In this document: positions 1 to 64,000 of the stretch, piece after piece | How the letters are laid out: every line of letters begins with the position of its first letter | Position numbering within the stretch: position 1 is the stretch's first letter | DNA from: a bacterium | GTDB lineage: Bacteria > Cyanobacteriota > Vampirovibrionia > Gastranaerophilales > JAILCC01 | Reading direction: 5' to 3' | DNA length: 64,000 nt | Assembly (NCBI GenBank): GCA_024680555.1 | Contig: JAILCC010000019.1 | Location: 62,001-126,000, forward strand | Translations under genes and position numbers: made by a program | Notes under the pieces: model-generated | Database searches by the model: none | What the model saw: only the letters and a program-made list of their open reading frames with translations | Told to the model about the DNA's origin: nothing

Positions 1-2245
1 CTGTAGAAACAGTTTTTGTTGCATTCGCACCTGCTTGGTTGTATGTTGCATTTGCCTTTGACATTTGATTCGATATTTGCGTAGATAAAGATTCTTTTTG
101 TGCTGCAGCTTGAGCTTTTGATTCTGCATTTTCAGCTGCAGACTGTTTAGCTGAAATTTGTTCATCTATATTTGATGCTTTATTTGCTAAATTTTCAGCA
201 TTTGAATTTGCATTTTCTGCTTTTTCAGATGCAGCTGAAACCTCTTCATTTGCTTGAGCAACTTGTTCAGCGGCTGCTGCTTTTTCTGCATTTATTGTTT
301 CAAATGCTGCTTGAACTTGGGAAACTTTTTCTCCTGCATCTTCTTGTTCATCAGCTTTTTCTTTTTGGTCTTTCGCTTGAGATTCTTGAGCGTCTTTATT
401 TTCTTTTGCTTGCGCATCTTGTTTATCTTTTACTTCATCTTGTTGATCCTTTTGCGCTGCTTGAGCTTTCTCTTGTTGATCTTTTTGAGATGCTTGCGCT
501 TTATCATTTTGTTCTTTTTGAGCATCTTTTGCATTAGCTTCTTTAGACTGTTGTTGCTTTTTAGCTTTTTCTTCAGCTTCAGCTTGTAAAGCCTTTGTAT
601 CTGCTGATTTGGTATCAATTTTATCTTTTTTCACATCTACAGAATTTGCAGAATAAGACTCACCTGATGCAGAGGATGAACTTGCTGATGCAGAAGTAGA
701 AACACCATCAGCAGAACCTGATTTTGCTTGTGCTTTTTCATTGTTTGCTCTTTGCAACAATGTTTGTGTCTTATTGGTATCGTTTTGTCCTTTAGAAACT
801 TTCTCATTTCCCTGAGATTGGGTCATTTTAGCTTCTGATTTTTGCGCTTTGCTTTTTTGATTTTGTATCTTTCCTTTTTGAATCTTTCCATTATTTTTTG
901 ATTGATCTCTGTTTGCATCAGATTCCAAAGATGCTTGATTATTTGCATTTTCGTTAACTTGTTCTGCGGCAGAATTTGCTTGCATTGTGGAATCGTCGGC
1001 AGACTTTTCGGCACTATCACCAGCTGCATCACTTTCTTTTCCACACTTGTCTACTGAACTTGGATCATCAGAATCTACATCAGTATCAACATCTGCTTCA
1101 AAATCCAATGTTCCGTATTTTGTATCAGAATGTAAATCTTGAGTAAAATTGCCGCCACCGGCAACTACACCTACTGGAGAATTTCCTGCTGCGTTTTGAG
1201 CTTTCTGGGTATCTTGTGCAGAAAATTCAACATTTAAACCGCTTTGCAAAGTTTTAACAGCGCCAATTAAATCATTTGCGCTGATGTCTGATGCAGCTGC
1301 ACCGTTATTTGCTTGACCTATATTTTTGAAGTTATTTGTAACTTTAGAAACTGTTGCATCATCAAGTTTGTCTGCAACTTTTTTATCATCTTGTTCAAAA
1401 GAAGACTTGTTTTGTTGATATGTTGTTTGAATTTTGTCTTTTAATTCAGAATCATTGTTTGTATTTTTTGCTTTATTTTGTTCATCTTCAGCTGAGTTAG
1501 CTGCACCTGCTTTTTGAGTCAAAGAACCAAAAGTGGTTGTTTGATTGTTAGCAGCTGCAGTTTTGTTAGTTAATGAACCGAATGTAGTAGTTTTGTTTGC
1601 TTCACCTGCTTTAACAGGGTTTGTTGTTGTGTTTTTAGTAGTCAAAGAACCAAAAGAAGTTGTTTTGTTTGCGTTGTCTTCTTTTGTTGTATCTGCTTTT
1701 TGTTCAGTTTGAGAAGCTTGTGTTTTTTGTGCTTCTTGTACACCTTGAGCTTTACCTGTAGTTAATGAACCAAAACCGTTTTTAATCGGGTTAGTTTGTT
1801 TTTGTGATTCATCAGCTTGTTTGTCTTCTGTTTTTGTATTTTCAACTTGTTTTGCATCGTGTGCTTTAAGTGCGTTTTTGTCACCTTGTGCAACTGCTTG
1901 CATTTCGGAAAGTGAAAGTGAAGATACATCAACTGCTTGCATATTTCCGTTTTCATCTTTTGCTTTAGCATTTGCAGCTTTACCGGAATTATTTAAATAT
2001 AAACCCATAAGTTCAGTTACATCGGAATTGTTATCAGCATGAGAAAGGAGTTCTTGAATGGTATTAGAGTCGTAGCTTTCGTTTGCCATATCGGCAACTT
2101 GTTTAACAGCGAATACAGATGCTTCGTTTTGTTGTTCTTTCTTGATGTCAACTACTGATTTGTGTTGACCTGCCTGTTGTGCACTTTGTGCATTCAGGCT
2201 TTGGCTCGACATTTTGTTTAAAAGTTCGTGAATGTTAATACCCAT
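1..2245 (-). CDS. Long Q/A/K-rich low-complexity protein, 3' end beyond the left edge
   Basis: The reading frame is open from the ATG at 2245 to the first base of the window, at least 748 codons without a stop, so the C-terminus is missing. The ATG at 2245 sits seven bases after a GGAG; an in-frame ATG at 2251 is too close to it. There is no signal peptide or membrane segment. Residues about 155-240 carry four copies of an FGSLT motif embedded in T/K/N-rich sequence. The rest is rich in Q, A, K, S, E and D, and the last 150 visible residues (many AQKDQQ, AEKA and AEN runs) look like coiled coil. I do not recognise a family. Its composition resembles the protein encoded at 42581-44422, and both have a GGCAA-type promoter element. 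A structural or exported filamentous protein is possible, but that is inference. Confidence 0.8.
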   Translation of the reverse strand, partial: MGINIHELLNKMSSQSLNAQSAQQAGQHKSVVDIKKEQQNEASVFAVKQVADMANESYDSNTIQELLSHADNNSDVTELMGLYLNNSGKAANAKAKDENGNMQAVDVSSLSLSEMQAVAQGDKNALKAHDAKQVENTKTEDKQADESQKQTNPIKNGFGSLTTGKAQGVQEAQKTQASQTEQKADTTKEDNANKTTSFGSLTTKNTTTNPVKAGEANKTTTFGSLTNKTAAANNQTTTFGSLTQKAGAANSAEDEQNKAKNTNNDSELKDKIQTTYQQNKSSFEQDDKKVADKLDDATVSKVTNNFKNIGQANNGAAASDISANDLIGAVKTLQSGLNVEFSAQDTQKAQNAAGNSPVGVVAGGGNFTQDLHSDTKYGTLDFEADVDTDVDSDDPSSVDKCGKESDAAGDSAEKSADDSTMQANSAAEQVNENANNQASLESDANRDQSKNNGKIQKGKIQNQKSKAQKSEAKMTQSQGNEKVSKGQNDTNKTQTLLQRANNEKAQAKSGSADGVSTSASASSSSASGESYSANSVDVKKDKIDTKSADTKALQAEAEEKAKKQQQSKEANAKDAQKEQNDKAQASQKDQQEKAQAAQKDQQDEVKDKQDAQAKENKDAQESQAKDQKEKADEQEDAGEKVSQVQAAFETINAEKAAAAEQVAQANEEVSAASEKAENANSNAENLANKASNIDEQISAKQSAAENAESKAQAAAQKESLSTQISNQMSKANATYNQAGANATKTVST

Positions 2246-2273
2246 TTTCATGCTCCGATTGTAACTCGTATAT

Positions 2274-2304
2274 ATAAAAAGTATATACTTTGAAAATAAT
2301 TGCC
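2274..2304 (-). promoter_or_regulatory. GGCAA-type promoter element of the Q/A/K-rich gene
   Basis: Reading the minus strand, GGCAA (2300-2304) is followed by a T-rich run, a GTATATAC (2281-2288) and TTTTTATATATAC. The block closely matches the region upstream of the gene starting at 44422, including the flanking AAAAGGCAATT. The distance from GGCAA to TTTTAT is 20 bp here against 18 bp there, so the -10 assignment is uncertain. Confidence 0.45.
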
Positions 2305-2398
2305 TTTTCAGAGCGTGCTCTCTTAACATTTCTTAATATTTAAAAATTGGCGAATTTATACACCATTACCACTATTGCGACAAATACAACCATACACA

Positions 2399-2440
2399 AA
2401 ACCAAAAGAGTATATACTGAAGTATATACTCTTTTGGTTT
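2399..2440 (-). terminator. Perfect 20-bp inverted repeat downstream of folD
   Basis: The arms 2399-2418 and 2421-2440 are perfectly complementary around a GA centre. The position, about 55 bases after the folD stop, fits a terminator for the minus-strand operon, and a T run follows the stem on that strand. The arms contain GTATATAC, which also occurs in the promoter of the next gene, so a regulatory protein site or a small mobile repeat is a possible alternative. Confidence 0.6.
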
Positions 2441-2495
2441 ATTGATATATACACATCACTAGATATACTACATGACATGAATTTAATATATATAG

Positions 2496-3332
2496 TTATC
2501 TGTTTTTTGATAAAGAAATTGTATTCTTCATAAGCAATGCTATCGTCATAGGTCCGACGCCTTTTGGTACAGGAGTAATATATGATGCCTTTTCTTTTAC
2601 ATTCTCAAAATCGACATCCCCAACGATTTTTCCATCCTCAAGTCTGTTAATACCGACATCAATAACAACAGCCCCCTCTTTAATATCACCCGCTTTGATA
2701 AATGTCGGCTTGCCGATTGCAACAACAAGTATATCAGCCTGCTGCGTTATAGCGCACAAATTTTTAGTCTTGGAGTGGCAGAGAGTAACCGTTGCATTTG
2801 CGTTTGTCATCAAGACTGCAAGTGGTTTTCCCACGATATTTGAACGACCGACGATAACAACATTTTTACCCTCGGGAGATATATTGTATTCTTTTAGTAA
2901 TTCCATTATGCCCAATGGGGTACATGCCGTTGCGTATGGTATATCACCTGACAGAAGCTTGCCCAGATTGTAAGGATGAAAACCGTCAACATCTTTTGCG
3001 GGAGAAATCTTGTTTATAATTTTTTTCTCATCGAACCTTTTTGGTAACGGTAGCTGAACCAAAACCGCATCAACATCATCCTTGTTTGAAATAAGTTCTA
3101 TATTTTTTTCCAAACTTTCTTGTGTCTCACAATCGGAGAAAGTATATACTTCTGACTTTATCCCAAGCTCATAAGCCTTTTGCGCTTTTTTATTCACATA
3201 AATTTTGCTTGCAGGATTATCACCCACCAACACAACTGCCAAAGACGGAACTTTCTTTAAGAGAGCCACCTCTCGCTTTAAATCGGAAGTTATTTTGTCT
3301 GCTAAGTTTTTTCCGTCTAATATAACTGCCAT
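2496..3332 (-). CDS. folD: Bifunctional methylenetetrahydrofolate dehydrogenase/cyclohydrolase FolD
   Basis: Interconverts 5,10-methylene-, 5,10-methenyl- and 10-formyl-tetrahydrofolate with NADP, in the cytosol. The 278-residue length is normal. The catalytic domain shows YVNKK (active-site lysine), VQLPLP and DVDGFHP; the Rossmann part shows VGRSNIVGKPLAVL and the C-terminal ITPVPKGVGPMTIALLM signature. The ATG follows the stop codon of the upstream CooC-like gene by two bases and uses a GGAG that lies inside that gene's end, so the two are almost certainly cotranscribed. The pairing with a CooC-like protein hints at one-carbon or CO metabolism, but no other gene of such a pathway is in the window. 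Confidence 0.97.
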   Translation of the reverse strand: MAVILDGKNLADKITSDLKREVALLKKVPSLAVVLVGDNPASKIYVNKKAQKAYELGIKSEVYTFSDCETQESLEKNIELISNKDDVDAVLVQLPLPKRFDEKKIINKISPAKDVDGFHPYNLGKLLSGDIPYATACTPLGIMELLKEYNISPEGKNVVIVGRSNIVGKPLAVLMTNANATVTLCHSKTKNLCAITQQADILVVAIGKPTFIKAGDIKEGAVVIDVGINRLEDGKIVGDVDFENVKEKASYITPVPKGVGPMTIALLMKNTISLSKNR

Positions 3333-3334
3333 CC

Positions 3335-4084
3335 CTACTCCATTATTGGTAAATTTAATCTGACTATTGTATCGTTAATTGCTTTATTTACAATCTTAGA
3401 TGTTTTTTGAATTCCGTTCAATTCAAGGTTTTCATCATAAGGAATAACACCAAGTATTTTCATACAACTTTCATTCAGCTTTACTGAAATATTTTCGGGA
3501 ATACCAGATTTAACTTTATTTAAAACTATCCCCAACTGTCCTTCTGCCGCATACTTTTCAGATGCCTCCATTATACGTGATGCAAGTGCAACTGATTCTT
3601 CCGTTGGAATTGCGACTATAATAGTCGTATCAATCGGATAATCAACAAGCTGTATGAGGTATTTTAAATCGTACTCGCAATCGAAAATAACAAAATCGTA
3701 TCTGTCGTATAACTTCGTCAGAGCATTCGCAATTTCAAAAGTTATCGGACAACGACAATCTTTAGAGGGAGAAAGCCATGTTACAAGCAAGTCCGTATTT
3801 TCTTCCAATGGGAATATAATATCTTCCATAGCCCATTCCACATATTCTTGGCGTGTCATTTTGCTGGGAATACCGGTTTTGTACTCATGCTTTCCGCTTC
3901 TTATACCATAAACAGTCTCTCTTACTGAATGCCCAAACGTAAAACCAAATTCCGTCGAAAGGTCGTTATCTACAACCAAAAAGCTCTTTTCGGGATACTT
4001 TTGGCGCAAATTGTATAACATCGATTTTGCTATTGTTGTTTTTCCGTTACCACTTTTTCCTGTTATAGCAATTGTTGTTGTCAT
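3335..4084 (-). CDS. CooC-like MinD-family P-loop ATPase (nickel insertion)
   Basis: A 249-residue SIMIBI-class ATPase. The Walker A is GKSGNGKTT at residues 9-17, with the lysine of the deviant MinD-type loop. A CRC pair (C110, C112) stands where CooC1 of carbon monoxide dehydrogenase maturation has its nickel-binding CxC, and the following stretch (YDFVIFDCEYDLKYL, then a series like TEESVALASRIMEAS) matches CooC layout. Known CooC proteins use ATP to help insert nickel into CO dehydrogenase. It is directly upstream of folD. No CO dehydrogenase, hydrogenase or urease gene is visible here, so the client is unknown. A general MinD/ParA relative is the alternative. Confidence 0.7.
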   Translation of the reverse strand: MTTTIAITGKSGNGKTTIAKSMLYNLRQKYPEKSFLVVDNDLSTEFGFTFGHSVRETVYGIRSGKHEYKTGIPSKMTRQEYVEWAMEDIIFPLEENTDLLVTWLSPSKDCRCPITFEIANALTKLYDRYDFVIFDCEYDLKYLIQLVDYPIDTTIIVAIPTEESVALASRIMEASEKYAAEGQLGIVLNKVKSGIPENISVKLNESCMKILGVIPYDENLELNGIQKTSKIVNKAINDTIVRLNLPIME

Positions 4085-4153
4085 TCTTCTCTCTCAAATA
4101 CTATTCTGTCTTGATTTTAGCATTACAAGGCACTACGCACAATATTGTAAATT

Positions 4154-5434
4154 TTAGCCGCAAATAATACCTGCGATAGTTGCAGACATATAAGATGCAA
4201 GCGTACCACAGATAAGCGCCTTTATGCCGAGTTTTGCCAAATCTTCTTTTCTGTTTGGTGCAATTTCTCCGATACCGCCGATTTGAATTGCAACAGAACC
4301 AAGATTGGCAAAGCCGCAAAGAGCAAAACTCGCTATAACCACTGACTTATGACTCAAACCGAGCTTCATCATTTCCAACAAATCTATGTATCCGACAAAC
4401 TCATTTACCACCAATTTTGTTCCCATCAGTGCACCGACTTGTGAAGCCTCGTGAAAAGGAACTCCCATCAAGAACGCAAAAAACGAAAATATTGCGCCCA
4501 ATATGCTTTTTAAACTCAACGTTGAAAGTGTCATACCCAAAAGAGTTTCCCATCCGGTCAGGTCATGCAGCCACAGTCCGAATTTTCCCAAAATTGCATT
4601 TATCATCGCAATTAGCGCAATAAAACCGATTAGCATGGCTATAACGTTTATAGAAATTCTCATACCGTCAGATGCGCCGTGTGCAATAGCATCAATGACA
4701 TTGACATGGTTTTTCTTGACTTCAAGTGAAATAACTTCTGCAGTCTCAGACTTTTCAGTTTCGGGATACACGAGTTTTGAAATAACCAATGCGCCCGGCA
4801 TAGCCATTATACTTGCCGTCAAAAGGTATTCGGCAGGAATCCCAAGTCCAATATATACCGCCATAACACCACCTGCAATACAAGCCAAAGAGCCTGACAT
4901 AGAAGCGAGTAGTTCGGATTTTGTCATAGTGGGGACATAAGGTTTTATCATCAACTGCGCCTCAATTTGTCCGACAAATGCGCTTGAAACATTAGAAAGA
5001 GCCTCACTGCCCGATACCTTCATCAGCTTGTATACAATTTTTGCAATAAAAGCAACCAATCTTTGCATAATTCCGAAGTGATATGCAATAGAAACAAGCA
5101 CCGCAACAAATATAATCGTAGGGATAAGTGTCAATGCAAAAAGGTAATCGCCATAGTTGCCAAAAAGTTCGTTGTGAATAACACCTGTTTTTGTTAATAC
5201 ACCAAATACAAAATCACCGCCATAGCTTGAAAATTCAAGCAATTTATTTATACAGTGCCCAATCCAATTGAATATATTTTGTCCCAAAGTAGTTTTCAAT
5301 ATAAACAGGGCAAGCAAAACCTGCAACAATAAACCCGAAATTATTGTGTGCCAATTAATACGTTTTTTGTTATTAGACATTAAAAAGGCAATTAAAAGAA
5401 TAAAAACTATTCCGATAAGTCCAAAAAATCTCAA
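4154..5434 (-). CDS. nupC: Concentrative nucleoside transporter (NupC/CNT family)
   Basis: A 426-residue polytopic inner-membrane protein of the CNT family, which imports nucleosides with H+ or Na+. The typical pattern is present: N-terminal hairpin of two helices, an SSAFVGQIEAQLMIKPYV segment, SGSLACIAGGVMAVYIGLG, GVPFHEASQVGALMGTKLV and a final CGFANLGSVAIQIGGIG. Length is normal. The start is a TTG at 5434, chosen because GGAG lies six bases before it; it overlaps the pgi stop codon (TTGA). With cdd and pyrG elsewhere in the window this supports pyrimidine salvage. Substrate range cannot be read from the sequence. Confidence 0.93.
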   Translation of the reverse strand: MRFFGLIGIVFILLIAFLMSNNKKRINWHTIISGLLLQVLLALFILKTTLGQNIFNWIGHCINKLLEFSSYGGDFVFGVLTKTGVIHNELFGNYGDYLFALTLIPTIIFVAVLVSIAYHFGIMQRLVAFIAKIVYKLMKVSGSEALSNVSSAFVGQIEAQLMIKPYVPTMTKSELLASMSGSLACIAGGVMAVYIGLGIPAEYLLTASIMAMPGALVISKLVYPETEKSETAEVISLEVKKNHVNVIDAIAHGASDGMRISINVIAMLIGFIALIAMINAILGKFGLWLHDLTGWETLLGMTLSTLSLKSILGAIFSFFAFLMGVPFHEASQVGALMGTKLVVNEFVGYIDLLEMMKLGLSHKSVVIASFALCGFANLGSVAIQIGGIGEIAPNRKEDLAKLGIKALICGTLASYMSATIAGIICG

Positions 5435-6834
5435 TTTTCACTCCATTCCATACTTTGTGTTTTCTCTTTTAACATACGAGCTGACTCCTCGTAGCCAACA
5501 CGCCCCATCAGTGCGTACGTGTAGTTTTTAACCTGTTCAACTCCGGGTTGGTTAAACGTATCAATATTGTACAAAGCTCCGGTAATTGCAGTCTGCACCA
5601 TAAACGTATGAAAAAGCACTCCCAAATAATATTCATTTATCTTGGGAATACTTATTGTAACGTTTGGTTTTTGGTAATCCGTTAAAGATGCCATTGTAGA
5701 ATCAGCCTCGGCATTAAGAAGTTCATTCAAAGACTTTCCGCTAAGATAACTCAAACCCGTATATTGGAATATGTCAGGAATATTAGCAACCGTATCAAAT
5801 TCTTCTACTCTGACAAAATCAATAACTTTATCATTCGGACCTTCATTAAAAAGCTGCAACATGGAGTGTTGGTCAGTTACCCCGACAGCCTTTATGGGAG
5901 TCAGACCTGCATTTATTTTGTTACCATAAAAATCATATTCTTTTCCGAGAGACTCAGCCCATAATTGACAGAACCAATCGGGAAAATATTTCAAGCGATT
6001 TGAGTACGGCATCATGACCGTTTGTTTTTTACCTTTTTTAATATCCATAAGGTAATGTATCAAGGCATATTGGGCTGCAATATTTTTATATATATCGGTA
6101 TATTGCGCCTGTGCATCAGCGTCACGGACACCACGCAACAATTCTTTTAAATCAAAACCGAGTATCGCAAACGGCAATAAACCTACCGAACTGAACACAG
6201 AAAATCTTCCGCCCACATCATCAGGAACTTCAAAAGCCTTATAACCCTCTTGAGATGCGAGTTGTCTAAGTATTCCGACATTTCTATCCGTTGTAACAAC
6301 TATACTTTCTCTGTAATTGTCATCACATTCTTTTTTCATTTTGTCTTTTATAATCATATATACGGCCATAATCTCCGCCGTATCACCAGATTTAGTGACA
6401 ACATTTATAAGTGTTTTTTTCAAGTCCAAAATATCTAACAGTCCGTTTATTCTGTCAGGATCAATATTATCTATAAAGAATACTCTTGGGAAACCGTTTC
6501 TTTGTTCGGTAGAAAGTGAATTCCAAAACGGATTAAGAAGCGCATGACTGATAGCCTTGCCACCCAAAGATGAACCGCCTATCCCCAGTATCACCATATT
6601 TTCGTATTTATCTTTTACTTCAGCGGCAAACTCATTTATATACCAAAGAGTATCTTCATCATACCCGAGGTTCATCCACTTTTTGCCGGCATCTCGTTCG
6701 TCTTTATTGGAATAAAGGTCTGTGATAATTTGAGAAATACGCTCTTTGTACTCCTCAAATTCATTTTCTATACTAAGACCATTTTCTTCACCGATAACTT
6801 CGGCTCTGATATTACGATAGTCGAACTTAATCAT
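5431..6834 (-). CDS. pgi: Glucose-6-phosphate isomerase
   Basis: Interconverts glucose 6-phosphate and fructose 6-phosphate in glycolysis and gluconeogenesis. About 467 residues, the shorter bacterial form. Signature pieces are VILGIGGSSLGGKAISHAL near residue 85, NVVTKSGDTAEI (phosphate-binding and the TKSGDT motif) and VGGRFSVFSSVGLLPFAI. An upstream in-frame ATG at 6846 exists, but GAGG is correctly spaced only for the ATG at 6834, giving the start MIKFDYRN. It is the first gene of a pair with the nucleoside transporter, whose TTG start overlaps its stop. Confidence 0.95.
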   Translation of the reverse strand: MIKFDYRNIRAEVIGEENGLSIENEFEEYKERISQIITDLYSNKDERDAGKKWMNLGYDEDTLWYINEFAAEVKDKYENMVILGIGGSSLGGKAISHALLNPFWNSLSTEQRNGFPRVFFIDNIDPDRINGLLDILDLKKTLINVVTKSGDTAEIMAVYMIIKDKMKKECDDNYRESIVVTTDRNVGILRQLASQEGYKAFEVPDDVGGRFSVFSSVGLLPFAILGFDLKELLRGVRDADAQAQYTDIYKNIAAQYALIHYLMDIKKGKKQTVMMPYSNRLKYFPDWFCQLWAESLGKEYDFYGNKINAGLTPIKAVGVTDQHSMLQLFNEGPNDKVIDFVRVEEFDTVANIPDIFQYTGLSYLSGKSLNELLNAEADSTMASLTDYQKPNVTISIPKINEYYLGVLFHTFMVQTAITGALYNIDTFNQPGVEQVKNYTYALMGRVGYEESARMLKEKTQSMEWSEN

Positions 6835-6903
6835 CAACTTCCTCATGACTGATTTATATTTATATAATACATGGTGAAAAATTTTTTTGAAGTAAATAAA
6901 AAT

Positions 6904-6936
6904 AAAAAAAGACTCGATGTTATCGAGTCTTTTTTT
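6904..6936. terminator. Bidirectional rho-independent terminator
   Basis: AAAAAAAGACTCGAT, a GTT loop and ATCGAGTCTTTTTTT form a perfect stem with T tracts on both strands. It ends transcription of the 6954-7583 gene before pgi. Confidence 0.9.
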
Positions 6937-6953
6937 AATATTTATATAAGCTA

Positions 6954-7583
6954 TTACGCTTTATTTTTCGGTCCGGAGGTAAGGTAAGCAATGATACCAA
7001 GGGCTACTGCGCAAATTCCTGCCCATTTTGCAGCTGCTTTAATTTTGAAGCTCTTTGCTACTTTTTGAAGTCCTTCACCAAGGCTTTTGTTAGCTCCTTC
7101 AGTTATAAATTTGCCGTCTTTAACTAAGCCGTCAATTACACCTTTTTGTGCATTGTGTGTAGCTTGAGCTGATGCTGATTCAACAAATGTTTTTAATGTT
7201 TCTGCATTTGTAACACCTTCAAGCCCTTTTGTTATTGCTTCACCTTCAAGACCGTGTGTCTTCAATGTGTTAACAATACCTTCTTTGAATGTTTTCAATG
7301 CAGCTTCTTCAGCCGGAACTACTGTTTTTGTAGCATCTTTTAAACCTTCAAGATATGTTTTTAATTCAGGTTTAACTGCACTGTTTACTGCTGCTTCAAA
7401 TGCTGTTTTTGCTTCGCCTTCCAAGCCTTCAGCTGCTGCTTTTACAAATTTGTCTGTGGCTTTGTTATCTTTTAAAGCTTTTGTTAAAAAGTATCCGCTT
7501 GCGCCACCTGCGACTGCACCAGCTGCTATACCTGTACCGGTATATGCACCTGTGTTATCTGTTACATTACTTACTCCTGTCAT
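6954..7583 (-). CDS. Unknown 209-residue protein with two membrane-like segments
   Basis: I do not recognise a family. The N-terminus has a glycine- and alanine-rich, glycine-zipper-like stretch (GTGIAAGAVAGGASGYFL, about residues 16-33). The C-terminus has a hydrophobic helix (WAGICAVALGIIAYL) followed by a short basic tail. Between them lies an alanine/lysine/glutamate-rich, probably helical region of about 140 residues with an EGLEGEA motif occurring twice. No cleavable signal peptide is evident. It stands alone between a terminator and a strong promoter-like element that belongs to the AGCAA/TTTAAT group. A membrane-associated or pore-like protein is conceivable but unsupported. Confidence 0.75.
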   Translation of the reverse strand: MTGVSNVTDNTGAYTGTGIAAGAVAGGASGYFLTKALKDNKATDKFVKAAAEGLEGEAKTAFEAAVNSAVKPELKTYLEGLKDATKTVVPAEEAALKTFKEGIVNTLKTHGLEGEAITKGLEGVTNAETLKTFVESASAQATHNAQKGVIDGLVKDGKFITEGANKSLGEGLQKVAKSFKIKAAAKWAGICAVALGIIAYLTSGPKNKA

Positions 7584-7617
7584 GAAGAGACCTACCTTTC
7601 ATTAGTTTTACACTACC

Positions 7618-7655
7618 TTGTACTTTATTAAAGTACAAACTAAAAAATAATTGCT
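7618..7655 (-). promoter_or_regulatory. AGCAA/TTTAAT promoter with an overlapping palindrome
   Basis: On the minus strand AGCAA (7651-7655) is followed after 18 bp by TTTAAT (7627-7632). The TTTAAT lies in the centre of a perfect palindrome, TTGTACTTTA-T-TAAAGTACAA (7618-7638), which would be a natural operator overlapping the -10 element. Confidence 0.5.
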
Positions 7656-7681
7656 TATATTTTACACTATTTTTTAAATAT

Positions 7682-7710
7682 TTTACATAACTTTACAAAA
7701 ATGTTAATAT
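7682..7710 (+). promoter_or_regulatory. Promoter six bases from the start codon (leaderless transcript)
   Basis: TTTACA (7682-7687), a 17-bp spacer and TAATAT (7705-7710) form a good vegetative promoter. The -10 box ends only six bases before the ATG at 7717, which predicts transcription starting at the start codon. There is no Shine-Dalgarno sequence. Confidence 0.55.
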
Positions 7711-7716
7711 ATTCTT

Positions 7717-8370
7717 ATGAAAAAAATAATCTTAATAGCCTTTCTAATATTTATTACAGCTATAAATTGCGGGGCGTTCGGAAAACCTAAAAAAGTAACA
7801 TGTAAAAAACCGATATACTTTTTTGAAAATCAAAAAAAGGATATCTTTTTTGGTTATTTGGATGAAATTGTCCAACATGAGGGTTATGAGGTTGAGAAAA
7901 TGCAATATGACCTTGGCTACATGTTATTAAAATATAATATAAAAAAGGATAAGGTTGTTCCGGTCAGTTTATTGTTGAAACAATTCGGAAACGATGTATA
8001 TTTATTTATTGATATTCCCAAAAACAATACCGAGCTTGAACATTATATATATAAAGGACTGAAAGACAAGTCCAAAAACTCTTATTTATTAAACAACGAT
8101 TATTTCTGCAAGCAATTAACTCAGGATGCGGAAAGCATTAGAACAAGAAGTAAATCCACCCTGCAAGAAACGCAATATAATCCAGCCGTGTATGTAATGG
8201 ATATGAAGCGTTATGTCGGATACGATAAAAAAACATATTTTTGGAAAAGCAAATACAAAAAGCAGGATAAGAAAAGAGCGCAAACGGAAGTCCAACAAGC
8301 TAAAAAAGAAGCGAAAATAAAAGCCAAAATTCAAAAGAGAGAAAGCAAAATTATCCCCGAACAACTTTGA
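7717..8370 (+). CDS. Secreted or membrane-anchored protein of unknown function
   Basis: A 217-residue protein with a lysine start and hydrophobic core (MKKIILIAFLIFITAINC), a clear Sec signal sequence. A cysteine at residue 18 raises the possibility of a lipoprotein, but the asparagine before it does not fit a strict lipobox. The middle is alpha/beta-like without a family I recognise, and the last 40 residues are a highly charged K/E/Q helix. No Shine-Dalgarno precedes the ATG; the promoter geometry suggests a leaderless mRNA. Divergent from the 6954-7583 gene. Confidence 0.75.
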   Translation: MKKIILIAFLIFITAINCGAFGKPKKVTCKKPIYFFENQKKDIFFGYLDEIVQHEGYEVEKMQYDLGYMLLKYNIKKDKVVPVSLLLKQFGNDVYLFIDIPKNNTELEHYIYKGLKDKSKNSYLLNNDYFCKQLTQDAESIRTRSKSTLQETQYNPAVYVMDMKRYVGYDKKTYFWKSKYKKQDKKRAQTEVQQAKKEAKIKAKIQKRESKIIPEQL

Positions 8371-8381
8371 TGTTACGACTC

Positions 8382-8410
8382 TTTACTCATTATCATTTTA
8401 AGGATATAAT
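8382..8410 (+). promoter_or_regulatory. Vegetative promoter of pyrG-cdd
   Basis: TTTACT (8382-8387), a 17-bp spacer and TATAAT (8405-8410), about 40 bases before the pyrG start codon. Confidence 0.6.
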
Positions 8411-8447
8411 CAGCATGAATATTTAGACATGAGTATAGGTGGGGAAT

Positions 8448-10088
8448 ATGACAACGAAGTATATTTTTGTAACAGGAGGGGTAGTTAGTTCTTTAGGCAA
8501 GGGAATTGTCGCAGCATCTTTGGGAAAATTATTAAAATCAAGAGGATACTCTATAACAATACAAAAATTTGATCCGTATATAAACGTCGATCCCGGAACT
8601 ATGAGTCCGTTTCAGCACGGCGAAGTTTTTGTAACCGAAGATGGTGCTGAAACAGACCTCGACCTCGGGCACTACGAAAGATTTACAGATACAACTCTGA
8701 GCAAAATGAACAACGTAACCTCAGGGAGTGTATATCTCAACGTAATCAACAAAGAGCGCAGAGGAGATTATTTGGGAGGTACAGTACAAACAGTTCCTCA
8801 TATTACCGACGAAATAAAATCAAGAATTAAACAGGTAGCAAAATACAATAAAACCGACTTTGTTATTTGCGAAATCGGCGGTACGATAGGCGACATTGAG
8901 GGCTTACCTTTTATCGAAGCCATCAGACAATTTAAGTTCTACGCAGGTTTTGGAAACTGCGTATTCATACACGTTACTCTGTTGCCATTTTTGAACGTAG
9001 CGGGCGAATTAAAAACAAAACCGTCACAACACAGCGTTATGAATTTAAGAAGTCTTGGTATTCAGCCAGATATCCTTGTTTGCCGTACGCAAAAGCCTAT
9101 TCCGAAAACAGAAAGAGATAAATTGGCTCTCTTTACAAACGTTGACCCCGATGCAGTTATTGAATGTAAAGATGCAAAAATCTTATACGAAGTACCTTTG
9201 ATGCTTGAAAAAGAGGGACTTGCTACGGAAGTCCTAAAAAGACTTAATATGGAAGACAAAGAACCTGATTTGGAAAGCTGGAAAGACTTGATTGAAAGAG
9301 TTAAAAACCCGACACACTCTATCAGAATTGCCATTGCGGGTAAATATACAAAGCTATCTGACGCATACATTTCCGTAGTTGAATCATTGAAACATGCCGG
9401 ATACGCTAATCACGCAAATATAGAAATAAAATGGGTTTCTGCCGACGACTTGATTGAATATGACAAAGTAAGAGAAGCACTGTGCGACATTGACGGTGTA
9501 GTAGTACCGGGCGGATTTGGCATAAGAGGAATTGAAGGCAAAGTTAATGTTATAAGATATTGCAGAGAACATAACATTCCGTTCCTTGGTTTGTGTCTTG
9601 GCATGCAATGTGCAGTTATAGAGTTTGCAAGACATGTTTGCGGGCTAAAAGGTGCTAACAGTGCAGAATTTAACGAAAATGCACCTTATAAAGTTGTCGA
9701 TATAATGGAGGACCAAAAATTCGTCGAAGGATACGGCGGCACAATGAGACTCGGCAAATACAAATGCCGCCTCAAAGAGGGCTCAAAAGCCGCAGCCGCT
9801 TATCAAAAGGAAATCATTTCCGAACGCCACAGACACAGATACGAAGTTAACAACAGATTTATTGAACAATTAGAAAATGCAGGTCTCGTATTCTCCGGCA
9901 TGTCTCCGAACGGTCACCTCGTTGAAATGGTAGAACTTCCCAAATTAGATTGGTTCGTTGCATGCCAGTTCCACCCGGAATTTAAATCCAGACCGGAAAG
10001 ACCGCACCCGTTGTTTATGGGCTTGATTAAAGCAGCATCAAAAAATGTATTAAAGGGTAGAGAATGCAAAGAAGTTATGAAAGTTTAA
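8448..10088 (+). CDS. pyrG: CTP synthase
   Basis: Makes CTP from UTP with ATP and glutamine, the last step of de novo pyrimidine nucleotide synthesis. The start [19 protein letters not shown] matches the family; the ATG at 8448 follows AGGTGGGG, whereas an in-frame GTG at 8439 overlaps that site. The N-terminal synthetase domain has [12 protein letters not shown] and [14 protein letters not shown]. The C-terminal class I glutaminase domain has the nucleophile in [14 protein letters not shown] and the His-Glu pair in [11 protein letters not shown]. 546 residues, normal. Its last 25 bases overlap cdd, so the two are probably translationally coupled. Confidence 0.98.
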
Positions 10089-10453
10089 TTAAAGAAGCTA
10101 AAATTGCCGCACAAAATGCTCATGCACCGTATTCTAAGTTCAAAGTCGGAGCGTGCGCACTGTTTGAAAGCGGAAATATTTATACCGGCTGTAATGTAGA
10201 AAACTCAAGCTACGGACTTTCTTTGTGTGCGGAAAGAAATGCACTTTCCTCCGCAGTATCGGCAGGAGAAAAATCAAAGCTTATTGCTATTGCAATAGTT
10301 TCTCCGAATATGAAATTCTGTACCCCTTGCGGCGCTTGCAGACAGTGGATAACGGAATTTTCCAAAGACGCAAAAGTCATCCTTGAAAAGGATGACTCAT
10401 CGCTAACAATTATTGATATAAAAGAATTGCTGCCCTACACCTTTGAATTATAG
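10064..10453 (+). CDS. cdd: Cytidine deaminase
   Basis: Deaminates cytidine and deoxycytidine to uridine and deoxyuridine in pyrimidine salvage. The 129-residue homotetrameric type is indicated by [18 protein letters not shown] (zinc ligand C and catalytic E of CAE) and the second zinc motif TPCGACRQ. The start lies inside the end of pyrG with an AAGGG six bases before it. The combination is notable because one product makes CTP and the other removes cytidine; with a nucleoside transporter nearby, salvage is a coherent reading. Confidence 0.96.
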
Positions 10454-10454
10454 G

Positions 10455-10679
10455 TTATGCAATAATATTTAACTTTCTGCCTGTAGTACCGTTCGGATGA
10501 TATGGAAGTGCCGGAAATACAGCTCTAGTTTCCATTACAGGCTTTATCAATCCGTTCTGTAATAATGTTTGAGGCTTAGTTACATTTGCTCTTCTTGTTT
10601 GTATCTCGGAAATCGCCCGCATTACATCCAAGGGCATTTCTGACGCACAGTTTCTACTAACCGTAGGGATTCTTGCCAT
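10455..10679 (-). CDS. Small unknown protein (74 residues)
   Basis: I do not recognise it. The protein has no signal peptide or membrane helix and is moderately basic, with many prolines and asparagines; a segment PLDVMRAISEIQTRR is probably helical. A good AAAGAAAGGA stands before the ATG, and the gene has its own AGCAA/TTTAAT promoter-like element. It converges on cdd with only one base between the stop codons. The clear ribosome binding site and the shared promoter type argue for a real gene. Confidence 0.7.
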   Translation of the reverse strand: MARIPTVSRNCASEMPLDVMRAISEIQTRRANVTKPQTLLQNGLIKPVMETRAVFPALPYHPNGTTGRKLNIIA

Positions 10680-10714
10680 AAATACATCCTTTCTTTTGGG
10701 AACACCACTACGGT

Positions 10715-10742
10715 ATTAAAGCTCTGAAAAAAATAATTTGCT
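10715..10742 (-). promoter_or_regulatory. AGCAA-17 bp-TTTAAT promoter element
   Basis: On the minus strand AGCAA (10738-10742), a T-rich 17-bp spacer and TTTAAT (10715-10720), 35 bases before the start codon of the 74-residue protein. The sequence GAGCTTTAATAC around the -10 recurs upstream of the gene starting at 12757. Confidence 0.55.
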
Positions 10743-10749
10743 ACCACAA

Positions 10750-12342
10750 TTATTTCAACGATACAAATGATGCACCGAGGATACCATCTACTTTTTTAAT
10801 TTCGGCAAGAGTTGAATCATCAACAGAAACATCCGTATTCATAATCATCAAAGATTCGCCTTTTGCTTCTTTCCCTTTTCTTGCAACTTGCATCATATTT
10901 ATGTTTATACCTTTGTTACCGAGAACCGTTGCAACCGCAGCAACCATACCGGGTTTGTTAACGTGCGGTGTAAGAAGAATATGTTCGTCAGGTTCAATGT
11001 TTACATCATAATCATTAATTTTAACTATTCTTGAAGCGCCATCTGCACCAAGTGCACCTGAAACAACCCACTCGCCTTCTTCCGTAACAACTTTTACACT
11101 TAATAAACCGAGATATGAACACGTTTGTTCCGATTTGGTTTCGGAAATATCAATTCCTCTGTTCTTTGCATATACAAGCGCATTAACGTAGTTTACGCTA
11201 TCCAAACTTTGGGATAAAAGCCCTTTTAATATTGCAACCTTTAACGGTGAAATATCAAGGCTCGAAAGAGTACCACGTCCGGCAATTTTTACCGCAGTTA
11301 CCGCACCTTTTGCAATTTGTCCTACCAAAGCGCCAAGATTTTCAGCCAAAGGCATATACTCTTTAACCGGTTCTAAAATACTAGCTTTCAATGAAGGAAT
11401 ATTGACGGCACTTCTTGCATTTGAGCCCAAGAACACATCTCTTATTTGTTCTGCGACATCAAGCGCAACATTGATTTGTGCTTCTGCCGTACTTGCACCA
11501 AGGTGAGGAGTGAGAGTTAAATCTCCGCTGCAACCTAACAATGGATTATCCTCGCTTATCGGTTCTGACGTGTAAACGTCAATTGCAGCAGCCGCAACTT
11601 TTCCCGAATCAATGGCATCCCGCAAGTCTTGTTCGTTTATTATGCCGCCTCTTGCACAGTTAATAAGGCGAACGCCATCTTTCATTTTAGCAATAGTGTC
11701 TTTGTTTATAAGATTTATTGTGTCTTTTGTTTTTGGAACGTGTACGGTAATAAAATCGCAAATTCCCCAGAGTTCATCAAGAGTTTTAACTGATTTTGCA
11801 CCGATATTTTCAACAAGTTCCTGCGATGCAAACGGATCATAAACAACAACATTCATACCCAAACCCAATGCTGCCGTTGCTACTCTTGAACCGATTTTTC
11901 CAAGACCGATAATACCCAAAGTTTTTTTGAAAAGTTCTATACCTGTAAACTTAGAGCGTTCCCATTTACCTTCTTTTGTTGAAGTAGCTGCAACAGGAAT
12001 ATGACGTGCCATAGAAAGCATCAGTGCAACAGTATGCTCTGCCGCAGCAGTTGTGTTTCCGTCAGGAGAATTTACAACGATTACACCTGCTTTTGTTGCT
12101 TCGTCAATATCTACGTTATCAACCCCTACGCCTGCACGACCTACAATTTTTAAATTCTTTGCCGCCTGCAGAATTTTTGCGGTAACTTTCGTTTGGCTTC
12201 TTATCATCAATGCGTCATAATCGACAATTTTTTTTGCTAACTCGTCTTCCGGTAAAGTTTCTATAAAATCAACCTGCGCAACACCTTCAAGTATTTCACC
12301 TGCGGCTTTGTTGATTTTGTCGGTAATTAAAACTTTTGGCAT
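10750..12342 (-). CDS. serA: D-3-phosphoglycerate dehydrogenase (long form)
   Basis: Oxidises 3-phosphoglycerate to 3-phosphohydroxypyruvate, the first step of serine synthesis. 530 residues is the long form with an allosteric substrate-binding domain and a C-terminal ACT domain. The NAD fold shows [16 protein letters not shown] near residue 145. Catalytic residues are visible in [11 protein letters not shown] (Arg), [12 protein letters not shown] (Glu) and LTPHLGAST (His). The ACT domain includes [15 protein letters not shown], consistent with feedback regulation by serine. The ATG follows GGGAGAG at good spacing. Confidence 0.97.
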
Positions 12343-12445
12343 AATTCATACTCTCCCAATAACATAACCTATGTTTTTATTTTCTCATGAAAATAAAATT
12401 TTGTGCCAAATTGACGCAAGTTTTAGATAAAATAATCAAAAAATA

Positions 12446-12757
12446 TTAAACCACCTTGTATAAGAGGGAGAGAAGTCCTTTATATGCCCAAAGGCAAGTA
12501 TTTGTAACAGGATTTTTCAGAGATGCCCAACCTCTTGGTTGAGTTGCTGTAGTAACTGTAGCTTCCAAAGCATCAGCAAACAATTTAGTAACCATAACGC
12601 CTTCCACACTGTTTAATTTTCCGGAAAGACCGCTTGCCGTAAAAGCGACACCGTTATACACATAGTGCATTGCGTTTGTTTTCAAATGGTTTACTGCCGC
12701 ACTTGTAAGTCTGCCGTTAAAATTCACACTTTGCGCTGAATTAAGAGGTTGTATCAT
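12446..12757 (-). CDS. Small unknown protein (103 residues)
   Basis: I do not recognise a family. The N-terminus contains SVNFNGRL, resembling the N-termini of two other small proteins in this window (MNFRAH at 42285, LNLFRTR at 28618). The body is a mix of short helices with two mildly hydrophobic stretches (YVYNGVAFTASGLSG and AYKGLLSLLYKVV), no signal peptide. AGGAG stands six bases before the ATG. It has its own AGCAA/TTTAAT promoter-like element and is not part of an operon. Confidence 0.7.
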   Translation of the reverse strand: MIQPLNSAQSVNFNGRLTSAAVNHLKTNAMHYVYNGVAFTASGLSGKLNSVEGVMVTKLFADALEATVTTATQPRGWASLKNPVTNTCLWAYKGLLSLLYKVV

Positions 12758-12793
12758 TTCATACTCCTTTTGATATGTTATTTTTATACGCGT

Positions 12794-12821
12794 ATTAAAG
12801 CTCGTGAAATATCTTTTTGCT
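12794..12821 (-). promoter_or_regulatory. AGCAA-17 bp-TTTAAT promoter element
   Basis: On the minus strand AGCAA (12817-12821), 17 bp, TTTAAT (12794-12799). The -10 region GAGCTTTAATAC is identical over 12 bases to that at 10715. Confidence 0.55.
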
Positions 12822-12946
12822 ATTTACGGATTTTTTTGTGATAAATTTTAATAAGCAACAGATATATGCAGAGTGCTAATTTTTATGCACCATGTCATGA
12901 TAAACTTATTGAAACACTGAAGTATCGGCAAACGCAAAGGAACAAT

Positions 12947-13720
12947 ATGCTTTTAACTATAGATATAGGCAATACATCATCTACATTCGGAGTTTTTGAC
13001 GGCGACAATTTGATTAAAAAATTCTCACTTTCAAGCGACAAAAAGCGCTCCGTTGACGAATACGGTACACTTATCCGTTCCATTTTAAAACAAAACGGCA
13101 TTGATAAAACAAAGCTCACCGCCTGCATTATGGCGAGTGTTGTTCCGACATTAACAGATACAATTATTGAAGCAGTTAAAAACTATTTAAAACTTGATGT
13201 TTTGAGAGTAACAACGAAAATAAACACCGGAATAAATTATGGTTTGGATAATCCGAAAGAACTTGGTGCGGACAGAATTGCCAACGCAAAAGCTGCCGTA
13301 AAAATTGCGCCGAATAAAAACTGTATTGTAGTTGATTTTGGTACGGCAACAAACTTTGACGTTATCTCAAAAGACAAAACATTCCTTGGGGGCGCAATTG
13401 CTCCCGGTATAAATATATCTGCCCTTGCTCTGAGCACCTATACGTCATTACTCCCAAAAATCAGGGTGGAAGAACCTCCGCAAACTATCGGGAAAAACAC
13501 CGTTGATGCAATACTATCAGGAATTATTATCGGTCATGCCAAAATGATAGACGGCATGATAGAAAATATTGAAAAAGAACTCGGAGAAAAGGCAGTTATT
13601 ATTGCAACAGGCGGATATAATGATATCGTAAAACATTCAATGAAGCGCAAATTCGATTTTATAGAACCTGATTTAACCCTGAATGGACTGGCATCCATAT
13701 ACAAAAGTACTGAATATTAA
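12947..13720 (+). CDS. coaX: Type III pantothenate kinase
   Basis: Phosphorylates pantothenate, the first step of coenzyme A synthesis. 257 residues from the ATG at 12947, which follows AAAGGA and gives the canonical start MLLTIDIGNTSSTFGVFDG; the longer frame from 12866 adds an unrelated 27-residue leader. ASKHA-fold motifs are visible: the N-terminal phosphate loop DIGNT, GADRIANAKAA, VVDFGTATNFDVI with the PHOSPHATE-2-like loop, FLGGAIAPGI and the late IIATGGYNDIV. No regulatory site seen. Confidence 0.95.
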   Translation: MLLTIDIGNTSSTFGVFDGDNLIKKFSLSSDKKRSVDEYGTLIRSILKQNGIDKTKLTACIMASVVPTLTDTIIEAVKNYLKLDVLRVTTKINTGINYGLDNPKELGADRIANAKAAVKIAPNKNCIVVDFGTATNFDVISKDKTFLGGAIAPGINISALALSTYTSLLPKIRVEEPPQTIGKNTVDAILSGIIIGHAKMIDGMIENIEKELGEKAVIIATGGYNDIVKHSMKRKFDFIEPDLTLNGLASIYKSTEY

Positions 13721-13816
13721 GTTTTGTTAAAATAGTATATATAAAATATAACAATTCTATCTATTGATATGTTTTTAATAAAGTATAAGAAGAGAACAAA
13801 CATAGGAGAATAGATA

Positions 13817-14023
13817 ATGAAACTTTCTGCATTGAATTATTACAAATCAAACCCGAATGAAGCATACGCAGCAGGCGGAGCATTCAAAGCAAAAAAAGGT
13901 GCACAAAAAGCAGCCACAGAAAATAAAGCAAAAATCACAGGCGGAGCATACATAGCCGCTCAAGGAGCAAAAAAATACAAAAACCAATACGTAGCGGCAT
14001 GGGCAGCTAAATGGGCAAAATAA
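13817..14023 (+). CDS. Small Ala/Lys/Gly-rich protein (68 residues) with an internal repeat
   Basis: Unknown protein of very simple composition, rich in Ala, Lys and Gly and strongly basic. Two copies of a GGA-x5-KKGA/QGAKK pattern occur (GGAFKAKKGAQKA and GGAYIAAQGAKKYK), and the tail is AAWAAKWAK. AGGAG precedes the ATG by nine bases and a terminator follows directly, so it is expressed as a single-gene unit. The amphipathic basic character would suit nucleic-acid or membrane binding; that is inference only. Confidence 0.7.
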   Translation: MKLSALNYYKSNPNEAYAAGGAFKAKKGAQKAATENKAKITGGAYIAAQGAKKYKNQYVAAWAAKWAK

Positions 14024-14040
14024 TTTAAAAAAGTTTTAAA

Positions 14041-14068
14041 AAAAGATGCCTCCCAAAAGGCATCTTTT
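14041..14068. terminator. Bidirectional terminator
   Basis: AAAAGATGCCT, loop CCCAAA, AGGCATCTTTT; T runs on both strands. It separates the convergent genes ending at 14023 and 14093. Confidence 0.88.
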
Positions 14069-14092
14069 ATTTTGCTTATTTTCAAAAAAATC

Positions 14093-14710
14093 TTACACAA
14101 AAGAATTGTGGACCTTTTCATGCCCGATAGTAGTTTGTCTGCCATGTCCCGGATACACCTTTATATCGTCAGGCAACGTCAGCAGCTTTGTTTTTACTGA
14201 ATTAACGAGCTGATTATGATTGCCGCCCAGCAAATCCGTTCTGCCAATACTTTCATAAAACAAACTATCACCTGAAAAAAGCATATCATCAACAATATAT
14301 GCCACACCGCCTTGAGTATGTCCGGGAGTATGTATAGTTTTTATCGTTTTATTTCCGATTTTAAATGTTTCATTCTCATCAATGAAAGTGATATTTTGCG
14401 GAGCTTCATAATCAGGCATACCCACTGCCCTGAGATATTCCTTAAAGTACGGAATTTGTTCTTCGTCACCCTTATGAATATAAATCGGAACATTATAATG
14501 TTTTTGGATATCATAATCACCTGCAATATGGTCCATGTGCGCATGGGTATTGAGAAGATACTTTAGATTTCCGCCCAAATTCTCAATGGTTCTTTTTGTC
14601 AAATCGAAGTCGCCTCCCGCATCTATCAGTACAATATCTTTTGAGTCTTCATCAAAAAGCAGATAATTATTAACCTCAAACAATCCCATATTAAGTATTT
14701 CAAGTTTCAT
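14093..14710 (-). CDS. Metallo-beta-lactamase fold hydrolase (glyoxalase II-like)
   Basis: A 205-residue cytosolic hydrolase of the MBL superfamily. Metal ligands are all present: THAHMDH near residue 55, HTPGHTQGG, GDSLFYESIGRTD and PGHG. This layout is that of the small YcbL-like hydroxyacylglutathione-hydrolase relatives, which lack the glyoxalase II C-terminal substrate domain. The true substrate cannot be told; the thiol-ester (S-lactoylglutathione-like) activity is family-level inference. AAAGGA precedes the ATG. Divergent from dxr. Confidence 0.88.
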   Translation of the reverse strand: MKLEILNMGLFEVNNYLLFDEDSKDIVLIDAGGDFDLTKRTIENLGGNLKYLLNTHAHMDHIAGDYDIQKHYNVPIYIHKGDEEQIPYFKEYLRAVGMPDYEAPQNITFIDENETFKIGNKTIKTIHTPGHTQGGVAYIVDDMLFSGDSLFYESIGRTDLLGGNHNQLVNSVKTKLLTLPDDIKVYPGHGRQTTIGHEKVHNSFV

Positions 14711-14779
14711 AAAAAAATCCTTTTATTTATTTTGTTATTATTCTACTATAATAGAGTAGAGTAAATTGTACATCAAGTT

Positions 14780-15925
14780 ATGAAAAAAATTGCAATTTTA
14801 GGTTCGACAGGTTCAATAGGGAGACAGGCGCTTGAAGTTATAAAAAACAGGCGTGATGCTTTTTGCGTCAGCGCACTTGGCGCAGGTAATAATGTTGAAC
14901 TTTTGATTGAACAAATAAAAGAATTTGAGCCGGAAATTGTCAGCGTAAAATCGGAAGAAAATGCCAATATACTCAAAAAGCTTTTCCCAACTAAAAAAAT
15001 ATTGACCGATGGCATTGTTGATATTGCAAAAGATGCCAATTATGACGAAGTTCTTGTCAGTGTAAACGGCATATCAGGCTTGTTCCCGACACTTGAAGCA
15101 ATAAAAAGAGGAAAGACCGTTGCTCTTGCAAATAAAGAAACCCTTGTTACAGCAGGGGATATTGTTATGGCAGAAGCAAGAAAAAACAACGTTAATATTA
15201 TACCTGTTGATAGCGAACACAGCGCAATCTTTCAATGCTCAAACAATGGCAAATATGTCAGTAAACTGATTATAACCGCATCAGGCGGACCTTTCTTATA
15301 CAAAACGATTGATGAAATGCGAAATGCAACAAAAGAACAAACCCTTGCACACCCTAATTGGAATATGGGGAACAAAATCACCATTGACTCTGCAACATTG
15401 ATGAATAAAGGTTTGGAAGTGATAGAAGCGCACCACCTGTTTAACAAAGATTATGATGACATAAAAGTGGTTATTCACCCGCAAAGCATTGTGCATAGTG
15501 CCATAGAATTTGTTGACGGAAGCGTAATTGCACAAATGGGACTCCCGAGCATGCACCTGCCAATACAATATGCTCTTACTTATCCGGAGAGAATAGAAGG
15601 CATCAAAACCAACTCGTTCAATTTCGTTCAGGCGAGAGAATTAGATTTTTATGAACCTGATTTTGAAAAATTTTCTGCCCTGAAAATAGCATTTGATGCT
15701 GGCAGAACAGGCGGCACGGCTCCGGCTGTATTAAACGGGGCAAATGAAGAAGCCGTTTATGCGTTTTTAGATGGCAAAATACGCCTTACAGATATAGCCG
15801 ACATTACAAAAGAAGTTCTCGAAAAGATGAAAATCATTCAAAACCCGACTCTTGATAATATTTTGGCAGCGGACAAACTCGCACGGATACACGCAAAAAA
15901 TCTAATTGAACAGGTGAGAGTATAA
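14780..15925 (+). CDS. dxr: 1-deoxy-D-xylulose 5-phosphate reductoisomerase
   Basis: Converts DXP to 2-C-methyl-D-erythritol 4-phosphate with NADPH, the committed step of the MEP isoprenoid pathway. 381 residues. The start KKIAILGSTGSIGRQALEVI has the NADPH loop. Metal and substrate residues are in VDSEHSAIFQCS, TASGGPF, HPNWNMGNKITIDSATLMNKG (split here as HPNWNMG and KITIDSATLMNKG) and a later NGANEEAV. It begins an apparent operon with the DUF881 protein (1-base gap), Sbp and ftsZ. The ribosome binding site is weak. Confidence 0.97.
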   Translation: MKKIAILGSTGSIGRQALEVIKNRRDAFCVSALGAGNNVELLIEQIKEFEPEIVSVKSEENANILKKLFPTKKILTDGIVDIAKDANYDEVLVSVNGISGLFPTLEAIKRGKTVALANKETLVTAGDIVMAEARKNNVNIIPVDSEHSAIFQCSNNGKYVSKLIITASGGPFLYKTIDEMRNATKEQTLAHPNWNMGNKITIDSATLMNKGLEVIEAHHLFNKDYDDIKVVIHPQSIVHSAIEFVDGSVIAQMGLPSMHLPIQYALTYPERIEGIKTNSFNFVQARELDFYEPDFEKFSALKIAFDAGRTGGTAPAVLNGANEEAVYAFLDGKIRLTDIADITKEVLEKMKIIQNPTLDNILAADKLARIHAKNLIEQVRV

Positions 15926-15926
15926 A

Positions 15927-16664
15927 ATGAGCAACAATAATTCATTTGAAGAAACAAAGCCGTTCTTGCTTTTAAAAAGCATGCCTGCTTTGGCAAAATA
16001 CTGTCATTCAAAAAGATTTTCCTTAATACTTCTTGCCGTACTCCTTTTCATTCTGATATCTTCATCCGTATTTTTTTATTTTAAAAGCTCAAAATCGGTA
16101 AATAAAATACTTCTTGCCAGAGAGAGCACTCTCAACGCAGAATTAACAAAAATGGAAAATGTTAATGACTTTCTTGAGGCGGAAATATTGATTTTAAAAC
16201 GGCAAGTCAAAGACTTATCACAAAAAAAAGACAGGAAGAAGCTTCAAAAAATATCAAAATATTTGGCAGATAGCAATGTTGATGGCAGAGGAGTCCAAAT
16301 ATCTCTAAAAGACAGCCACTCTCTCTTTTCTCCGGCACAAGATGAAAGCACTATTGTTCATAATACAGATTTGTTAAAAATTGTAAATTTTTTGTGGTCA
16401 TACGGTGCGGCTGCAATCAGCATAAATGGAGAAAGAATAGTCTTTAATTCTCATATTTCGTGCATCGGACCTACTATTTTGGTCAACAAAAAGCGTATAA
16501 ACTCCCCTTTTATAATAAAAGCCGTTGGGGAAAAGCTTAATGAAAATACAATAAAAAATAACACGTTTGTGCTATCATTAAAGTTAAGAGGGATAGAGTT
16601 TGAGGTAACTCAAGAAGATAATCTTCATATTCCTGCAGGAAAATACGCTACATTTATGGAGTGA
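15927..16664 (+). CDS. DUF881 division-cluster membrane protein (YlxW-like)
   Basis: A bitopic protein of 245 residues: short cytosolic N-terminus, one transmembrane helix (LILLAVLLFILISSSVFFYF, about residues 32-51), a coiled-coil segment (about 60-110) and an extracytoplasmic DUF881 domain that includes DGRGVQISLKD and the LLKIVNFLWSYGAAAISINGE region (typical D/N-x-L-W-x-x-G-A-E/A-A-I-x-I-N pattern). Family members (YlxW/YlxX) sit beside sbp and fts genes in Firmicutes; the biochemical role is unknown. It follows dxr by one base and precedes sbp and ftsZ. Confidence 0.82.
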   Translation: MSNNNSFEETKPFLLLKSMPALAKYCHSKRFSLILLAVLLFILISSSVFFYFKSSKSVNKILLARESTLNAELTKMENVNDFLEAEILILKRQVKDLSQKKDRKKLQKISKYLADSNVDGRGVQISLKDSHSLFSPAQDESTIVHNTDLLKIVNFLWSYGAAAISINGERIVFNSHISCIGPTILVNKKRINSPFIIKAVGEKLNENTIKNNTFVLSLKLRGIEFEVTQEDNLHIPAGKYATFME

Positions 16665-16666
16665 AA

Positions 16667-17023
16667 ATGGTTAGGTATATTATATCAGGCTTGTTAACCG
16701 GCATTGTGTTAGGAATTGTTGTTCCGTTTAACATTTCTTTGCTAAATGAAAAAGTCTTGTTATTGCTTATCCTTGTTGGTATAGATGTAATATTTTCAGG
16801 AATAAATGCTAAGTTATTGAAACAATTTGAATATCTGCTCTTTACTAATGAGTTTATTTTGAATAGTATATTATCAGTGGGGTTAATATACCTTGGTAAT
16901 ATAATGGGGTTGGACCTGTTCTCAGCAGTATCGCTGGTATTGATTTTCAAGGTATTTTACAATCTCAACAAACTAATCAAAACAATAGTATGTACATTAA
17001 AAAATAAGAATAGTTTAGTATAA
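16667..17023 (+). CDS. sbp: Small basic protein Sbp (DUF1290)
   Basis: A 118-residue membrane protein with three to four hydrophobic helices and a basic C-terminus. It matches the DUF1290 pattern: MVRYIISGLLTGIVLG start, LILVGIDVIFSGINA, GLIYLGNIMGLDLFSA and FKVFYNLNKLIK. In Firmicutes sbp lies between ylxW/ylxX and ftsA-ftsZ. The ATG at 16667 has GGAG five bases before it; the GTG at 16661 overlaps this site. The start overlaps the region just after the DUF881 stop. Function is unknown but the division-cluster context is conserved. Confidence 0.82.
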   Translation: MVRYIISGLLTGIVLGIVVPFNISLLNEKVLLLLILVGIDVIFSGINAKLLKQFEYLLFTNEFILNSILSVGLIYLGNIMGLDLFSAVSLVLIFKVFYNLNKLIKTIVCTLKNKNSLV

Positions 17024-17041
17024 TAAAAAGGGGTTAGACAA

Positions 17042-18157
17042 GTGACAAATAGCTTTGGACCATCAAATTTTGAAGACACTTATACGGCAAACAAAGCCGT
17101 TATTAAAGTTATCGGTGTAGGCGGCGGCGGCGGAAACGCTGTTGGCAGAATGATTACACAAGGATTATCGAATGTTGATTTTTATGCAATGAATACAGAT
17201 GCTCAAGTTTTGGCTACATCTTTAGCGCCAAACAGAGTACAGTTGGGTGAAAAATTAACCGGAGGTCTTGGTGCCGGAGGAAACCCGTTGGTAGGTGAAA
17301 AGGCAGCAGACGAAAGCCGTGACCAAATTATGGCAGCAATTGACGGAGCAGATATGGTATTTGTTACTGCCGGCATGGGCGGTGGAACAGGTACAGGGGC
17401 AGCACCGATAATTGCACAAATCGCCAAAGAACTCGGCGCATTAACAGTTGGTGTTGTAACAAAACCGTTCAGTTTTGAAGGTAAACACAAAATGAAACAA
17501 GCCTTAGAAGGTTTGGATAAGTTGAAAGAACAAGTTGACTCTCTTATCGTTATTCCTAACAACAAATTGATATCTGTTGTTGACAAAAAAGCTTCTTTTG
17601 GTGATGCGTTCTATGTAGTTGACGAAGTTCTCGCAAGAGGTGTACAAGGTATTTCTGATATAATTACGATTCCCGGTCTTATCAATATAGACTTTGCCGA
17701 TGTAAGAGCAATCATGAAATCATCAGGTTCGGCTATTATGGGTATCGGCAGAGCAAACGGTGAAGGCAGAGCTCTTGAAGCAGCTAAGAAAGCTATCAAC
17801 TCACCTATCCTTGAAACAACAATTAACGGAGCATCCGGTGTTATCCTCAATATTACCGGCGGCAATGATGTTGCTCTTCATGAAGTTTATGAAGCAGCTG
17901 ATGTTATTTACGAATCAGTACATGAAGATGCAAATGTTATCTTTGGTGCGGTTATTGATGAAAAAATTCAAGGAGATATTTCAATTACGGTTATTGCTAC
18001 CGGTTTTGAATTAAATGACAGTAAACCGGCAAACAAAATTGATACAGCAACTTTCTTTGATGCAGTAGACAGCTTAAAGAAAAAAGATCCGTCTACAACA
18101 TCTTCAAAGACAGATGTTTCAATCCCTGACTTTTTAAATAACCCAAAAAGAGACTAG
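17042..18157 (+). CDS. ftsZ: Cell division protein FtsZ
   Basis: Tubulin-like GTPase that forms the division ring. GTP start GTG at 17042 follows AAGGGG. The nucleotide-binding domain has [14 protein letters not shown], the tubulin signature [19 protein letters not shown] and the T7 loop region [11 protein letters not shown]. The C-terminal tail ends with IPDFLNN, which matches the conserved peptide that in other bacteria binds FtsA, ZipA or SepF. 371 residues, normal. There is no ftsA or ftsQ beside it, so the membrane tether is encoded elsewhere. A strong terminator follows. Confidence 0.98.
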
Positions 18158-18176
18158 TTTTAATAAAGTCATAAGC

Positions 18177-18210
18177 AAAAAGAGAGCCTAAATAAGGCTC
18201 TCTTTTTTTT
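18177..18210. terminator. Terminator after ftsZ
   Basis: AAAAAGAGAGCCT, loop, AGGCTCTCTTTTTTTT. The T tract on the plus strand is strong; A tract on the other side makes it usable for the convergent gene as well. Confidence 0.92.
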
Positions 18211-18219
18211 GTAAAAATA

Positions 18220-18795
18220 TTATCTTATCTTCAGCGCCAAAAGCAATCCCGCCTCGGTATAAATCATTTCCGATTGATAGTCAGGATGGTTGGTAACTGC
18301 ATCAAGCGTGTCTTGGACTTTTTCTTTATGCGAAAGCATATTGTCAAACGCTATCATTCCGCCTTTACGAAGAATTTTATCCACAAGTTCAAAATAGTTT
18401 ATGTATTGAGCCTTGTTTGCATCCACAAATGCAAAGTCCAAATACTGCTCTCGGGTTGAATTATAGTCTTCTTTTCTTAAATCTATAATTGTATCAATCG
18501 CAAGACCTTGACGAGCTTCGACGATATTATCAAGATTACACAGTTTGAAATTCTCTACGGCAACATCATAGCGGCACTTATGGAACTCTATGGTTATCAC
18601 CTTGCCTCCTGTTTCTCTTGCAGCCATACCGAGCCAAATACCGGAATAACCGTTTGATGTACCTACTTCCAAAATATTTTTATAATTCGCACCCTTAATA
18701 ATCATGCTCAAAAGATTGGCACTGTAACGGTCTATGTTCCAAAACTGTTTTTGCGTAACTTCTAACTCTTTTAATTTTTCTTCTACTACGCTCAT
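18220..18795 (-). CDS. SAM-dependent O-methyltransferase (family 3, COMT-like)
   Basis: A 191-residue class I methyltransferase. The SAM site is NILEVGTSNGYSGIWLG near residue 40, followed by KVITIEFHKCRYDVAVENF, a DFAFVDANKAQYINYF metal/substrate region and GGMIAFDNMLSH, the order seen in catechol-type and tRNA-hydroxyuridine O-methyltransferases (TrmR/YrrM group). Which hydroxyl is methylated cannot be told. Its ATG directly abuts the stop codon of the beta-propeller gene, so they are cotranscribed. Confidence 0.85.
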   Translation of the reverse strand: MSVVEEKLKELEVTQKQFWNIDRYSANLLSMIIKGANYKNILEVGTSNGYSGIWLGMAARETGGKVITIEFHKCRYDVAVENFKLCNLDNIVEARQGLAIDTIIDLRKEDYNSTREQYLDFAFVDANKAQYINYFELVDKILRKGGMIAFDNMLSHKEKVQDTLDAVTNHPDYQSEMIYTEAGLLLALKIR

Positions 18796-20706
18796 TTAAT
18801 CTTTTCCGGTAATAACTACACTGTGAACATTTACGGTAATAGGAAGTTTGTCCACAATCACATCGGTTTGTGTATCAAAAAGAGTTATCGCATTAGACGA
18901 TATGTTGGTAATAATACCTATCTTTTTGTCATCTGAAACTTTTATCGCATTATAGTAGCCGACTCTGTCGAGTCCGAACGAATTTATGAGAGTATTATTG
19001 TTTCTGTCATAAACATAAACCGTATAATCATCAGAGCATAACAAATATATTTTATCCCTGATAACAATAAAGTCGTTAGCTCTGCTCGGAATGGATACAA
19101 AATCCATTTGCGCATCAACATCAGCTTTTATTTCCTCAATCTCCGTAACGGGTTCAACCGGAGCTTTGTAATTTAAGAACTCAAACCATCTTTGCTTAAA
19201 GGTTTTCTTTTCACCTTTTGCAAGCTGAACCTTCTTTGATTGTTTAACTTGAAATTCTTCTTCAACGAGCATACCGTCTTCATCTTCAGTTTTAATTGTA
19301 GTTTGGTAGTTTTGTTTTTCCTTAAAGACAACTATCTGATTTTCGGGATTGAGGGGTTGCTCTTTTACTTCATAATCTTCAGGGAAGTATAACAATCTTC
19401 GCCATTCTCTTCTGACTTTTTGTTTGAAAGTTAATTTTTCTTTTTCCTCAAAAGGTATTTCTTCCGGCTCGTTATAGCTATTATAATCCACAACATTTGT
19501 TTCGGTCTTTTCCGGAGCCGTAGCCGGAGTAATATCAGAAACATTTACCATTTCTTCTTCTTGCGGTTTCTTGTTAAAATGATAAACAATTAGCTTGTTT
19601 TCGCCTCTGTCCAAAGTATATATTTTATCGTCAGACAACTGAATTTTGGATATGTTATTTGCTCTGAATAATTGATGCGCAGAATATGGCTTAAAGTAAT
19701 TGTCTTGTTTTTCCAAATAATAAACAATACCTGTAACAGCATCTAAGTAGTACATCTTGAGCGAATCATCCGACAATGCAATATAGCAGGGATTTCCGGT
19801 AACTTTTATATCGTCCAAGGGCTGCATTGTCTTTACATCAATGACAGAAATTGTGTTGTCTGCCCTGTTAGCAATATATGCCAGATTATCCGCATCGGAT
19901 ACCTCGATAAAGAACGGTTTTTCCCCTACCTTTAATTCTTTGACCACACTGGTTTTAACCGTATCAACAACAAATACTTTTCCGTTTCTTATTGTACTCA
20001 ATAACAAATATCTGCCGTTGTTGGTAAGTTTTATATCTGAAGGAATGGACAAAAAGTCGATTCTCTTAAAAGCTTTACCTGTGTCGGCATTAAGTATTGA
20101 TAACGCCGTACTGTTAAAACTTGTTGCATAGAAATATTTATTTGCAAGTTGTTGCGCCGCTTGTTCATGCAAAATAACTTTTGGAGCTTCCTCAGCTTTA
20201 ATTGTTTCCTCAATTTTTACCTCTCTGTATTCTTCCGTTGGCTTAATAGGAATCATCAAATCCCCGATAAGAATTTTGTAATCTTCCGGAACCTGAAACC
20301 CTTGAGGCACCAATAAGTCTTGAGGGAATATACCCATTTTTACTTCATAGGGAATTGCATTATCATATATAATGGTTTTTTTATCTCCGTCTTTGACAAT
20401 TTTAAACAGAGCAAGATTTGTATTAAACATAACGAAATCAGGTTCATCTTTAAAAGTCTTGTTTGCAGGAATGGTTTGAATAATCTTTACTTCACTCAAT
20501 TTTTTGGGTTCTTGAACAGGATAAACCGGAATATATGAAACTCCGTCAGGAAGCTCTACAACCCCATCAAATCTGACATTCAGTTTTTTAAAGCTTGCCT
20601 TCATTATGGAAAGCTCTGCGTCAGGAATGGTCGATGCCATTGTCTGTGCAGCATCCACACCGATAAACAATACCAAAAATAAAATTATCGCAAATATCTT
20701 TTTCAT
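18796..20706 (-). CDS. Secreted YVTN-type beta-propeller protein
   Basis: A 636-residue exported protein: signal peptide MKKIFAIILFLVLFIGVDA, an N-terminal region of about 180 residues rich in PVYPV/VKI strands, then propeller blades of the YVTN type (for example FKRIDFLSIPSDIKLTNNG, VVDTVKTSVVKELKVGEKP and SVIDVKTMQPLDDIKVTGNP). A charged insert of about 130 residues (around 390-520, rich in K, E, R and aromatic residues) interrupts the propeller before two final blades end the protein. Function unknown; such propellers usually bind surface or periplasmic partners. It lies between dnaJ and the methyltransferase. Confidence 0.82.
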   Translation of the reverse strand: MKKIFAIILFLVLFIGVDAAQTMASTIPDAELSIMKASFKKLNVRFDGVVELPDGVSYIPVYPVQEPKKLSEVKIIQTIPANKTFKDEPDFVMFNTNLALFKIVKDGDKKTIIYDNAIPYEVKMGIFPQDLLVPQGFQVPEDYKILIGDLMIPIKPTEEYREVKIEETIKAEEAPKVILHEQAAQQLANKYFYATSFNSTALSILNADTGKAFKRIDFLSIPSDIKLTNNGRYLLLSTIRNGKVFVVDTVKTSVVKELKVGEKPFFIEVSDADNLAYIANRADNTISVIDVKTMQPLDDIKVTGNPCYIALSDDSLKMYYLDAVTGIVYYLEKQDNYFKPYSAHQLFRANNISKIQLSDDKIYTLDRGENKLIVYHFNKKPQEEEMVNVSDITPATAPEKTETNVVDYNSYNEPEEIPFEEKEKLTFKQKVRREWRRLLYFPEDYEVKEQPLNPENQIVVFKEKQNYQTTIKTEDEDGMLVEEEFQVKQSKKVQLAKGEKKTFKQRWFEFLNYKAPVEPVTEIEEIKADVDAQMDFVSIPSRANDFIVIRDKIYLLCSDDYTVYVYDRNNNTLINSFGLDRVGYYNAIKVSDDKKIGIITNISSNAITLFDTQTDVIVDKLPITVNVHSVVITGKD

Positions 20707-20717
20707 ATTCTGTTCCC

Positions 20718-21854
20718 TTATTTTTTGTGACCTGTGAGAGCATCTCTCATTTTGTCCAATATATTTTCCTTGTTTTCTTTATTAGTTTCAATTTCATATA
20801 TGCGTTTATACAACTTTTTCTCTTCGTCAGTTAATGAAACAGGGGTGCTGACAACGACTTTTACATACATATCACCACGTTTGGAGCTGTTTATATACGG
20901 CACACCCTTGCCTTTTACCTTTATTATAGTATCTGTTTGAGTCGAAGGCGATATGTTAAGAGATTCTTTTCCGTCAACGGTTTCTATCTCAATAACATCC
21001 CCAAGCGCCGCTTGTGGGAATGAAATATACTCTGTGACAAAAAGATTATAGCCCTCCCTATGAAATCTCTCATCCTCGGCTACATGAAGCACAACGTACA
21101 AATCACCTGCGTTCCCACCGTTTACCCCTGCGTCACCTTGCGAAGCCATGCGCATATTGGAACCGTTGTCCACACCTGCAGGAATCTTCAATTTCAGCTT
21201 GCGGGATACTTCTTTTTGTCCCCGACCGCCACAATCAGGGCATTTGTCCTTTATAATTTGTCCTGTACCGCCGCAATCAGGACAAGTTGTAACTTGAACG
21301 AAATTTCCCATAATTGTTCTTGTTGCCTGTCTTATTTGCCCTGTACCGCCGCATTTTTGGCATGTTTCAGGCTTAGAACCTGCTTTGGCGCCACTTCCAT
21401 GACAAGTTTCACAAGTTTCTAAGTGCTCAATTTCTACTTCTTTTTCTGTTCCAAAAACAGATTCTTTAAAGGTCAGTTCTATATCAAGCCTTAAATCGCT
21501 ACCTCTGCGTGGCGCATTGGGATCACGTCTGCCGCCAAAACCGCCAAATCCGCCGCCACCAAATACACTTGCTAATATTTCGCTCAAATCGCCAAAGCCA
21601 AAATCAAACGGACCGGATGTATCATATCCGGCATTTCTCAAGCCGTCTACTCCATAACGGTCATACATCTGACGTTTTTCTTCATTGCTTAACACTTCAT
21701 AAGCTTGCCCCAATTCCTTAAATTTTTCTTCAGCATCAGGTGCTTTATTAACATCAGGGTGAAGCTGGCGTGCTTTTTTACGGAATGCAGCCTTTATCTC
21801 ATCCAACGTTGCGTTTTTATCTACCTCTAAAACCTCGTAATAATCTCTCGTCAT
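20718..21854 (-). CDS. dnaJ: Chaperone protein DnaJ
   Basis: Type I (full) DnaJ co-chaperone that delivers substrates to DnaK and stimulates its ATPase. 378 residues: J domain with HPD in [20 protein letters not shown] region (GFGFGDLSE... [11 protein letters not shown]), four zinc-binding repeats ([32 protein letters not shown]) and the C-terminal substrate domains. GGAG precedes the ATG. It follows grpE by two bases. No dnaK or hrcA is next to the pair. Confidence 0.97.
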
Positions 21855-21856
21855 TT

Positions 21857-22423
21857 CTATTCTCCAACCGCAACATTAACCATTGCGGGACGCAATACTC
21901 TATCCATCAACATATAGCCTGCCTGCATCTCATCAATTACGGTATTGTCATGGTGTTCGCTTGTCGGAGTTTGCATAACCGCCTCATGTATATTGGGATC
22001 AAAAGTCTGACCGACGGTTTCTATCTTTTTTAATCCTGCTTTATCCAACGCATCAAATAATTGTTTGAAAATGATATCATAATTTTCTCTAAGTTGGGCT
22101 GCATCATCCATTTCTTCACATGCTTTTTTGCCTCGGTTGTATGTATCCAAAACTGGGAGAAGCAATTTCAGAGTGCTTTCCGCACCATATTTCAAAAGGC
22201 TTTCCCTTTCTTGCGCCTGTCTTTTTCTAAAATTATCAAAATCAGCAGCGAGTCTAACATATTGATTTTTCAATTCTTCGTACTCTTTATTGGACGTTTG
22301 TGCGCTATTTTCTTCTTGTTTTTCAACCGAATTTTGTTCTTCCATATTCGGCAATTCTGTTTGTATATCCTTTGCAAACGGGTTCACGTCTTTTTCTTCA
22401 TGTTTATCTTTGTGTTTTGACAT
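21857..22423 (-). CDS. grpE: Nucleotide exchange factor GrpE
   Basis: Exchange factor for DnaK. 188 residues from the ATG at 22423, which has a GGAGGG four bases upstream and gives [12 protein letters not shown]; a longer frame to 22471 adds a hydrophobic leader unlike the family. The charged disordered N-terminus, the long coiled coil ([21 protein letters not shown]) and the C-terminal beta domain ([34 protein letters not shown]) are typical. First gene of a grpE-dnaJ operon. Confidence 0.96.
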
Positions 22424-22468
22424 AATTCCCTCCAATAATTCAAGCCTAACTATAATTATATTTAACCA

Positions 22469-22507
22469 CAAAAAAGCCGACTTTGACCATGCAAAATCGG
22501 CTTATTT
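22469..22507 (-). terminator. Terminator of the 22528-22821 gene
   Basis: On the minus strand AAGCCGA-TTTTG, a short loop and CAAAG-TCGGCTT form a stem of about 12 pairs with one G-T, followed by TTTTTT. Confidence 0.8.
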
Positions 22508-22527
22508 TATTAAATTTTTGTTAATTT

Positions 22528-22821
22528 TTAACCGAGAGCTCTAAATCCGCCATCGTTTGAATATAAATCAGCTGACGGAGCGCTATAATTTTTAACTTCC
22601 GCAGCCATTGCACTCAACAAACCAAACATAGTTTTATCGTTGCTTGCTAAAGCTTTTTCTTTTCTTGCTTCAAGTCCTCTTAAAAATACATCCCTCTCAA
22701 TAGGGTTAGACATAGCTCTTTGAAAAGATGCTGTTTGAGAAAGCGTACTTGTTACGCTCATTGCATCTGCGCTGTGCGCAGCTACACCTGAATTAACTTT
22801 TCCTATAACTAAATCTGCCAT
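22528..22821 (-). CDS. Small unknown protein (97 residues)
   Basis: No family recognised. The N-terminus is hydrophilic with many Ser, Ala and Val, without signal peptide; the middle (NPIERDVFLRGLEARKEKALASNDK) is helical and charged. AGGA precedes the ATG by nine bases. The gene stands alone, with a terminator and a weak CGCAA/TTTTAT arrangement upstream that may belong to the promoter group described under findings. Confidence 0.68.
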   Translation of the reverse strand: MADLVIGKVNSGVAAHSADAMSVTSTLSQTASFQRAMSNPIERDVFLRGLEARKEKALASNDKTMFGLLSAMAAEVKNYSAPSADLYSNDGGFRALG

Positions 22822-22976
22822 TCCAATGTCTTCCTATAATATCCCAATCCGTATATTATAAAAAACATTTTTTGTGAAAGAATTGCGCACATATATAAAA
22901 ATCTTAATAAAAATTAATAATCAATAAAAAACCGCATTGAATGGTAAAATTAAACGTAACAAAAGGGAAAAATAAT

Positions 22977-23885
22977 ATGGACTTTCAGGAACTTGAAAAA
23001 GAAAGAATAAAGGCACTGGTACAAATTTGGTTAACGGTAATTGTTGTAGTTGCAGTAATATGTGCAGCTATTTATATTTGTTTATTTGTCGCACCCGAAC
23101 CATCAGAATATATTGAGCCGTCATTTCTTATTGTTACGATTATATTCGTAATTGCCACAGGTTTGGTATTAGACAAACCCAAAAGATTTGAAAATAACGT
23201 CAAGACCAATATGGGGCAATATGCCCTTGATCAAATCATCGGAATTGAAGGGCAACTCTATTGGCAAAGGCCTGACTCAAACTCTCCTGACGGACACTCC
23301 GAAGATATTACGGAAGCATACAAACTATCTCAAAACGCATCAGATGTGCTTTTTAGAAGACATTGTACGCATGATGATATTTACTACGGAACGTACAGAA
23401 GAACACCATTCTCAATATGCGAATATGATCACAGTATAAGACATGGCAAAAACAGCTACAAATTTATTTACGGAATAGTTATAGCCATCAAGTGCCAAAA
23501 TCTAAAGTACAAAAACACTCTGGTATTAGGGAGACGGCGTTTTTCCGGAAGTAAAGAATGGGAAAACGCACTTGTAAAAAGGCTGGTAAAAGTATCTCAC
23601 GGCAATGAATTAGCCAAGGATGTATATACAGATAAAGCAAGCGGCATTGATGAAATATTGACACCTAAATTTATTGACTTTGCCAATAATCTTGACGATA
23701 AATATACTGTTGCGTTTGCAGAAGGCAATCTGTATATTATCATCAACAAACAACGAGATTGGTTCAAAATGGGATCATTATTCAAAAGAATAGACGACCA
23801 AAAACAGTATGAGAAATTTACTGAGGACATATCATATATTCTCAACATTATTGAACAGGCAAAAATGACAGACATTACGGAATAA
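22977..23885 (+). CDS. DUF3137-like membrane protein
   Basis: About 302 residues from the ATG at 22977, which has AAAGGGA before it; the frame is open to 22941 but that start lacks a ribosome binding site. Two transmembrane helices lie near the N-terminus (IWLTVIVVVAVICAAIYICLF and a second of about 20 residues). The soluble part has IDEILTPKFIDFANNL and YTVAFAEGNLYIIINKQRD, which resemble the conserved core of DUF3137 proteins (LTP-F-ER-L and F-DG-LYIAI). Function unknown. A terminator follows. Confidence 0.75.
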   Translation: MDFQELEKERIKALVQIWLTVIVVVAVICAAIYICLFVAPEPSEYIEPSFLIVTIIFVIATGLVLDKPKRFENNVKTNMGQYALDQIIGIEGQLYWQRPDSNSPDGHSEDITEAYKLSQNASDVLFRRHCTHDDIYYGTYRRTPFSICEYDHSIRHGKNSYKFIYGIVIAIKCQNLKYKNTLVLGRRRFSGSKEWENALVKRLVKVSHGNELAKDVYTDKASGIDEILTPKFIDFANNLDDKYTVAFAEGNLYIIINKQRDWFKMGSLFKRIDDQKQYEKFTEDISYILNIIEQAKMTDITE

Positions 23886-23915
23886 AAAAACAACCCCGAA
23901 AAGGGTTGTTTTTTG
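23884..23915. terminator. Bidirectional terminator between convergent genes
   Basis: AAAAAACAACCC, loop CGAAAA, GGGTTGTTTTTT. It serves both the DUF3137-like gene and tpiA. Confidence 0.9.
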
Positions 23916-23930
23916 TTTTATAAAGAAAAA

Positions 23931-24710
23931 CTATGCTTTAACTTTCATGCAGCCGTCAATAATACCTGCGAAACTGTCAACTTTAAGACTTGCTCCGCCA
24001 ACCAACGCACCGTCAATATCTGATTGAGCCATTTGTTCTTCAATAGTAGTCGGTTTTACGCTTCCGCCATAAAGAATTCTGATAGAATTTGCGGCACTTT
24101 CACCTGCGATTTCAGAAACAGTTGCTCTAATCATTTTAATAACCCTGTTTGCTTCAACGGAGTCGCAAGTTTTTCCGGTACCGATAGCCCAAATAGGTTC
24201 ATAAGCAATTACGCTTCTTGCAACATCTTCAGAAGAAATGCCGTCCAAAGCAGCTTCTATTTGTGATTTAATGTGGCTATCCGTTTGACCTGCTTCTCTT
24301 TGTTCAAGAGTTTCGCCGCAGCATATGATAGGAGTAACATCAGCTGCAAGAATAGCTTTTGCTTTTTTGTTAATCATTTCATCTGTTTCGGAAAAATATT
24401 GTCTTCTTTCAGAGTGACCAATAATAATATAAGAACATCCGACTTCTTTTAACATACCGATAGCAACTTCACCTGTAAAAGCACCTGCTTCTTCCCAATA
24501 ACAATTTTGAGCAGACATTTTGATACAGTTAGAATCTTTTAAGATTTGTCCTACGGAATATAGTGAAGTAAATACCGGAGCAACAACAACTTCCGGCAAG
24601 ATTGCACGGTTAATGTTGCAAATTTGTTTTTTTAAGCCTTCAGTAAATTCAACTGCTTCAGCAACAGTTTTGTTTAATTTCCAGTTTCCTGCAATAATCG
24701 GTTTTCTCAT
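23931..24710 (-). CDS. tpiA: Triose-phosphate isomerase
   Basis: Interconverts dihydroxyacetone phosphate and glyceraldehyde 3-phosphate. 259 residues with all catalytic elements: AGNWKLNKT (Asn and Lys), YIIIGHSERRQYFSE (His), AYEPIWAIGTGKTC (Glu and loop 6) and the late GGSVKPTTIEEQM and GALVGGASLK phosphate loops. AAAGGAG precedes the ATG. A vegetative promoter with an embedded inverted repeat lies upstream. Confidence 0.98.
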   Translation of the reverse strand: MRKPIIAGNWKLNKTVAEAVEFTEGLKKQICNINRAILPEVVVAPVFTSLYSVGQILKDSNCIKMSAQNCYWEEAGAFTGEVAIGMLKEVGCSYIIIGHSERRQYFSETDEMINKKAKAILAADVTPIICCGETLEQREAGQTDSHIKSQIEAALDGISSEDVARSVIAYEPIWAIGTGKTCDSVEANRVIKMIRATVSEIAGESAANSIRILYGGSVKPTTIEEQMAQSDIDGALVGGASLKVDSFAGIIDGCMKVKA

Positions 24711-24741
24711 AATTTATATCTCCTTTCAAAAATTACCATTC

Positions 24742-24769
24742 ATTTTACACAATACAAATTGTGTTTCAA
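24742..24769 (-). promoter_or_regulatory. tpiA promoter with inverted repeat in the spacer
   Basis: On the minus strand TTGAAA (24764-24769), 16 bp, TAAAAT (24742-24747). The spacer consists almost entirely of the inverted repeat ACACAAT-ACAA-ATTGTGT (24747-24764), a good candidate operator. Confidence 0.5.
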
Positions 24770-24864
24770 GATACGGACATAATTATATTATCTCAAACAA
24801 AAATTTCACAAAACTGCCTTTTTTATTATATAATTATTTTGAAAGAAGTAGGGAGAACTTTTAT

Positions 24865-25665
24865 ATGGATATAATGAAGGGTAAAAAGGGTATAATATTC
24901 GGCGTGAGCAACTCTCACGGAATTGCATACGGTATCGCCAAACAATTATATGAATCAGGTGCCGATATCGCATTTACATACGCAAACGAAACAATGGAAA
25001 AAAGAGTTCGTCCGATTGCGGAAGAAATGAACTCAAAACTTATATTGGAATGTGATGTTACAAACGAAGAACAGATTTCAAAAGTTTTTGCCGAATACGA
25101 AAAAACGTACGGCGAACTTGATTTTATGGTTCATGCGGTTGCTTTTGCCAACAGAGAAGACCTTACAGGTGAATTCATCAACACTTCAAAAGAAGGTTGG
25201 GACTTGGCTATGGGAGTAAGCGCATACTCGTTGGTTTCTTTATCAAGAGCAGCAAGACCGTTGATGAAAAACGGCGGCTCAATTCTTGCAATGACCTATC
25301 TTGGTTCTGAAAAAATGGTTTGTAACTACAATATTATGGCGGTTGCAAAAGCTGCTCTTGAATGTTCCGCAAGATATTTAGCGGATAATATGGGCAAAGA
25401 AAATATCAGAGTAAATTGCATCTCGGCTGGTCCCATCAAAACTCTTGCCGCATCGGGAATTGGCGGTTTTGGAAAATCATTAAAAGCCGCAGTATTAAAA
25501 GCCCCATTAAAAAGAAACGTTACGACCGAAGAGGTAGGAAAGACGGCATTATATCTTCTTTCTGACCTATCATCAGCTGTAACTGGCGAAGTCGTTCACG
25601 TAGATTGCGGCTGCCATAGCGTATATACATCTATGGATGAAATGGAAAAACTTTGCGCAGAATAA
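24865..25665 (+). CDS. fabI: Enoyl-[acyl-carrier-protein] reductase (NADH), FabI type
   Basis: Last reductive step of type II fatty acid elongation. 266 residues from the ATG at 24865, after AGGGAGAA; the open frame extends upstream into tpiA but has no start signal there. FabI features: IIFGVSNSHGIAYGIAKQL (the shifted NAD motif), the YNIMAVAK segment (Tyr-x6-Lys, which separates FabI from classical SDRs), SAGPIKTLAASGIGGF and GEVVHVDCG. Single-gene unit. Confidence 0.95.
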   Translation: MDIMKGKKGIIFGVSNSHGIAYGIAKQLYESGADIAFTYANETMEKRVRPIAEEMNSKLILECDVTNEEQISKVFAEYEKTYGELDFMVHAVAFANREDLTGEFINTSKEGWDLAMGVSAYSLVSLSRAARPLMKNGGSILAMTYLGSEKMVCNYNIMAVAKAALECSARYLADNMGKENIRVNCISAGPIKTLAASGIGGFGKSLKAAVLKAPLKRNVTTEEVGKTALYLLSDLSSAVTGEVVHVDCGCHSVYTSMDEMEKLCAE

Positions 25666-25678
25666 TTTTTGTTATGCG

Positions 25679-25697
25679 TGCTGAACTTACTTCAGCA
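25679..25697 (+). terminator. Hairpin after fabI (weak terminator or attenuator)
   Basis: TGCTGAA, loop CTTAC, TTCAGCA followed by TTTGTTATT. The T tract is imperfect, so it may be only a partial terminator before the DUF1836 gene. Confidence 0.5.
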
Positions 25698-25720
25698 TTT
25701 GTTATTATAAGGAATAAAAA

Positions 25721-26248
25721 ATGCCTCCTACAAAAAGAGAATACATAGAACAAATACAGAGTTATCATTGTCCGAGATACGACGAACTTCCGCCGTTTGA
25801 TTTATACGCCGACCAACTGGCAGAACTCTTGGAAATGTATCTTTCTAAGTTTGAAATTCCGGGTGAAGAAAAATTTATGACACCGACAATGATTAGTAAC
25901 TATGTAAAACAAAAACTTATTCCGCCACCGATAAAAAAGAAATATAACAAAGAACACGTTATATATCTACTTGTTATAGCTATTTTGAAGCAAACATTAA
26001 ACATTACGGACATCGGTATTTTGTTAAAAATGCAAAGAAGAATGTATCCTATAACAGGGGCTTACAATTATTTTTGTCAGGAATTGGAAAATATCTTGCA
26101 GGCGACTTTTTGCACAAGAGATTTTTCCGTAGCAACGGCAGCCGATAAAATGACAAAAACATCAGAGCTTATTCGTTCCGCATTGATGGCTTTTGCAAAT
26201 AAAATATATATTAAAAAGAGTATCTATTACAGAAAACATTTGAATTAA
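25721..26248 (+). CDS. DUF1836 protein, probable DNA-binding regulator
   Basis: A 175-residue protein fitting DUF1836: ELPPFDLYADQLAELLEMYL, FMTPTMISNYVKQKLIPPP, IKKKYNKEHVIYLLVIAILKQ and LNITDIGILLKM. The central part (T-x-x-MI-x-NYVK-x-x-LI-PPP) reads like the winged-helix of MerR-type regulators, which suggests DNA binding; target and signal are unknown. AAGGAAT stands before the ATG. Located between fabI and a small membrane protein. Confidence 0.8.
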   Translation: MPPTKREYIEQIQSYHCPRYDELPPFDLYADQLAELLEMYLSKFEIPGEEKFMTPTMISNYVKQKLIPPPIKKKYNKEHVIYLLVIAILKQTLNITDIGILLKMQRRMYPITGAYNYFCQELENILQATFCTRDFSVATAADKMTKTSELIRSALMAFANKIYIKKSIYYRKHLN

Positions 26249-26318
26249 CCCTTTCGGCTAATTACACCTGCTGAAAACATTAATATAATATATATAGAAA
26301 TATAAAAGGAGAATTATT

Positions 26319-26660
26319 ATGGGATTTATACTCAGATGGTTTGGTTATGCTCTCGCCGTAATGCTAGTTGCATACATTATTCCGGGGATAGAAGTTGACG
26401 GTTTTATGGGGGCGCTGATTGCAGCCGTTGTTTTAGGCTTGGTTAATACTTTCATAAAACCAATAGTGACCTTTATAGCTTTGCCTCTAAACTTCTTAAC
26501 ATTAGGGTTATTTGCTCTTGTAATAAATGCTCTTTTATTATGGGGGGTTGGGGCACTCGCTCCGGGGCTTGAAGTTGAAGGTTTTTGGAGTGCATTTTTC
26601 GGCGCAATTATCCTTTCAATTGTTATCGCAATTGTTGATGGCATAACAAAGAAAAAATAA
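26319..26660 (+). CDS. YvlD/phage-holin-4-2 family small membrane protein
   Basis: A 113-residue protein with four transmembrane helices, matching the Phage_holin_4_2 (YvlD-like) family: LRWFGYALAVMLVAYIIPGI, ALIAAVVLGLVNTFIKPIV, LPLNFLTLGLFALVINALLL, and a last helix ending in basic DGITKKK. Despite the name, members are chromosomal housekeeping-type proteins, often linked to envelope stress; this one shows no phage context. AAAGGAG precedes the ATG. It converges on rnhC with two bases between the stops. Confidence 0.88.
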   Translation: MGFILRWFGYALAVMLVAYIIPGIEVDGFMGALIAAVVLGLVNTFIKPIVTFIALPLNFLTLGLFALVINALLLWGVGALAPGLEVEGFWSAFFGAIILSIVIAIVDGITKKK

Positions 26661-26662
26661 AA

Positions 26663-27568
26663 CTAAATTATCTTTTGCGTATTTTTAAAATGCATCTTTG
26701 CAATCAAATTCAGTTTATCTTTTCCGAATTTTTGTACAAAGTCGGCAGCTTGCTGTGTAGGAACATCTCCCCCACCTTTTGCAAAATCAATTCCGTAAAT
26801 TTGTGATAAAGTTTTTGTCCTTTTAACAAATTCTTCCCGAGCAAGGACAGATGCGCACGCTACTGCAATATCGCTTTCCGCCTTTGTGCGTTGTATAAGG
26901 TTTATTTTTTTACCTTTCTTCTGTAAGGCATTTTTTATAAGACTTTCATCCCCAAATTTATCGGATATCGCATTTTCACAAGCGGGTTCTTTTTCTAATA
27001 TGTTTTCAATAACTCTTGCGTGTGCCCAAGCAAGAAGTTTATTCAAGTTACCGAATTTTGCGTAAAGCTGATTATATTTTTCGGGGTTAATAGTTACAAC
27101 ACTAAAAGCACAATTTTGTTTAATTTTAGGAGATATTTCAATAATAAACTTGTCGGTTAATTTTTTACTGTCTTTAATATTTAAAGAGGTCATAAACTCA
27201 GCCTGCTCTTTTTTAATCATAACTCCTGCAGCAACAAGCGGTCCGATATAATCGCCCTTGCCTGATTCATCCGTACCTATCCAACATGAAAAATTATGTG
27301 AAAATTCTTCCTGCGGGAGATTTAATTTTGCTTGGACTGTCGGAGCATCAATATATTCCGCAACAAAACCATTGCAATTTTTCCCTTGAACAAGCAATTT
27401 CAAACTTGCGTAACAAGTAACGTTTATCCCATTTTTGGCAGCTTTCCAAAGAGCATTTTGAACAACGGACATATCATAGCCATCATCCGCCAATTTTAAT
27501 TTCAATGTCTTTTGAAAATCATTTGTAATTTTTGTGCTGAAAAAATCCATAATTTTATTATTACACAA
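26663..27568 (-). CDS. rnhC: Ribonuclease HIII
   Basis: Cleaves RNA in RNA-DNA hybrids. About 300 residues: the N-terminal TBP-like substrate-binding domain (residues 1-90) precedes the RNase H fold with GTDESGKGDYIGPLVAAGV (catalytic Asp and Glu near residue 95), IKDSKKLTD, and the late IQRTKAESDIAVACASVLAR. The N-terminal domain and the ESGKGD motif distinguish it from RNase HII. The start is uncertain: TTG at 27568, four bases after the sigma-factor stop, or ATG at 27550; neither has a strong ribosome binding site. Probably cotranscribed with the sigma factor upstream. Confidence 0.92.
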   Translation of the reverse strand: MCNNKIMDFFSTKITNDFQKTLKLKLADDGYDMSVVQNALWKAAKNGINVTCYASLKLLVQGKNCNGFVAEYIDAPTVQAKLNLPQEEFSHNFSCWIGTDESGKGDYIGPLVAAGVMIKKEQAEFMTSLNIKDSKKLTDKFIIEISPKIKQNCAFSVVTINPEKYNQLYAKFGNLNKLLAWAHARVIENILEKEPACENAISDKFGDESLIKNALQKKGKKINLIQRTKAESDIAVACASVLAREEFVKRTKTLSQIYGIDFAKGGGDVPTQQAADFVQKFGKDKLNLIAKMHFKNTQKII

Positions 27569-27571
27569 AAA

Positions 27572-28480
27572 CTATTCTTCAATAATTCTGCGCATACCCA
27601 TTCTGTTTGTCGTAAGGATATTTCTGAGTTTCATAATAGCCTGTGCGTGTAATTGGCAGCAGCGTGACTCTGAAATTTTCAGCATTGCACCGATTTCACC
27701 GAAAGTCATGTTTTCGTGATAATAAAGCGTTAGCAGCATTCTTTCCCTCTCCGGCAATCTCGACAAACCTCTTATTAAATCTTTTTTTGAATCTTTTTCT
27801 TCCAATTTTTCAAGCGGAGATGCTTGACTCTCGTCTTCAATTGTATCAATGATTTCAATTCCTTGGTCCTGTTTATCTTTTGTCGCATTCAATGAAACTA
27901 CATTTCCGACATTTGCATTCTTCATAACCTCAAGGAATTTTTCTTCTGTAAGCCCTACTTTTGCCGCAAGTTCGGCATCTGTCGGCATTCTACCCAATTC
28001 TTTCTGCATTATTTGAGATATTGCATTGATTTCTTTTTGTTTTTTTCTTACTGCACGAGGCACCCAATCTTGTTCTCTTATGCGGTCAATGATTGCACCT
28101 CTGATTCTCGTCAAGGCATAAGTTTCAAATCTTGCATTTTTATCCGGAGTATATCTTTCAATAGCGTTTATCAATCCTTCTACTCCAAAACCGCTAATAT
28201 CTTCAGATGCAATATTGTCCGGCAGGCTGACTCTAATACGACCTACTACATATTTAATTAAATATATGTATTGAACAATAAGTACATCTTTAATTTTTTT
28301 ATTCGACCTGTCTGTGATGTATTCTGCCCAGAGGTTATTTAATTCTTCCTCTGTAAGCTTCTTCATTTTCTTTTGCGACAAATGCATCTGATTTATAGCA
28401 TCCATTAAACCCAACTTCTCCCAAGATTTTTCTCTCTCCATTTTATTTTGCATTTTTATTACGAATTCGTCATCATACAT
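27572..28480 (-). CDS. fliA: RNA polymerase sigma factor of the FliA/WhiG (sigma-28) family
   Basis: Alternative sigma factor. From region 2 onward it is a standard group 3 factor: LWAEYITDRSNKKIKDVLI, YLIKYVVGRIRVSLPDNI, EDISGFGVEGLINAIERY, FETYALTRIRGAIIDRIRE, DWVPRAVRKKQKEINAI, region 3 with ELGRMPTDAELAAKVGLTE, and region 4 with RLPERERMLLTLYYHENMTF and GEIGAMLKISESRCCQLHAQA. The family normally recognises TAAA-N15-GCCGATAA promoters and two exact such sites occur in this window. The start is unresolved: the frame is open to 28570, with ATGs at 28480, 28453, 28441 and 28402, none with a strong ribosome binding site. No flagellar or anti-sigma gene is nearby. Confidence 0.92.
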   Translation of the reverse strand: MYDDEFVIKMQNKMEREKSWEKLGLMDAINQMHLSQKKMKKLTEEELNNLWAEYITDRSNKKIKDVLIVQYIYLIKYVVGRIRVSLPDNIASEDISGFGVEGLINAIERYTPDKNARFETYALTRIRGAIIDRIREQDWVPRAVRKKQKEINAISQIMQKELGRMPTDAELAAKVGLTEEKFLEVMKNANVGNVVSLNATKDKQDQGIEIIDTIEDESQASPLEKLEEKDSKKDLIRGLSRLPERERMLLTLYYHENMTFGEIGAMLKISESRCCQLHAQAIMKLRNILTTNRMGMRRIIEE

Positions 28481-28617
28481 TTGGTTGAAAAATCGGCATG
28501 GGTATGTCAATAGAAAAAACTCATGCATTTGGATGAGTTTCAAAAAATAAATTGGTGGTATTCTTAGCAAGAATGAAAATTTTTTTAATGGAATAATGTT
28601 TAAGAAAGGAACTTTTT

Positions 28618-29049
28618 ATGAAAATTCAAAACATCAATCTTAATTTGTTCAGAACAAGAAGCACAAATGAAACTCAAAATCCGTTTGCGGCAAACAATGT
28701 TTCAAATCCTTTTGCCGGCGGATTAAAAACAGATATATTCCAAAGCAGTTCTATGGAAAATAAACAACCTAATATTTTCGCAAAAAAAGCTGCAGAAATC
28801 GTAGAAGGCTGGAACCAAGGTGTTACTAATTTTAAAAACGGAGCAAAAGAATTCTTTGCACCAGCAATATCATTTGCAGGAAAAATTCAAGCAGGATATG
28901 ACAAATTAAATTCTATAAAAATGGAAGATTTGTTTACAAATTTAAAAAACGAAATTTCTATGATAGGATTAGATAAAGACGTTAAAAAATATTTAAAAAT
29001 GTCTGCAGCTGATTTAAGAGGCGAACTTGCAAAAGAATTGGCAGCATAA
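28618..29049 (+). CDS. Unknown protein with NPFA motifs (143 residues)
   Basis: Unrecognised. The N-terminus MKIQNINLNLFRTRS resembles those of other small proteins here (an Asn-rich stretch ending in N-x-F-R/N). Two NPFA repeats follow (QNPFAANNVSNPFAGG), then a longer helical region with alternating charged and hydrophobic residues. No signal peptide. AAAGGA precedes the ATG. It is divergent from the sigma factor and followed at 20 bases by the HEAT-like gene, so these two form an operon. Confidence 0.72.
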   Translation: MKIQNINLNLFRTRSTNETQNPFAANNVSNPFAGGLKTDIFQSSSMENKQPNIFAKKAAEIVEGWNQGVTNFKNGAKEFFAPAISFAGKIQAGYDKLNSIKMEDLFTNLKNEISMIGLDKDVKKYLKMSAADLRGELAKELAA

Positions 29050-29069
29050 AATATTAGGAGATTGTATAT

Positions 29070-29429
29070 ATGTTAGATAATGCATTAAAAATTATTGAGG
29101 CACTAGGTCGCCATCCTGATGAAGAATCTATTGATGTTCTGAGAGATTTGGGTACAAATTCTTCAAGAGAAGATGTAAGAGAAGGAACTGCCACTGCTTT
29201 AATAAGTAAAAATAATGAAAAAGCGTACAGAATTCTCGTAGCCAGTGAAGGTAAAGGTATCAATGACCTTAGTACAAAAGTTGCACTTTTTACAGTCGGA
29301 AAACTCGTCCAACTGCAAGATAAAGAAGAACTTATAAAAGTTTTAGACGAAACGATAAACAGTGAAAGTTCTGAAGAAATTAAAACTACGGCTCGTTCAT
29401 TAAAAGCGCTTATTACTTTATCTGAATAG
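29070..29429 (+). CDS. HEAT-like repeat protein (119 residues)
   Basis: All-helical protein. The pattern of paired helices with a conserved Asp/Arg turn (ESIDVLRDLGTNSSREDVRE, then further pairs) is like HEAT or PBS-lyase repeats, about three units. Such proteins act as scaffolds; there is no catalytic motif. AGGAG precedes the ATG by nine bases. It is the second gene after the NPFA-motif protein and is followed by a terminator. Confidence 0.68.
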   Translation: MLDNALKIIEALGRHPDEESIDVLRDLGTNSSREDVREGTATALISKNNEKAYRILVASEGKGINDLSTKVALFTVGKLVQLQDKEELIKVLDETINSESSEEIKTTARSLKALITLSE

Positions 29430-29453
29430 ATATAAAGAATTTTCATAAAAATT

Positions 29454-29480
29454 CAAAACCTCTCAAAAATGAGAGGTTTT
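29454..29480. terminator. Bidirectional terminator
   Basis: AAAACCTCTCA, loop, TGAGAGGTTTT and a T-rich tail, between convergent genes ending at 29429 and 29484. Confidence 0.88.
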
Positions 29481-29483
29481 TAT

Positions 29484-30239
29484 TTATCTTATAACTATAC
29501 CTGCATCTTTTAATTCTTTTTTCAATTTTGGCACCGGCAATGTTCCGTAATGAAATATTGAAGCGGCAAGCGCTGCATCCGCATTTGCCAAATTAAACAC
29601 ATCAACAAAATGCTGTGGGTTTGCCCCTGCTCCGCCGGAGGCAATAACAGGTATATTCACATTTTCTTCAACAAGTTTTGTAACTTCTATATCAAATCCG
29701 TTTTGTGTTCCGTCCGCATCCATAGAGGTAAGCAGTATTTCGCCCGCTCCGAGCTTTTCAACCGTTTTTACCCAATCTAAAACTCTAATATTTGTATTTT
29801 TTTGTCCGGCATTTATGAACACATAAAAATCATCATTTATTTTTTTAGAGTCGACTGCAACAACAACGCATTGAGAACCAAATCTGCCTGAAGCCTCTTT
29901 AATCAAATCGGGATTATTTACGGCAGCTGAATTAAGAGAAATTTTATCCGCTCCAGCCAAAAGGAGATTATTTATATCTTCAACAGATTTTATTCCGCCG
30001 CCAACGGTAAAAGGAATAAACACATTTTGCGCAACTTTTTCCACCATTTTCAGTGTTGTTTGTCTGCCCTCATTTGTTGCGGTAATATCCAAGAATACAA
30101 GCTCATCAGCACCTTCGTCAGAATATTTTTTGGCAAGTTCAACGGGATTTCCTGCATATTTTAAATTTTCAAAGTTGATACCTTTTACGGTTTGACCGTT
30201 TTTTACATCCAAACAGGGTATTATTCTCTTTGCTAACAT
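29484..30239 (-). CDS. hisF: Imidazole glycerol phosphate synthase subunit HisF
   Basis: Cyclase subunit of histidine synthesis; uses ammonia from HisH to make imidazole glycerol phosphate and AICAR. About 251 residues from MLAKRIIPCLDV (ATG at 30239; a GTG at 30248 would add three residues). Catalytic aspartates are in IPCLDVKNG and VAVDSKK, phosphate-binding glycines in FTVGGGIKS, ITATNEGR and IASGGAGAN. No other his gene is adjacent, so the pathway is dispersed in this genome. Confidence 0.97.
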   Translation of the reverse strand: MLAKRIIPCLDVKNGQTVKGINFENLKYAGNPVELAKKYSDEGADELVFLDITATNEGRQTTLKMVEKVAQNVFIPFTVGGGIKSVEDINNLLLAGADKISLNSAAVNNPDLIKEASGRFGSQCVVVAVDSKKINDDFYVFINAGQKNTNIRVLDWVKTVEKLGAGEILLTSMDADGTQNGFDIEVTKLVEENVNIPVIASGGAGANPQHFVDVFNLANADAALAASIFHYGTLPVPKLKKELKDAGIVIR

Positions 30240-30350
30240 TTCCCGCACTCTATATAATAAACTACTATAATTTTCACATAAAATTTTTTAATTTATTTCA
30301 AAAAGTAAAAGTTTTTTGTAAACTTTTGTAAATTTTTAAAATAAAATCCT

Positions 30351-30377
30351 AAAGTTTCATCCAATAATGCCGATAAA
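30351..30377 (+). promoter_or_regulatory. Sigma-28-type promoter of the giant repeat-protease gene
   Basis: TAAAGTTT (30351-30358), 11 bp, GCCGATAA (30370-30377): an exact match to the FliA (sigma-28) consensus as known from enteric bacteria. The start codon lies 36 bases after the -10 box and AAAGGA provides the ribosome binding site. Confidence 0.85.
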
Positions 30378-30413
30378 AGCAGTATCAACAAAATTATCGA
30401 AAGGAAAACTAGC

Positions 30414-33400
30414 ATGGAAATCTTAAAGGTCGGAGACGAATTAGCGCTCAGCGGGTACAAAGCGATTACCCTAGCGGACGACATGTCCCAAAATATCGCA
30501 GAATTTGCAGAAGTAAACGGAGTTAGTGAAGCAGAAGCACAAAGAATTCTGTACACTTCCCCTGCTCTCAGAGAGTTTGTTGATTCGCTAGATTCCCAAG
30601 ACGCAGAAGATGATATCGTTCTTCTCGGTGATTTTGTTGACGATACTGAAGAAATAAATGCTATCGCTAAAGCAGGCGCAGGTGCTACCATAGGAAAAGC
30701 AGGTAGCGATAACAAACCGGAAGTTACTTATACACTGAACGGCGTTAGCTTCAAAATAATACAAAACGGAACATCAACTCCAAGTTGTAAAACAAGCGGC
30801 AAAAACAAAGTTATTATCACAGGTAAAGATATTGAAATCGAAATTCTTTCTTGCACAAATGACAAAGCTGTTGTTGAAACAAACGGAAGCAATCTTAAAT
30901 TAACTTCTACTGCACACGTTAAACAAATTATCAACAATGCTAAAGATTCAGAAATCATTGGTTCTTCAAAAGCTGATGATATCGTAAACAAAGGCGACGG
31001 TTCTACAATAAGAGGCGGTTCAGGCAACGATAAAATTAAAAACACTGCAAAAAACACAACAATATATGGTGATGCAGGCAACGATACAATTAAAAATACA
31101 GGTAAAAAAGCAACTATAGATGGTGGCGCAGGTTACGATACAATTAAGAGCACCGGTAAAGATTCAAAAGTTGAAAATGCAGAAGTTGGCGACCAAGTTA
31201 CCTCAAACAAAAACACAACAATAAATAGAAACTTTGATGATGTTCAAACTATTTCAGTAGGCGGCATAAAATTAAAAGTTACAGCAAAAAATTCAAATAG
31301 TACTTTTAGTTATAAAGAATCATCTACAACCGTTAAAATTGACGGCAAAAACACAAAAGTTCCTGTTATTACAATTACTGCAAACAAATGTCGTATTGAA
31401 ATCGCAAGTGCTTCAAATGCTAATACTAGAGTTGTATTAAAAGGTAAAGGAAACGAATTAAATTCAACTGCAAAAGTTGGTATGATTACAAACTACGACA
31501 ACACAGCAAAAATTGTAGGCTCAGATGAAAAAGATAAGATTGTCAACTATGGTAGCTATGCAACTATAGATGCTGGAGCAGGTAACGACAAAATAACAAA
31601 CAAATCAGCAGGCTTCGGAGCAACTATCATTGGCGGCATAGGTAACGATACAATTACTAACGAAGCAAATTCCAAAAAAGTAAACGGTACATCTTATCAC
31701 GTAACTATTTCCGGCGGCGCAGGCAATGATACAATTAACAACAGCGGCAAAGGCGCAGTTATTGACGTCAGAGATGGTGATGACACTGTAAATCAAACAA
31801 AAAATGTAGCTTCAACAGTTACTGGTGTTACAGATAATGATAAAATTACAGGCAAAACAGATAAAGTTAACATAAAATTATTCGCATCATCCATCAAAGC
31901 CGGTGAAATCGGTTCTATCGAATATGCTATTTCTAAAATCAGCGGTCTTACCAGATCAGCAGTTAAAGAATACGAAACTGACTCTCAAGGCAGAGTTATT
32001 GCTTTATATTTAGATAACAAAGCTCAAAATGTATATCGTATCGGTTATGGCAGCGCTGGTTTACTCCAAGCTGACGGTTGCCCTCAATTAAGCAATGTTA
32101 GCTTGACTATTACTCACGAAGTAAATCACAAAACCACTCAACAAATTGCTCTTGATGCATCAGGTAAGAAAGTACATCAATATGACCGTACAGAAGAATC
32201 TAAAGGAGAAGTTATCACTTCTACTCTGTACGATGATGCCGAACAAGCAACCTCAAAAATCACAACAGGCAAAGCAAATGATGGAACAATTCGCTATACT
32301 CTAAAAAATAACGCAGTTTCTTCTGATTATCCGACTATAGAGACAACAGCTTCTCAATTAAAAATTTCATTCAATGATAATACAGGCACAGCAAGAACTC
32401 TTACAATAAAAGATGGCGAAACTGTTGAAATAACAAAAACAAATGATACAGAATTTACTGTTAAAGTAACTAAAAAAGATGGTACAAGCCAAGAATATAC
32501 TTGCATTAAGCCACAAGAAGGTGCAACAGCTATAGGTTCTAAAGAATACCTCCAAAGCTTAGACTCCACTCTTAATATGGATAATGCAACTGATATTGAA
32601 CGTGATTCACAAGGCAGAATTACTGCATTCCAAATAGGAAATAGACGCTTTAGAGTTCAATATAATGGTACAACCGTTTCAATATGTAACTCAAGTTTAT
32701 TCGGATTAAATTCAGGTGAAGAATTACAGCCTGCTTCTTATAGCGAAAATCGCGCTTTGTTTTACGATGGTCAAGATTACATTTTATCAATATACGAAAA
32801 CGGTAAACTTGCTAGCAGAACAACAGAAGCATATAATTTGGTAGATGGAGTTTTAGTAGAACAACATACAAGTACAATTTATAATACTTCAACAGGCAGG
32901 ATAAGCGAAGAAAACACAGGCAAAACCTTCAGAAACTCTGATATGAGCATGATTGGTGGCTACATTACACGTTCATTAAATTATGATGCAAACGGTGTTC
33001 CACAATCTGTTGAAACCAAAGGTGAAAAAATGGGTGAAGATGGAGAACTCATCACGACATACACCATTCAAGACCAACTCGTAGGTAACGGCTATCCGAA
33101 ATTCACAGACGGAAACGCTACACAAGGTAAAATCAGCTTCTCCTCAACAAAAACAATTAATGTTCCTTTCACAGACGGTGCAACTACTGCATCAGCAGTC
33201 ATTGCTGCCGACGGTAAAGTTACTGTAACCGAAACATTAGCAGATGGTGGAACTAAAGTTACTAACTTTGATAGAAACGGAAACGAAATCGGTGATATCG
33301 AAATAACTCATCCTACAGAACATCACGATGTTGAAGGCGGTTCTTATGACCACTCAGAAACAACTGTTGGTGACCAAACAACTCACTCTTATGTCGGTCA

Positions 33401-36400
33401 TACTACTGAAGGCACTCAAACATTCTCTATAACAGGTTTAAATACTTCTGTAGCAACAGTTTCTGTTAGCGATGCTCAACATGCCACAATCACTTTCTGC
33501 AATACAAATCCTGCTCGCACAGTTCAAATCGGCAACGGTGATAGTGCAGTATTTGGTGCTGACGGTAAATTAACAGTCAGAAGACAAGACGGAACAACTG
33601 AAGTATACAGAACAAACGGTACCGGCGTTGGTACAATGGAAAGCAGAACACAAACTTCCGGCAACACAACAACAGAAGAAACTTTCAGAGAAAACGGAAC
33701 GGTTTCCGAAAGAACCGTTACCGCTACTGCTGACGGCACAACAACCACTACACATACAGTATTTAAAGCTGACGGCACTTCCAGAGAAAGTGAAACAGTA
33801 ATTAAAAGAGATTCTCAAGGCAACAGACTTTCTCAAGTAACAAGAGAAAACTTCAACAATGACGGTTCATTCACTGAAACAATCAAAGGATTTTCTGATA
33901 ATAAAGAATATTATTCAGTTACTTACAAAAACAACGGCAGCGAATACCCTCAATTTGATCCGAGTGCAAATAGCAAATCTCTTCAAATACATATGTCAGC
34001 TTCCGAATCATTCTCAATTACAAATGGTTCAAGCGTAACAATCTCTAACGACGGAAAAACTGCAGTTGTTACTCAAACTAACGGTGTAATCAGAACATAC
34101 ACTCTCGATGCTGCCGGCAACATGACAATGACTACAAACGTTTCAGATCTTACTCCTCCGGAAATCACATTACCGGACGGAGACGGTGAAGATACTAATA
34201 CTAATACAAATAAAAACCTTCTCGGTATGTTCGGCTTATCTGCTGATTCAAGAATTACTGAAGGCCCGACCGAAAGAACTGCAACCGAAACTAATATTTA
34301 CGGCGAAACAGTAAATGTAAAAATCGTTGAAATAAAAGTAAACGGCAAAACTTATACTGCAAAACTTGATGCAGCTACAGGCGAACTTCTTGAAACAAAA
34401 GAAAACGGTACAGTTAAATACCAAAAAGAAATTGACCAAGTTAAATTGAAAACATACCAGCTTGAAATAAAAAAACAAGAACTCGCTAATACCCTTTGGG
34501 AATTATTAGCAAATTACCACTCAAGAAAATCATTGATGACTGAAATTAACAATTCTATAAAGTGGGCTCTTGAAAACTTTAACGGAGAAACACAGGAAGA
34601 TTTATTAAATGCAATCAAAGCTAATTTGTTCTCATTAGGTATAAACTCCGGAACAATAGACAGCGCTTGGGAAAATGATTCTTTCTATGGAAATACCTTA
34701 AGGAATGAATTCGGCAGTATACTAACCTTGTCGACAGAATTAGCAAATGCTGAAGCAGAAGAAGCAGCTAAACCGAACAAAATTGTTACTAAAACAGTAA
34801 ACGGTTTGAGCTTCAAAATAGAATATCCTAAAAACGGTACAGAACCGACTATCACTTATAATGCTTCAACAAAAACATACACTGTTTCAGGCAGCAATTG
34901 CAAAATTGAAGTTTTGGGTTACGGCGAACAAAAAGATGCAAACATCGTTATCGAAAACGGTTCTAACATCGAATTCAGCTCAAGCTTTACAAGATTTAAC
35001 AGCATTACAAACAAAGTTGACGGTGCAAAAATCACAGGCAGCGCAGGTAATGACAACATTATCAACGAAGCTGCAAACGCTATAATCGACGCAGGCGACG
35101 GCAACGACACTGTTAACAACAGCGGCGCAAATGCAACTATCAACGGTGGCGCAGGCAAAGACAACATCACTAATAGCGGCGCAAATACAACCATCAATGG
35201 CGGCGCTGGTGATGATATGATTTCAAATACCGGCAACGGTTCAACAATCAGCGGCGGCAATGGTGACGATATCATTAGAAACAATGGTTCAAACGTAACT
35301 ATCAACGGCAACGCAGGCAACGACCAAATCGAGAACCGTGGTTCAAACACAACTATTAACGGTAACGCAGGTGATGACAGAGTTATCAACTATGGTGACG
35401 GTGCAAAAATTTACGGCAACGACGGTGACGACACTATCTACCATGTAAACGGAACTGTTTCAGAAATGGATGCAGAACACAAAATCAAATTCCTCAGAGA
35501 TCCTAATCACTGGTTAGATAGCGATAGCGCTTCTGATTGTGCACCAATCGAACCGGAAACTCCTCCTGTAGAGCCTCCGGTAGTCCCTCCTCCAGTAGAT
35601 CCTCCTGTAGTTCCTCCGGTAGTCCCTCCCGGCAATAGTGATGATCCAAACTACACATATATGCAAACATTCACAAAAAACGGCATAACTTTCAATTTCT
35701 ACTCAAACACCGAAATCACTGAAGACCCTTCTTCTTTAGCAGAACAAGTTGTTACAATCAATGCTTCTAACTGCAAAATTGTTGTTACAGCTAACACAAA
35801 TCCTAACGCAGGCATCAGATTGGAACAAGGCAACACAAACATTGATTTCCAAACTAATGTAAGACTTGCATCAATCTGCAACTGGGCAAATAAAACAAAC
35901 ATTACAGGCAGCGATGCTAACGACACAATCATCAACTACGGTAATGAAGTTGAAATCTTAGGCGGAAACGGTGATGACGCTATATCAAACGAAGGTTCAT
36001 CAGTAACAATCGCAGGTGGTGACGGCGCTGACAGAATTCAAATTTGGAAAGGTACAAATGTAAGCGTTAATACTGACAGATATGATGATTATAATGACTA
36101 CACAAACCAAGCTCAATGTACGGGAGAAGGCTGCCACGCATCACAACCCGCAACTGCTGATACAATAAAAACATATATGTCAAGCAGCACACTTACAACA
36201 GCTCTCGGACTTTCTTCTTCAGAATTCACTACATTCATCAGCCACTACTATGGCAAAGACGGATATGATTCATATGAAAAAGTATTAGAACTCTTCAAAC
36301 AAATCGAAGTTATTTATGAAAACAGTGATAAAGATTCGCAAACAATAGCAAGTATCAAAGCTTGTATGACAGGCAGCTCAAAATTCAACAATGAAATACT

Positions 36401-37409
36401 TGCAGATGCATCAATCATTCTTAAAGCCCAAGAAGCAGGCGCAGTTGGTTCTGCAGCTTATAAAGCTTCTATCAAATCTCAAATGGTTAAAGACGGTAAA
36501 AGCAATGCTGCAGCAGGCGATGTTTACAAAGAAAATGGAAACCTTTACTACAGAACCGGTACAGGCAGCAACGACTATGTCCAACTTGAAATTTCTGAAG
36601 ATACATATCTTGAACTTTTCGAACCCGTAAAAAGATTTATTGTAGAACAAGGCAGCAGCGCAGATTGTTTCTTACTTTCATCAGCAATGGTTGATTGTAT
36701 GGAAAATGTACAAGCAAGAGGCTCTATCCTTAAAATGTTTAAAGAAGAAAACGGAAACATAATAGTTAAAATCCCCGGAGTATCACAATACCCTGTGACA
36801 TTTGATAACGGAGACCTTAAAACAACTACAGGAATTGTTTCTTCAGCTAAAGGTTTGCAAATGCTTGAACAAGCTTATGCACTCGCTAAATTTGCAGAAG
36901 TTATAGATTCAGGTATTTCAAATCAAGATATTACTGATTTACACAGTGCAGAGTTAGCAGCAGCAGTAAGAGCAGCAAAAGCAAACTCAGCATTAAGAAA
37001 CAACATCGAATATGCAATGAAATTCTATGTAGGCGGCTGGTTCACAGGTAACGGCGACTGGAGCCGTTTTAAAGATATCAAAGGTGTTCTTAACGATTTA
37101 TTCCCGAACACATCTTCCAGCAACTTCGGCACAATCGGAACATCTGCAGCAAGCTTGAAGTCAGTAGCAGATGTACTTCCCGGCGGCAACTACGTTATCA
37201 CCGCAACTTGTCAAAAAGTTAGCACCGCAGATGCAGCAAAATACAACCTTTCAAGCAAAGAAGCACACCAATTATCTATAGAAAGTATTGACATGGACAA
37301 CAAAATAGTATACGTTAGAAATCCATGGGATAGTTACAGATTAACACCTATTCCGTTTGCTGATTTCGAAAGAATGTTCAGTTCAATAGATTACAGAAAA
37401 TTATCATAA
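30414..37409 (+). CDS. Giant repeat protein with C-terminal calpain-like cysteine protease
   Basis: 2331 residues, no signal peptide. Order: N-terminal acidic region (1-95); four modules, each a beta domain starting NG-x-S/T-F-K followed by RTX-like repeats of the form TI-x-GG-x-G-x-D-x-I-x-N (about 105-260, 275-475, 1459-1680, 1745-1890); a long central part (about 495-1300) with RHS/YD-like strands such as DSQGRVIALYLDNK and DSQGRITAFQIG; a coiled coil near 1340-1450; a proline-rich linker (EPPVVPPPVDPPVVPP) near 1715-1740. The C-terminal 270 residues resemble family C2 proteases: EQGSSADCFLLSSAM with Cys2085, SKEAHQLSIES with His2285 and YVRNPWDSY with Asn2303. The gene has a sigma-28 promoter and a partner gene 14 bases downstream. 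Likely surface or secreted; route unknown. Confidence 0.88.
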   Translation: MEILKVGDELALSGYKAITLADDMSQNIAEFAEVNGVSEAEAQRILYTSPALREFVDSLDSQDAEDDIVLLGDFVDDTEEINAIAKAGAGATIGKAGSDNKPEVTYTLNGVSFKIIQNGTSTPSCKTSGKNKVIITGKDIEIEILSCTNDKAVVETNGSNLKLTSTAHVKQIINNAKDSEIIGSSKADDIVNKGDGSTIRGGSGNDKIKNTAKNTTIYGDAGNDTIKNTGKKATIDGGAGYDTIKSTGKDSKVENAEVGDQVTSNKNTTINRNFDDVQTISVGGIKLKVTAKNSNSTFSYKESSTTVKIDGKNTKVPVITITANKCRIEIASASNANTRVVLKGKGNELNSTAKVGMITNYDNTAKIVGSDEKDKIVNYGSYATIDAGAGNDKITNKSAGFGATIIGGIGNDTITNEANSKKVNGTSYHVTISGGAGNDTINNSGKGAVIDVRDGDDTVNQTKNVASTVTGVTDNDKITGKTDKVNIKLFASSIKAGEIGSIEYAISKISGLTRSAVKEYETDSQGRVIALYLDNKAQNVYRIGYGSAGLLQADGCPQLSNVSLTITHEVNHKTTQQIALDASGKKVHQYDRTEESKGEVITSTLYDDAEQATSKITTGKANDGTIRYTLKNNAVSSDYPTIETTASQLKISFNDNTGTARTLTIKDGETVEITKTNDTEFTVKVTKKDGTSQEYTCIKPQEGATAIGSKEYLQSLDSTLNMDNATDIERDSQGRITAFQIGNRRFRVQYNGTTVSICNSSLFGLNSGEELQPASYSENRALFYDGQDYILSIYENGKLASRTTEAYNLVDGVLVEQHTSTIYNTSTGRISEENTGKTFRNSDMSMIGGYITRSLNYDANGVPQSVETKGEKMGEDGELITTYTIQDQLVGNGYPKFTDGNATQGKISFSSTKTINVPFTDGATTASAVIAADGKVTVTETLADGGTKVTNFDRNGNEIGDIEITHPTEHHDVEGGSYDHSETTVGDQTTHSYVGHTTEGTQTFSITGLNTSVATVSVSDAQHATITFCNTNPARTVQIGNGDSAVFGADGKLTVRRQDGTTEVYRTNGTGVGTMESRTQTSGNTTTEETFRENGTVSERTVTATADGTTTTTHTVFKADGTSRESETVIKRDSQGNRLSQVTRENFNNDGSFTETIKGFSDNKEYYSVTYKNNGSEYPQFDPSANSKSLQIHMSASESFSITNGSSVTISNDGKTAVVTQTNGVIRTYTLDAAGNMTMTTNVSDLTPPEITLPDGDGEDTNTNTNKNLLGMFGLSADSRITEGPTERTATETNIYGETVNVKIVEIKVNGKTYTAKLDAATGELLETKENGTVKYQKEIDQVKLKTYQLEIKKQELANTLWELLANYHSRKSLMTEINNSIKWALENFNGETQEDLLNAIKANLFSLGINSGTIDSAWENDSFYGNTLRNEFGSILTLSTELANAEAEEAAKPNKIVTKTVNGLSFKIEYPKNGTEPTITYNASTKTYTVSGSNCKIEVLGYGEQKDANIVIENGSNIEFSSSFTRFNSITNKVDGAKITGSAGNDNIINEAANAIIDAGDGNDTVNNSGANATINGGAGKDNITNSGANTTINGGAGDDMISNTGNGSTISGGNGDDIIRNNGSNVTINGNAGNDQIENRGSNTTINGNAGDDRVINYGDGAKIYGNDGDDTIYHVNGTVSEMDAEHKIKFLRDPNHWLDSDSASDCAPIEPETPPVEPPVVPPPVDPPVVPPVVPPGNSDDPNYTYMQTFTKNGITFNFYSNTEITEDPSSLAEQVVTINASNCKIVVTANTNPNAGIRLEQGNTNIDFQTNVRLASICNWANKTNITGSDANDTIINYGNEVEILGGNGDDAISNEGSSVTIAGGDGADRIQIWKGTNVSVNTDRYDDYNDYTNQAQCTGEGCHASQPATADTIKTYMSSSTLTTALGLSSSEFTTFISHYYGKDGYDSYEKVLELFKQIEVIYENSDKDSQTIASIKACMTGSSKFNNEILADASIILKAQEAGAVGSAAYKASIKSQMVKDGKSNAAAGDVYKENGNLYYRTGTGSNDYVQLEISEDTYLELFEPVKRFIVEQGSSADCFLLSSAMVDCMENVQARGSILKMFKEENGNIIVKIPGVSQYPVTFDNGDLKTTTGIVSSAKGLQMLEQAYALAKFAEVIDSGISNQDITDLHSAELAAAVRAAKANSALRNNIEYAMKFYVGGWFTGNGDWSRFKDIKGVLNDLFPNTSSSNFGTIGTSAASLKSVADVLPGGNYVITATCQKVSTADAAKYNLSSKEAHQLSIESIDMDNKIVYVRNPWDSYRLTPIPFADFERMFSSIDYRKLS

Positions 37410-37423
37410 TTAAAAGGTGAAAA

Positions 37424-37768
37424 ATGGCTAACATTGATATAGAAAAAGAATTTAAAGAAATTGAAGAACGCATAGCACAAGACAGCGCTATGAATAAGGA
37501 TATTACGGCGCATCTGCGCAAAAAAGCAAGACTGTTGAGAATATGCTATGCACAAATGTCTGATGCAATGAGACTTGGCGTATTAAAAAAAGAAGCTCCG
37601 ATATTTGCAAAAGAATTGGCATTTTTAAACAACATCAAAAAAATTCAAACTCAAATAAATGAAGATGTTTCCGATACGGATGAAGAAATAGCAAAAGTAC
37701 ATAAACAAATGTATGACAACGGTTTTGGCTGGATTTTGGAAAATCTCCCCAAAAAAGTTGAAGAATAA
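37424..37768 (+). CDS. Small helical partner of the giant protein (114 residues)
   Basis: Unrecognised, entirely helical and charged (MANIDIEKEFKEIEERIAQD at the start), no signal peptide. It lies 14 bases after the giant gene with AAAGGTG before its ATG, so it is transcribed from the same sigma-28 promoter. A size of 114 residues and an acidic-basic helical make-up would suit a dedicated chaperone or immunity-type inhibitor of the upstream protease; both are inference from position. Confidence 0.7.
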   Translation: MANIDIEKEFKEIEERIAQDSAMNKDITAHLRKKARLLRICYAQMSDAMRLGVLKKEAPIFAKELAFLNNIKKIQTQINEDVSDTDEEIAKVHKQMYDNGFGWILENLPKKVEE

Positions 37769-37875
37769 ATCATCCGTAAATACTACAATTTTGCATCCAA
37801 AATTATACTAATGGTTGATGTATAAAACCATAAAATTTGAGAAGCTTATTGTGTTGATATTTATTAAAGATTAAT

Positions 37876-38007
37876 ATGAACACAAACGAAAGATGCCTTC
37901 TCAAATTTTTATATAACCAAAAAGAATGCTTCTCCATTGAGGATGAAGAAGCATTCTATTATAAAGATTATGACGAAAATGCGTTTCTTAGATTTTACGT
38001 ATATTAA
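37876..38007 (+). CDS. Possible 43-residue small ORF
   Basis: An ATG at 37876 opens 43 codons of aromatic- and acid-rich sequence (for example [19 protein letters not shown]). There is no clear ribosome binding site, and it overlaps the end of lysC by four bases. Two inverted repeats run through it: AAATTTGAGAAG near 37837 with CTTCTCAAATTT near 37900, and AGAATGCTTCT near 37923 with AGAAGCATTCT near 37948. The region may therefore be a structured RNA or terminator instead of a gene. Confidence 0.25.
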
Positions 38008-39254
38008 ATACCATAAACCTTTGCGATTTCTTCATTTTGGTCCAAGTCAAAAGCACTGTGCAGGGCTTTTACCGCATCTTCGGAACGACTTTTTGCAATT
38101 ACACAGCTGATTTTTATTTCACTGGTTGAAATCATCTGAATGTTTATACCTGCTTGAGCCAAAGCTCTGAACATAGTCGCCGCAATACCCGGTCTGTCAA
38201 TCATTCCGGCACCAACGATACTAACCTTTGAAATATCTTCGTTAATCAAAACATCTTCAACATGGAATTCTTTTTTAAATTCAGCAACTAGCTCCAATGC
38301 TTGATTTAAGTCGCTTTTTGCTACAGTAAAGTCAATATTGTTAGTTTCAGCGTTAATTGCGTGGGTTTGAATAATCATATCAACGCTTACATTATTTTCT
38401 GCAAGTTTACCGAATAAGGCTGCCGCAGTTCCCGGAGCTTCAGGAACATTAATAACAGATATTCTTACTTGCGATAGGTCAGCAGCGACACCGCTAACCG
38501 GTCTGTAAATTTCCATATATTCTTCTCCTACTACCATTGTACCTGTATCTGAATGATTAAAGCTGCTTCGGACTCTCAATTTTACGTCGAACTGCTTTGC
38601 CGTTTCTACTGAACGTGGGTGCAAAACCTTTGCTCCCACTCTTGCAAGTTCAAGCATTTCCGAATACAAAACTTTATCCAATCTTGATGCTGAGGAAACT
38701 ATACGTGGATCAGCAGTATAAACCCCATCAACATCAGTATAAATGTCGCAATAATCAGCCTTTAGCGCTGCTGCAATAGCAACTGCGGAAGTATCAGAAC
38801 CGCCTCTGCCCAGAGTTGTTATTTCTCCGTCAGGAGTAACACCTTGGAAACCCGCCGCAACAACAATATAACCTTCATCTAATTTTGCTTTTAACTTGTC
38901 GGTTTTTACATCAAGTATTCTTGCTTTCGTATGAACATTTTCAGTAATAATACCTATTTGCAAAGCATTCATGCTGATTGCCTTGTAGCCTTCTTCCTGA
39001 AGCGCCATAGCAAGCATAGCAATAGAAACCTGTTCACCTGTCGTCAAAAGCATGTCAAGTTCACGCTTATTGGGATTAGAAGATATCTCACTTGCCAGTT
39101 TCATAAGGTGGTCAGTTGTTTTTCCCATAGCAGAAACGACAACAACAACTTGATTACCTGCCTTTTTCTCTTTAATGACGGCTCTTGCGACATTCCTTAT
39201 TCTGTCAGCATCGGCTACAGACGAACCGCCAAATTTTTGAACTACTATACCCAT
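38004..39254 (-). CDS. lysC: Aspartokinase
   Basis: Phosphorylates aspartate, opening the lysine, threonine and methionine (and diaminopimelate) pathways. 416 residues, monofunctional class. Kinase part: [56 protein letters not shown]-terminal two ACT domains ([19 protein letters not shown] and ARGINMQ-like [18 protein letters not shown]) indicate feedback control by lysine and/or threonine. AGGTAG precedes the ATG. Its stop overlaps the possible small ORF at 37876. Confidence 0.97.
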
Positions 39255-39331
39255 TTTTCTACCTATAATAACTCTTCTGTTGAATGTCTACATTATACTC
39301 TAATCTCGAAATTTCGCAAGCCGACATTAAC

Positions 39332-40699
39332 CTATACAAGCCATCTCAACGAGAAAGTAACTAATGAAAAGTATACAGCCAAGCCCAAAACATCTATGGT
39401 TGTTGCGATAACCGGTCCTGATGCAATAGCGGGATCAATATTGATTTTTTTCAAAATAAACGGCGTAACCGTACCGATAATTGTTGCCATAACCATGTTG
39501 ACCGCCATTGCCGTACCTACTACAACACCAAGAATAACATTGTTGTGCCATCCCCATGTAACAAGTGCCGTTATTAAGCCAAAAGTAGCTCCAATGGTAA
39601 TTCCTACTCTTGATTCTCTCCAAATTTGAACAAAAGCATCACTCATAGAAACCTGTCCCGTTGACAAACCACGAACCATAAGAGTAATACTTTGTGTGCC
39701 AATATTTCCGCCTAAGCCTGCCAACAAAGGCATAAAGATAGCAATAATCGGAAGCTGATTCAATGTACCGTCATAATTTTTTGCCACAATTGTTGCTATA
39801 AATTCTCCGAGCAATGTTACAGCAAGCCACGGGGTTCTTGCTTTTACGGATTTTCTTATCGTTCCTTCCAAAAGTTCGTCATCATCATATTCTGCCGCAG
39901 AAATACCAGAAGATTGAAGGATTTCTTCGGTTGTTTCTTCTTCCACAACATCTTGAGCATCATCCCACGTAACGATACCTTTGAGTTTATCGTAGTGGTC
40001 AACAACAGGAACCGCCAAAAGACCATATTTTGAAAGCGTTTCCGCCGCAACTTCCTGATCATCTTCAACATGAACTTTGACAAGGTCTTTTATCATTATA
40101 TCTTCGACTTTTACATATTTGGGTGTCGTAAAAAGGCTCCGTAAACTCAATACGCCCAACAGATGTCCGCTTTTATCGGTAACGTAAATGTACAAAAATT
40201 CCACTTTATCCGTTTCCGCTTTAATACGAAGGAAAGAAACAACTTCATCAACCGTCATATCTTTGTCAACGGTAAGAACATCGGAGTTCATTATACCGCC
40301 GGCGGAATCTTCGGGGTAACTCAACAATTCACGAATTTGGTTAGAAATTCTTTCCGGCAATTTGTTCAGATAATTTTCGGAATCATTGTCGTCCAAATCG
40401 CCCAAAACGTCTGCCACGCTATCGTGAGGCATCTTTAAAATGATTGAGGATGCTTTTTCTTCGTCAATTTCGCTAAGAATTTCAACCTGTAATTGAGGGC
40501 TCAAAAATTCTAAAAGTTCTGCCGCATCGTCTTCGGGCATAACATTAAAGCATTTTAGACGTTCATCCTCGTCAAGTTCTTCAAAAAGCTCTGCAATATC
40601 AGCCGAGTGAAGATTATCCAATTCCTCTTTAAGAAGATTATCATCTGCTTGAGCAAGTATATCTTTTAATCTTTCTACTGCATTTTCCAGATTGAGCAT
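39332..40699 (-). CDS. mgtE: Magnesium transporter MgtE
   Basis: Mg2+-gated Mg2+ channel of the inner membrane. 455 residues: helical N domain (LHSADIAELFEELDEDERLK, MPEDDAAELLEFL), two CBS domains (about 135-255, with VLTVDKDMTVDEVVSFLR), connecting helix and five transmembrane helices with PIIAIFMPLLAGLGGNIGTQ, the pore signature containing the GGN-IGTQS element, and DPAIASGPVIATTIDVLGL. GAGGG precedes the ATG. Divergent from gap. No M-box riboswitch is visible in the 123-base gap. Confidence 0.97.
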   Translation of the reverse strand: MLNLENAVERLKDILAQADDNLLKEELDNLHSADIAELFEELDEDERLKCFNVMPEDDAAELLEFLSPQLQVEILSEIDEEKASSIILKMPHDSVADVLGDLDDNDSENYLNKLPERISNQIRELLSYPEDSAGGIMNSDVLTVDKDMTVDEVVSFLRIKAETDKVEFLYIYVTDKSGHLLGVLSLRSLFTTPKYVKVEDIMIKDLVKVHVEDDQEVAAETLSKYGLLAVPVVDHYDKLKGIVTWDDAQDVVEEETTEEILQSSGISAAEYDDDELLEGTIRKSVKARTPWLAVTLLGEFIATIVAKNYDGTLNQLPIIAIFMPLLAGLGGNIGTQSITLMVRGLSTGQVSMSDAFVQIWRESRVGITIGATFGLITALVTWGWHNNVILGVVVGTAMAVNMVMATIIGTVTPFILKKINIDPAIASGPVIATTIDVLGLAVYFSLVTFSLRWLV

Positions 40700-40822
40700 A
40701 ACCTATCCCTCACGACTGTCATGGTCATGATAACGCAAACATGCAAAAATAAAAATTTGCTTATTTTTTTTGTTTTTTGTATAACGAAATAGAAATAGAT
40801 TACAGAAAGTGAGGCTTTCAAA

Positions 40823-41827
40823 ATGGTAAAAGTAGCAATTAACGGATTCGGAAGAATCGGTAGAAACACACTTAGAGCAGCAATCAGAGAAGGTATATTC
40901 AACCAAATTGATTATGTTGCTATCAACGATCCTGGTTTAAAACCGGATGATGCAGCACGTATTTTCAAATATGACTCAGTTATGGGAAGATTTGACGGTA
41001 CTGTAGAAGCAGCTGAAGACGGTATCATTATCAACGGCAAAAAGATTTTATTCTTTGCTGAAAAAGATCCCGCAGTTCTTCCTTGGGCTAAATTAGGTGT
41101 AGAAGTTGTTGTTGAATCAACAGGTTTCTTCACTGATGCAGAAAAAGCAAAAGCACACATCGCAGCAGGTGCAAAAAAAGTTATCATTTCAGCTCCTGCA
41201 ACTAACGAAGACATCACTATCGTTCTCGGAGTAAACGAAGACAAATACGATACAAATGTTCACAATGTTATTTCAATGGCATCTTGCACAACCAACTGCT
41301 TAGCACCGGTTGCAAAAGTTATTGATGAAAAATTCGGTATCGTTAAAGGTTTGATGACAACAGTTCACTCATACACCGGTGACCAAAGAATCTTAGACGC
41401 AGGACACAAAGATCCTCGTCGTGCAAGAGCAGGCGCTCTTAACATCGTTCCGACAAAAACAGGTGCAGCAAAAGCAGTTGCTCTCGTTCTTCCTCAATTA
41501 AAAGGAAAATTGGACGGTTTTGCTATGAGAGTTCCTACTCCGGATGTTTCATTAGTTGACGTTGTATTTGAAGTAGCTAAAGAAGTAACTGTAGAAGAAG
41601 TTAATGCAGCTCTTAAAGCAGGTGCAGACGGACATGTTCTTTGCTACACAGAAGAACCATTGGTATCTTCTGACTACGTTGGTACTTCTCAATCTTCAAC
41701 TGTTGACGGTTTGTTAACTCGTGTAATGGGCGGAAACCAAGTTAAAGTTATTTCTTGGTACGATAACGAAATGGGTTATTCAACAAGATTAGCTGAAACT
41801 ACAAAATATGTAGCAGATAGATTATAA
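40823..41827 (+). CDS. gap: Glyceraldehyde-3-phosphate dehydrogenase
   Basis: Glycolytic NAD-dependent dehydrogenase. 334 residues: INGFGRIGRNTLRAAI at the N-terminus, the active-site SMASCTTNCLAPVAKV (nucleophilic Cys near residue 154), TVHSYTGDQRILDAGHKD and DVSLVDVVFEV, WYDNEMGYSTRL. GTGAGG precedes the ATG. A well-formed terminator follows, and codon use appears strongly biased as expected for an abundant protein. Confidence 0.98.
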   Translation: MVKVAINGFGRIGRNTLRAAIREGIFNQIDYVAINDPGLKPDDAARIFKYDSVMGRFDGTVEAAEDGIIINGKKILFFAEKDPAVLPWAKLGVEVVVESTGFFTDAEKAKAHIAAGAKKVIISAPATNEDITIVLGVNEDKYDTNVHNVISMASCTTNCLAPVAKVIDEKFGIVKGLMTTVHSYTGDQRILDAGHKDPRRARAGALNIVPTKTGAAKAVALVLPQLKGKLDGFAMRVPTPDVSLVDVVFEVAKEVTVEEVNAALKAGADGHVLCYTEEPLVSSDYVGTSQSSTVDGLLTRVMGGNQVKVISWYDNEMGYSTRLAETTKYVADRL

Positions 41828-41850
41828 TTTGAAAGAATTATAAAAAATTC

Positions 41851-41883
41851 AGAGCGGAAATCAAATGATTTCCGCTCTTTTTG
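41851..41883 (+). terminator. Terminator after gap
   Basis: AGAGCGGAAATCA, short loop, TGATTTCCGCTCTTTTT: a 13-pair stem with a T tract on the plus strand. Confidence 0.92.
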
Positions 41884-41916
41884 TGTGGGTGTTATATAAG
41901 TGTAAGTGTGTATTAG

Positions 41917-42285
41917 TTATTTTTCAAATGGGTTGCAAATGGGGCATTCGGGATGTCTTGATTTTTCTTTGAAAGTTGCACTTACCGCATTTACAATTTC
42001 ATCCAGTAAATTTTCTGTATCTGCGGTTTCTACGACAAATGGTTTTTCATGATTACAATTCGGATATACTGTTCCAAAAACATAGCTTCTTCCGGCATGC
42101 TGTACAAATTCATCAATTTCAACTTGACCTGCGGGAAGATTTGCCAACTTTGACCTAAAATCTAAAATTTCATCCGCACCCATTCTATGGTTATCAAACA
42201 GGTATTCTTCTATCTTTTCCATGTGATAATCATTTTCTTGCATGTGCGCACGAAAATTCATATTTGAAATTGCATTTATGTTCAT
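41917..42285 (-). CDS. Small unknown protein with a C-terminal cysteine pair (122 residues)
   Basis: No family recognised. The ATG at 42285 follows AAGGAG at six bases and gives MNINAISNMNFRAHMQE; the longer frame to 42309 overlaps this site. The N-terminal N-x-N-F-R pattern recurs in other small proteins here. The C-terminus HPECPICNPF, together with an earlier NCNHEKP, could bind a metal. No signal peptide. It has an AGCAA/TTTAAT promoter-like element and converges on gap. Confidence 0.72.
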   Translation of the reverse strand: MNINAISNMNFRAHMQENDYHMEKIEEYLFDNHRMGADEILDFRSKLANLPAGQVEIDEFVQHAGRSYVFGTVYPNCNHEKPFVVETADTENLLDEIVNAVSATFKEKSRHPECPICNPFEK

Positions 42286-42311
42286 GTAATGCTCCTTAGC
42301 CTCGTGCATGC

Positions 42312-42339
42312 ATTAAAAGATGTAAAAAAATAATTTGCT
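42312..42339 (-). promoter_or_regulatory. AGCAA-17 bp-TTTAAT promoter element
   Basis: On the minus strand AGCAA (42335-42339), 17 bp beginning with ATTATTTTTTT, TTTAAT (42312-42317). The upstream half is identical to that at 10721-10742 over 16 bases. Confidence 0.55.
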
Positions 42340-42367
42340 AGTTAGGATACTATTTAATAGCAGGCAA

Positions 42368-42396
42368 CAAAAAGAGGTCTTTCGACCTCTTTTGGT
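42368..42396 (-). terminator. Terminator-like hairpin between the 42285 and 44422 genes
   Basis: AAAAAGAGGTC, loop TTTC, GACCTCTTTT. On the minus strand the stem is followed by TTTTTG, fitting termination of transcripts coming from the 42581-44422 gene about 185 bases upstream. Confidence 0.75.
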
Positions 42397-42472
42397 TTTT
42401 ACTTTCCTGTGCTTCCTAAATTGTTCTGTATGCACACACCATGCCTAATTTATTTTAGCATCCATATTTGTC

Positions 42473-42505
42473 CGATATATTCCGAAACAAGTTCGGAATG
42501 ACATG
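42473..42505. repeat. Possible dispersed palindromic element
   Basis: The 21-base imperfect palindrome at 42479-42499 (ATTCCGAA, ACAAG, TTCGGAAT) is followed by GACATG. On the other strand it reads TGTCATTCCGAACTTG..., a form that recurs as an intergenic repeat in several AT-rich bacterial genomes as I remember them. Only one copy is in this window, so the repeat status rests on recollection. Confidence 0.3.
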
Positions 42506-42580
42506 AGGTGCAATTTATTGTGCATAAATTTTACAGAACGTTTCTCCTTTTTTTGCTACTATATTCAACCGTCGTGTCTA

Positions 42581-44422
42581 TTATTTCTTTTCTTGTTTTT
42601 TACTTGCAGCTTCATTCTTTGCTTGTTGTAAAGCTGTACGTTTTGTTTGTACATTTGCATCAGCTTCTTTTAAAGCAGCCGATGTTTGTGCCTTTTTGCT
42701 TTTTGCTTCTGTCAATTCTTTATTTGCATTTTGAATATCTTTTGTATTTTGGTTTTGATTTTCTTTCTTTGCCTCATAATCTTTTATCTTTTGATCGTAT
42801 CCGGCTTTTTCTTGTTCCAAAGAACCGCTACCGTTATTTACAAGTTTTTGAGACTCGGTTAATTTTTTATTAGCAGCATCTTTTGCTTCTCTGGCTTGTG
42901 TTTCTTTATTTTCATGTTCTTTTGCTTCATTCATTTTTTGACGTTGTTGTTCTCTTAATTGTCTAGCTTCTTCTTTAAGAGATGATTTTTTAGATTCATC
43001 TTTTTCTGTACTTGCAGCATTTTCCTTAGCTTGAGCACTTTGACCAAATTCATCAGCAAGTCTGGTAGCAGCTTGCTTAGCTTGACCTTCAGATTTTTCC
43101 GTAGCGCCTTGTTTTTCTATTTCAGCATTATAGTCTGTTTGCTTACTTTGTTCGTCTTTAATTTTGCCGTCTACTTCATCTCTCTTTGCTAAATTATCTG
43201 AATATTCTTTCTTAGCTTGTTCGACTTCACCTTTATCATTTTTTGTTAATTCATCAACTTTTGATTGTTTTTCATCAACAACTTTTTGTTGATTATCATC
43301 TTCTGTTTTTGCCTCTTTTTGTTTGTTTTCAGCAGCTTCTAATTCTTTTTCTGCATTTTTCACTTCTTCGGGAGAACTCAATGCATTTGCAGCTGCGTTC
43401 CAACCGGCTTCAATACCTTTGCCCATTACAGTTGTTGTAGCGGTTGTTGCTGCGGTTGTTCCCAGATTTTGTGCGAATTGGGCACCTGCACTTTGCGAAC
43501 TTCCGCTTGAAGAAGATGAGCTTCCGCTTGAAGATGATGAGCTGCTACTTTTGGTTGATTTTGAGTGCGGAGCGTTTAAGGTTGCACTTAATTCAGCATT
43601 AGAAGCAATGCCCATAGATTGAACTTCCGAAATAACACTTTGTCCGGAAGAATTACCTGTACTACTTACCGAAGACAGCGAACTATTTACGCTAGATGCG
43701 CCTGATTGACTATCGTTTGCAGCAGCATAAATGGGTGATGTTGCTCTAGTCGATTGAGTACTAGTTGAAGTTGCTGCACTTTTATTCTCTGTATCGGTTG
43801 CATTATCTGTCTTTGTATTATCAGTTTTGGTGTTGTCAGTCTTTGTATTATTTGATTTTGCGCTATCAGCCTTTTCATCAGCACCGGCTTTTTCCGCATT
43901 GCCGCTTGTTTTTTGAATTCCACCTTGTGCTTTTTCTTCTATTGAAGAGATTTCAGCATTAGAAACGCCTTGTTCTTGTAATTCTTTCTTAGTATCTTCT
44001 ATTTCGCCTTCTGATGCGCCTTGTTTTATCATTCTGGTCAAATCATTTTTAATTTCATGGGCATCTTTTTGCTGAGCATCGCCTGCTTTAATCGGGTTGC
44101 TTGCAGCAGAATTGCCGAGATTTATACCCCAAGCATCATCATAAAAACCGTTTTCATCAAAATTTACATTACCTTGTTCATCTTGTTGCAAATATTCTTC
44201 TGCACCCTTTTCTTCTTGCATAAACCAAGGACCGTCATTTTTCGTACCTTGAGCTTCTTCTTGTCCGAAAATATTTGTACTTTGTGTTTTTTGTGTGCTG
44301 TATGCACCTTGTGTACTTTTGATGTTGTCACTCGTAAGTCCCTCTTTATTTCTTTGGGATAATGTTAAAAAGGGGCTGTCTTGCGGTTTTTTACCGTTTT
44401 GGATGTTTGGATTGAAAGCCAT
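42581..44422 (-). CDS. Ser-rich and coiled-coil low-complexity protein (613 residues)
   Basis: Unrecognised. No signal peptide. Residues 1-190: hydrophilic, with TQSTNIFGQ and acidic patches. About 185-205: perfect NTKTD repeats. About 285-320: poly-Ser/Gly tract. About 325-350: a more hydrophobic Ala/Thr-rich segment (GTTAATTATTTVMGKGIEA) that could touch a membrane. About 355-613: a long, highly charged coiled coil (KNAEKELEAAENKQKEAK, KKEYSDNLAKRDEVDGKI). Composition and promoter resemble the partial protein at 1-2245. A GGAG stands before the ATG at nine bases. A cell-envelope or exported filament role is possible but unproven. Confidence 0.82.
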   Translation of the reverse strand: MAFNPNIQNGKKPQDSPFLTLSQRNKEGLTSDNIKSTQGAYSTQKTQSTNIFGQEEAQGTKNDGPWFMQEEKGAEEYLQQDEQGNVNFDENGFYDDAWGINLGNSAASNPIKAGDAQQKDAHEIKNDLTRMIKQGASEGEIEDTKKELQEQGVSNAEISSIEEKAQGGIQKTSGNAEKAGADEKADSAKSNNTKTDNTKTDNTKTDNATDTENKSAATSTSTQSTRATSPIYAAANDSQSGASSVNSSLSSVSSTGNSSGQSVISEVQSMGIASNAELSATLNAPHSKSTKSSSSSSSSGSSSSSSGSSQSAGAQFAQNLGTTAATTATTTVMGKGIEAGWNAAANALSSPEEVKNAEKELEAAENKQKEAKTEDDNQQKVVDEKQSKVDELTKNDKGEVEQAKKEYSDNLAKRDEVDGKIKDEQSKQTDYNAEIEKQGATEKSEGQAKQAATRLADEFGQSAQAKENAASTEKDESKKSSLKEEARQLREQQRQKMNEAKEHENKETQAREAKDAANKKLTESQKLVNNGSGSLEQEKAGYDQKIKDYEAKKENQNQNTKDIQNANKELTEAKSKKAQTSAALKEADANVQTKRTALQQAKNEAASKKQEKK

Positions 44423-44461
44423 AATATAAATTCTCCATGCTCTAATGTATCTCTTGTATAT

Positions 44462-44490
44462 ATAAAAACGATATACTCAAAAAAATTGCC
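44462..44490 (-). promoter_or_regulatory. GGCAA-18 bp-TTTTAT promoter element
   Basis: On the minus strand GGCAA (44486-44490), 18 bp, TTTTAT (44462-44467), then ATATAC. The block GAAAAGGCAATT and the downstream TTTTTATATATAC are shared with the promoter at 2274-2304. Confidence 0.5.
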
Positions 44491-44665
44491 TTTTCGATAA
44501 AAAATTTTTTCTTTTTATTTTTCAAGAAGCCAAAATACCTGATAATACAGCTTAGACAGAATTTTTCAAAATGAGGTAACAAGCAAAAAATTATGCACCG
44601 TTTTCAAATTGTTCTTTAAAACAAACTTTTTTTCTTAACAATTTCCCATGCCCGAAATAATGCAC

Positions 44666-44671
44666 TATAAT
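44666..44671 (+). promoter_or_regulatory. TATAAT six bases before the start codon (leaderless transcript)
   Basis: A perfect -10 box ends six bases before the ATG at 44678 and there is no ribosome binding site, which predicts transcription starting at or next to the A of the start codon. The -35 region (TTCCCA at 17 bp) is weak. Confidence 0.5.
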
Positions 44672-44677
44672 TAGCTT

Positions 44678-46975
44678 ATGAAGAGAATTTGTAAGTTTTT
44701 AATATATATATACATACTTTTTGTAAGTTCATCCGCCCTTGCGTATCAAATTGGAGTATGGGACAGCAATGAAAGTATTGCCAACCCTGCACTGAATATA
44801 AAATATCAAGGGAATAAGATACAACGTTTGACAAAAGCAAACTCGTATTCAATACATCCAAACACGTATCAAGTAATAATATTTACGAGATATTTCGGAG
44901 TTGATGATAATACATACAACCAACTTGATAAATATATTAAAAACGGTGGAAAGATAATATTGGCACTTCCGCAACAACCAAGTGAAGATGCTATCTATGC
45001 AAAGCTTTCTAAACTTGTCGGAGTAAATGTTAATAAAGTATTTGCCACCCCTGACAGAACGGAAGTTAACTGGCTTGAAAAAACGCTTTCTCAAAACGCT
45101 TTGCCTCAAGGAACACGTATTGCCAATGTTTCTCTATCATCTACAACTTCTCATATTGCCGTATTCGGTGAAGTTGAAAGGCATGATAGCGCAATAAGCA
45201 TGAACAGAGGTGGCTCTGTTATTTCATGGTGTTGGGGAAAAGCCGGCAGCAATTCGTTTAATGACAAAAGTATGCAGTATATATTAGATGAAGTAATGCC
45301 GAAAGATACCCCATCCGCTATATCATCGGGGTATAGCCAAACATTTTCGGGAAATGCCAATGATGATATAAAAAAGCTTAAAGAAACAAGGGAAAATATT
45401 GAAAAATTCCAGTCTGTCCCTATAAATTTCGGAACAGATATTTCCGATGCACAGCAAAATCTGGAACGTTCAAAAATAGACGAATTATGGGCGCTTTACT
45501 ATCTGAAAAATAACAACACTAAAGAATATGAAAACTGTATAAAATCAGCAAAAGAAAAAGCTCGTGGCGGAGTTTGCGGTTTGAAAGAAATCTCGCCCGC
45601 AGAAAATAGGGGAATTTGGTTTGACAGAGGTACAATCGTAAACATAAAATCTCGTGCCGACATGGGCAAATATATGGAAAAACTCAAAACAAGCGGCATT
45701 AACACTGTTTATTTTGAAACCTTTAATGCTGGATACACAATTTACCCGAGCAAAATAGGAACCCAAAACCCTCTTACCAAAGGCAGAGATCCTCTATCTT
45801 GGGCAATAGAAGAAGCTCACGCCAGAAATATGAAGCTGCAGGCATGGGTGTGGATATTTGCGGTAGGAAATGACAGACACAATAAAATTATCGGAAAACC
45901 AAACGATTATGCCGGTCCTGTTTTGGATAAAAATATGAGGTGGGCATTGTTGGGAGAAAACGGAAATATGCGTCCCAAAAACCAACCCGAATTCTGGATA
46001 GATCCATCCAACAGGGAAGGGGTGAATTTCTTATTGTCGCTTATTGACGAAATCGTGGACAAATACAATGTTGACGGTATTCAATTAGACTATATCCGGT
46101 ATCCGTTCCAAAGCGAAGATAACCTCATGGGCTTCAACCATAATTCCACCGAAGAATTTTCTATAAAAACAGGGGAAAAGCTACTTGATAACAGTTATCA
46201 AACCAATGCTCTATGGAACAGATGGAAAGAAAGCAATATAAATAATTTTGTAAAAACTGTTTACTCAAAAACCAAAAAAGCAAAATCAAATTCCGTAATT
46301 TCCGCAGCAATTTTTACAAAAACATCCCAAAACAGATTATCTACAATACAACAAAACTGGGAAACCTGGGCGGAACAGGGATATATTGATTCCCTCACAC
46401 CTATGTCTTATTCAATGACCGTAGATGCGTTAAATTCAAATTTATCGCCGTTGAAAACACAAATCGGAAACTGCTTAATATACCCAGGTGTTGCACTGCA
46501 ACACGTAAATGAAGTTGGCATTATGGAACAGGCATTCAAAATAAGAGAAGAAGGATTCCCCGGTGTTTCATATTTTGCATTGGCACAGTTAACTCCGGAC
46601 AAATCACAACTTATGCAAAACGGTTTTTATACACAAAAAGTTCAGGACACAAATTATAATCAGAAAAATTCCGCAGAGGATTTATTAAATGAATACAAAG
46701 TTTTTATGAACAATATATTGAGCGCAAACTCAGACCTTTCTCAACAGCAAAAAACCGATATTTCCAATATGGTTAGTTCTGTCACCGAAGCACTGAGGCT
46801 GTTAAATGTCGGAAAAATTCAAGACTCTTTGTATAAAATAAAACAAGTCGAAATTCAAAATGCCGCATTTTTCAGAAACTATTCCCAAACAAATGACTTA
46901 AAACGACAAACTGCAATCTCATATTTGAAAAGAGCAGAAAATCTTATAAAAATTTATAATAAAAAACGTGCATAA
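44678..46975 (+). CDS. Secreted family-10-like glycoside hydrolase (GHL10/YngK type)
   Basis: 765 residues. Signal peptide FLIYIYILFVSSSALA. Residues about 20-130 form a GATase/DUF4350-like N-terminal domain (QVIIFTRYFGVDDNTYNQLD, YIKNGGKIILALPQ). The catalytic part (about 310-640) is the GHL10 TIM barrel: RGIWFDRGTIVNIK, GINTVYFETFNAGYTIYPS, MKLQAWVWIFAVGN, VDGIQLDYIRYPFQ (with conserved DYIRYP) and LTPMSYSMTVDALNSN. The C-terminal 110 residues are helical. Members act on polysaccharides, perhaps peptidoglycan or amino-sugar polymers; the substrate here is unknown. No Shine-Dalgarno; the promoter suggests a leaderless mRNA. Confidence 0.9.
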   Translation: MKRICKFLIYIYILFVSSSALAYQIGVWDSNESIANPALNIKYQGNKIQRLTKANSYSIHPNTYQVIIFTRYFGVDDNTYNQLDKYIKNGGKIILALPQQPSEDAIYAKLSKLVGVNVNKVFATPDRTEVNWLEKTLSQNALPQGTRIANVSLSSTTSHIAVFGEVERHDSAISMNRGGSVISWCWGKAGSNSFNDKSMQYILDEVMPKDTPSAISSGYSQTFSGNANDDIKKLKETRENIEKFQSVPINFGTDISDAQQNLERSKIDELWALYYLKNNNTKEYENCIKSAKEKARGGVCGLKEISPAENRGIWFDRGTIVNIKSRADMGKYMEKLKTSGINTVYFETFNAGYTIYPSKIGTQNPLTKGRDPLSWAIEEAHARNMKLQAWVWIFAVGNDRHNKIIGKPNDYAGPVLDKNMRWALLGENGNMRPKNQPEFWIDPSNREGVNFLLSLIDEIVDKYNVDGIQLDYIRYPFQSEDNLMGFNHNSTEEFSIKTGEKLLDNSYQTNALWNRWKESNINNFVKTVYSKTKKAKSNSVISAAIFTKTSQNRLSTIQQNWETWAEQGYIDSLTPMSYSMTVDALNSNLSPLKTQIGNCLIYPGVALQHVNEVGIMEQAFKIREEGFPGVSYFALAQLTPDKSQLMQNGFYTQKVQDTNYNQKNSAEDLLNEYKVFMNNILSANSDLSQQQKTDISNMVSSVTEALRLLNVGKIQDSLYKIKQVEIQNAAFFRNYSQTNDLKRQTAISYLKRAENLIKIYNKKRA

Positions 46976-47081
46976 TTTTGACATAAATCAGAAAATTCAA
47001 AAGTATTACAAAAGTAACTTTTGCTTGATTTATAGTTGATTTTTCTATATCATGAAAGAAAGTATAATGAGGAAAAGGTAT

Positions 47082-47363
47082 ATGATTACAATAAAAGACG
47101 TTGAACACGTTGCAAAATTGTCCAGATTGGCACTTTCGCAAGAAGAAATGGAAAAATTTGCGCCGCAATTAAATTCTATTTTAGAATATGTTAATGAACT
47201 GAATGAAGTTGATACAACAGGCGTAACTCCAATGGCACACTCTATTAAAATCTCAAACGTAATGAGAGAAGATGAAGTAAAACAGGATTTTACAAGAGAA
47301 GAAATGCTGAAAAATGCGCCGGAAGAAGAAGACGGTTTCTTTAAAGTTCCCAAAATAAATTAA
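47082..47363 (+). CDS. gatC: Asp/Glu-tRNA amidotransferase subunit GatC
   Basis: Small stabilising subunit of GatCAB, which converts Glu-tRNA(Gln) or Asp-tRNA(Asn) to the amidated forms. 93 residues from MITIKDVEHVAKLSRLALS (ATG at 47082 after GAGG; the longer frame to 47052 is unlikely). Conserved elements EKFAPQLNSILEYVNELNEV, DTTGVTPMAHS, MREDEV and the final DGFFKVPKI. GatB is encoded separately at 58416 and GatA is not in the window. Confidence 0.95.
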   Translation: MITIKDVEHVAKLSRLALSQEEMEKFAPQLNSILEYVNELNEVDTTGVTPMAHSIKISNVMREDEVKQDFTREEMLKNAPEEEDGFFKVPKIN

Positions 47364-47420
47364 ATTTATATATATAGTTTTAATGTATGTGCGCAGTTTG
47401 CACAAATATAAGGAGAACAA

Positions 47421-48494
47421 ATGGCTAATTTTAAAATTGCGGTATTGCCGGGTGACGGTATCGGTCCTGAGGTTATTGAACAGGGACTAAAATCACTGAG
47501 AGCGGTTTCTAACAAGTTCGGTCACACTTTTGAATTTGCAGAAGGCTTGATTGGCGGCGTTGCTATTGACCAAACAGGAGTTCCTCTCCCCGATGAAACA
47601 ATCCAACTTGCACAATGCTCGGATGCGGTATATTTGGGAGCTGTCGGCGATTGGAAATATGACAAACTTGATCCGTCCATACGTCCGGAAAAAGCATTGT
47701 TAGGCATAAGAAAAGCACTCAAACTATTTGCAAATCTTCGTCCTGCTTTTGTATATGAAGAATTGGTTGATTGTTCTCCGATGAAACGAAATATTGTTGA
47801 AGGTGTCGATATTATGATAATAAGAGAACTTGTCGGCGGTGCTTATTTTGGCGAACCCAAAGGCATTGAAACCCGCAACGGCGAAAAAATCGGCTACAAC
47901 AATATGATTTATACCGAAAGCGAAATTGAAAGAATTGTAAGAAAAGGCTTTGAAGTGGCTATGAAGCGCAGAAAGAAACTCTGCTCCGTTGACAAAGCAA
48001 ATGTTCTTGATGTTTCAAGACTCTGGAGAGAGGTAGTATTAAGAGTAGCAAAAGAATACCCCGAAGTTGAATTATCTCATTTATACGTCGATAACGCATC
48101 AATGCAGCTAATCAGAAACCCGAAACAGTTTGACGTAATCGTTACGGAAAACCTCTTTGGAGATATTCTTTCTGATGAAGCGTCAATGTTAACCGGTTCA
48201 TTGGGAATGCTCCCGAGTGCAAGTCTTTCTGAAGAAGGTGTTGCAATGTATGAACCAATTCACGGCAGCGCACCCGACTTCAAAGGTCAAAACAGATTGA
48301 ACCCGATTGCAACCATTCTTTCAGCCGCTATGATGTTAAAATATAGTTTCAATCTAGATGCGGAAGCAGCTGCAATAGAAAATGCTGTAAGGGCAGTTTT
48401 GAGAGATGGCTATCGTACCGAAGATATTATGTCAGAAGGGAAAACCCTTGTCGGAACTTCGGAAATGGGCGATATGATAGCTAATTATGTATAG
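47421..48494 (+). CDS. leuB: 3-isopropylmalate dehydrogenase
   Basis: Oxidative decarboxylation in leucine synthesis (NAD). 357 residues. LPGDGIGPEVIEQGLK start, the LeuB signature RELVGGAYFGEPKGIE, KANVLDVSRLWREVV, LYVDNASMQLIRNPKQFDV, LFGDILSDEASMLTGSLG and YEPIHGSAPDFKGQN. The RELVGGAYFGEP loop separates it from isocitrate and homoisocitrate dehydrogenases. AAGGAG precedes the ATG. Other leu genes are not adjacent. It is followed at 15 bases by ychF. Confidence 0.94.
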   Translation: MANFKIAVLPGDGIGPEVIEQGLKSLRAVSNKFGHTFEFAEGLIGGVAIDQTGVPLPDETIQLAQCSDAVYLGAVGDWKYDKLDPSIRPEKALLGIRKALKLFANLRPAFVYEELVDCSPMKRNIVEGVDIMIIRELVGGAYFGEPKGIETRNGEKIGYNNMIYTESEIERIVRKGFEVAMKRRKKLCSVDKANVLDVSRLWREVVLRVAKEYPEVELSHLYVDNASMQLIRNPKQFDVIVTENLFGDILSDEASMLTGSLGMLPSASLSEEGVAMYEPIHGSAPDFKGQNRLNPIATILSAAMMLKYSFNLDAEAAAIENAVRAVLRDGYRTEDIMSEGKTLVGTSEMGDMIANYV

Positions 48495-48509
48495 AAAGAG
48501 GTCAAAAAA

Positions 48510-49604
48510 GTGTTAAGAGCAGGTATTGTAGGTTTACCAAACGTAGGAAAGTCAACTCTTTTTAATGCCTTGACTTCTTCAAAAAAAGCAGAATCAGCTA
48601 ACTATCCATTTTGCACCATAGAACCAAATATTGGTGTTGTTATTGTGCCTGATGACAGACTGCAGGTTCTCAGCGACCTGTGCAATTCAAAAGAAATCAT
48701 ACCTACAGCAATAGAATTTTGTGACATTGCTGGTCTGGTTAAAGGTGCAAGTCAGGGCGAAGGTCTGGGAAATAAATTTCTTCATCATATAAGAGAAGTT
48801 GATGCGATAATCGAAGTTGTGAGGTGCTTTGACGATCCCAACACAGTCCATGTGAACGGAAAAGTTGATCCCATCAGCGACATCGAAGTAATAAATATGG
48901 AGCTTGCTCTTGCTGATTTAGCTTCTATCGAAAAGCGAACAGAAAGAATTTTAAAAAGTGTAAAATCAGGTGACAAACAAGCTTTGTTGGAAAAGGAAGT
49001 AATAGATAAAGTTCAGGAATTTTTGGAAAACGGCAAATTCTTTACGGAAAATGACTTTACCGATGAACAAAAACCTTTTCTAAAAGGAATGCATTTGCTT
49101 TGTGCCAAACCGATTATTTATGCGGCAAATGTTTCCGAAAGCGATATCGCAACCTCTAATGACTATGTAAAAAAAGTTCAGGAATACGCAAAAGATAGAA
49201 ATGCCCAAGTCGTTATAATTTCAGCGCAAATTGAATCCGAGCTTGTCGAACTTGATAAAGAAGAAGCAAAGGCATATTTGGCTGATTTGGGTGTTGAAAA
49301 TTCAGGCGTAGAAAGAATGATAAACGCAGTATATGACCTTTTGGGGTTGAGAACTTTCTTTACTGCGGGAGAAAAGGAAACAAGAGCCTGGACTATTCCT
49401 GCGGGAGCCAAAGCTCCTCAAGCGGCAGGTGTTATCCATACCGACATGGAAAAAGGCTTTATCAGAGCGGAAGTAACAGGATATCAGGACTTTGTTAATG
49501 CAGGTTCGTACACCGCTGCAAGAGAAAAAGGGCTGACTCGTTTGGAAGGAAAAGACTACGTAGTAGAGGATGGAGACCTTTTGCACATTAGATTTGCGCA
49601 ATAA
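48510..49604 (+). CDS. ychF: Redox-regulated ATPase/GTPase YchF
   Basis: Obg-family P-loop protein; YchF/OLA1 hydrolyses ATP and associates with ribosomes. 364 residues. G1 GIVGLPNVGKSTLFNALTS, NYPFCTIEPNIGVV switch, DIAGLVKGASQGEGLGNKF, the atypical G4 YAANVSESD (NxxE-like in place of NKxD, explaining ATP preference), and the C-terminal TGS domain with FFTAGEKETRAW and HTDMEKGFIRAEV. GTG start after AGAGG. Cotranscribed with leuB in all likelihood. Confidence 0.97.
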   Translation: MLRAGIVGLPNVGKSTLFNALTSSKKAESANYPFCTIEPNIGVVIVPDDRLQVLSDLCNSKEIIPTAIEFCDIAGLVKGASQGEGLGNKFLHHIREVDAIIEVVRCFDDPNTVHVNGKVDPISDIEVINMELALADLASIEKRTERILKSVKSGDKQALLEKEVIDKVQEFLENGKFFTENDFTDEQKPFLKGMHLLCAKPIIYAANVSESDIATSNDYVKKVQEYAKDRNAQVVIISAQIESELVELDKEEAKAYLADLGVENSGVERMINAVYDLLGLRTFFTAGEKETRAWTIPAGAKAPQAAGVIHTDMEKGFIRAEVTGYQDFVNAGSYTAAREKGLTRLEGKDYVVEDGDLLHIRFAQ

Positions 49605-49656
49605 AACTTCTATTTTTATCAAAAAGATATTATAATATTATTAAAGAATTAGGCTT

Positions 49657-51279
49657 ATGTTGAATTTAAAAGAAAAAAACGAAGAAAATAAAATATACAA
49701 AGAAGTCGAAAGCAGAATAATATCCTTGCAAAAATCGAACAGGCTTGAGGATGCCATCGACATATGCAAAAGTGCAATTGATACCGATCCGACAAATGCT
49801 AAGTGGCACATATACCTTGGCGACATATATATTCAAAAACACAGAGATATATATTCAACAAAACAGTATATTGATGATGCCATAACAGAATATCAAAGAG
49901 CACTGGAAAGCAACATAAGTCCTGCAGTCGCTCATTACAAAATTGCTTTTGCATTTTATCTGAAAGGTGATTTGGATAAAGCATTACGCCAAATAAATGT
50001 TGCGCTGAAGCACAAAGATTATGATGCAGAATATTATTACTTAAAAGCAAAAATACTTGCCAAGAAAGATGCTCTTACAGAATCTTACGAACTTTTGGCA
50101 AAATCCATAAAGTACAGCCACTTTAACAACGCAAGGGCGCATTATCTGTCATTGATAATCAATAAAGTACTGGCAAAGGATAACAAGAAATTCTTTTCTA
50201 ATTTAAGACACCTTGTTTGCACAATCTTGCAGTTCCCATTTGATATAAATGCCATAAAAGCAACAAAAGAAAGAATTACAAATCTTATAAAATTTTACCC
50301 CACCGTATTTAGGGGAGCCTATTTGGAAAAAATCGGCGCTGTTGACAGTGCGATAGACTTGTATATTGATAAAATCGAAAAAGCACCCGGTTTTTTGGAT
50401 TTGTACATTCTTCTGGGTAATGCATACAAAATGATTGGCAAATATGAAGAAGCAGTGGACGAATACAGGATGGCAATCTGGCACGATCCTTTGAATGTTC
50501 CCGCATACAAATGTTTATGCCAATTATATGAAGAAATTGCGGAATACGACAAAGCTGCGGAAATGTATAAAATCCTGATAAAAATACAACCCCGTTTTCC
50601 GGTTTTATATAGTAATTTAGGCTACATCCTTTACATGAAAGGTGAAATTGATGAAGCTATTCAGTATTATCAAATGGCTATCAACTTGAACCCGAGCAAC
50701 GATTGGACGAGCTTTGTTTCCCAAATGTTGGCACATATACAACATGAAGCTAAACAAAATTATGATGCAGCTATCAGCGCATATCAGAATGCCCAACAGC
50801 TCAACCCTAATGATATGGAAGTATATTTGAATTTAGGCAGCGTTTTTTACGATAAAGGCGATTACGCAAGTTCTCAAATGATATACAGAATTGCATTGGA
50901 AATTGACCCGAATAACTCAAGACTGCATTGTAACCTTGCATATCTGCTATGGGGAAAAGGTGAAATAGATGAAGCAATGAAAGAATATAAACTGGCAATA
51001 AAATTTGACCCGAATTATGATATTGCATACAACAACCTTGGAGTGCTTTACCTTGATGATTTAGGGAAAGTAAAAGAGGCTATAGACTGCCTTGAAGATG
51101 CAATAAAATCAAATCCAAATTATGCGTTAGGCTATTATAATCTCGGCAGAGCTATGGTTGTTTGCGGAGACAAAATGGAAGCCGCAAGGTTATATCAAAT
51201 TGCACTTGATATAAATAAGATTACAAACGAAATCGATCCAATGGAAATTCAAGAAAGATTGAATAATCTGTTTGAATAA
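49657..51279 (+). CDS. Tetratricopeptide repeat protein (540 residues)
   Basis: Cytosolic scaffold-type protein made largely of TPR units. I count about ten, in two blocks (residues about 25-170 and 225-535), for example IYLGDIYIQKHRD, LYILLGNAYKMIGKYEEAVD, VYLNLGSVFYDKGDYASSQ, AYNNLGVLYLDDLGKVKEAID and LGYYNLGRAMVVCGDKMEAA. There is no signal peptide or enzymatic domain. Between the blocks a helical region without clear repeats (about 170-225) may be a linker. A TATAAT lies upstream. Function unknown; it has no operon partner. Confidence 0.9.
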   Translation: MLNLKEKNEENKIYKEVESRIISLQKSNRLEDAIDICKSAIDTDPTNAKWHIYLGDIYIQKHRDIYSTKQYIDDAITEYQRALESNISPAVAHYKIAFAFYLKGDLDKALRQINVALKHKDYDAEYYYLKAKILAKKDALTESYELLAKSIKYSHFNNARAHYLSLIINKVLAKDNKKFFSNLRHLVCTILQFPFDINAIKATKERITNLIKFYPTVFRGAYLEKIGAVDSAIDLYIDKIEKAPGFLDLYILLGNAYKMIGKYEEAVDEYRMAIWHDPLNVPAYKCLCQLYEEIAEYDKAAEMYKILIKIQPRFPVLYSNLGYILYMKGEIDEAIQYYQMAINLNPSNDWTSFVSQMLAHIQHEAKQNYDAAISAYQNAQQLNPNDMEVYLNLGSVFYDKGDYASSQMIYRIALEIDPNNSRLHCNLAYLLWGKGEIDEAMKEYKLAIKFDPNYDIAYNNLGVLYLDDLGKVKEAIDCLEDAIKSNPNYALGYYNLGRAMVVCGDKMEAARLYQIALDINKITNEIDPMEIQERLNNLFE

Positions 51280-51348
51280 CTCTAAAATCGGTGTTGTATA
51301 ATATGACTTAAAATACACTATCAAAGCGGAATAACTCTGTAATGAATT

Positions 51349-52632
51349 TTATGTTCCTCTGCCGTCTGCTCTTACCAAACGCATATCGTTTTCTTCGTAT
51401 ATAACAAGCGCATTACTTAGCGGAATACCGCCTTTTACGGATGGGTTATTTACGGTCATTCCGTTAAAATACATTACGCTTGAGCCGCCGCCGTCAAGAT
51501 TCATTGCATTATAGCAACCTATGCTTTTCATAAAGTATGCAAGTTCTGCCAATGTAAGACCTACAGAGCTTTCTTCTCTGCCATCAGCTGTTACCATCAT
51601 AAACCTGCCGTCTTTGGTATAACCTATAGCCGTTCTCGGATTTCTTCCGCCAACTGCATTGAGTTTTTCTTCCGCAGTATCAACAAATATTTCGCCATCT
51701 TTTACCAAATACGGACCGCCGCTTATTATGTGCTCTACATCAGCCCATTTTTCATCACCGACTTTTATATCAAGATTTATATTTTTTTCATAAAAAAACG
51801 GTTCTAATTTCGATTTTGGTCCCGATACAACATAACCATATTCGGGAATAGGAATAGAACCGTCTGAAATATTTATAACTTTGCCTCCCAATACCGCAAT
51901 ATTTGCTCCATACTTGGGTGCAGGCGGGGAATTTAATCCCCATTTTTTGTTATAAACTATTACGTACGTTGAAAGCATTCTTGGTTGGTTTATATTATCT
52001 ATGGTCAATTCTTTCTTTTTGGCTTTTAATTTTGAATTAAGAGTAACTCTGTCCATTACAAACTCATTTCCCTTTATACCCATTGCCACCCTGTTATATA
52101 TCGGGCCGGTTAAGAGTTCTCCGTCAACCATCATTGTCCCCAACGGAACACCTGTTTGCGGTTTGAAATATGAACCATTAATAGCAGCAATTGCCTTTTC
52201 CTTTTGCGCAAGATTTCGTATTGAAACCCTTTTATTTAAAACATCTGATGCCATAACCGGCTTGAGCTGCAAATTTTCATTTATATTAGTATTTATTTCC
52301 ACTATATTCAACCTTACAGGTCTTCCGCTATAGTATTGAGTCATTCTTATATGTTTAACGCCGTCTTTGAGTGTAAGAATTGTGCTCCTTGGATATCTCT
52401 TTTGAACATCAATTCTCCAATTTTCTTTTTCGGCACTCTTGTCTAAAAGAAAAAGTTCTGCCTGAGTAGAAGCAGAACTTGAGTGTGTGTTTGTGATATT
52501 CATAGCAATTTCTTTTGCGCTTGTATATATGGAGTTATTAAGCCCGATTGACAATAGTACGAGGTAGGCAGCGCTTGAAACAAGCAACTTTGCGACCAAT
52601 CTTTCATCCTGCCATACCGCCGAAGAAATCAT
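51349..52632 (-). CDS. Phosphodiester glycosidase family protein (NAGPA domain)
   Basis: 427 residues, one N-terminal membrane helix (LVAKLLVSSAAYLVLLSIG) and an extracytoplasmic domain. NAGPA-fold signatures: AAINGSYFKPQTGVPLGTMM, MGIKGNEF, HIISGGPYLVKDGEIF, NPRTAIGYTKDGRFMMVTAD and AMNLDGGGSSVMYFNG. Related enzymes expose GlcNAc-phosphodiesters or remove them from wall polymers; the substrate here is unknown. Start supported by GGAGGT six bases before the ATG. The ATG overlaps the stop of a 48-residue upstream gene (ATGA), a translationally coupled arrangement. Confidence 0.9.
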   Translation of the reverse strand: MISSAVWQDERLVAKLLVSSAAYLVLLSIGLNNSIYTSAKEIAMNITNTHSSSASTQAELFLLDKSAEKENWRIDVQKRYPRSTILTLKDGVKHIRMTQYYSGRPVRLNIVEINTNINENLQLKPVMASDVLNKRVSIRNLAQKEKAIAAINGSYFKPQTGVPLGTMMVDGELLTGPIYNRVAMGIKGNEFVMDRVTLNSKLKAKKKELTIDNINQPRMLSTYVIVYNKKWGLNSPPAPKYGANIAVLGGKVINISDGSIPIPEYGYVVSGPKSKLEPFFYEKNINLDIKVGDEKWADVEHIISGGPYLVKDGEIFVDTAEEKLNAVGGRNPRTAIGYTKDGRFMMVTADGREESSVGLTLAELAYFMKSIGCYNAMNLDGGGSSVMYFNGMTVNNPSVKGGIPLSNALVIYEENDMRLVRADGRGT

Positions 52633-52775
52633 GTTCGCACCTCCGACCTTGGGATAAAGTCCTTGATGTTAACAAATACATTCCCCAGCCACGTCGTAAA
52701 CAAAAATAAGTCCCTTGCAATCTCTTGAAAGTTCAGAGATAAAAAAGTATCATGATTATCTAGGGTTGCCGCCAT
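52629..52775 (-). CDS. 48-residue small protein coupled to the phosphodiester glycosidase gene
   Basis: Open frame from the ATG at 52775 to a TGA at 52629, overlapping the next ATG by four bases. AAAGGAG stands seven to eight bases before the ATG, and a vegetative promoter lies directly upstream, so both transcription and translation signals fit. The peptide (MAATLDNHDTFLSLNFQEIA at the start) has a hydrophobic DLFLFTTWLGNVFVNI stretch that could be an amphipathic or membrane helix. No family recognised. Roles such as coupling leader or small membrane partner are inference. Confidence 0.65.
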   Translation of the reverse strand: MAATLDNHDTFLSLNFQEIARDLFLFTTWLGNVFVNIKDFIPRSEVRT

Positions 52776-52808
52776 GACCATGCTCCTTTTTTAAGGACTT
52801 CTACTACA

Positions 52809-52837
52809 ATTATAGCATATTTCTAAGACAGCTTCAA
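52809..52837 (-). promoter_or_regulatory. Vegetative promoter of the small gene and glycosidase
   Basis: On the minus strand TTGAAG (52832-52837), a 17-bp spacer and TATAAT (52809-52814), about 34 bases before the start codon at 52775. Confidence 0.75.
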
Positions 52838-52882
52838 GCCTTTGATAACGTGTATTTTGGACAATTATTAAGAATTTTAAAT

Positions 52883-53515
52883 ATGAAAAAAGATATTAGG
52901 AAAATTATAGAAATTTTAAATGGACAAAATCTCCCGAGAACTGATTTTGTTCAATTGATGGAGGGGCTGAAAAATCCTTATTTGGTGCTTATATTCTGCA
53001 TTCTCAGCCTAAGAACCAAAGATGAAACCACCTATCCCGCCGCATTACGTCTGTTTGAACTGGCAAAAACCCCAAAAGATATGATGGAAAAATCAGAAGA
53101 GGATATAGCAAAAGCAATTTATCCGGTCGGTTTTTATAAAAATAAAGCCTCTCAAATTAAAGAGCTTTCAAAAAAACTTATTGAAGAATACAACGGACAA
53201 GTTCCATGTGACATAGAAGAGCTATGCAAATTTAAAGGTGTAGGAAGAAAAACCGCAAACCTTACAATGGCAAAAGGCTTTGGCAAACCGGCGATTTGTG
53301 TGGATGTTCATGTGCATAGAATTTGTAACCGTATCGGATACGTCCAAACCAAAGAACCTGATGAAACGGAATTAGTGTTAAGAAAACAATTGCCAAAAGA
53401 CTTGTGGCTTGATATAAATACAATATTAGTAACTTTCGGACAAAATATTTGCCGCCCGATAAATCCAAAATGTGATATATGCAAAATAAAAAAATATTGC
53501 AATAGTGCCCAATAA
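52883..53515 (+). CDS. nth: Endonuclease III
   Basis: DNA glycosylase/AP lyase that removes oxidised pyrimidines. 210 residues from the ATG at 52883 (the frame opens at 52850 with no signal). Helix-hairpin-helix with catalytic Lys in CKFKGVGRKTANLTMA, catalytic Asp in CVDVHVHRICNRIGYV, and a [4Fe-4S] cluster motif at the C-terminus, C-x6-C-x2-C-x5-C in CRPINPKCDICKIKKYC. It is divergent from the glycosidase pair. Confidence 0.96.
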   Translation: MKKDIRKIIEILNGQNLPRTDFVQLMEGLKNPYLVLIFCILSLRTKDETTYPAALRLFELAKTPKDMMEKSEEDIAKAIYPVGFYKNKASQIKELSKKLIEEYNGQVPCDIEELCKFKGVGRKTANLTMAKGFGKPAICVDVHVHRICNRIGYVQTKEPDETELVLRKQLPKDLWLDINTILVTFGQNICRPINPKCDICKIKKYCNSAQ

Positions 53516-53555
53516 CCTGTATTGTAAACAATTGTAACAACTTCACTTGAAAGCC

Positions 53556-53582
53556 TAAAGTTTCAAAAAATTATGCCGATAA
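53556..53582 (+). promoter_or_regulatory. Sigma-28-type promoter of the EF-hand protein
   Basis: TAAAGTTT (53556-53563), 11 bp, GCCGATAA (53575-53582): an exact match to the FliA consensus, like the one at 30351. The start codon is 83 bases farther, with AAGGAG before it. Confidence 0.85.
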
Positions 53583-53665
53583 AGTATTTGGACATTATTA
53601 GCTATAGGAATGCCTTTGGCATGGATAAAATGTTATGCAATACAATTATATAAGGAGATAAATAA

Positions 53666-55732
53666 ATGGAAATTTCAAAAGTTAATTATGCTGAAATCGC
53701 AGGTAAGTTTAACTTAACAGATACTTCATTTGATACTTACGATGTCAACAAAGACGGTAAAATAACCGAGGAAGACATGACTGCGGCAACTGATGACTCC
53801 GTCAAAACCACAATCAAACGCTTACTTAATGCTGCAGATGAAGAGTCTTCAGTAGAAAAAGGAGGTACCGAAAAAGAAGGCACTCCTATAGAAAAAGACG
53901 CAATAACCGAAGAAAATGCGGAAAAAGCCGCAGAAGACATAATTGATTCGGTTAAAAAAGGTGTCAATGATCCCAAAAATGCAAAAACCCTGAACCAACT
54001 TCAAAACATGGGGCTTACATTAACAAAAGAAATTGAAGCCTGCGCAACTATCTCCAAAATACTTGAAGCCAAAATAAAAACACAGGATGAAGAACTGAAA
54101 AAAATAGAAAAAGAAAAAGAAGAAAAAGCACAAGAATATGCAAACAAAGAAAAAGATGTTGAATCCAAATCAGAAGAATTAAGCATTGCAGTAAGAGAAA
54201 CATTGGCAGCAGCATCTGCATTATCCGAAGAACGACAACAATCAGCTGATGCAATAATCAAAAAATGCGTTAAAGATTATGCCAATGGTGAATACCCCAA
54301 CCAGTCTCTCCAAGCTGTAATTGAAACAAATTTATTTAACAATGCTTTCAGTACCTCAATATTGAAAAACCGAATTGCAGAAAATGAATTTCTTGGGGCT
54401 GAAATAAACAATCTTTGTGCAGAAATTGACACACTTGTCGGAGATATCAAATCCATATCAGAAAAATACAATGCAAAAAATGCCGAACGCAACAATACAA
54501 ATAGTCTTTTAAACGGCATAACCGATGCTGCAACAAAAGCAAATCAACAATATCAATCAGGTTATGAACGCCGAGAGACAATGCGTCAAGAAATCATTAA
54601 CCAATATAAGGTTCAAGGCGTTACTGCCGGAGACAAAGCTACAGACAACAACCCTCAAGTCCAAAAACTCGGCGAATTCTTGGATAATAAAGAACTTGAT
54701 AATATGCCGTTTGCCGATGCTTGGGCTATATTAACACAAACCTTTGACCAATGCGGTTTAAAATTCAATGAAAATACCGGTGCTATTTCTATCCCATATG
54801 GACACAATGCCGGAGCTAAAAACATATATAACGCATTAAAAGATGCTTTGACGAGAAACTATAAAAATATCGTTTCCCAATACGAAGATCAGGAAGAAGG
54901 CTTTGAAGATGACGAACAACCTGCAGCAGGCGGTGTTACAAACATCAACAGAACCGATCCTATATCATTTACAAACGGCGATATAAGATATGACTTTATA
55001 AGTGACAAGAACAAGAACGGAGTATTAGATAATGCATCCGAATTTGTCGGCGCAAAAAATGGTTGGAAAGAAATGGAAGCATTTGACAAAAACGGCGACG
55101 GAATATTATCCGGCGATGAATTGAAAGATATAACCCTCGCTGCCACAAACCAAACAAACGGTCAATTTAATTTCGTATCTGCAGAGGAAGCCGGCATTGA
55201 ATCAATTAATCTCAATTCTTTCAAAATGCTAAATCAAAAAGAAGTAAATAAAGATATTACCGTCGGAACATTCCAAATCAACATGACAGATGGACAAACT
55301 ATTGAGGGCAAACAAACCGAAGATACAAACAGGAACATTGCCAATACGTATTCAACAATGTTTGGTACCAAGATTGAAGATCGTACAGGTGCTTACGATG
55401 ACAATCCGTTCATGGAAGAGTTTGCAGAGACAACTGATACTGCCCAAGCAATATCAAAGGCAGAAGAAACAATAAGCTCTGCACAAACAGAAGCCGATAG
55501 CATTATTCAAGAAGGCGAAATGCAAGTAAATCGCAAAGCGGAAGACGGCACAATTGAAGGCGAACGAGCAAAATCAGAAGCCGATAAAAAAGCTGAAAAA
55601 GCAGAAAAAGCAGCCAAAAAGAAAGAAGAAGCCAAGGCTGAAGAGGAAAAAGCCGAAGAAAAGAAAGCTGAAGAAAAGAAAACCGCAGAAAAAAAGGCAG
55701 CAGCAAAAAAAGCAGGGGCTAAGAAAAAATAA
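53666..55732 (+). CDS. EF-hand coiled-coil protein under a sigma-28 promoter (688 residues)
   Basis: No signal peptide. Residues about 20-40 form an EF-hand loop (FDTYDVNKDGKITEEDM); about 430-480 hold two more (DKNKNGVLDNASEF and DKNGDGILSGDEL). Between them are long coiled coils (about 120-200, DEELKKIEKEKEEKAQEY; and about 240-310). The C-terminal 90 residues are a lysine/glutamate/alanine tail (AEEEKAEEKKAEEKKTAEKK), unusually monotonous. Calcium binding is predicted by the loops, the rest is unknown. A terminator follows. The shared promoter suggests joint expression with the giant protease gene. Confidence 0.85.
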   Translation: MEISKVNYAEIAGKFNLTDTSFDTYDVNKDGKITEEDMTAATDDSVKTTIKRLLNAADEESSVEKGGTEKEGTPIEKDAITEENAEKAAEDIIDSVKKGVNDPKNAKTLNQLQNMGLTLTKEIEACATISKILEAKIKTQDEELKKIEKEKEEKAQEYANKEKDVESKSEELSIAVRETLAAASALSEERQQSADAIIKKCVKDYANGEYPNQSLQAVIETNLFNNAFSTSILKNRIAENEFLGAEINNLCAEIDTLVGDIKSISEKYNAKNAERNNTNSLLNGITDAATKANQQYQSGYERRETMRQEIINQYKVQGVTAGDKATDNNPQVQKLGEFLDNKELDNMPFADAWAILTQTFDQCGLKFNENTGAISIPYGHNAGAKNIYNALKDALTRNYKNIVSQYEDQEEGFEDDEQPAAGGVTNINRTDPISFTNGDIRYDFISDKNKNGVLDNASEFVGAKNGWKEMEAFDKNGDGILSGDELKDITLAATNQTNGQFNFVSAEEAGIESINLNSFKMLNQKEVNKDITVGTFQINMTDGQTIEGKQTEDTNRNIANTYSTMFGTKIEDRTGAYDDNPFMEEFAETTDTAQAISKAEETISSAQTEADSIIQEGEMQVNRKAEDGTIEGERAKSEADKKAEKAEKAAKKKEEAKAEEEKAEEKKAEEKKTAEKKAAAKKAGAKKK

Positions 55733-55751
55733 TAAAAGTATAAAAGCATAT

Positions 55752-55785
55752 AAAAGCCGTTTCCATTTATTGGAGCGGCTTTTTA
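55752..55785 (+). terminator. Terminator after the EF-hand gene
   Basis: AAAAGCCG, then TTTCC-ATTTATT-GGAG, CGGCTTTTT: a two-part stem and T tract, reaching the stop codon of the convergent SpoIID-like gene. Confidence 0.8.
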
Positions 55786-56658
55786 ATAACTGTTTGATAT
55801 ATTTGCCAATTTCACATTTGTATAAAAATAAGCAAGTATTTGATATGCGTTATACCCATGGTTTGCAAGATAATTTGCTCCGTATTGCGACATTCCCACA
55901 CCATGACCGTGCCTTGGAACATTATCGTCAAAACTCGGCACTGAATGCAAATACGGAAGATTTTTGCACCAAACCTGCCCGCTAGTCGTCGTTTGACCGC
56001 CTGCACTTGCATGGTAATATGCAGAGATAACTTTGTTATTATTTACCAAAACTTGCCCTTTTGTAGCCATCACGGCACTGTTTGTTTGTGGCGTTTCGCT
56101 TGATGCACCACCGTATGCTTGGTCTTCCGGGGTATCTTTCAAATCATACCCCCGACTTGAACGTTTTCCCATATTAGCTATGGCATAACTTCTCGCCGCA
56201 ATAGCCTGAGCCTTGTGCGCTTCAATATTCCAAGAACTTGGCATTTCAGCCGGAACAACCCCTAGCAAATATAATTCCAAATGAATTTCGTTAACTACGG
56301 TCAAACCGCCTCTCTTATTGGAAATTCGCAAGTACTGCCTATACCAACGCTTCTTTGCCATAACAAAGCCGCTCGGGGAATCCGTTTTGATAACAATATT
56401 TTGCGAATTTAATGTATAATCTTTACCTTTCAATTTGACTATAATTGAATTTTTTCCGCTTTTTAACCGATATGCGCTCATCGGTGTCAATACCATGATT
56501 TCCTGTCCGGAATCGGCATCGTAAATACTGCCTGCCGTTGAAACAGCAGTAGTCACTTCTTTCGCATCTTCAATCAACCCGATTCGTATTGCAAACGCCG
56601 GCGTTGCAAAAAATATTCCAACAACTATAAGTAAAAATAACTGAATAAATTTTCTCAT
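55783..56658 (-). CDS. SpoIID/LytB-domain protein (peptidoglycan glycan-strand lytic enzyme type)
   Basis: 291 residues with signal peptide MRKFIQLFLLIVVGIFFATP-AFA. The SpoIID domain shows LYLLGVVPAEMPSSWNIEAH with the catalytic Glu, KAQAIAARSYAIANM, ISAYYHASAGGQTTTS and HGHGVGMSQYGANYLANHG. The Bacillus relative is a lytic transglycosylase acting on stem-less glycans during spore engulfment; homologues in non-sporulating bacteria (including Cyanobacteria) act in wall turnover. No sporulation gene is nearby. Strong candidate for a secreted murein enzyme. Confidence 0.92.
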   Translation of the reverse strand: MRKFIQLFLLIVVGIFFATPAFAIRIGLIEDAKEVTTAVSTAGSIYDADSGQEIMVLTPMSAYRLKSGKNSIIVKLKGKDYTLNSQNIVIKTDSPSGFVMAKKRWYRQYLRISNKRGGLTVVNEIHLELYLLGVVPAEMPSSWNIEAHKAQAIAARSYAIANMGKRSSRGYDLKDTPEDQAYGGASSETPQTNSAVMATKGQVLVNNNKVISAYYHASAGGQTTTSGQVWCKNLPYLHSVPSFDDNVPRHGHGVGMSQYGANYLANHGYNAYQILAYFYTNVKLANISNSY

Positions 56659-56685
56659 ACAATCCCAATTTACGGACAGTTCTGC

Positions 56686-56979
56686 CTACTCGTTTATTGC
56701 ACAAAGATGATCTATTATACAAACAGCCAATTTCCTTTGCGTAGCCTTTGTACAGTTACGAATTGTTTCCAACGCATTGTACAAATTCTCTTTTTCATCA
56801 TACCAGCGCTTGTCAAACACTTTAAATACAATAAACTTTTCGCTTTTTTGAATATCCAATTCTTTAAATTTTATATTCAACAGTTCGCAAACAGAATCTT
56901 GCATATCAGGTGTCGCATTTTTTAGCATGCTGACAGCCAAACTTAATGTTGCTTCCGTATCGTACCAGCGTTTAGGCAT
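56686..56979 (-). CDS. Small protein with two tandem RWYD repeats (97 residues)
   Basis: The ATG at 56979 has AGAGGGGG before it and gives MPKRWYDTEATLSLAVSML; the longer frame to 57105 is dismissed. The protein is an internal duplication: KRWYDTEATLSLAVSMLKNA (about residues 3-22) and DKRWYDEKENLYNALETIRN (about 52-71), each followed by a helix with T/Q-x-x-x-CELL/CIID. No family recognised; entirely helical, cytosolic. It lies between the SpoIID-like gene and the divergent prepilin gene. Confidence 0.7.
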   Translation of the reverse strand: MPKRWYDTEATLSLAVSMLKNATPDMQDSVCELLNIKFKELDIQKSEKFIVFKVFDKRWYDEKENLYNALETIRNCTKATQRKLAVCIIDHLCAINE

Positions 56980-57152
56980 CAATACCCCCTCTTTATTCCT
57001 TATACATACAGAATAATACAATATACGCAATCGGGCAAGAGTTTTATGATTTACATTTGTTTTACCTCCGTTGTTGCACAGTTCAGGACAAAATGTTACA
57101 ATCAATAAAGTTTGAATTAATACCTTGACGTATAAAGGAAAATGAGGACAAT

Positions 57153-58262
57153 ATGACTAAAAATAGGCAAATAATTACCCCTCAAAAGGCTATAATCAAA
57201 TATATGTATCGGATTTGCGGTTTTACGTTAGCAGAAACACTTATAACACTCCTGGTTATCGGTGTTGTGGCTGCATTAACAATACCCTCATTGATGCAGC
57301 AAATTAACGAATACACTCTCAATAAACAACGAACTGTATTTGAAAAAAAATTTACAGATGGACTTAGACAAATGCGTGTTGATGAAAAACTTGCTGAAAA
57401 ATACGCTACGACTGCTGATTTTGTTAATGAAATGAAAAAATATATTAAAATCACTGCAGTATGTGACAAAGACCATTTAGTAAGTTGTTTTTCAACAGAA
57501 AGTTTTACATACAAAGACAACGTTACCGACCTAACATTCAATACTTCCGACCTAAAAAGCACCTCAAATATCGAAAATGTAACAAATCATGGCTTTGGGT
57601 ATACTTCTGATATTATGGGTGTTGTAATGGCAGACGGTGTTCAACTGCTGCTAATGGTAAATCCTAACTGCGAGGGCATTACAAGTGGTGACACAACAGG
57701 AAATTTATATTCCTGTTTCAAATATATTGCAGATGTCAATGGTAAAAAGTCTCCAGGCAGCGTAGGAAAAGATATCCTTTCAAATATCAACATGTCTACT
57801 CTTGACTTTGAAATAGTCGAAGTTAATACATCTACTTCACTTGGTTCAATTCAAGGACCATATTATAGCAATGACTACTGGCTCAATGCAAAAAATTATT
57901 GCGAGAGCAAGGGATATAGCCTACCTTCAATAAGTGATTTGCAAGAAATAGCGACAAGTATTTATATAACTTCAGGAGCATGTACAGGAACCAATCAATA
58001 TGGGGGAGGATATAAAGAAGTCACCAGTATATCAGATGGTAATGAATTTTTTAATTGCACATCAGAGTTGCATAGCCTTCCTATAATGCAACAGATTACT
58101 TTAAATGGCAATAATCATTACGGGAGCAATTCTTGGGTATGGACAAGTATTCAAAATGGTGATAAGTACGCACGCTGCAGAAACTTTTATTCAAATCAGA
58201 CAAGACTGGCTGACTGTTCACGTCGTGATGGGACAATGCTCACATTGTGTATCAATAGATAA
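57153..58262 (+). CDS. Type IV prepilin-like protein with C-terminal lectin-like domain
   Basis: 369 residues. A 23-residue leader ends in a prepilin peptidase site, G-FTLAE, followed by the usual hydrophobic helix (FTLAETLITLLVIGVVAALT). The F+5 glutamate is present. The C-terminal half has NYCESKGYSLPSISDLQEIA and WVWTSIQNGDKYARCRNFYS, which resemble the Lcl/DUF1566 or C-type-lectin-like domains found at the tips of bacterial surface proteins; several cysteines could pair. It may be a minor pilin or pseudopilin with adhesive tip. GAGGA precedes the ATG. No other pilus genes are adjacent. Confidence 0.85.
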   Translation: MTKNRQIITPQKAIIKYMYRICGFTLAETLITLLVIGVVAALTIPSLMQQINEYTLNKQRTVFEKKFTDGLRQMRVDEKLAEKYATTADFVNEMKKYIKITAVCDKDHLVSCFSTESFTYKDNVTDLTFNTSDLKSTSNIENVTNHGFGYTSDIMGVVMADGVQLLLMVNPNCEGITSGDTTGNLYSCFKYIADVNGKKSPGSVGKDILSNINMSTLDFEIVEVNTSTSLGSIQGPYYSNDYWLNAKNYCESKGYSLPSISDLQEIATSIYITSGACTGTNQYGGGYKEVTSISDGNEFFNCTSELHSLPIMQQITLNGNNHYGSNSWVWTSIQNGDKYARCRNFYSNQTRLADCSRRDGTMLTLCINR

Positions 58263-58298
58263 TAATGCAGGTAGAATTTCTACCACAACACATGAATT

Positions 58299-58332
58299 AC
58301 TGTAGGTTGGGCAAGAATGCCCAACCTACAGT
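58299..58332. repeat. Perfect 15-bp inverted repeat (possible REP-like element or terminator)
   Basis: ACTGTAGGTTGGGCA, loop AGAA, TGCCCAACCTACAGT. GC-rich against the surroundings, 36 bases after the prepilin-like gene. It could act as a terminator (TCTTATTTG follows), but the TGTAGGTTGGGC type resembles dispersed palindromes seen in other genomes. One copy only in the window. Confidence 0.55.
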
Positions 58333-58415
58333 CTTATTTGCCTTATTTAATTTTTAATTTTTCTTTTTTATGCTAAAATTTCTAACGTAATAAATATACA
58401 ATAGGAAGAATGTTC

Positions 58416-59879
58416 ATGAACAGTTTAGAAGAAATTTTAGAAAAATATGAAGTCGTTATAGGACTGGAAGTCCACGCGCAGTTGAAAAGCAAATCAAAAA
58501 TATTTTGTCCCGATTCAACAGAATTCGGTGCAGCTCCAAATACACACGTTTGCCCGATTACTTTGGGTATGCCGGGAGTTTTACCGGTATTAAACCGCAA
58601 GGTTGTTGATATGGCTATACTTACAGGACTTGCACTGAATTGCGAAATTGCTGAAATATCAAAATTTGACAGAAAACAATATTTTTATCCCGATTTGCCG
58701 AAAGGTTATCAAATTTCTCAATATGACCTTCCCGTATGTAAAAACGGATACATTATGATTAACGGTAAAAAAATAGGTATCACAAGAGCACACCTTGAAG
58801 AAGATGCAGGAAAGCTTGTTCATGCAGGCGGCATCGGCGGAAGATTGGATAGCTCGGCATATTCTCTCGTTGACCTTAACAGAGCAGGAACACCGCTGTT
58901 GGAAATCGTTTCCGAACCGGATATTCGTTCTGCTGATGAAGCAAAAGCTTATATGGAAGAATTGAGAAACATCGTAAAATATATGGGCGTTTGCGACGGC
59001 AACCTTGAAGAAGGCTCAATGAGATGTGATGCTAATATCAGTATCAGACCGTTCGGGCAAAAAGAATTCGGCACGAGAGCAGAAATCAAGAACATAAACA
59101 GCTTCTCCGCACTAAAAAGAGCTATTGAATATGAAATAGTAAGACAAGCTGAAATTCTTGAAGACGGCGGCGAAGTAGTTCAAGAAACACGTCTTTGGAA
59201 CGAAGCAGACGGTGAAACAAAATCTATGCGTTCAAAAGAAGATGCCCACGATTACAGATATTTCCCCGAACCTGATTTGATGATGCTTGAAATTTCAAGA
59301 GATTGGGTAGAAAGAATCAAAGCAGATATGCCCGAACTTCCTTCCGAAAAGCGTGAAAGATACGTAACAAAAGAAGGTTTAAGCGAATACGATGCACAGG
59401 TAATCGTAGAACAAATGGAAACAGCTTTCTTCTTTGATAAGGTTCTTGAACTTGGCGCAAATGCAAAACTCGCAGTAAACTGGCTGATGGGCGATATCAC
59501 TGGATATTTAAAAGAAAATCACCTTCTAATCAACGAAACAAAATTGACACCTGAAAATCTTGCAGAAATGATTACAATGATTGAAAAGGGTACAATTTCA
59601 AGCAAAATTGCAAAAGAAATCATTACGGAAATGCTTGAAACAGGCGAAAAAGCATCTGATATAGTTGCTAAAAAAGGTTTAAGCGTAATATCCGATGAAG
59701 GTGAACTTGTTGCAATTGTAGAAAAAATCATTAACGATAATCCTAACCAAGTAGCAGCATACAAGAGCGGAAAAGATAAACTCTTCGGATTTTTTGTAGG
59801 ACAAGCAATGAAAGCTACACAAGGAAGAGCAAATCCTCAGCTTATTAACGATATTATTAAGAAAAAGCTTTCCGAATAA
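58416..59879 (+). CDS. gatB: Asp/Glu-tRNA amidotransferase subunit GatB
   Basis: tRNA-binding and kinase subunit of GatCAB. 487 residues from the ATG at 58416 (a second ATG at 58410 is too near the AGGA). Signatures: VIGLEVHAQLKSKSKIFCP, PDLPKGYQISQYDLP, ITRAHLEEDAGKLVHAG, DLNRAGTPLLEIVSEPD, GSMRCDANISIRP and the C-terminal YqeY-like tRNA-binding domain. gatC is about 11 kb away at 47082 and gatA is outside the window. Confidence 0.97.
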   Translation: MNSLEEILEKYEVVIGLEVHAQLKSKSKIFCPDSTEFGAAPNTHVCPITLGMPGVLPVLNRKVVDMAILTGLALNCEIAEISKFDRKQYFYPDLPKGYQISQYDLPVCKNGYIMINGKKIGITRAHLEEDAGKLVHAGGIGGRLDSSAYSLVDLNRAGTPLLEIVSEPDIRSADEAKAYMEELRNIVKYMGVCDGNLEEGSMRCDANISIRPFGQKEFGTRAEIKNINSFSALKRAIEYEIVRQAEILEDGGEVVQETRLWNEADGETKSMRSKEDAHDYRYFPEPDLMMLEISRDWVERIKADMPELPSEKRERYVTKEGLSEYDAQVIVEQMETAFFFDKVLELGANAKLAVNWLMGDITGYLKENHLLINETKLTPENLAEMITMIEKGTISSKIAKEIITEMLETGEKASDIVAKKGLSVISDEGELVAIVEKIINDNPNQVAAYKSGKDKLFGFFVGQAMKATQGRANPQLINDIIKKKLSE

Positions 59880-59921
59880 AAAACTGCTATAATATCTTTT
59901 GTCATGACATAAGGATATTCA

Positions 59922-60512
59922 ATGAAAAAAATAGGATTTCTTTTGGGAATACTTGCCGTAACTTCGCTGACCTGTGCATGGGCAGCCGAGCAGACGCCGG
60001 TTCAGCAGCCTCAACAACTGCAAGTGCAATATGATGCCAGATTTAAACCAAGCGGCTCAACTGTTCTAAAGGGTGCTATAAGCCAAGTACAGGAGCTTCC
60101 GGTCGGAATGTACGGCATGTGGCAAGTCCGTGGCAACTTACAAGAAACAACTAATTTTGAAAAGTACACAAGAAGAAGTTCAGATATATGGATTCTCAGA
60201 AAAGACGGTGAATTTGTAACCCTCATAAACCCTCAAAACGGAGCAAATGCAACCATCACCATTACTGAAGTTGTCGATAATACGGCTACATTCACACGAG
60301 GAGTCAGCTCCTGCAACATGAGAGAAGCCGAGACTGTTACCATCACGCTTATGCCTGACGGAAACAGTTTTTCAGGTACGGATATAATAATGTCCCAAGA
60401 AGTAGTTAACGGAATAACAATGTCTGATGTTGCAAAATATAGAGTTTCCGGAGTAAAAATTTCAGGACAAACAATATACAGACCAAAAAATGCAGTCACC
60501 ACCGGACGATAA
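59922..60512 (+). CDS. Secreted protein of unknown function (196 residues)
   Basis: Signal peptide MKKIGFLLGILAVTSLTCAWA with likely cleavage before AEQTP. A glutamine/proline-rich linker (TPVQQPQQLQVQY) is followed by a beta-rich domain (PVGMYGMWQVRGNLQE, SDIWILRKDGEFVTLINP, TITITEVVDNTATFTR). One cysteine remains in the mature form, beyond the signal. AAGGA precedes the ATG and a TATAAT is upstream. Probably periplasmic or surface; no family recognised. Confidence 0.78.
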   Translation: MKKIGFLLGILAVTSLTCAWAAEQTPVQQPQQLQVQYDARFKPSGSTVLKGAISQVQELPVGMYGMWQVRGNLQETTNFEKYTRRSSDIWILRKDGEFVTLINPQNGANATITITEVVDNTATFTRGVSSCNMREAETVTITLMPDGNSFSGTDIIMSQEVVNGITMSDVAKYRVSGVKISGQTIYRPKNAVTTGR

Positions 60513-60526
60513 TTTTTATATATTTA

Positions 60527-60555
60527 GGCAACTTTTCCGCAAAAATATCTTTTAT
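60527..60555 (+). promoter_or_regulatory. GGCAA-18 bp-TTTTAT promoter element
   Basis: GGCAA (60527-60531), 18 bp, TTTTAT (60550-60555), followed by ATAAATATC; the arrangement matches that upstream of the gene at 44422. Confidence 0.45.
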
Positions 60556-60592
60556 ATAAATATCACTCTTATGGGAATAAAAAGGATATTTT

Positions 60593-60991
60593 ATGACAGA
60601 AATACGTTCGGTCAACAATACAGAATCCAAACCGGCAGTAGATACTTCACAAAAAGCCGTGCAGCAGACTGAAGCGAAAAAGCAACCGGAACAGGAGCAA
60701 GAGTCCATATTTGTACCTACGGAAAAGCTTGTCGAAGACGTAGCAAAATGTATTGCCAGAAATCCCGACGGCAGTCTGGATATGAAAACCGCACGTGAAT
60801 TTACCGTAATGGATTTACTCGATGGTGTAATTGTGGCTCTTAACGGTAATGAAATAGTCGACACGCCAAAAGACAGAGAACTTATAGAAAAGCAGTATAA
60901 GGCATTTGAAGCATTGTTGCAAAGACGGCAGGAAGAAGAATCAAAAAAATATTTTGAAACAGAACGAGCTGATTCAAAAGCCAAAAAGTAA
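60593..60991 (+). CDS. Small acidic/Gln-rich protein of unknown function (132 residues)
   Basis: No signal peptide. The first 45 residues are disordered and Gln/Glu/Lys-rich (KKQPEQEQESIF); the central part (VEDVAKCIARNPDGSLDMKT, VMDLLDGVIVALNGNEIVD) is a compact helical region; the tail is charged (LLQRRQEEESKKYFETE). AAAAGGA precedes the ATG. Composition and promoter place it with the other low-complexity proteins of this window. No family recognised. Confidence 0.72.
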   Translation: MTEIRSVNNTESKPAVDTSQKAVQQTEAKKQPEQEQESIFVPTEKLVEDVAKCIARNPDGSLDMKTAREFTVMDLLDGVIVALNGNEIVDTPKDRELIEKQYKAFEALLQRRQEEESKKYFETERADSKAKK

Positions 60992-61018
60992 ATTGTTCTT
61001 TTTAATCGTAACATGTGA

Positions 61019-61024
61019 TATAAT
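61019..61024 (+). promoter_or_regulatory. TATAAT six bases before the mannosidase start codon
   Basis: A perfect -10 box ends six bases before the ATG at 61031 with no Shine-Dalgarno, the same geometry as at 44666 and 7705. Confidence 0.5.
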
Positions 61025-61030
61025 CACGCT

Positions 61031-63487
61031 ATGGTTAAAGAAGTTTTAGGATATCTGCAAACACATTGGGACAGAGAATGGTACAAAACCTTTGAAGAGT
61101 TTCGTATCAGATTTTGTGATGTATTGGAAGATATTTTTAAAAAACTTGATAATAACGAAATACGCTCATTTTATCTTGACGGTCAGGTTATTGCCCTATT
61201 AGATTATCTCAAAATTCACCCCGAAAAGCAGAATTATGTACAAAATTTGATAAAAAGCAAAAAACTGTTTATCGGACCATTTTACGATTTGGCAGACGAA
61301 TTTCTCGTAAACGGAGAAAGTCTTGCTAGAAATTTGTTATTGGGGATAAAAAAGGCGCAAGAATTTGGCGCAGATAAAAAAGACTTTATCGGATATTTAC
61401 CTGATGCATTCGGGCATTGCGCATTTATGCCTATGCTATTCAAAAAATCAGGTATAGGAAATGCTATAGTATGGCGAGGAGTAAAATCCTCTTCACAAGA
61501 CTTTTTATGGGCTTCGCCCGACGGAAGCACAATAAATACGACTTATCTTAAGGCAGGTTATTTTCAAGACTTTTTACATAAAAAAAGCTACAAAAATAAT
61601 CTAAAAAAATTGCTGGATGATTTAAAAAACTATACTGAAGAAAATTCACCCATATTATTACCCATAGGCGGCGACCACCTAGCTTGCGCAGACAATATAA
61701 AAGCAAAAATTAAAAACTTTAACCGTGACAACAAAAACTTTCATATAAAGTTATCGAGCTTGCAGGAGTATTTTAAAAAAGAAAAATCAAATATCCCTGC
61801 GGAAATAATAGAGGGCGAGCTCAGAAACAATTTCAACAGCTATATTCTTATGGGAACCGCATCTTCAAGAATAGACCTGAAAGCTCTTAATATGCTGTCC
61901 CAATGGGATTTGGGCAAGGTTACAGAACCAATTTGCGCTATTTTTAAGAATAAAAAAGCAAATATAGATTATGCATGGGAAACACTCATTAAAAACCACG
62001 CTCACGACAGCATTTGCGGCTGCAGCCTTGACGAAGTTCACAGAGAAAACCTACTGAGATATAACAAAGTTCTGCAAATGACAAATGCGTTAAAAAATGA
62101 AATAATAACAAAATTATCTTGCAGAATACAAAAAGGAAGTGTCGGTATCATAAATGCCTCAAACTTTGATTTTTCAGGCATTTTCAGCTTTTATTCCGAC
62201 AAAAAACTTCCTCTCGTTTGCGTAGGCAAAAAGAAAGCTTTTCCGACGGAAATATCCCAAAGTCTTTACCAAGCCCCTATTCAGGAAGATTACCGAACTT
62301 TTTATGAATATCTTGCATACGCAAAAAACGCCAAGGGATGCTCTTTTAGTATTTCCGATTTAAAAATGCCGGTTTCATCCGCTTTATCAAGCAAGGAAAA
62401 CTACATTTCAAACGAATTTTTATCCGTACTCGTAAATGCAGACGGCACGTTAAACATAAAAAACAAAATATCCGGCAAAGAATTAAAAAATATTTTTAAA
62501 ATAACGGATGAAGCTGACACCGGCGACAGTTACAATTTTTCTTGTATTCTTGATGACAAACCTGTTAAAGCAAAGCTTTTAGGTACAAAAATTATTGAGA
62601 ATAATTATCTGCGCAACATTTTACGTCTTTCATACGAAATGAAAATACCTTCTCACGCAATAAGCAGCGCTAAACGAAGTCAAAAGCAGCTAAAACACTC
62701 TTTTGATGTTGATTTAATTCTAAACGCATATTCAAAACGCCTTGATATAAGAATCAATTATGAAAATCTTTCAAAAGACCATATTTTAAGATTAAACTTT
62801 GCTTTACCAAAAACAATTACAACCGTAAAACGCGAAGATACATTCGGGGTAACGGAAAGAATTTTTGAACCCGATTATGACTATAAAAAACAGTTGCCTA
62901 TGGAAAAATACAAAGAAGCAAACATAAATACCGGAGTTTTTCAACGATTTGTTATGGCACAGGGTTTATGTGTAATCACAAAAGGACTGCAAGAATACGA
63001 GGTTAAAAACAACAGTCTGAATATAACCTTGCTGCGCTCATTCGGAGTAATTTCCAAAAAGACGCTTCTGACGAGAACCGCTGCCGCAGGTCCGCCGCTT
63101 CCGACACCTGATGGACAAATGATTGGAAAGCAAACTGCGGAATTATCACTGTTGTTAACAACTGATGAAACTGAGGCATTTGAACAGGCTGACTTTTTCT
63201 ACAATCCGCTTGTCGTTATAGACGGACAATCGGACAAAATGAGAATAAAACCGTATCAATATCTAAACATTCCAAACGGCTTGTATCTGTATAGTTTAAA
63301 ACAAGCTGAAGACGGCAACGGCATTGTTGTCAAGATATTTAATAATTCTAAAAAAACTCAAGCCCTTACGCTCAATAAAGATATTTTTGAAACAAATCTT
63401 TTAGAAGAAAATTATTCAGACGAAAACCTTAAAGGAAAAGAAATAGAATTTTCCCCGAACGAATTAAAAATCCTCAAAATAATTTAG
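61031..63487 (+). CDS. Alpha-mannosidase, glycoside hydrolase family 38
   Basis: 818 residues, no signal peptide, so probably cytosolic. The N-terminal catalytic domain has the zinc motif THWDREWYKTFEEF (His and Asp), the nucleophile in GYLPDAFGHCAFMPML (Y-x-PDxFGH) and HAHDSICGCSLDEVHRENLL (third metal-binding His). The central and C-terminal beta-sandwich domains typical of GH38 follow (for example EDTFGVTERIFEPDYDY). It removes alpha-linked mannose from oligosaccharides or mannosylglycerate; the substrate cannot be chosen from the sequence. Apparent leaderless start. It overlaps the convergent right-edge gene by four bases. Confidence 0.93.
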   Translation: MVKEVLGYLQTHWDREWYKTFEEFRIRFCDVLEDIFKKLDNNEIRSFYLDGQVIALLDYLKIHPEKQNYVQNLIKSKKLFIGPFYDLADEFLVNGESLARNLLLGIKKAQEFGADKKDFIGYLPDAFGHCAFMPMLFKKSGIGNAIVWRGVKSSSQDFLWASPDGSTINTTYLKAGYFQDFLHKKSYKNNLKKLLDDLKNYTEENSPILLPIGGDHLACADNIKAKIKNFNRDNKNFHIKLSSLQEYFKKEKSNIPAEIIEGELRNNFNSYILMGTASSRIDLKALNMLSQWDLGKVTEPICAIFKNKKANIDYAWETLIKNHAHDSICGCSLDEVHRENLLRYNKVLQMTNALKNEIITKLSCRIQKGSVGIINASNFDFSGIFSFYSDKKLPLVCVGKKKAFPTEISQSLYQAPIQEDYRTFYEYLAYAKNAKGCSFSISDLKMPVSSALSSKENYISNEFLSVLVNADGTLNIKNKISGKELKNIFKITDEADTGDSYNFSCILDDKPVKAKLLGTKIIENNYLRNILRLSYEMKIPSHAISSAKRSQKQLKHSFDVDLILNAYSKRLDIRINYENLSKDHILRLNFALPKTITTVKREDTFGVTERIFEPDYDYKKQLPMEKYKEANINTGVFQRFVMAQGLCVITKGLQEYEVKNNSLNITLLRSFGVISKKTLLTRTAAAGPPLPTPDGQMIGKQTAELSLLLTTDETEAFEQADFFYNPLVVIDGQSDKMRIKPYQYLNIPNGLYLYSLKQAEDGNGIVVKIFNNSKKTQALTLNKDIFETNLLEENYSDENLKGKEIEFSPNELKILKII

Positions 63488-64000
63488 CTGTTTGCAGCTT
63501 GTTTCTTTGCCGCTTCAAACAGGTCTCGAATTTTTTCAACAAGAACAAATTTTCGTAACAATGTCGTCGTTGCACCGCCGCAAGAACTTCCGCAGTTCCA
63601 TATATTTGATGTTCCGCCCAATTCGTTTGTAAATGTATGGTCGCCGCCAACTTTATTTGAACCGTCTGATGCTACAGCACCAAGAGCATTATAAATACTT
63701 TGCATCACGGAATGATTTAAAGAAGTACCACCTTGCAAAAGCGTATTTGCCCAAGCGCTGCTATCCCCTAAAGCAGCAAATATCGCTGCCATCTGCGCAT
63801 CCGTAATACGCATTACGCCTTTTTTCTCGTGACCGTCAGCGAATTCATAGGTATCTTCAACCGTATAGACATATTTACCACCGACATTCTCAATAGTAAC
63901 CATATTTCTTGAGTTCACCTTTGACTTGTAGCTTGAATAGCTTTCCGATGAGCCTGAATATACGGTCTTACCCTTATATGTCGCTGTTGCGGTTACTGTT
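63484..64000 (-). CDS. C-terminal part of an unknown protein, 5' end beyond the right edge
   Basis: The frame is open through the right edge (27 codons are readable before the GTG at 63918, with no start signal), so the beginning is missing. The visible 171 residues start with Thr/Ala/Ser-rich strands (TVTATATYKGKTVYSG) and continue with GGKYVYTVEDTYEFADG, an Ala-rich helix, SNIWNCGSSCGGATTTLLRK with three cysteines, and a helical basic end (KIRDLFEAAKKQAANS). No family recognised. The Ser/Thr-rich beginning suggests a repeat-bearing surface protein like others here. Confidence 0.75.
   Translation of the reverse strand, partial: TVTATATYKGKTVYSGSSESYSSYKSKVNSRNMVTIENVGGKYVYTVEDTYEFADGHEKKGVMRITDAQMAAIFAALGDSSAWANTLLQGGTSLNHSVMQSIYNALGAVASDGSNKVGGDHTFTNELGGTSNIWNCGSSCGGATTTLLRKFVLVEKIRDLFEAAKKQAANS

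Follow-up and report, generated by a model that had tools for sequence, protein, structure and literature searches.

In a genome of the Gastranaerophilales, a non-photosynthetic cyanobacterial order, sigma-28 promoters are joined at a fixed distance to an upstream HLR1-type box, and the FlhA-type export protein belongs to a conserved lineage separate from that of the flagellum. The explanation that we consider probable, if far from certain, is that the sigma-28 holoenzyme would read TAAAGTTT-N11/12-GCCGATAA, while an RpaB-type response regulator, bound to an HLR1 box centred ∼60 bp upstream of the transcription start, would activate transcription. The ∼30 composite promoters would drive proteins that mostly lack a signal peptide (giant RTX-type repeat, EF-hand, thioredoxin and helical-end proteins), and these products would be the late cargo of a second export apparatus derived from the flagellum, made up of a FlgB/C/F/G rod, FliE, FliF, a C-ring protein, FliH/I, FliO/P/Q/R and FlhA2. 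Some relatives would have this second apparatus next to a true flagellum, and the flagellin-less ones would have it by itself. Computation establishes the promoters, the regulon, the constant phase of the box, its conservation, the RpaB orthologue and the separate lineage of the apparatus; binding and activation by RpaB, export through FlhA2 and the timing are inferred steps. The genome scanned is a MAG of 1.79 Mb in 25 contigs (87% complete); the window, that is the whole 64-kb stretch of DNA analysed, comprises positions 62001-126000 of contig 18.

Sigma-28 promoters and upstream HLR1 boxes

The original prediction had placed an exact FliA promoter at 30351-30377. A scan of the window confirmed the match, TAAAGTTTCATCCAATAATGCCGATAA, at 16 of 16 positions with 0 mismatches, its true position on the forward strand being one base further left at 30350-30376 (Table 1). 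The same pattern occurs again at 53556-53582 (+) ahead of the ORF 53666-55732, a second exact promoter that the first reading had missed. The gene at 27572-28480 had been taken for a FliA/WhiG-type sigma factor, and its score against TIGR02479 (FliA/WhiG), 242.7 with a cut-off of 189.6, bears this out; Sigma70 regions r2, r3 and r4 are all present. Its named relatives are Candidatus Gastranaerophilales/Melainabacteria MAGs, and one close orthologue was found in 57 of 60 relatives, in all 50 high-quality genomes and in all 38 flagellin-less genomes of family f2. The sigma factor and the TAAAGTTT-N11-GCCGATAA motif strongly co-occur, and on sequence grounds it is predicted to recognize that motif.

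Table 1. Features located in the window
Feature	Position	Strand	Basis
HLR1-type box, 16/16, without a sigma-28 site, before ORF 6954-7583 (-)	7682..7699	-	consensus score
Sigma factor of the FliA/WhiG family, with one clear orthologue across the order	27572..28480	-	family profile and orthologue search
HLR1-type box in reverse complement, TTTGTAAACTTTTGTAAA, 16/16, starting 35 bp before the -35 element	30315..30332	+	consensus score
Sigma-28 -35 element TAAAGTTT	30350..30357	+	motif scan
Sigma-28 -10 element GCCGATAA, spacer 11	30369..30376	+	motif scan
Ribosome-binding site AAAGGA	30400..30405	+	read directly in the sequence
RTX-type repeat protein of 2331 aa lacking a signal peptide	30414..37409	+	profile search, orthologue comparison
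114-aa helical protein, 14 bp downstream of 30414-37409, probably same operon	37424..37768	+	position
HLR1-type box ATTGTAAACAATTGTAAC, 16/16, phase as at the first promoter	53521..53538	+	consensus score
Second exact sigma-28 promoter, -35 element	53556..53563	+	motif scan
Second exact sigma-28 promoter, -10 element	53575..53582	+	motif scan
688-aa EF-hand/coiled-coil protein, N-terminal class MEI.K...DxDGKI, without signal peptide; paralogues elsewhere in the regulon	53666..55732	+	

The genome-wide motif scan proposed with the prediction returned six exact copies, against none for the reversed pattern. The free-spacer pattern TAAAGTTTN{8,15}GCCGATA gave 20 sites, all with N11 or N12, against 0 in the reversed controls; in 18 of them a start codon follows the -10 element within 85 nt, while one start codon is 273 nt away and one site lies within a gene. 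When three mismatches were allowed, the pattern was no commoner than its control, and we therefore relied only on near-exact sites. About 30 sites with TAAAG and GCCGATA at a spacer of 11 or 12 were collected. The near-exact motif and the association of such sites with genes support the proposal that sigma-28 drives the large protein of the window, and transcription of the gene 30414-37409 is very probably due to it. The gene is one of ∼30 targets and no isolated case.

Alignment of the sites revealed TTGTAA at -34 and/or -24 relative to the -35 element. Written in full, the upstream box is WWTGTAAM-N2-WWTGTAAM, which on the opposite strand reads as HLR1, for which the consensus KTTACAWW-N2-KTTACAWW has been given (PMC13421787). 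The best box of 23 of the 30 sites falls between -34 and -36, counted from the -35 element. Boxes at position -35 itself score 12.6 on average, compared with 6.4 at random, and 19/30 sites score at least 13/16 there, compared with 0.06% of random positions. Within 120 nt, a box of at least 13/16 accompanies 26/30 sites (random, 7%). With a transcription start assumed 7 nt downstream of the -10 element, the box spans ∼-69 to -52; the activating position of HLR1 in cyanobacteria is ∼-45 to -66 (PMC13421787). The same arrangement is seen in relatives, where 16 of 31 sigma-28 sites have an in-phase box (random, 1.2%); at flagellin loci it was present at only 1 of the 4 sigma-28 sites found, a small number. 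Some sigma-28 sites lack an HLR1 box and some boxes stand without a sigma-28 site. We had considered that all HLR1 boxes might be sigma-28-linked, and dropped this idea with 16 of 36 strong boxes linked in 505 kb. The genome also encodes an RpaB orthologue (G000 C24:95418-96158), which scores 369.4 against the NF045944 equivalog cut-off of 330.

It is hardly conceivable that the 16-position match is a chance event in AT-rich DNA. Matches with three mismatches are indeed as frequent as their control, but the counts of six to 0 for exact and 20 to 0 for near-exact sites, together with gene association and conservation, refute chance at the level of sequence. A more serious contender, although still a somewhat unlikely one, is that the TTGTAA repeat is bound by RpaA or another OmpR-type regulator, or that it is an AT-rich UP element. 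OmpR-family regulators generally bind direct repeats, and other response regulators are present in the genome stretches examined. However, the two half-sites have the exact HLR1 spacing and consensus and keep to a narrow phase, the RpaB of this genome scores above a curated cut-off, and HLR1 boxes stand upstream of rpaB; nor does an UP element require TGTAA twice at 10 bp. Apparently it is an RpaB-type regulator that activates the composite promoters through HLR1. The boxes upstream of rpaB itself number two (L129:3150-3225; rpaB start 3419) and may point to autoregulation.

Products of the regulon and their phage-borne relatives

The 2331-aa protein of the window contains calcium-binding nonapeptide repeats, and the gene of its orthologue in L065, from a member of the same family, has a 14/16 sigma-28 site with a perfect HLR1 box. 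The name ‘protease’ that it had been given is unsupported. Neither Pfam (E ≤ 5) nor a PDB sequence search gave its C-terminus a protease identity, and an AlphaFold model of this region made with no alignment (pLDDT 47), likewise empty, was set aside. The calpain-like Cys/His/Asn look of the C-terminus (EQGSSADCFL / AHQLSIESI / VRNPW) is an eyeball impression. The protein had also been described as exported in type; it does lack a signal peptide, and its export is presumed from that lack and from the company it keeps in the regulon. We would guess that the 114-aa helical protein encoded next to it is an export chaperone.

An N-terminal hydrophobic stretch is missing from 23 of the 25 regulon products examined, while the remaining two have a signal peptide or a prepilin-like start. 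Class i is defined by an N-terminal EF-hand-like module, MEI[ND]KI..F......FEDLDVN.DGKI, found 13 times here, once in the sister species and nowhere else; 10 of the 13 genes have a sigma-28 site (TAAAG + GCCGATA), and one of the proteins has a thioredoxin domain. Class ii consists of giant repeat proteins, the product of 30414-37409 among them. Fusion of the EF-hand N-terminus to thioredoxin-like CxxC domains was noted as a genus-specific expansion at L130:9573-11117, L140 (gene at 780, -) and L134:7619-9952, the thioredoxin domain being above the Pfam cut-off only in L130:9573-11117. Behind a sigma-28 + HLR1 promoter, L137:5361-9689 (+) encodes a prepilin-like protein of 1442 aa, in which ephrin-receptor-like repeats occur seven times (PF07699, E 3e-34).

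Class iii is a family that begins MG[LM]SASQARLLSITARL and has a conserved C-terminal helix. This helical-end family is present in 60/60 genomes, with 7-15 copies in the flagellin-less f2 genomes and 1-6 in flagellated genomes. In flagellin-less f2 genomes, 13 listed members are immediately preceded by a strict sigma-28 site, compared with an expectation of 0.02. Members were also collected by protein search alone, and five of the nine scored have a site of at least 13/16, compared with 0.5% in shuffles. In the AlphaFold model of a phage-borne member, only the long helices at both ends are confident, the middle not being resolved, and a Foldseek search with this model gave no fold match. As modelled, the helical ends resemble flagellar axial proteins, in architecture only. 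A small helical gene pair (85-90 aa and 109-110 aa) was noted at L137:18655-19282 and L154:4586-5203. The 109-110-aa protein consists of just the two conserved end helices and is a candidate needle or rod-like subunit. The operon of 85- and 109-aa genes has a 14/16 sigma-28 site and an in-phase 16/16 HLR1 box; its counterpart in G004, with 90- and 110-aa genes, scores 13/16 for both.

Viral contigs from IMG/VR were scanned as well, and eight class iii members were found (L266-L273, the gene at 3001 in each). Each of the eight combines a sigma-28 site scoring 12-15/16 with an in-phase HLR1 box scoring 12-16/16; three of the loci are near-identical. Their neighbours include terminase and head-tail genes, or in L266 tail and virion-like genes. 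These phage-borne genes of the MGLxASQARFL family look like lysogenic-conversion genes, and the occurrence of the composite promoter on mobile elements supports its function.

The flagellum and the second export apparatus

The original prediction had remarked that no flagellar gene lies in the window, and none of this genome's matches to the FlhA, FliP, flagellin and MotB markers falls within its 64 kb. Flagellar genes were also to be looked for in the genome as a whole, with a divided outcome: flagellin (Flagellin_N) was not found in this genome, whereas flagellar-type export and basal-body genes are present outside the window. Because this MAG is 87% complete, its own lack of flagellin is not proof, and the absence rests on the 38 f2 genomes (nearly all 99% complete), none of which has flagellin; 21 of the 60 genomes do. 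MotB was found in 20 genomes, flagellated ones only, and is absent from all f2 genomes and from the present one (G000).

FlhA occurs in two forms, and the distribution of FliP parallels them. The flagellar form, at 859-891 bits, was found in 19 genomes, all flagellin-bearing. The other form, FlhA2, at 668-736 bits, is full length in 56/60 genomes, including this one and 37 of the 38 f2 genomes; G044 (f2, 99% complete) has no full-length FlhA2. With E. coli FlhA as the outgroup, the tree separates flagellar FlhA and FlhA2 into two clades, with a mean identity of 76% within FlhA2, 71% within flagellar FlhA and 37% between them. FlhA2 is thus a separate and better conserved lineage, which argues that it is not debris. 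In G003 the FlhA2 scores under the equivalog cut-offs of both FlhA (690 versus 772) and SctV (586 versus 692), while the flagellar FlhA of that genome scores 873.

In the present genome the FlhA2 operon runs in the order FlgF-like, FlgG-like, FlgB-like, FlgC, lytic transglycosylase, FliE, FliF, unknown proteins, FliG-like, FliH and FlhA2. FlgB, FlgC, FliE and FliF were assigned by Pfam and NCBIfam matches, the FlgB-like one being marginal; the FliG-like protein has no Pfam match and is our own reading. A second locus encodes a FliM/N-type C-ring protein, FliO, FliP, FliQ, a 117-aa protein and FliR. FliI, at a separate locus, scores as a member of the FliI/YscN subfamily and lies under both equivalog cut-offs. 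A 14/16 sigma-28 site precedes the start of the FlgF-FlhA2 operon by 27 nt, and no strong HLR1 box accompanies it; this site is weaker evidence because loose matches are common. A claim that the hook is absent was dropped because flgE and flhB are listed for MEL.A1; Di Rienzi et al. gave both genes as common to all four of their genomes, MEL.A1 included (PMC3787301).

Partial flagellar gene sets have been interpreted as flagellum loss (PMC3787301, PMC4040986, PMC5877343). The regulon and export genes would then be leftovers of a decaying flagellum, with the sigma factor surviving only through unrelated acquired targets. This is the published view for MEL.A1 and the koala genomes (PMC3787301, PMC4040986), and it gains from the sigma factor still being used at some flagellin promoters of flagellated relatives (a 15/16 site before flagellin in L193); most flagellin promoters in these relatives have no sigma-28 site. 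We consider decay quite unlikely, since FlhA2 is a distinct, better conserved clade that coexists with flagellar FlhA, and the apparatus occurs throughout the order, the 38 near-complete genomes that lack flagellin included, together with a sigma-28-linked family in multiple copies. It is also unlikely, if less strikingly so, that a real sigma-28 regulon yields large RTX-type products which are secreted by a type I system or remain in the cell, the flagellar-type apparatus serving other cargo. RTX-type repeats such as the nonapeptide repeats of the window protein can mean type I secretion, and the repeat proteins and FlhA2 are not directly linked. However, the gut types were reported to lack a type I secretion system (Di Rienzi et al., PMC3787301), and sigma-28 control and a missing signal peptide are all that most of the products have in common.

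We favour export of the regulon products, as late substrates, through the FlhA2 apparatus. Only tentatively would we go further and propose that the order possesses a third kind of flagellum-derived machine, rod-bearing and motor-less, with an axial-type family of its own (helical ends, 109-110 aa in the minimal form). Its late genes may be turned on via sigma-28 and a pre-photosynthetic RpaB circuit, and phages may tap it with cargo genes under composite promoters. The open literature searched contained no account of a T3SS for this order.

Comparison with known systems

Sigma-28 in bacteria without flagella is already known, as is the re-reading of a ‘relic’ as an export system, in Myxococcales (PMC3459982). 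New are the RpaB/sigma-28 composite promoter, an order-wide second apparatus with flagellar rod genes, the large regulon and the phage copies. The late regulon of flagellar sigma-28 (FliA/SigD) in E. coli, Salmonella and B. subtilis shares with the present one the sigma family, the promoter consensus and the pairing of the sigma factor with a flagellar-type export gate. In contrast, there are here no flagellin, stator or filament targets, the spacer is 11 or 12, an HLR1 box lies upstream, and the targets are repeat, EF-hand and helical-end proteins. Streptomyces WhiG is likewise a sigma factor of the FliA/WhiG family in a bacterium without flagella, where its role is the control of sporulation; to our knowledge it is not linked to any export apparatus. 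Sigma-28 is also kept without flagella in Chlamydia, which has a T3SS and flagellar orthologues, but the regulon there is reported to comprise two genes, hctB and tsp (PMC10597470), compared with ∼30 targets and a second conserved element here.

The cyanobacterial RpaB-HLR1 regulon (PMC13421787) is alike in its RpaB equivalog, HLR1 consensus, spacing of the two half-sites and near-activating position. Here the box is joined to sigma-28 promoters in a non-photosynthetic host, and its distance upstream is ∼3-7 bp greater. An export gate, ATPase and C-ring without filament or motor are also found in non-flagellar T3SS, among them the secretin-less systems of Myxococcales formerly read as relics (PMC3459982). 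The genes flgB, flgC and fliE, which define flagella, are absent from non-flagellar T3SS (PMC3459982), whereas FlgC, FliE and a FlgB-like protein are present here, flagellum-specific FlgF/FlgG are kept, and FlhA2 falls under the SctV cut-off. Buchnera, whose flagellar basal bodies lack a filament, is similar in being a host-associated bacterium of reduced genome size that has basal body and export genes; no secreted proteins are reported to have been identified for it (PMC8109811), whereas the present system has a large candidate substrate regulon.

Di Rienzi et al. reported in 2013 that non-photosynthetic Melainabacteria have RpaA, RpaB and NblS, which ‘may have another function’ (PMC3787301). 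The HLR1 boxes that keep a constant register with sigma-28 promoters supply concrete, testable targets for RpaB, unexplained in these bacteria since then. Instead of ongoing loss, the partial flagellar sets of non-motile gut members seem to represent an apparatus that is separate and conserved and has a regulon to itself. If this is true, common gut bacteria own an unrecognised secretion route, and the best-known light/redox regulator of cyanobacteria may have governed secretion before photosynthesis.

Two minor features of the export genes were noted. In the second apparatus, the genes for FliQ and FliR flank a conserved one for a ∼120-aa protein with a signal-peptide-like start (L208:18262-18615; L210:8492-8860; L211:7915-8280). 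Free-standing proteins like the soluble C-terminal half of FlhA, its substrate-docking domain, occur in nearly all 60 genomes (L128:10549-12006, -; L129:9972-10979, +; second-rank FHIPEP matches in relatives).
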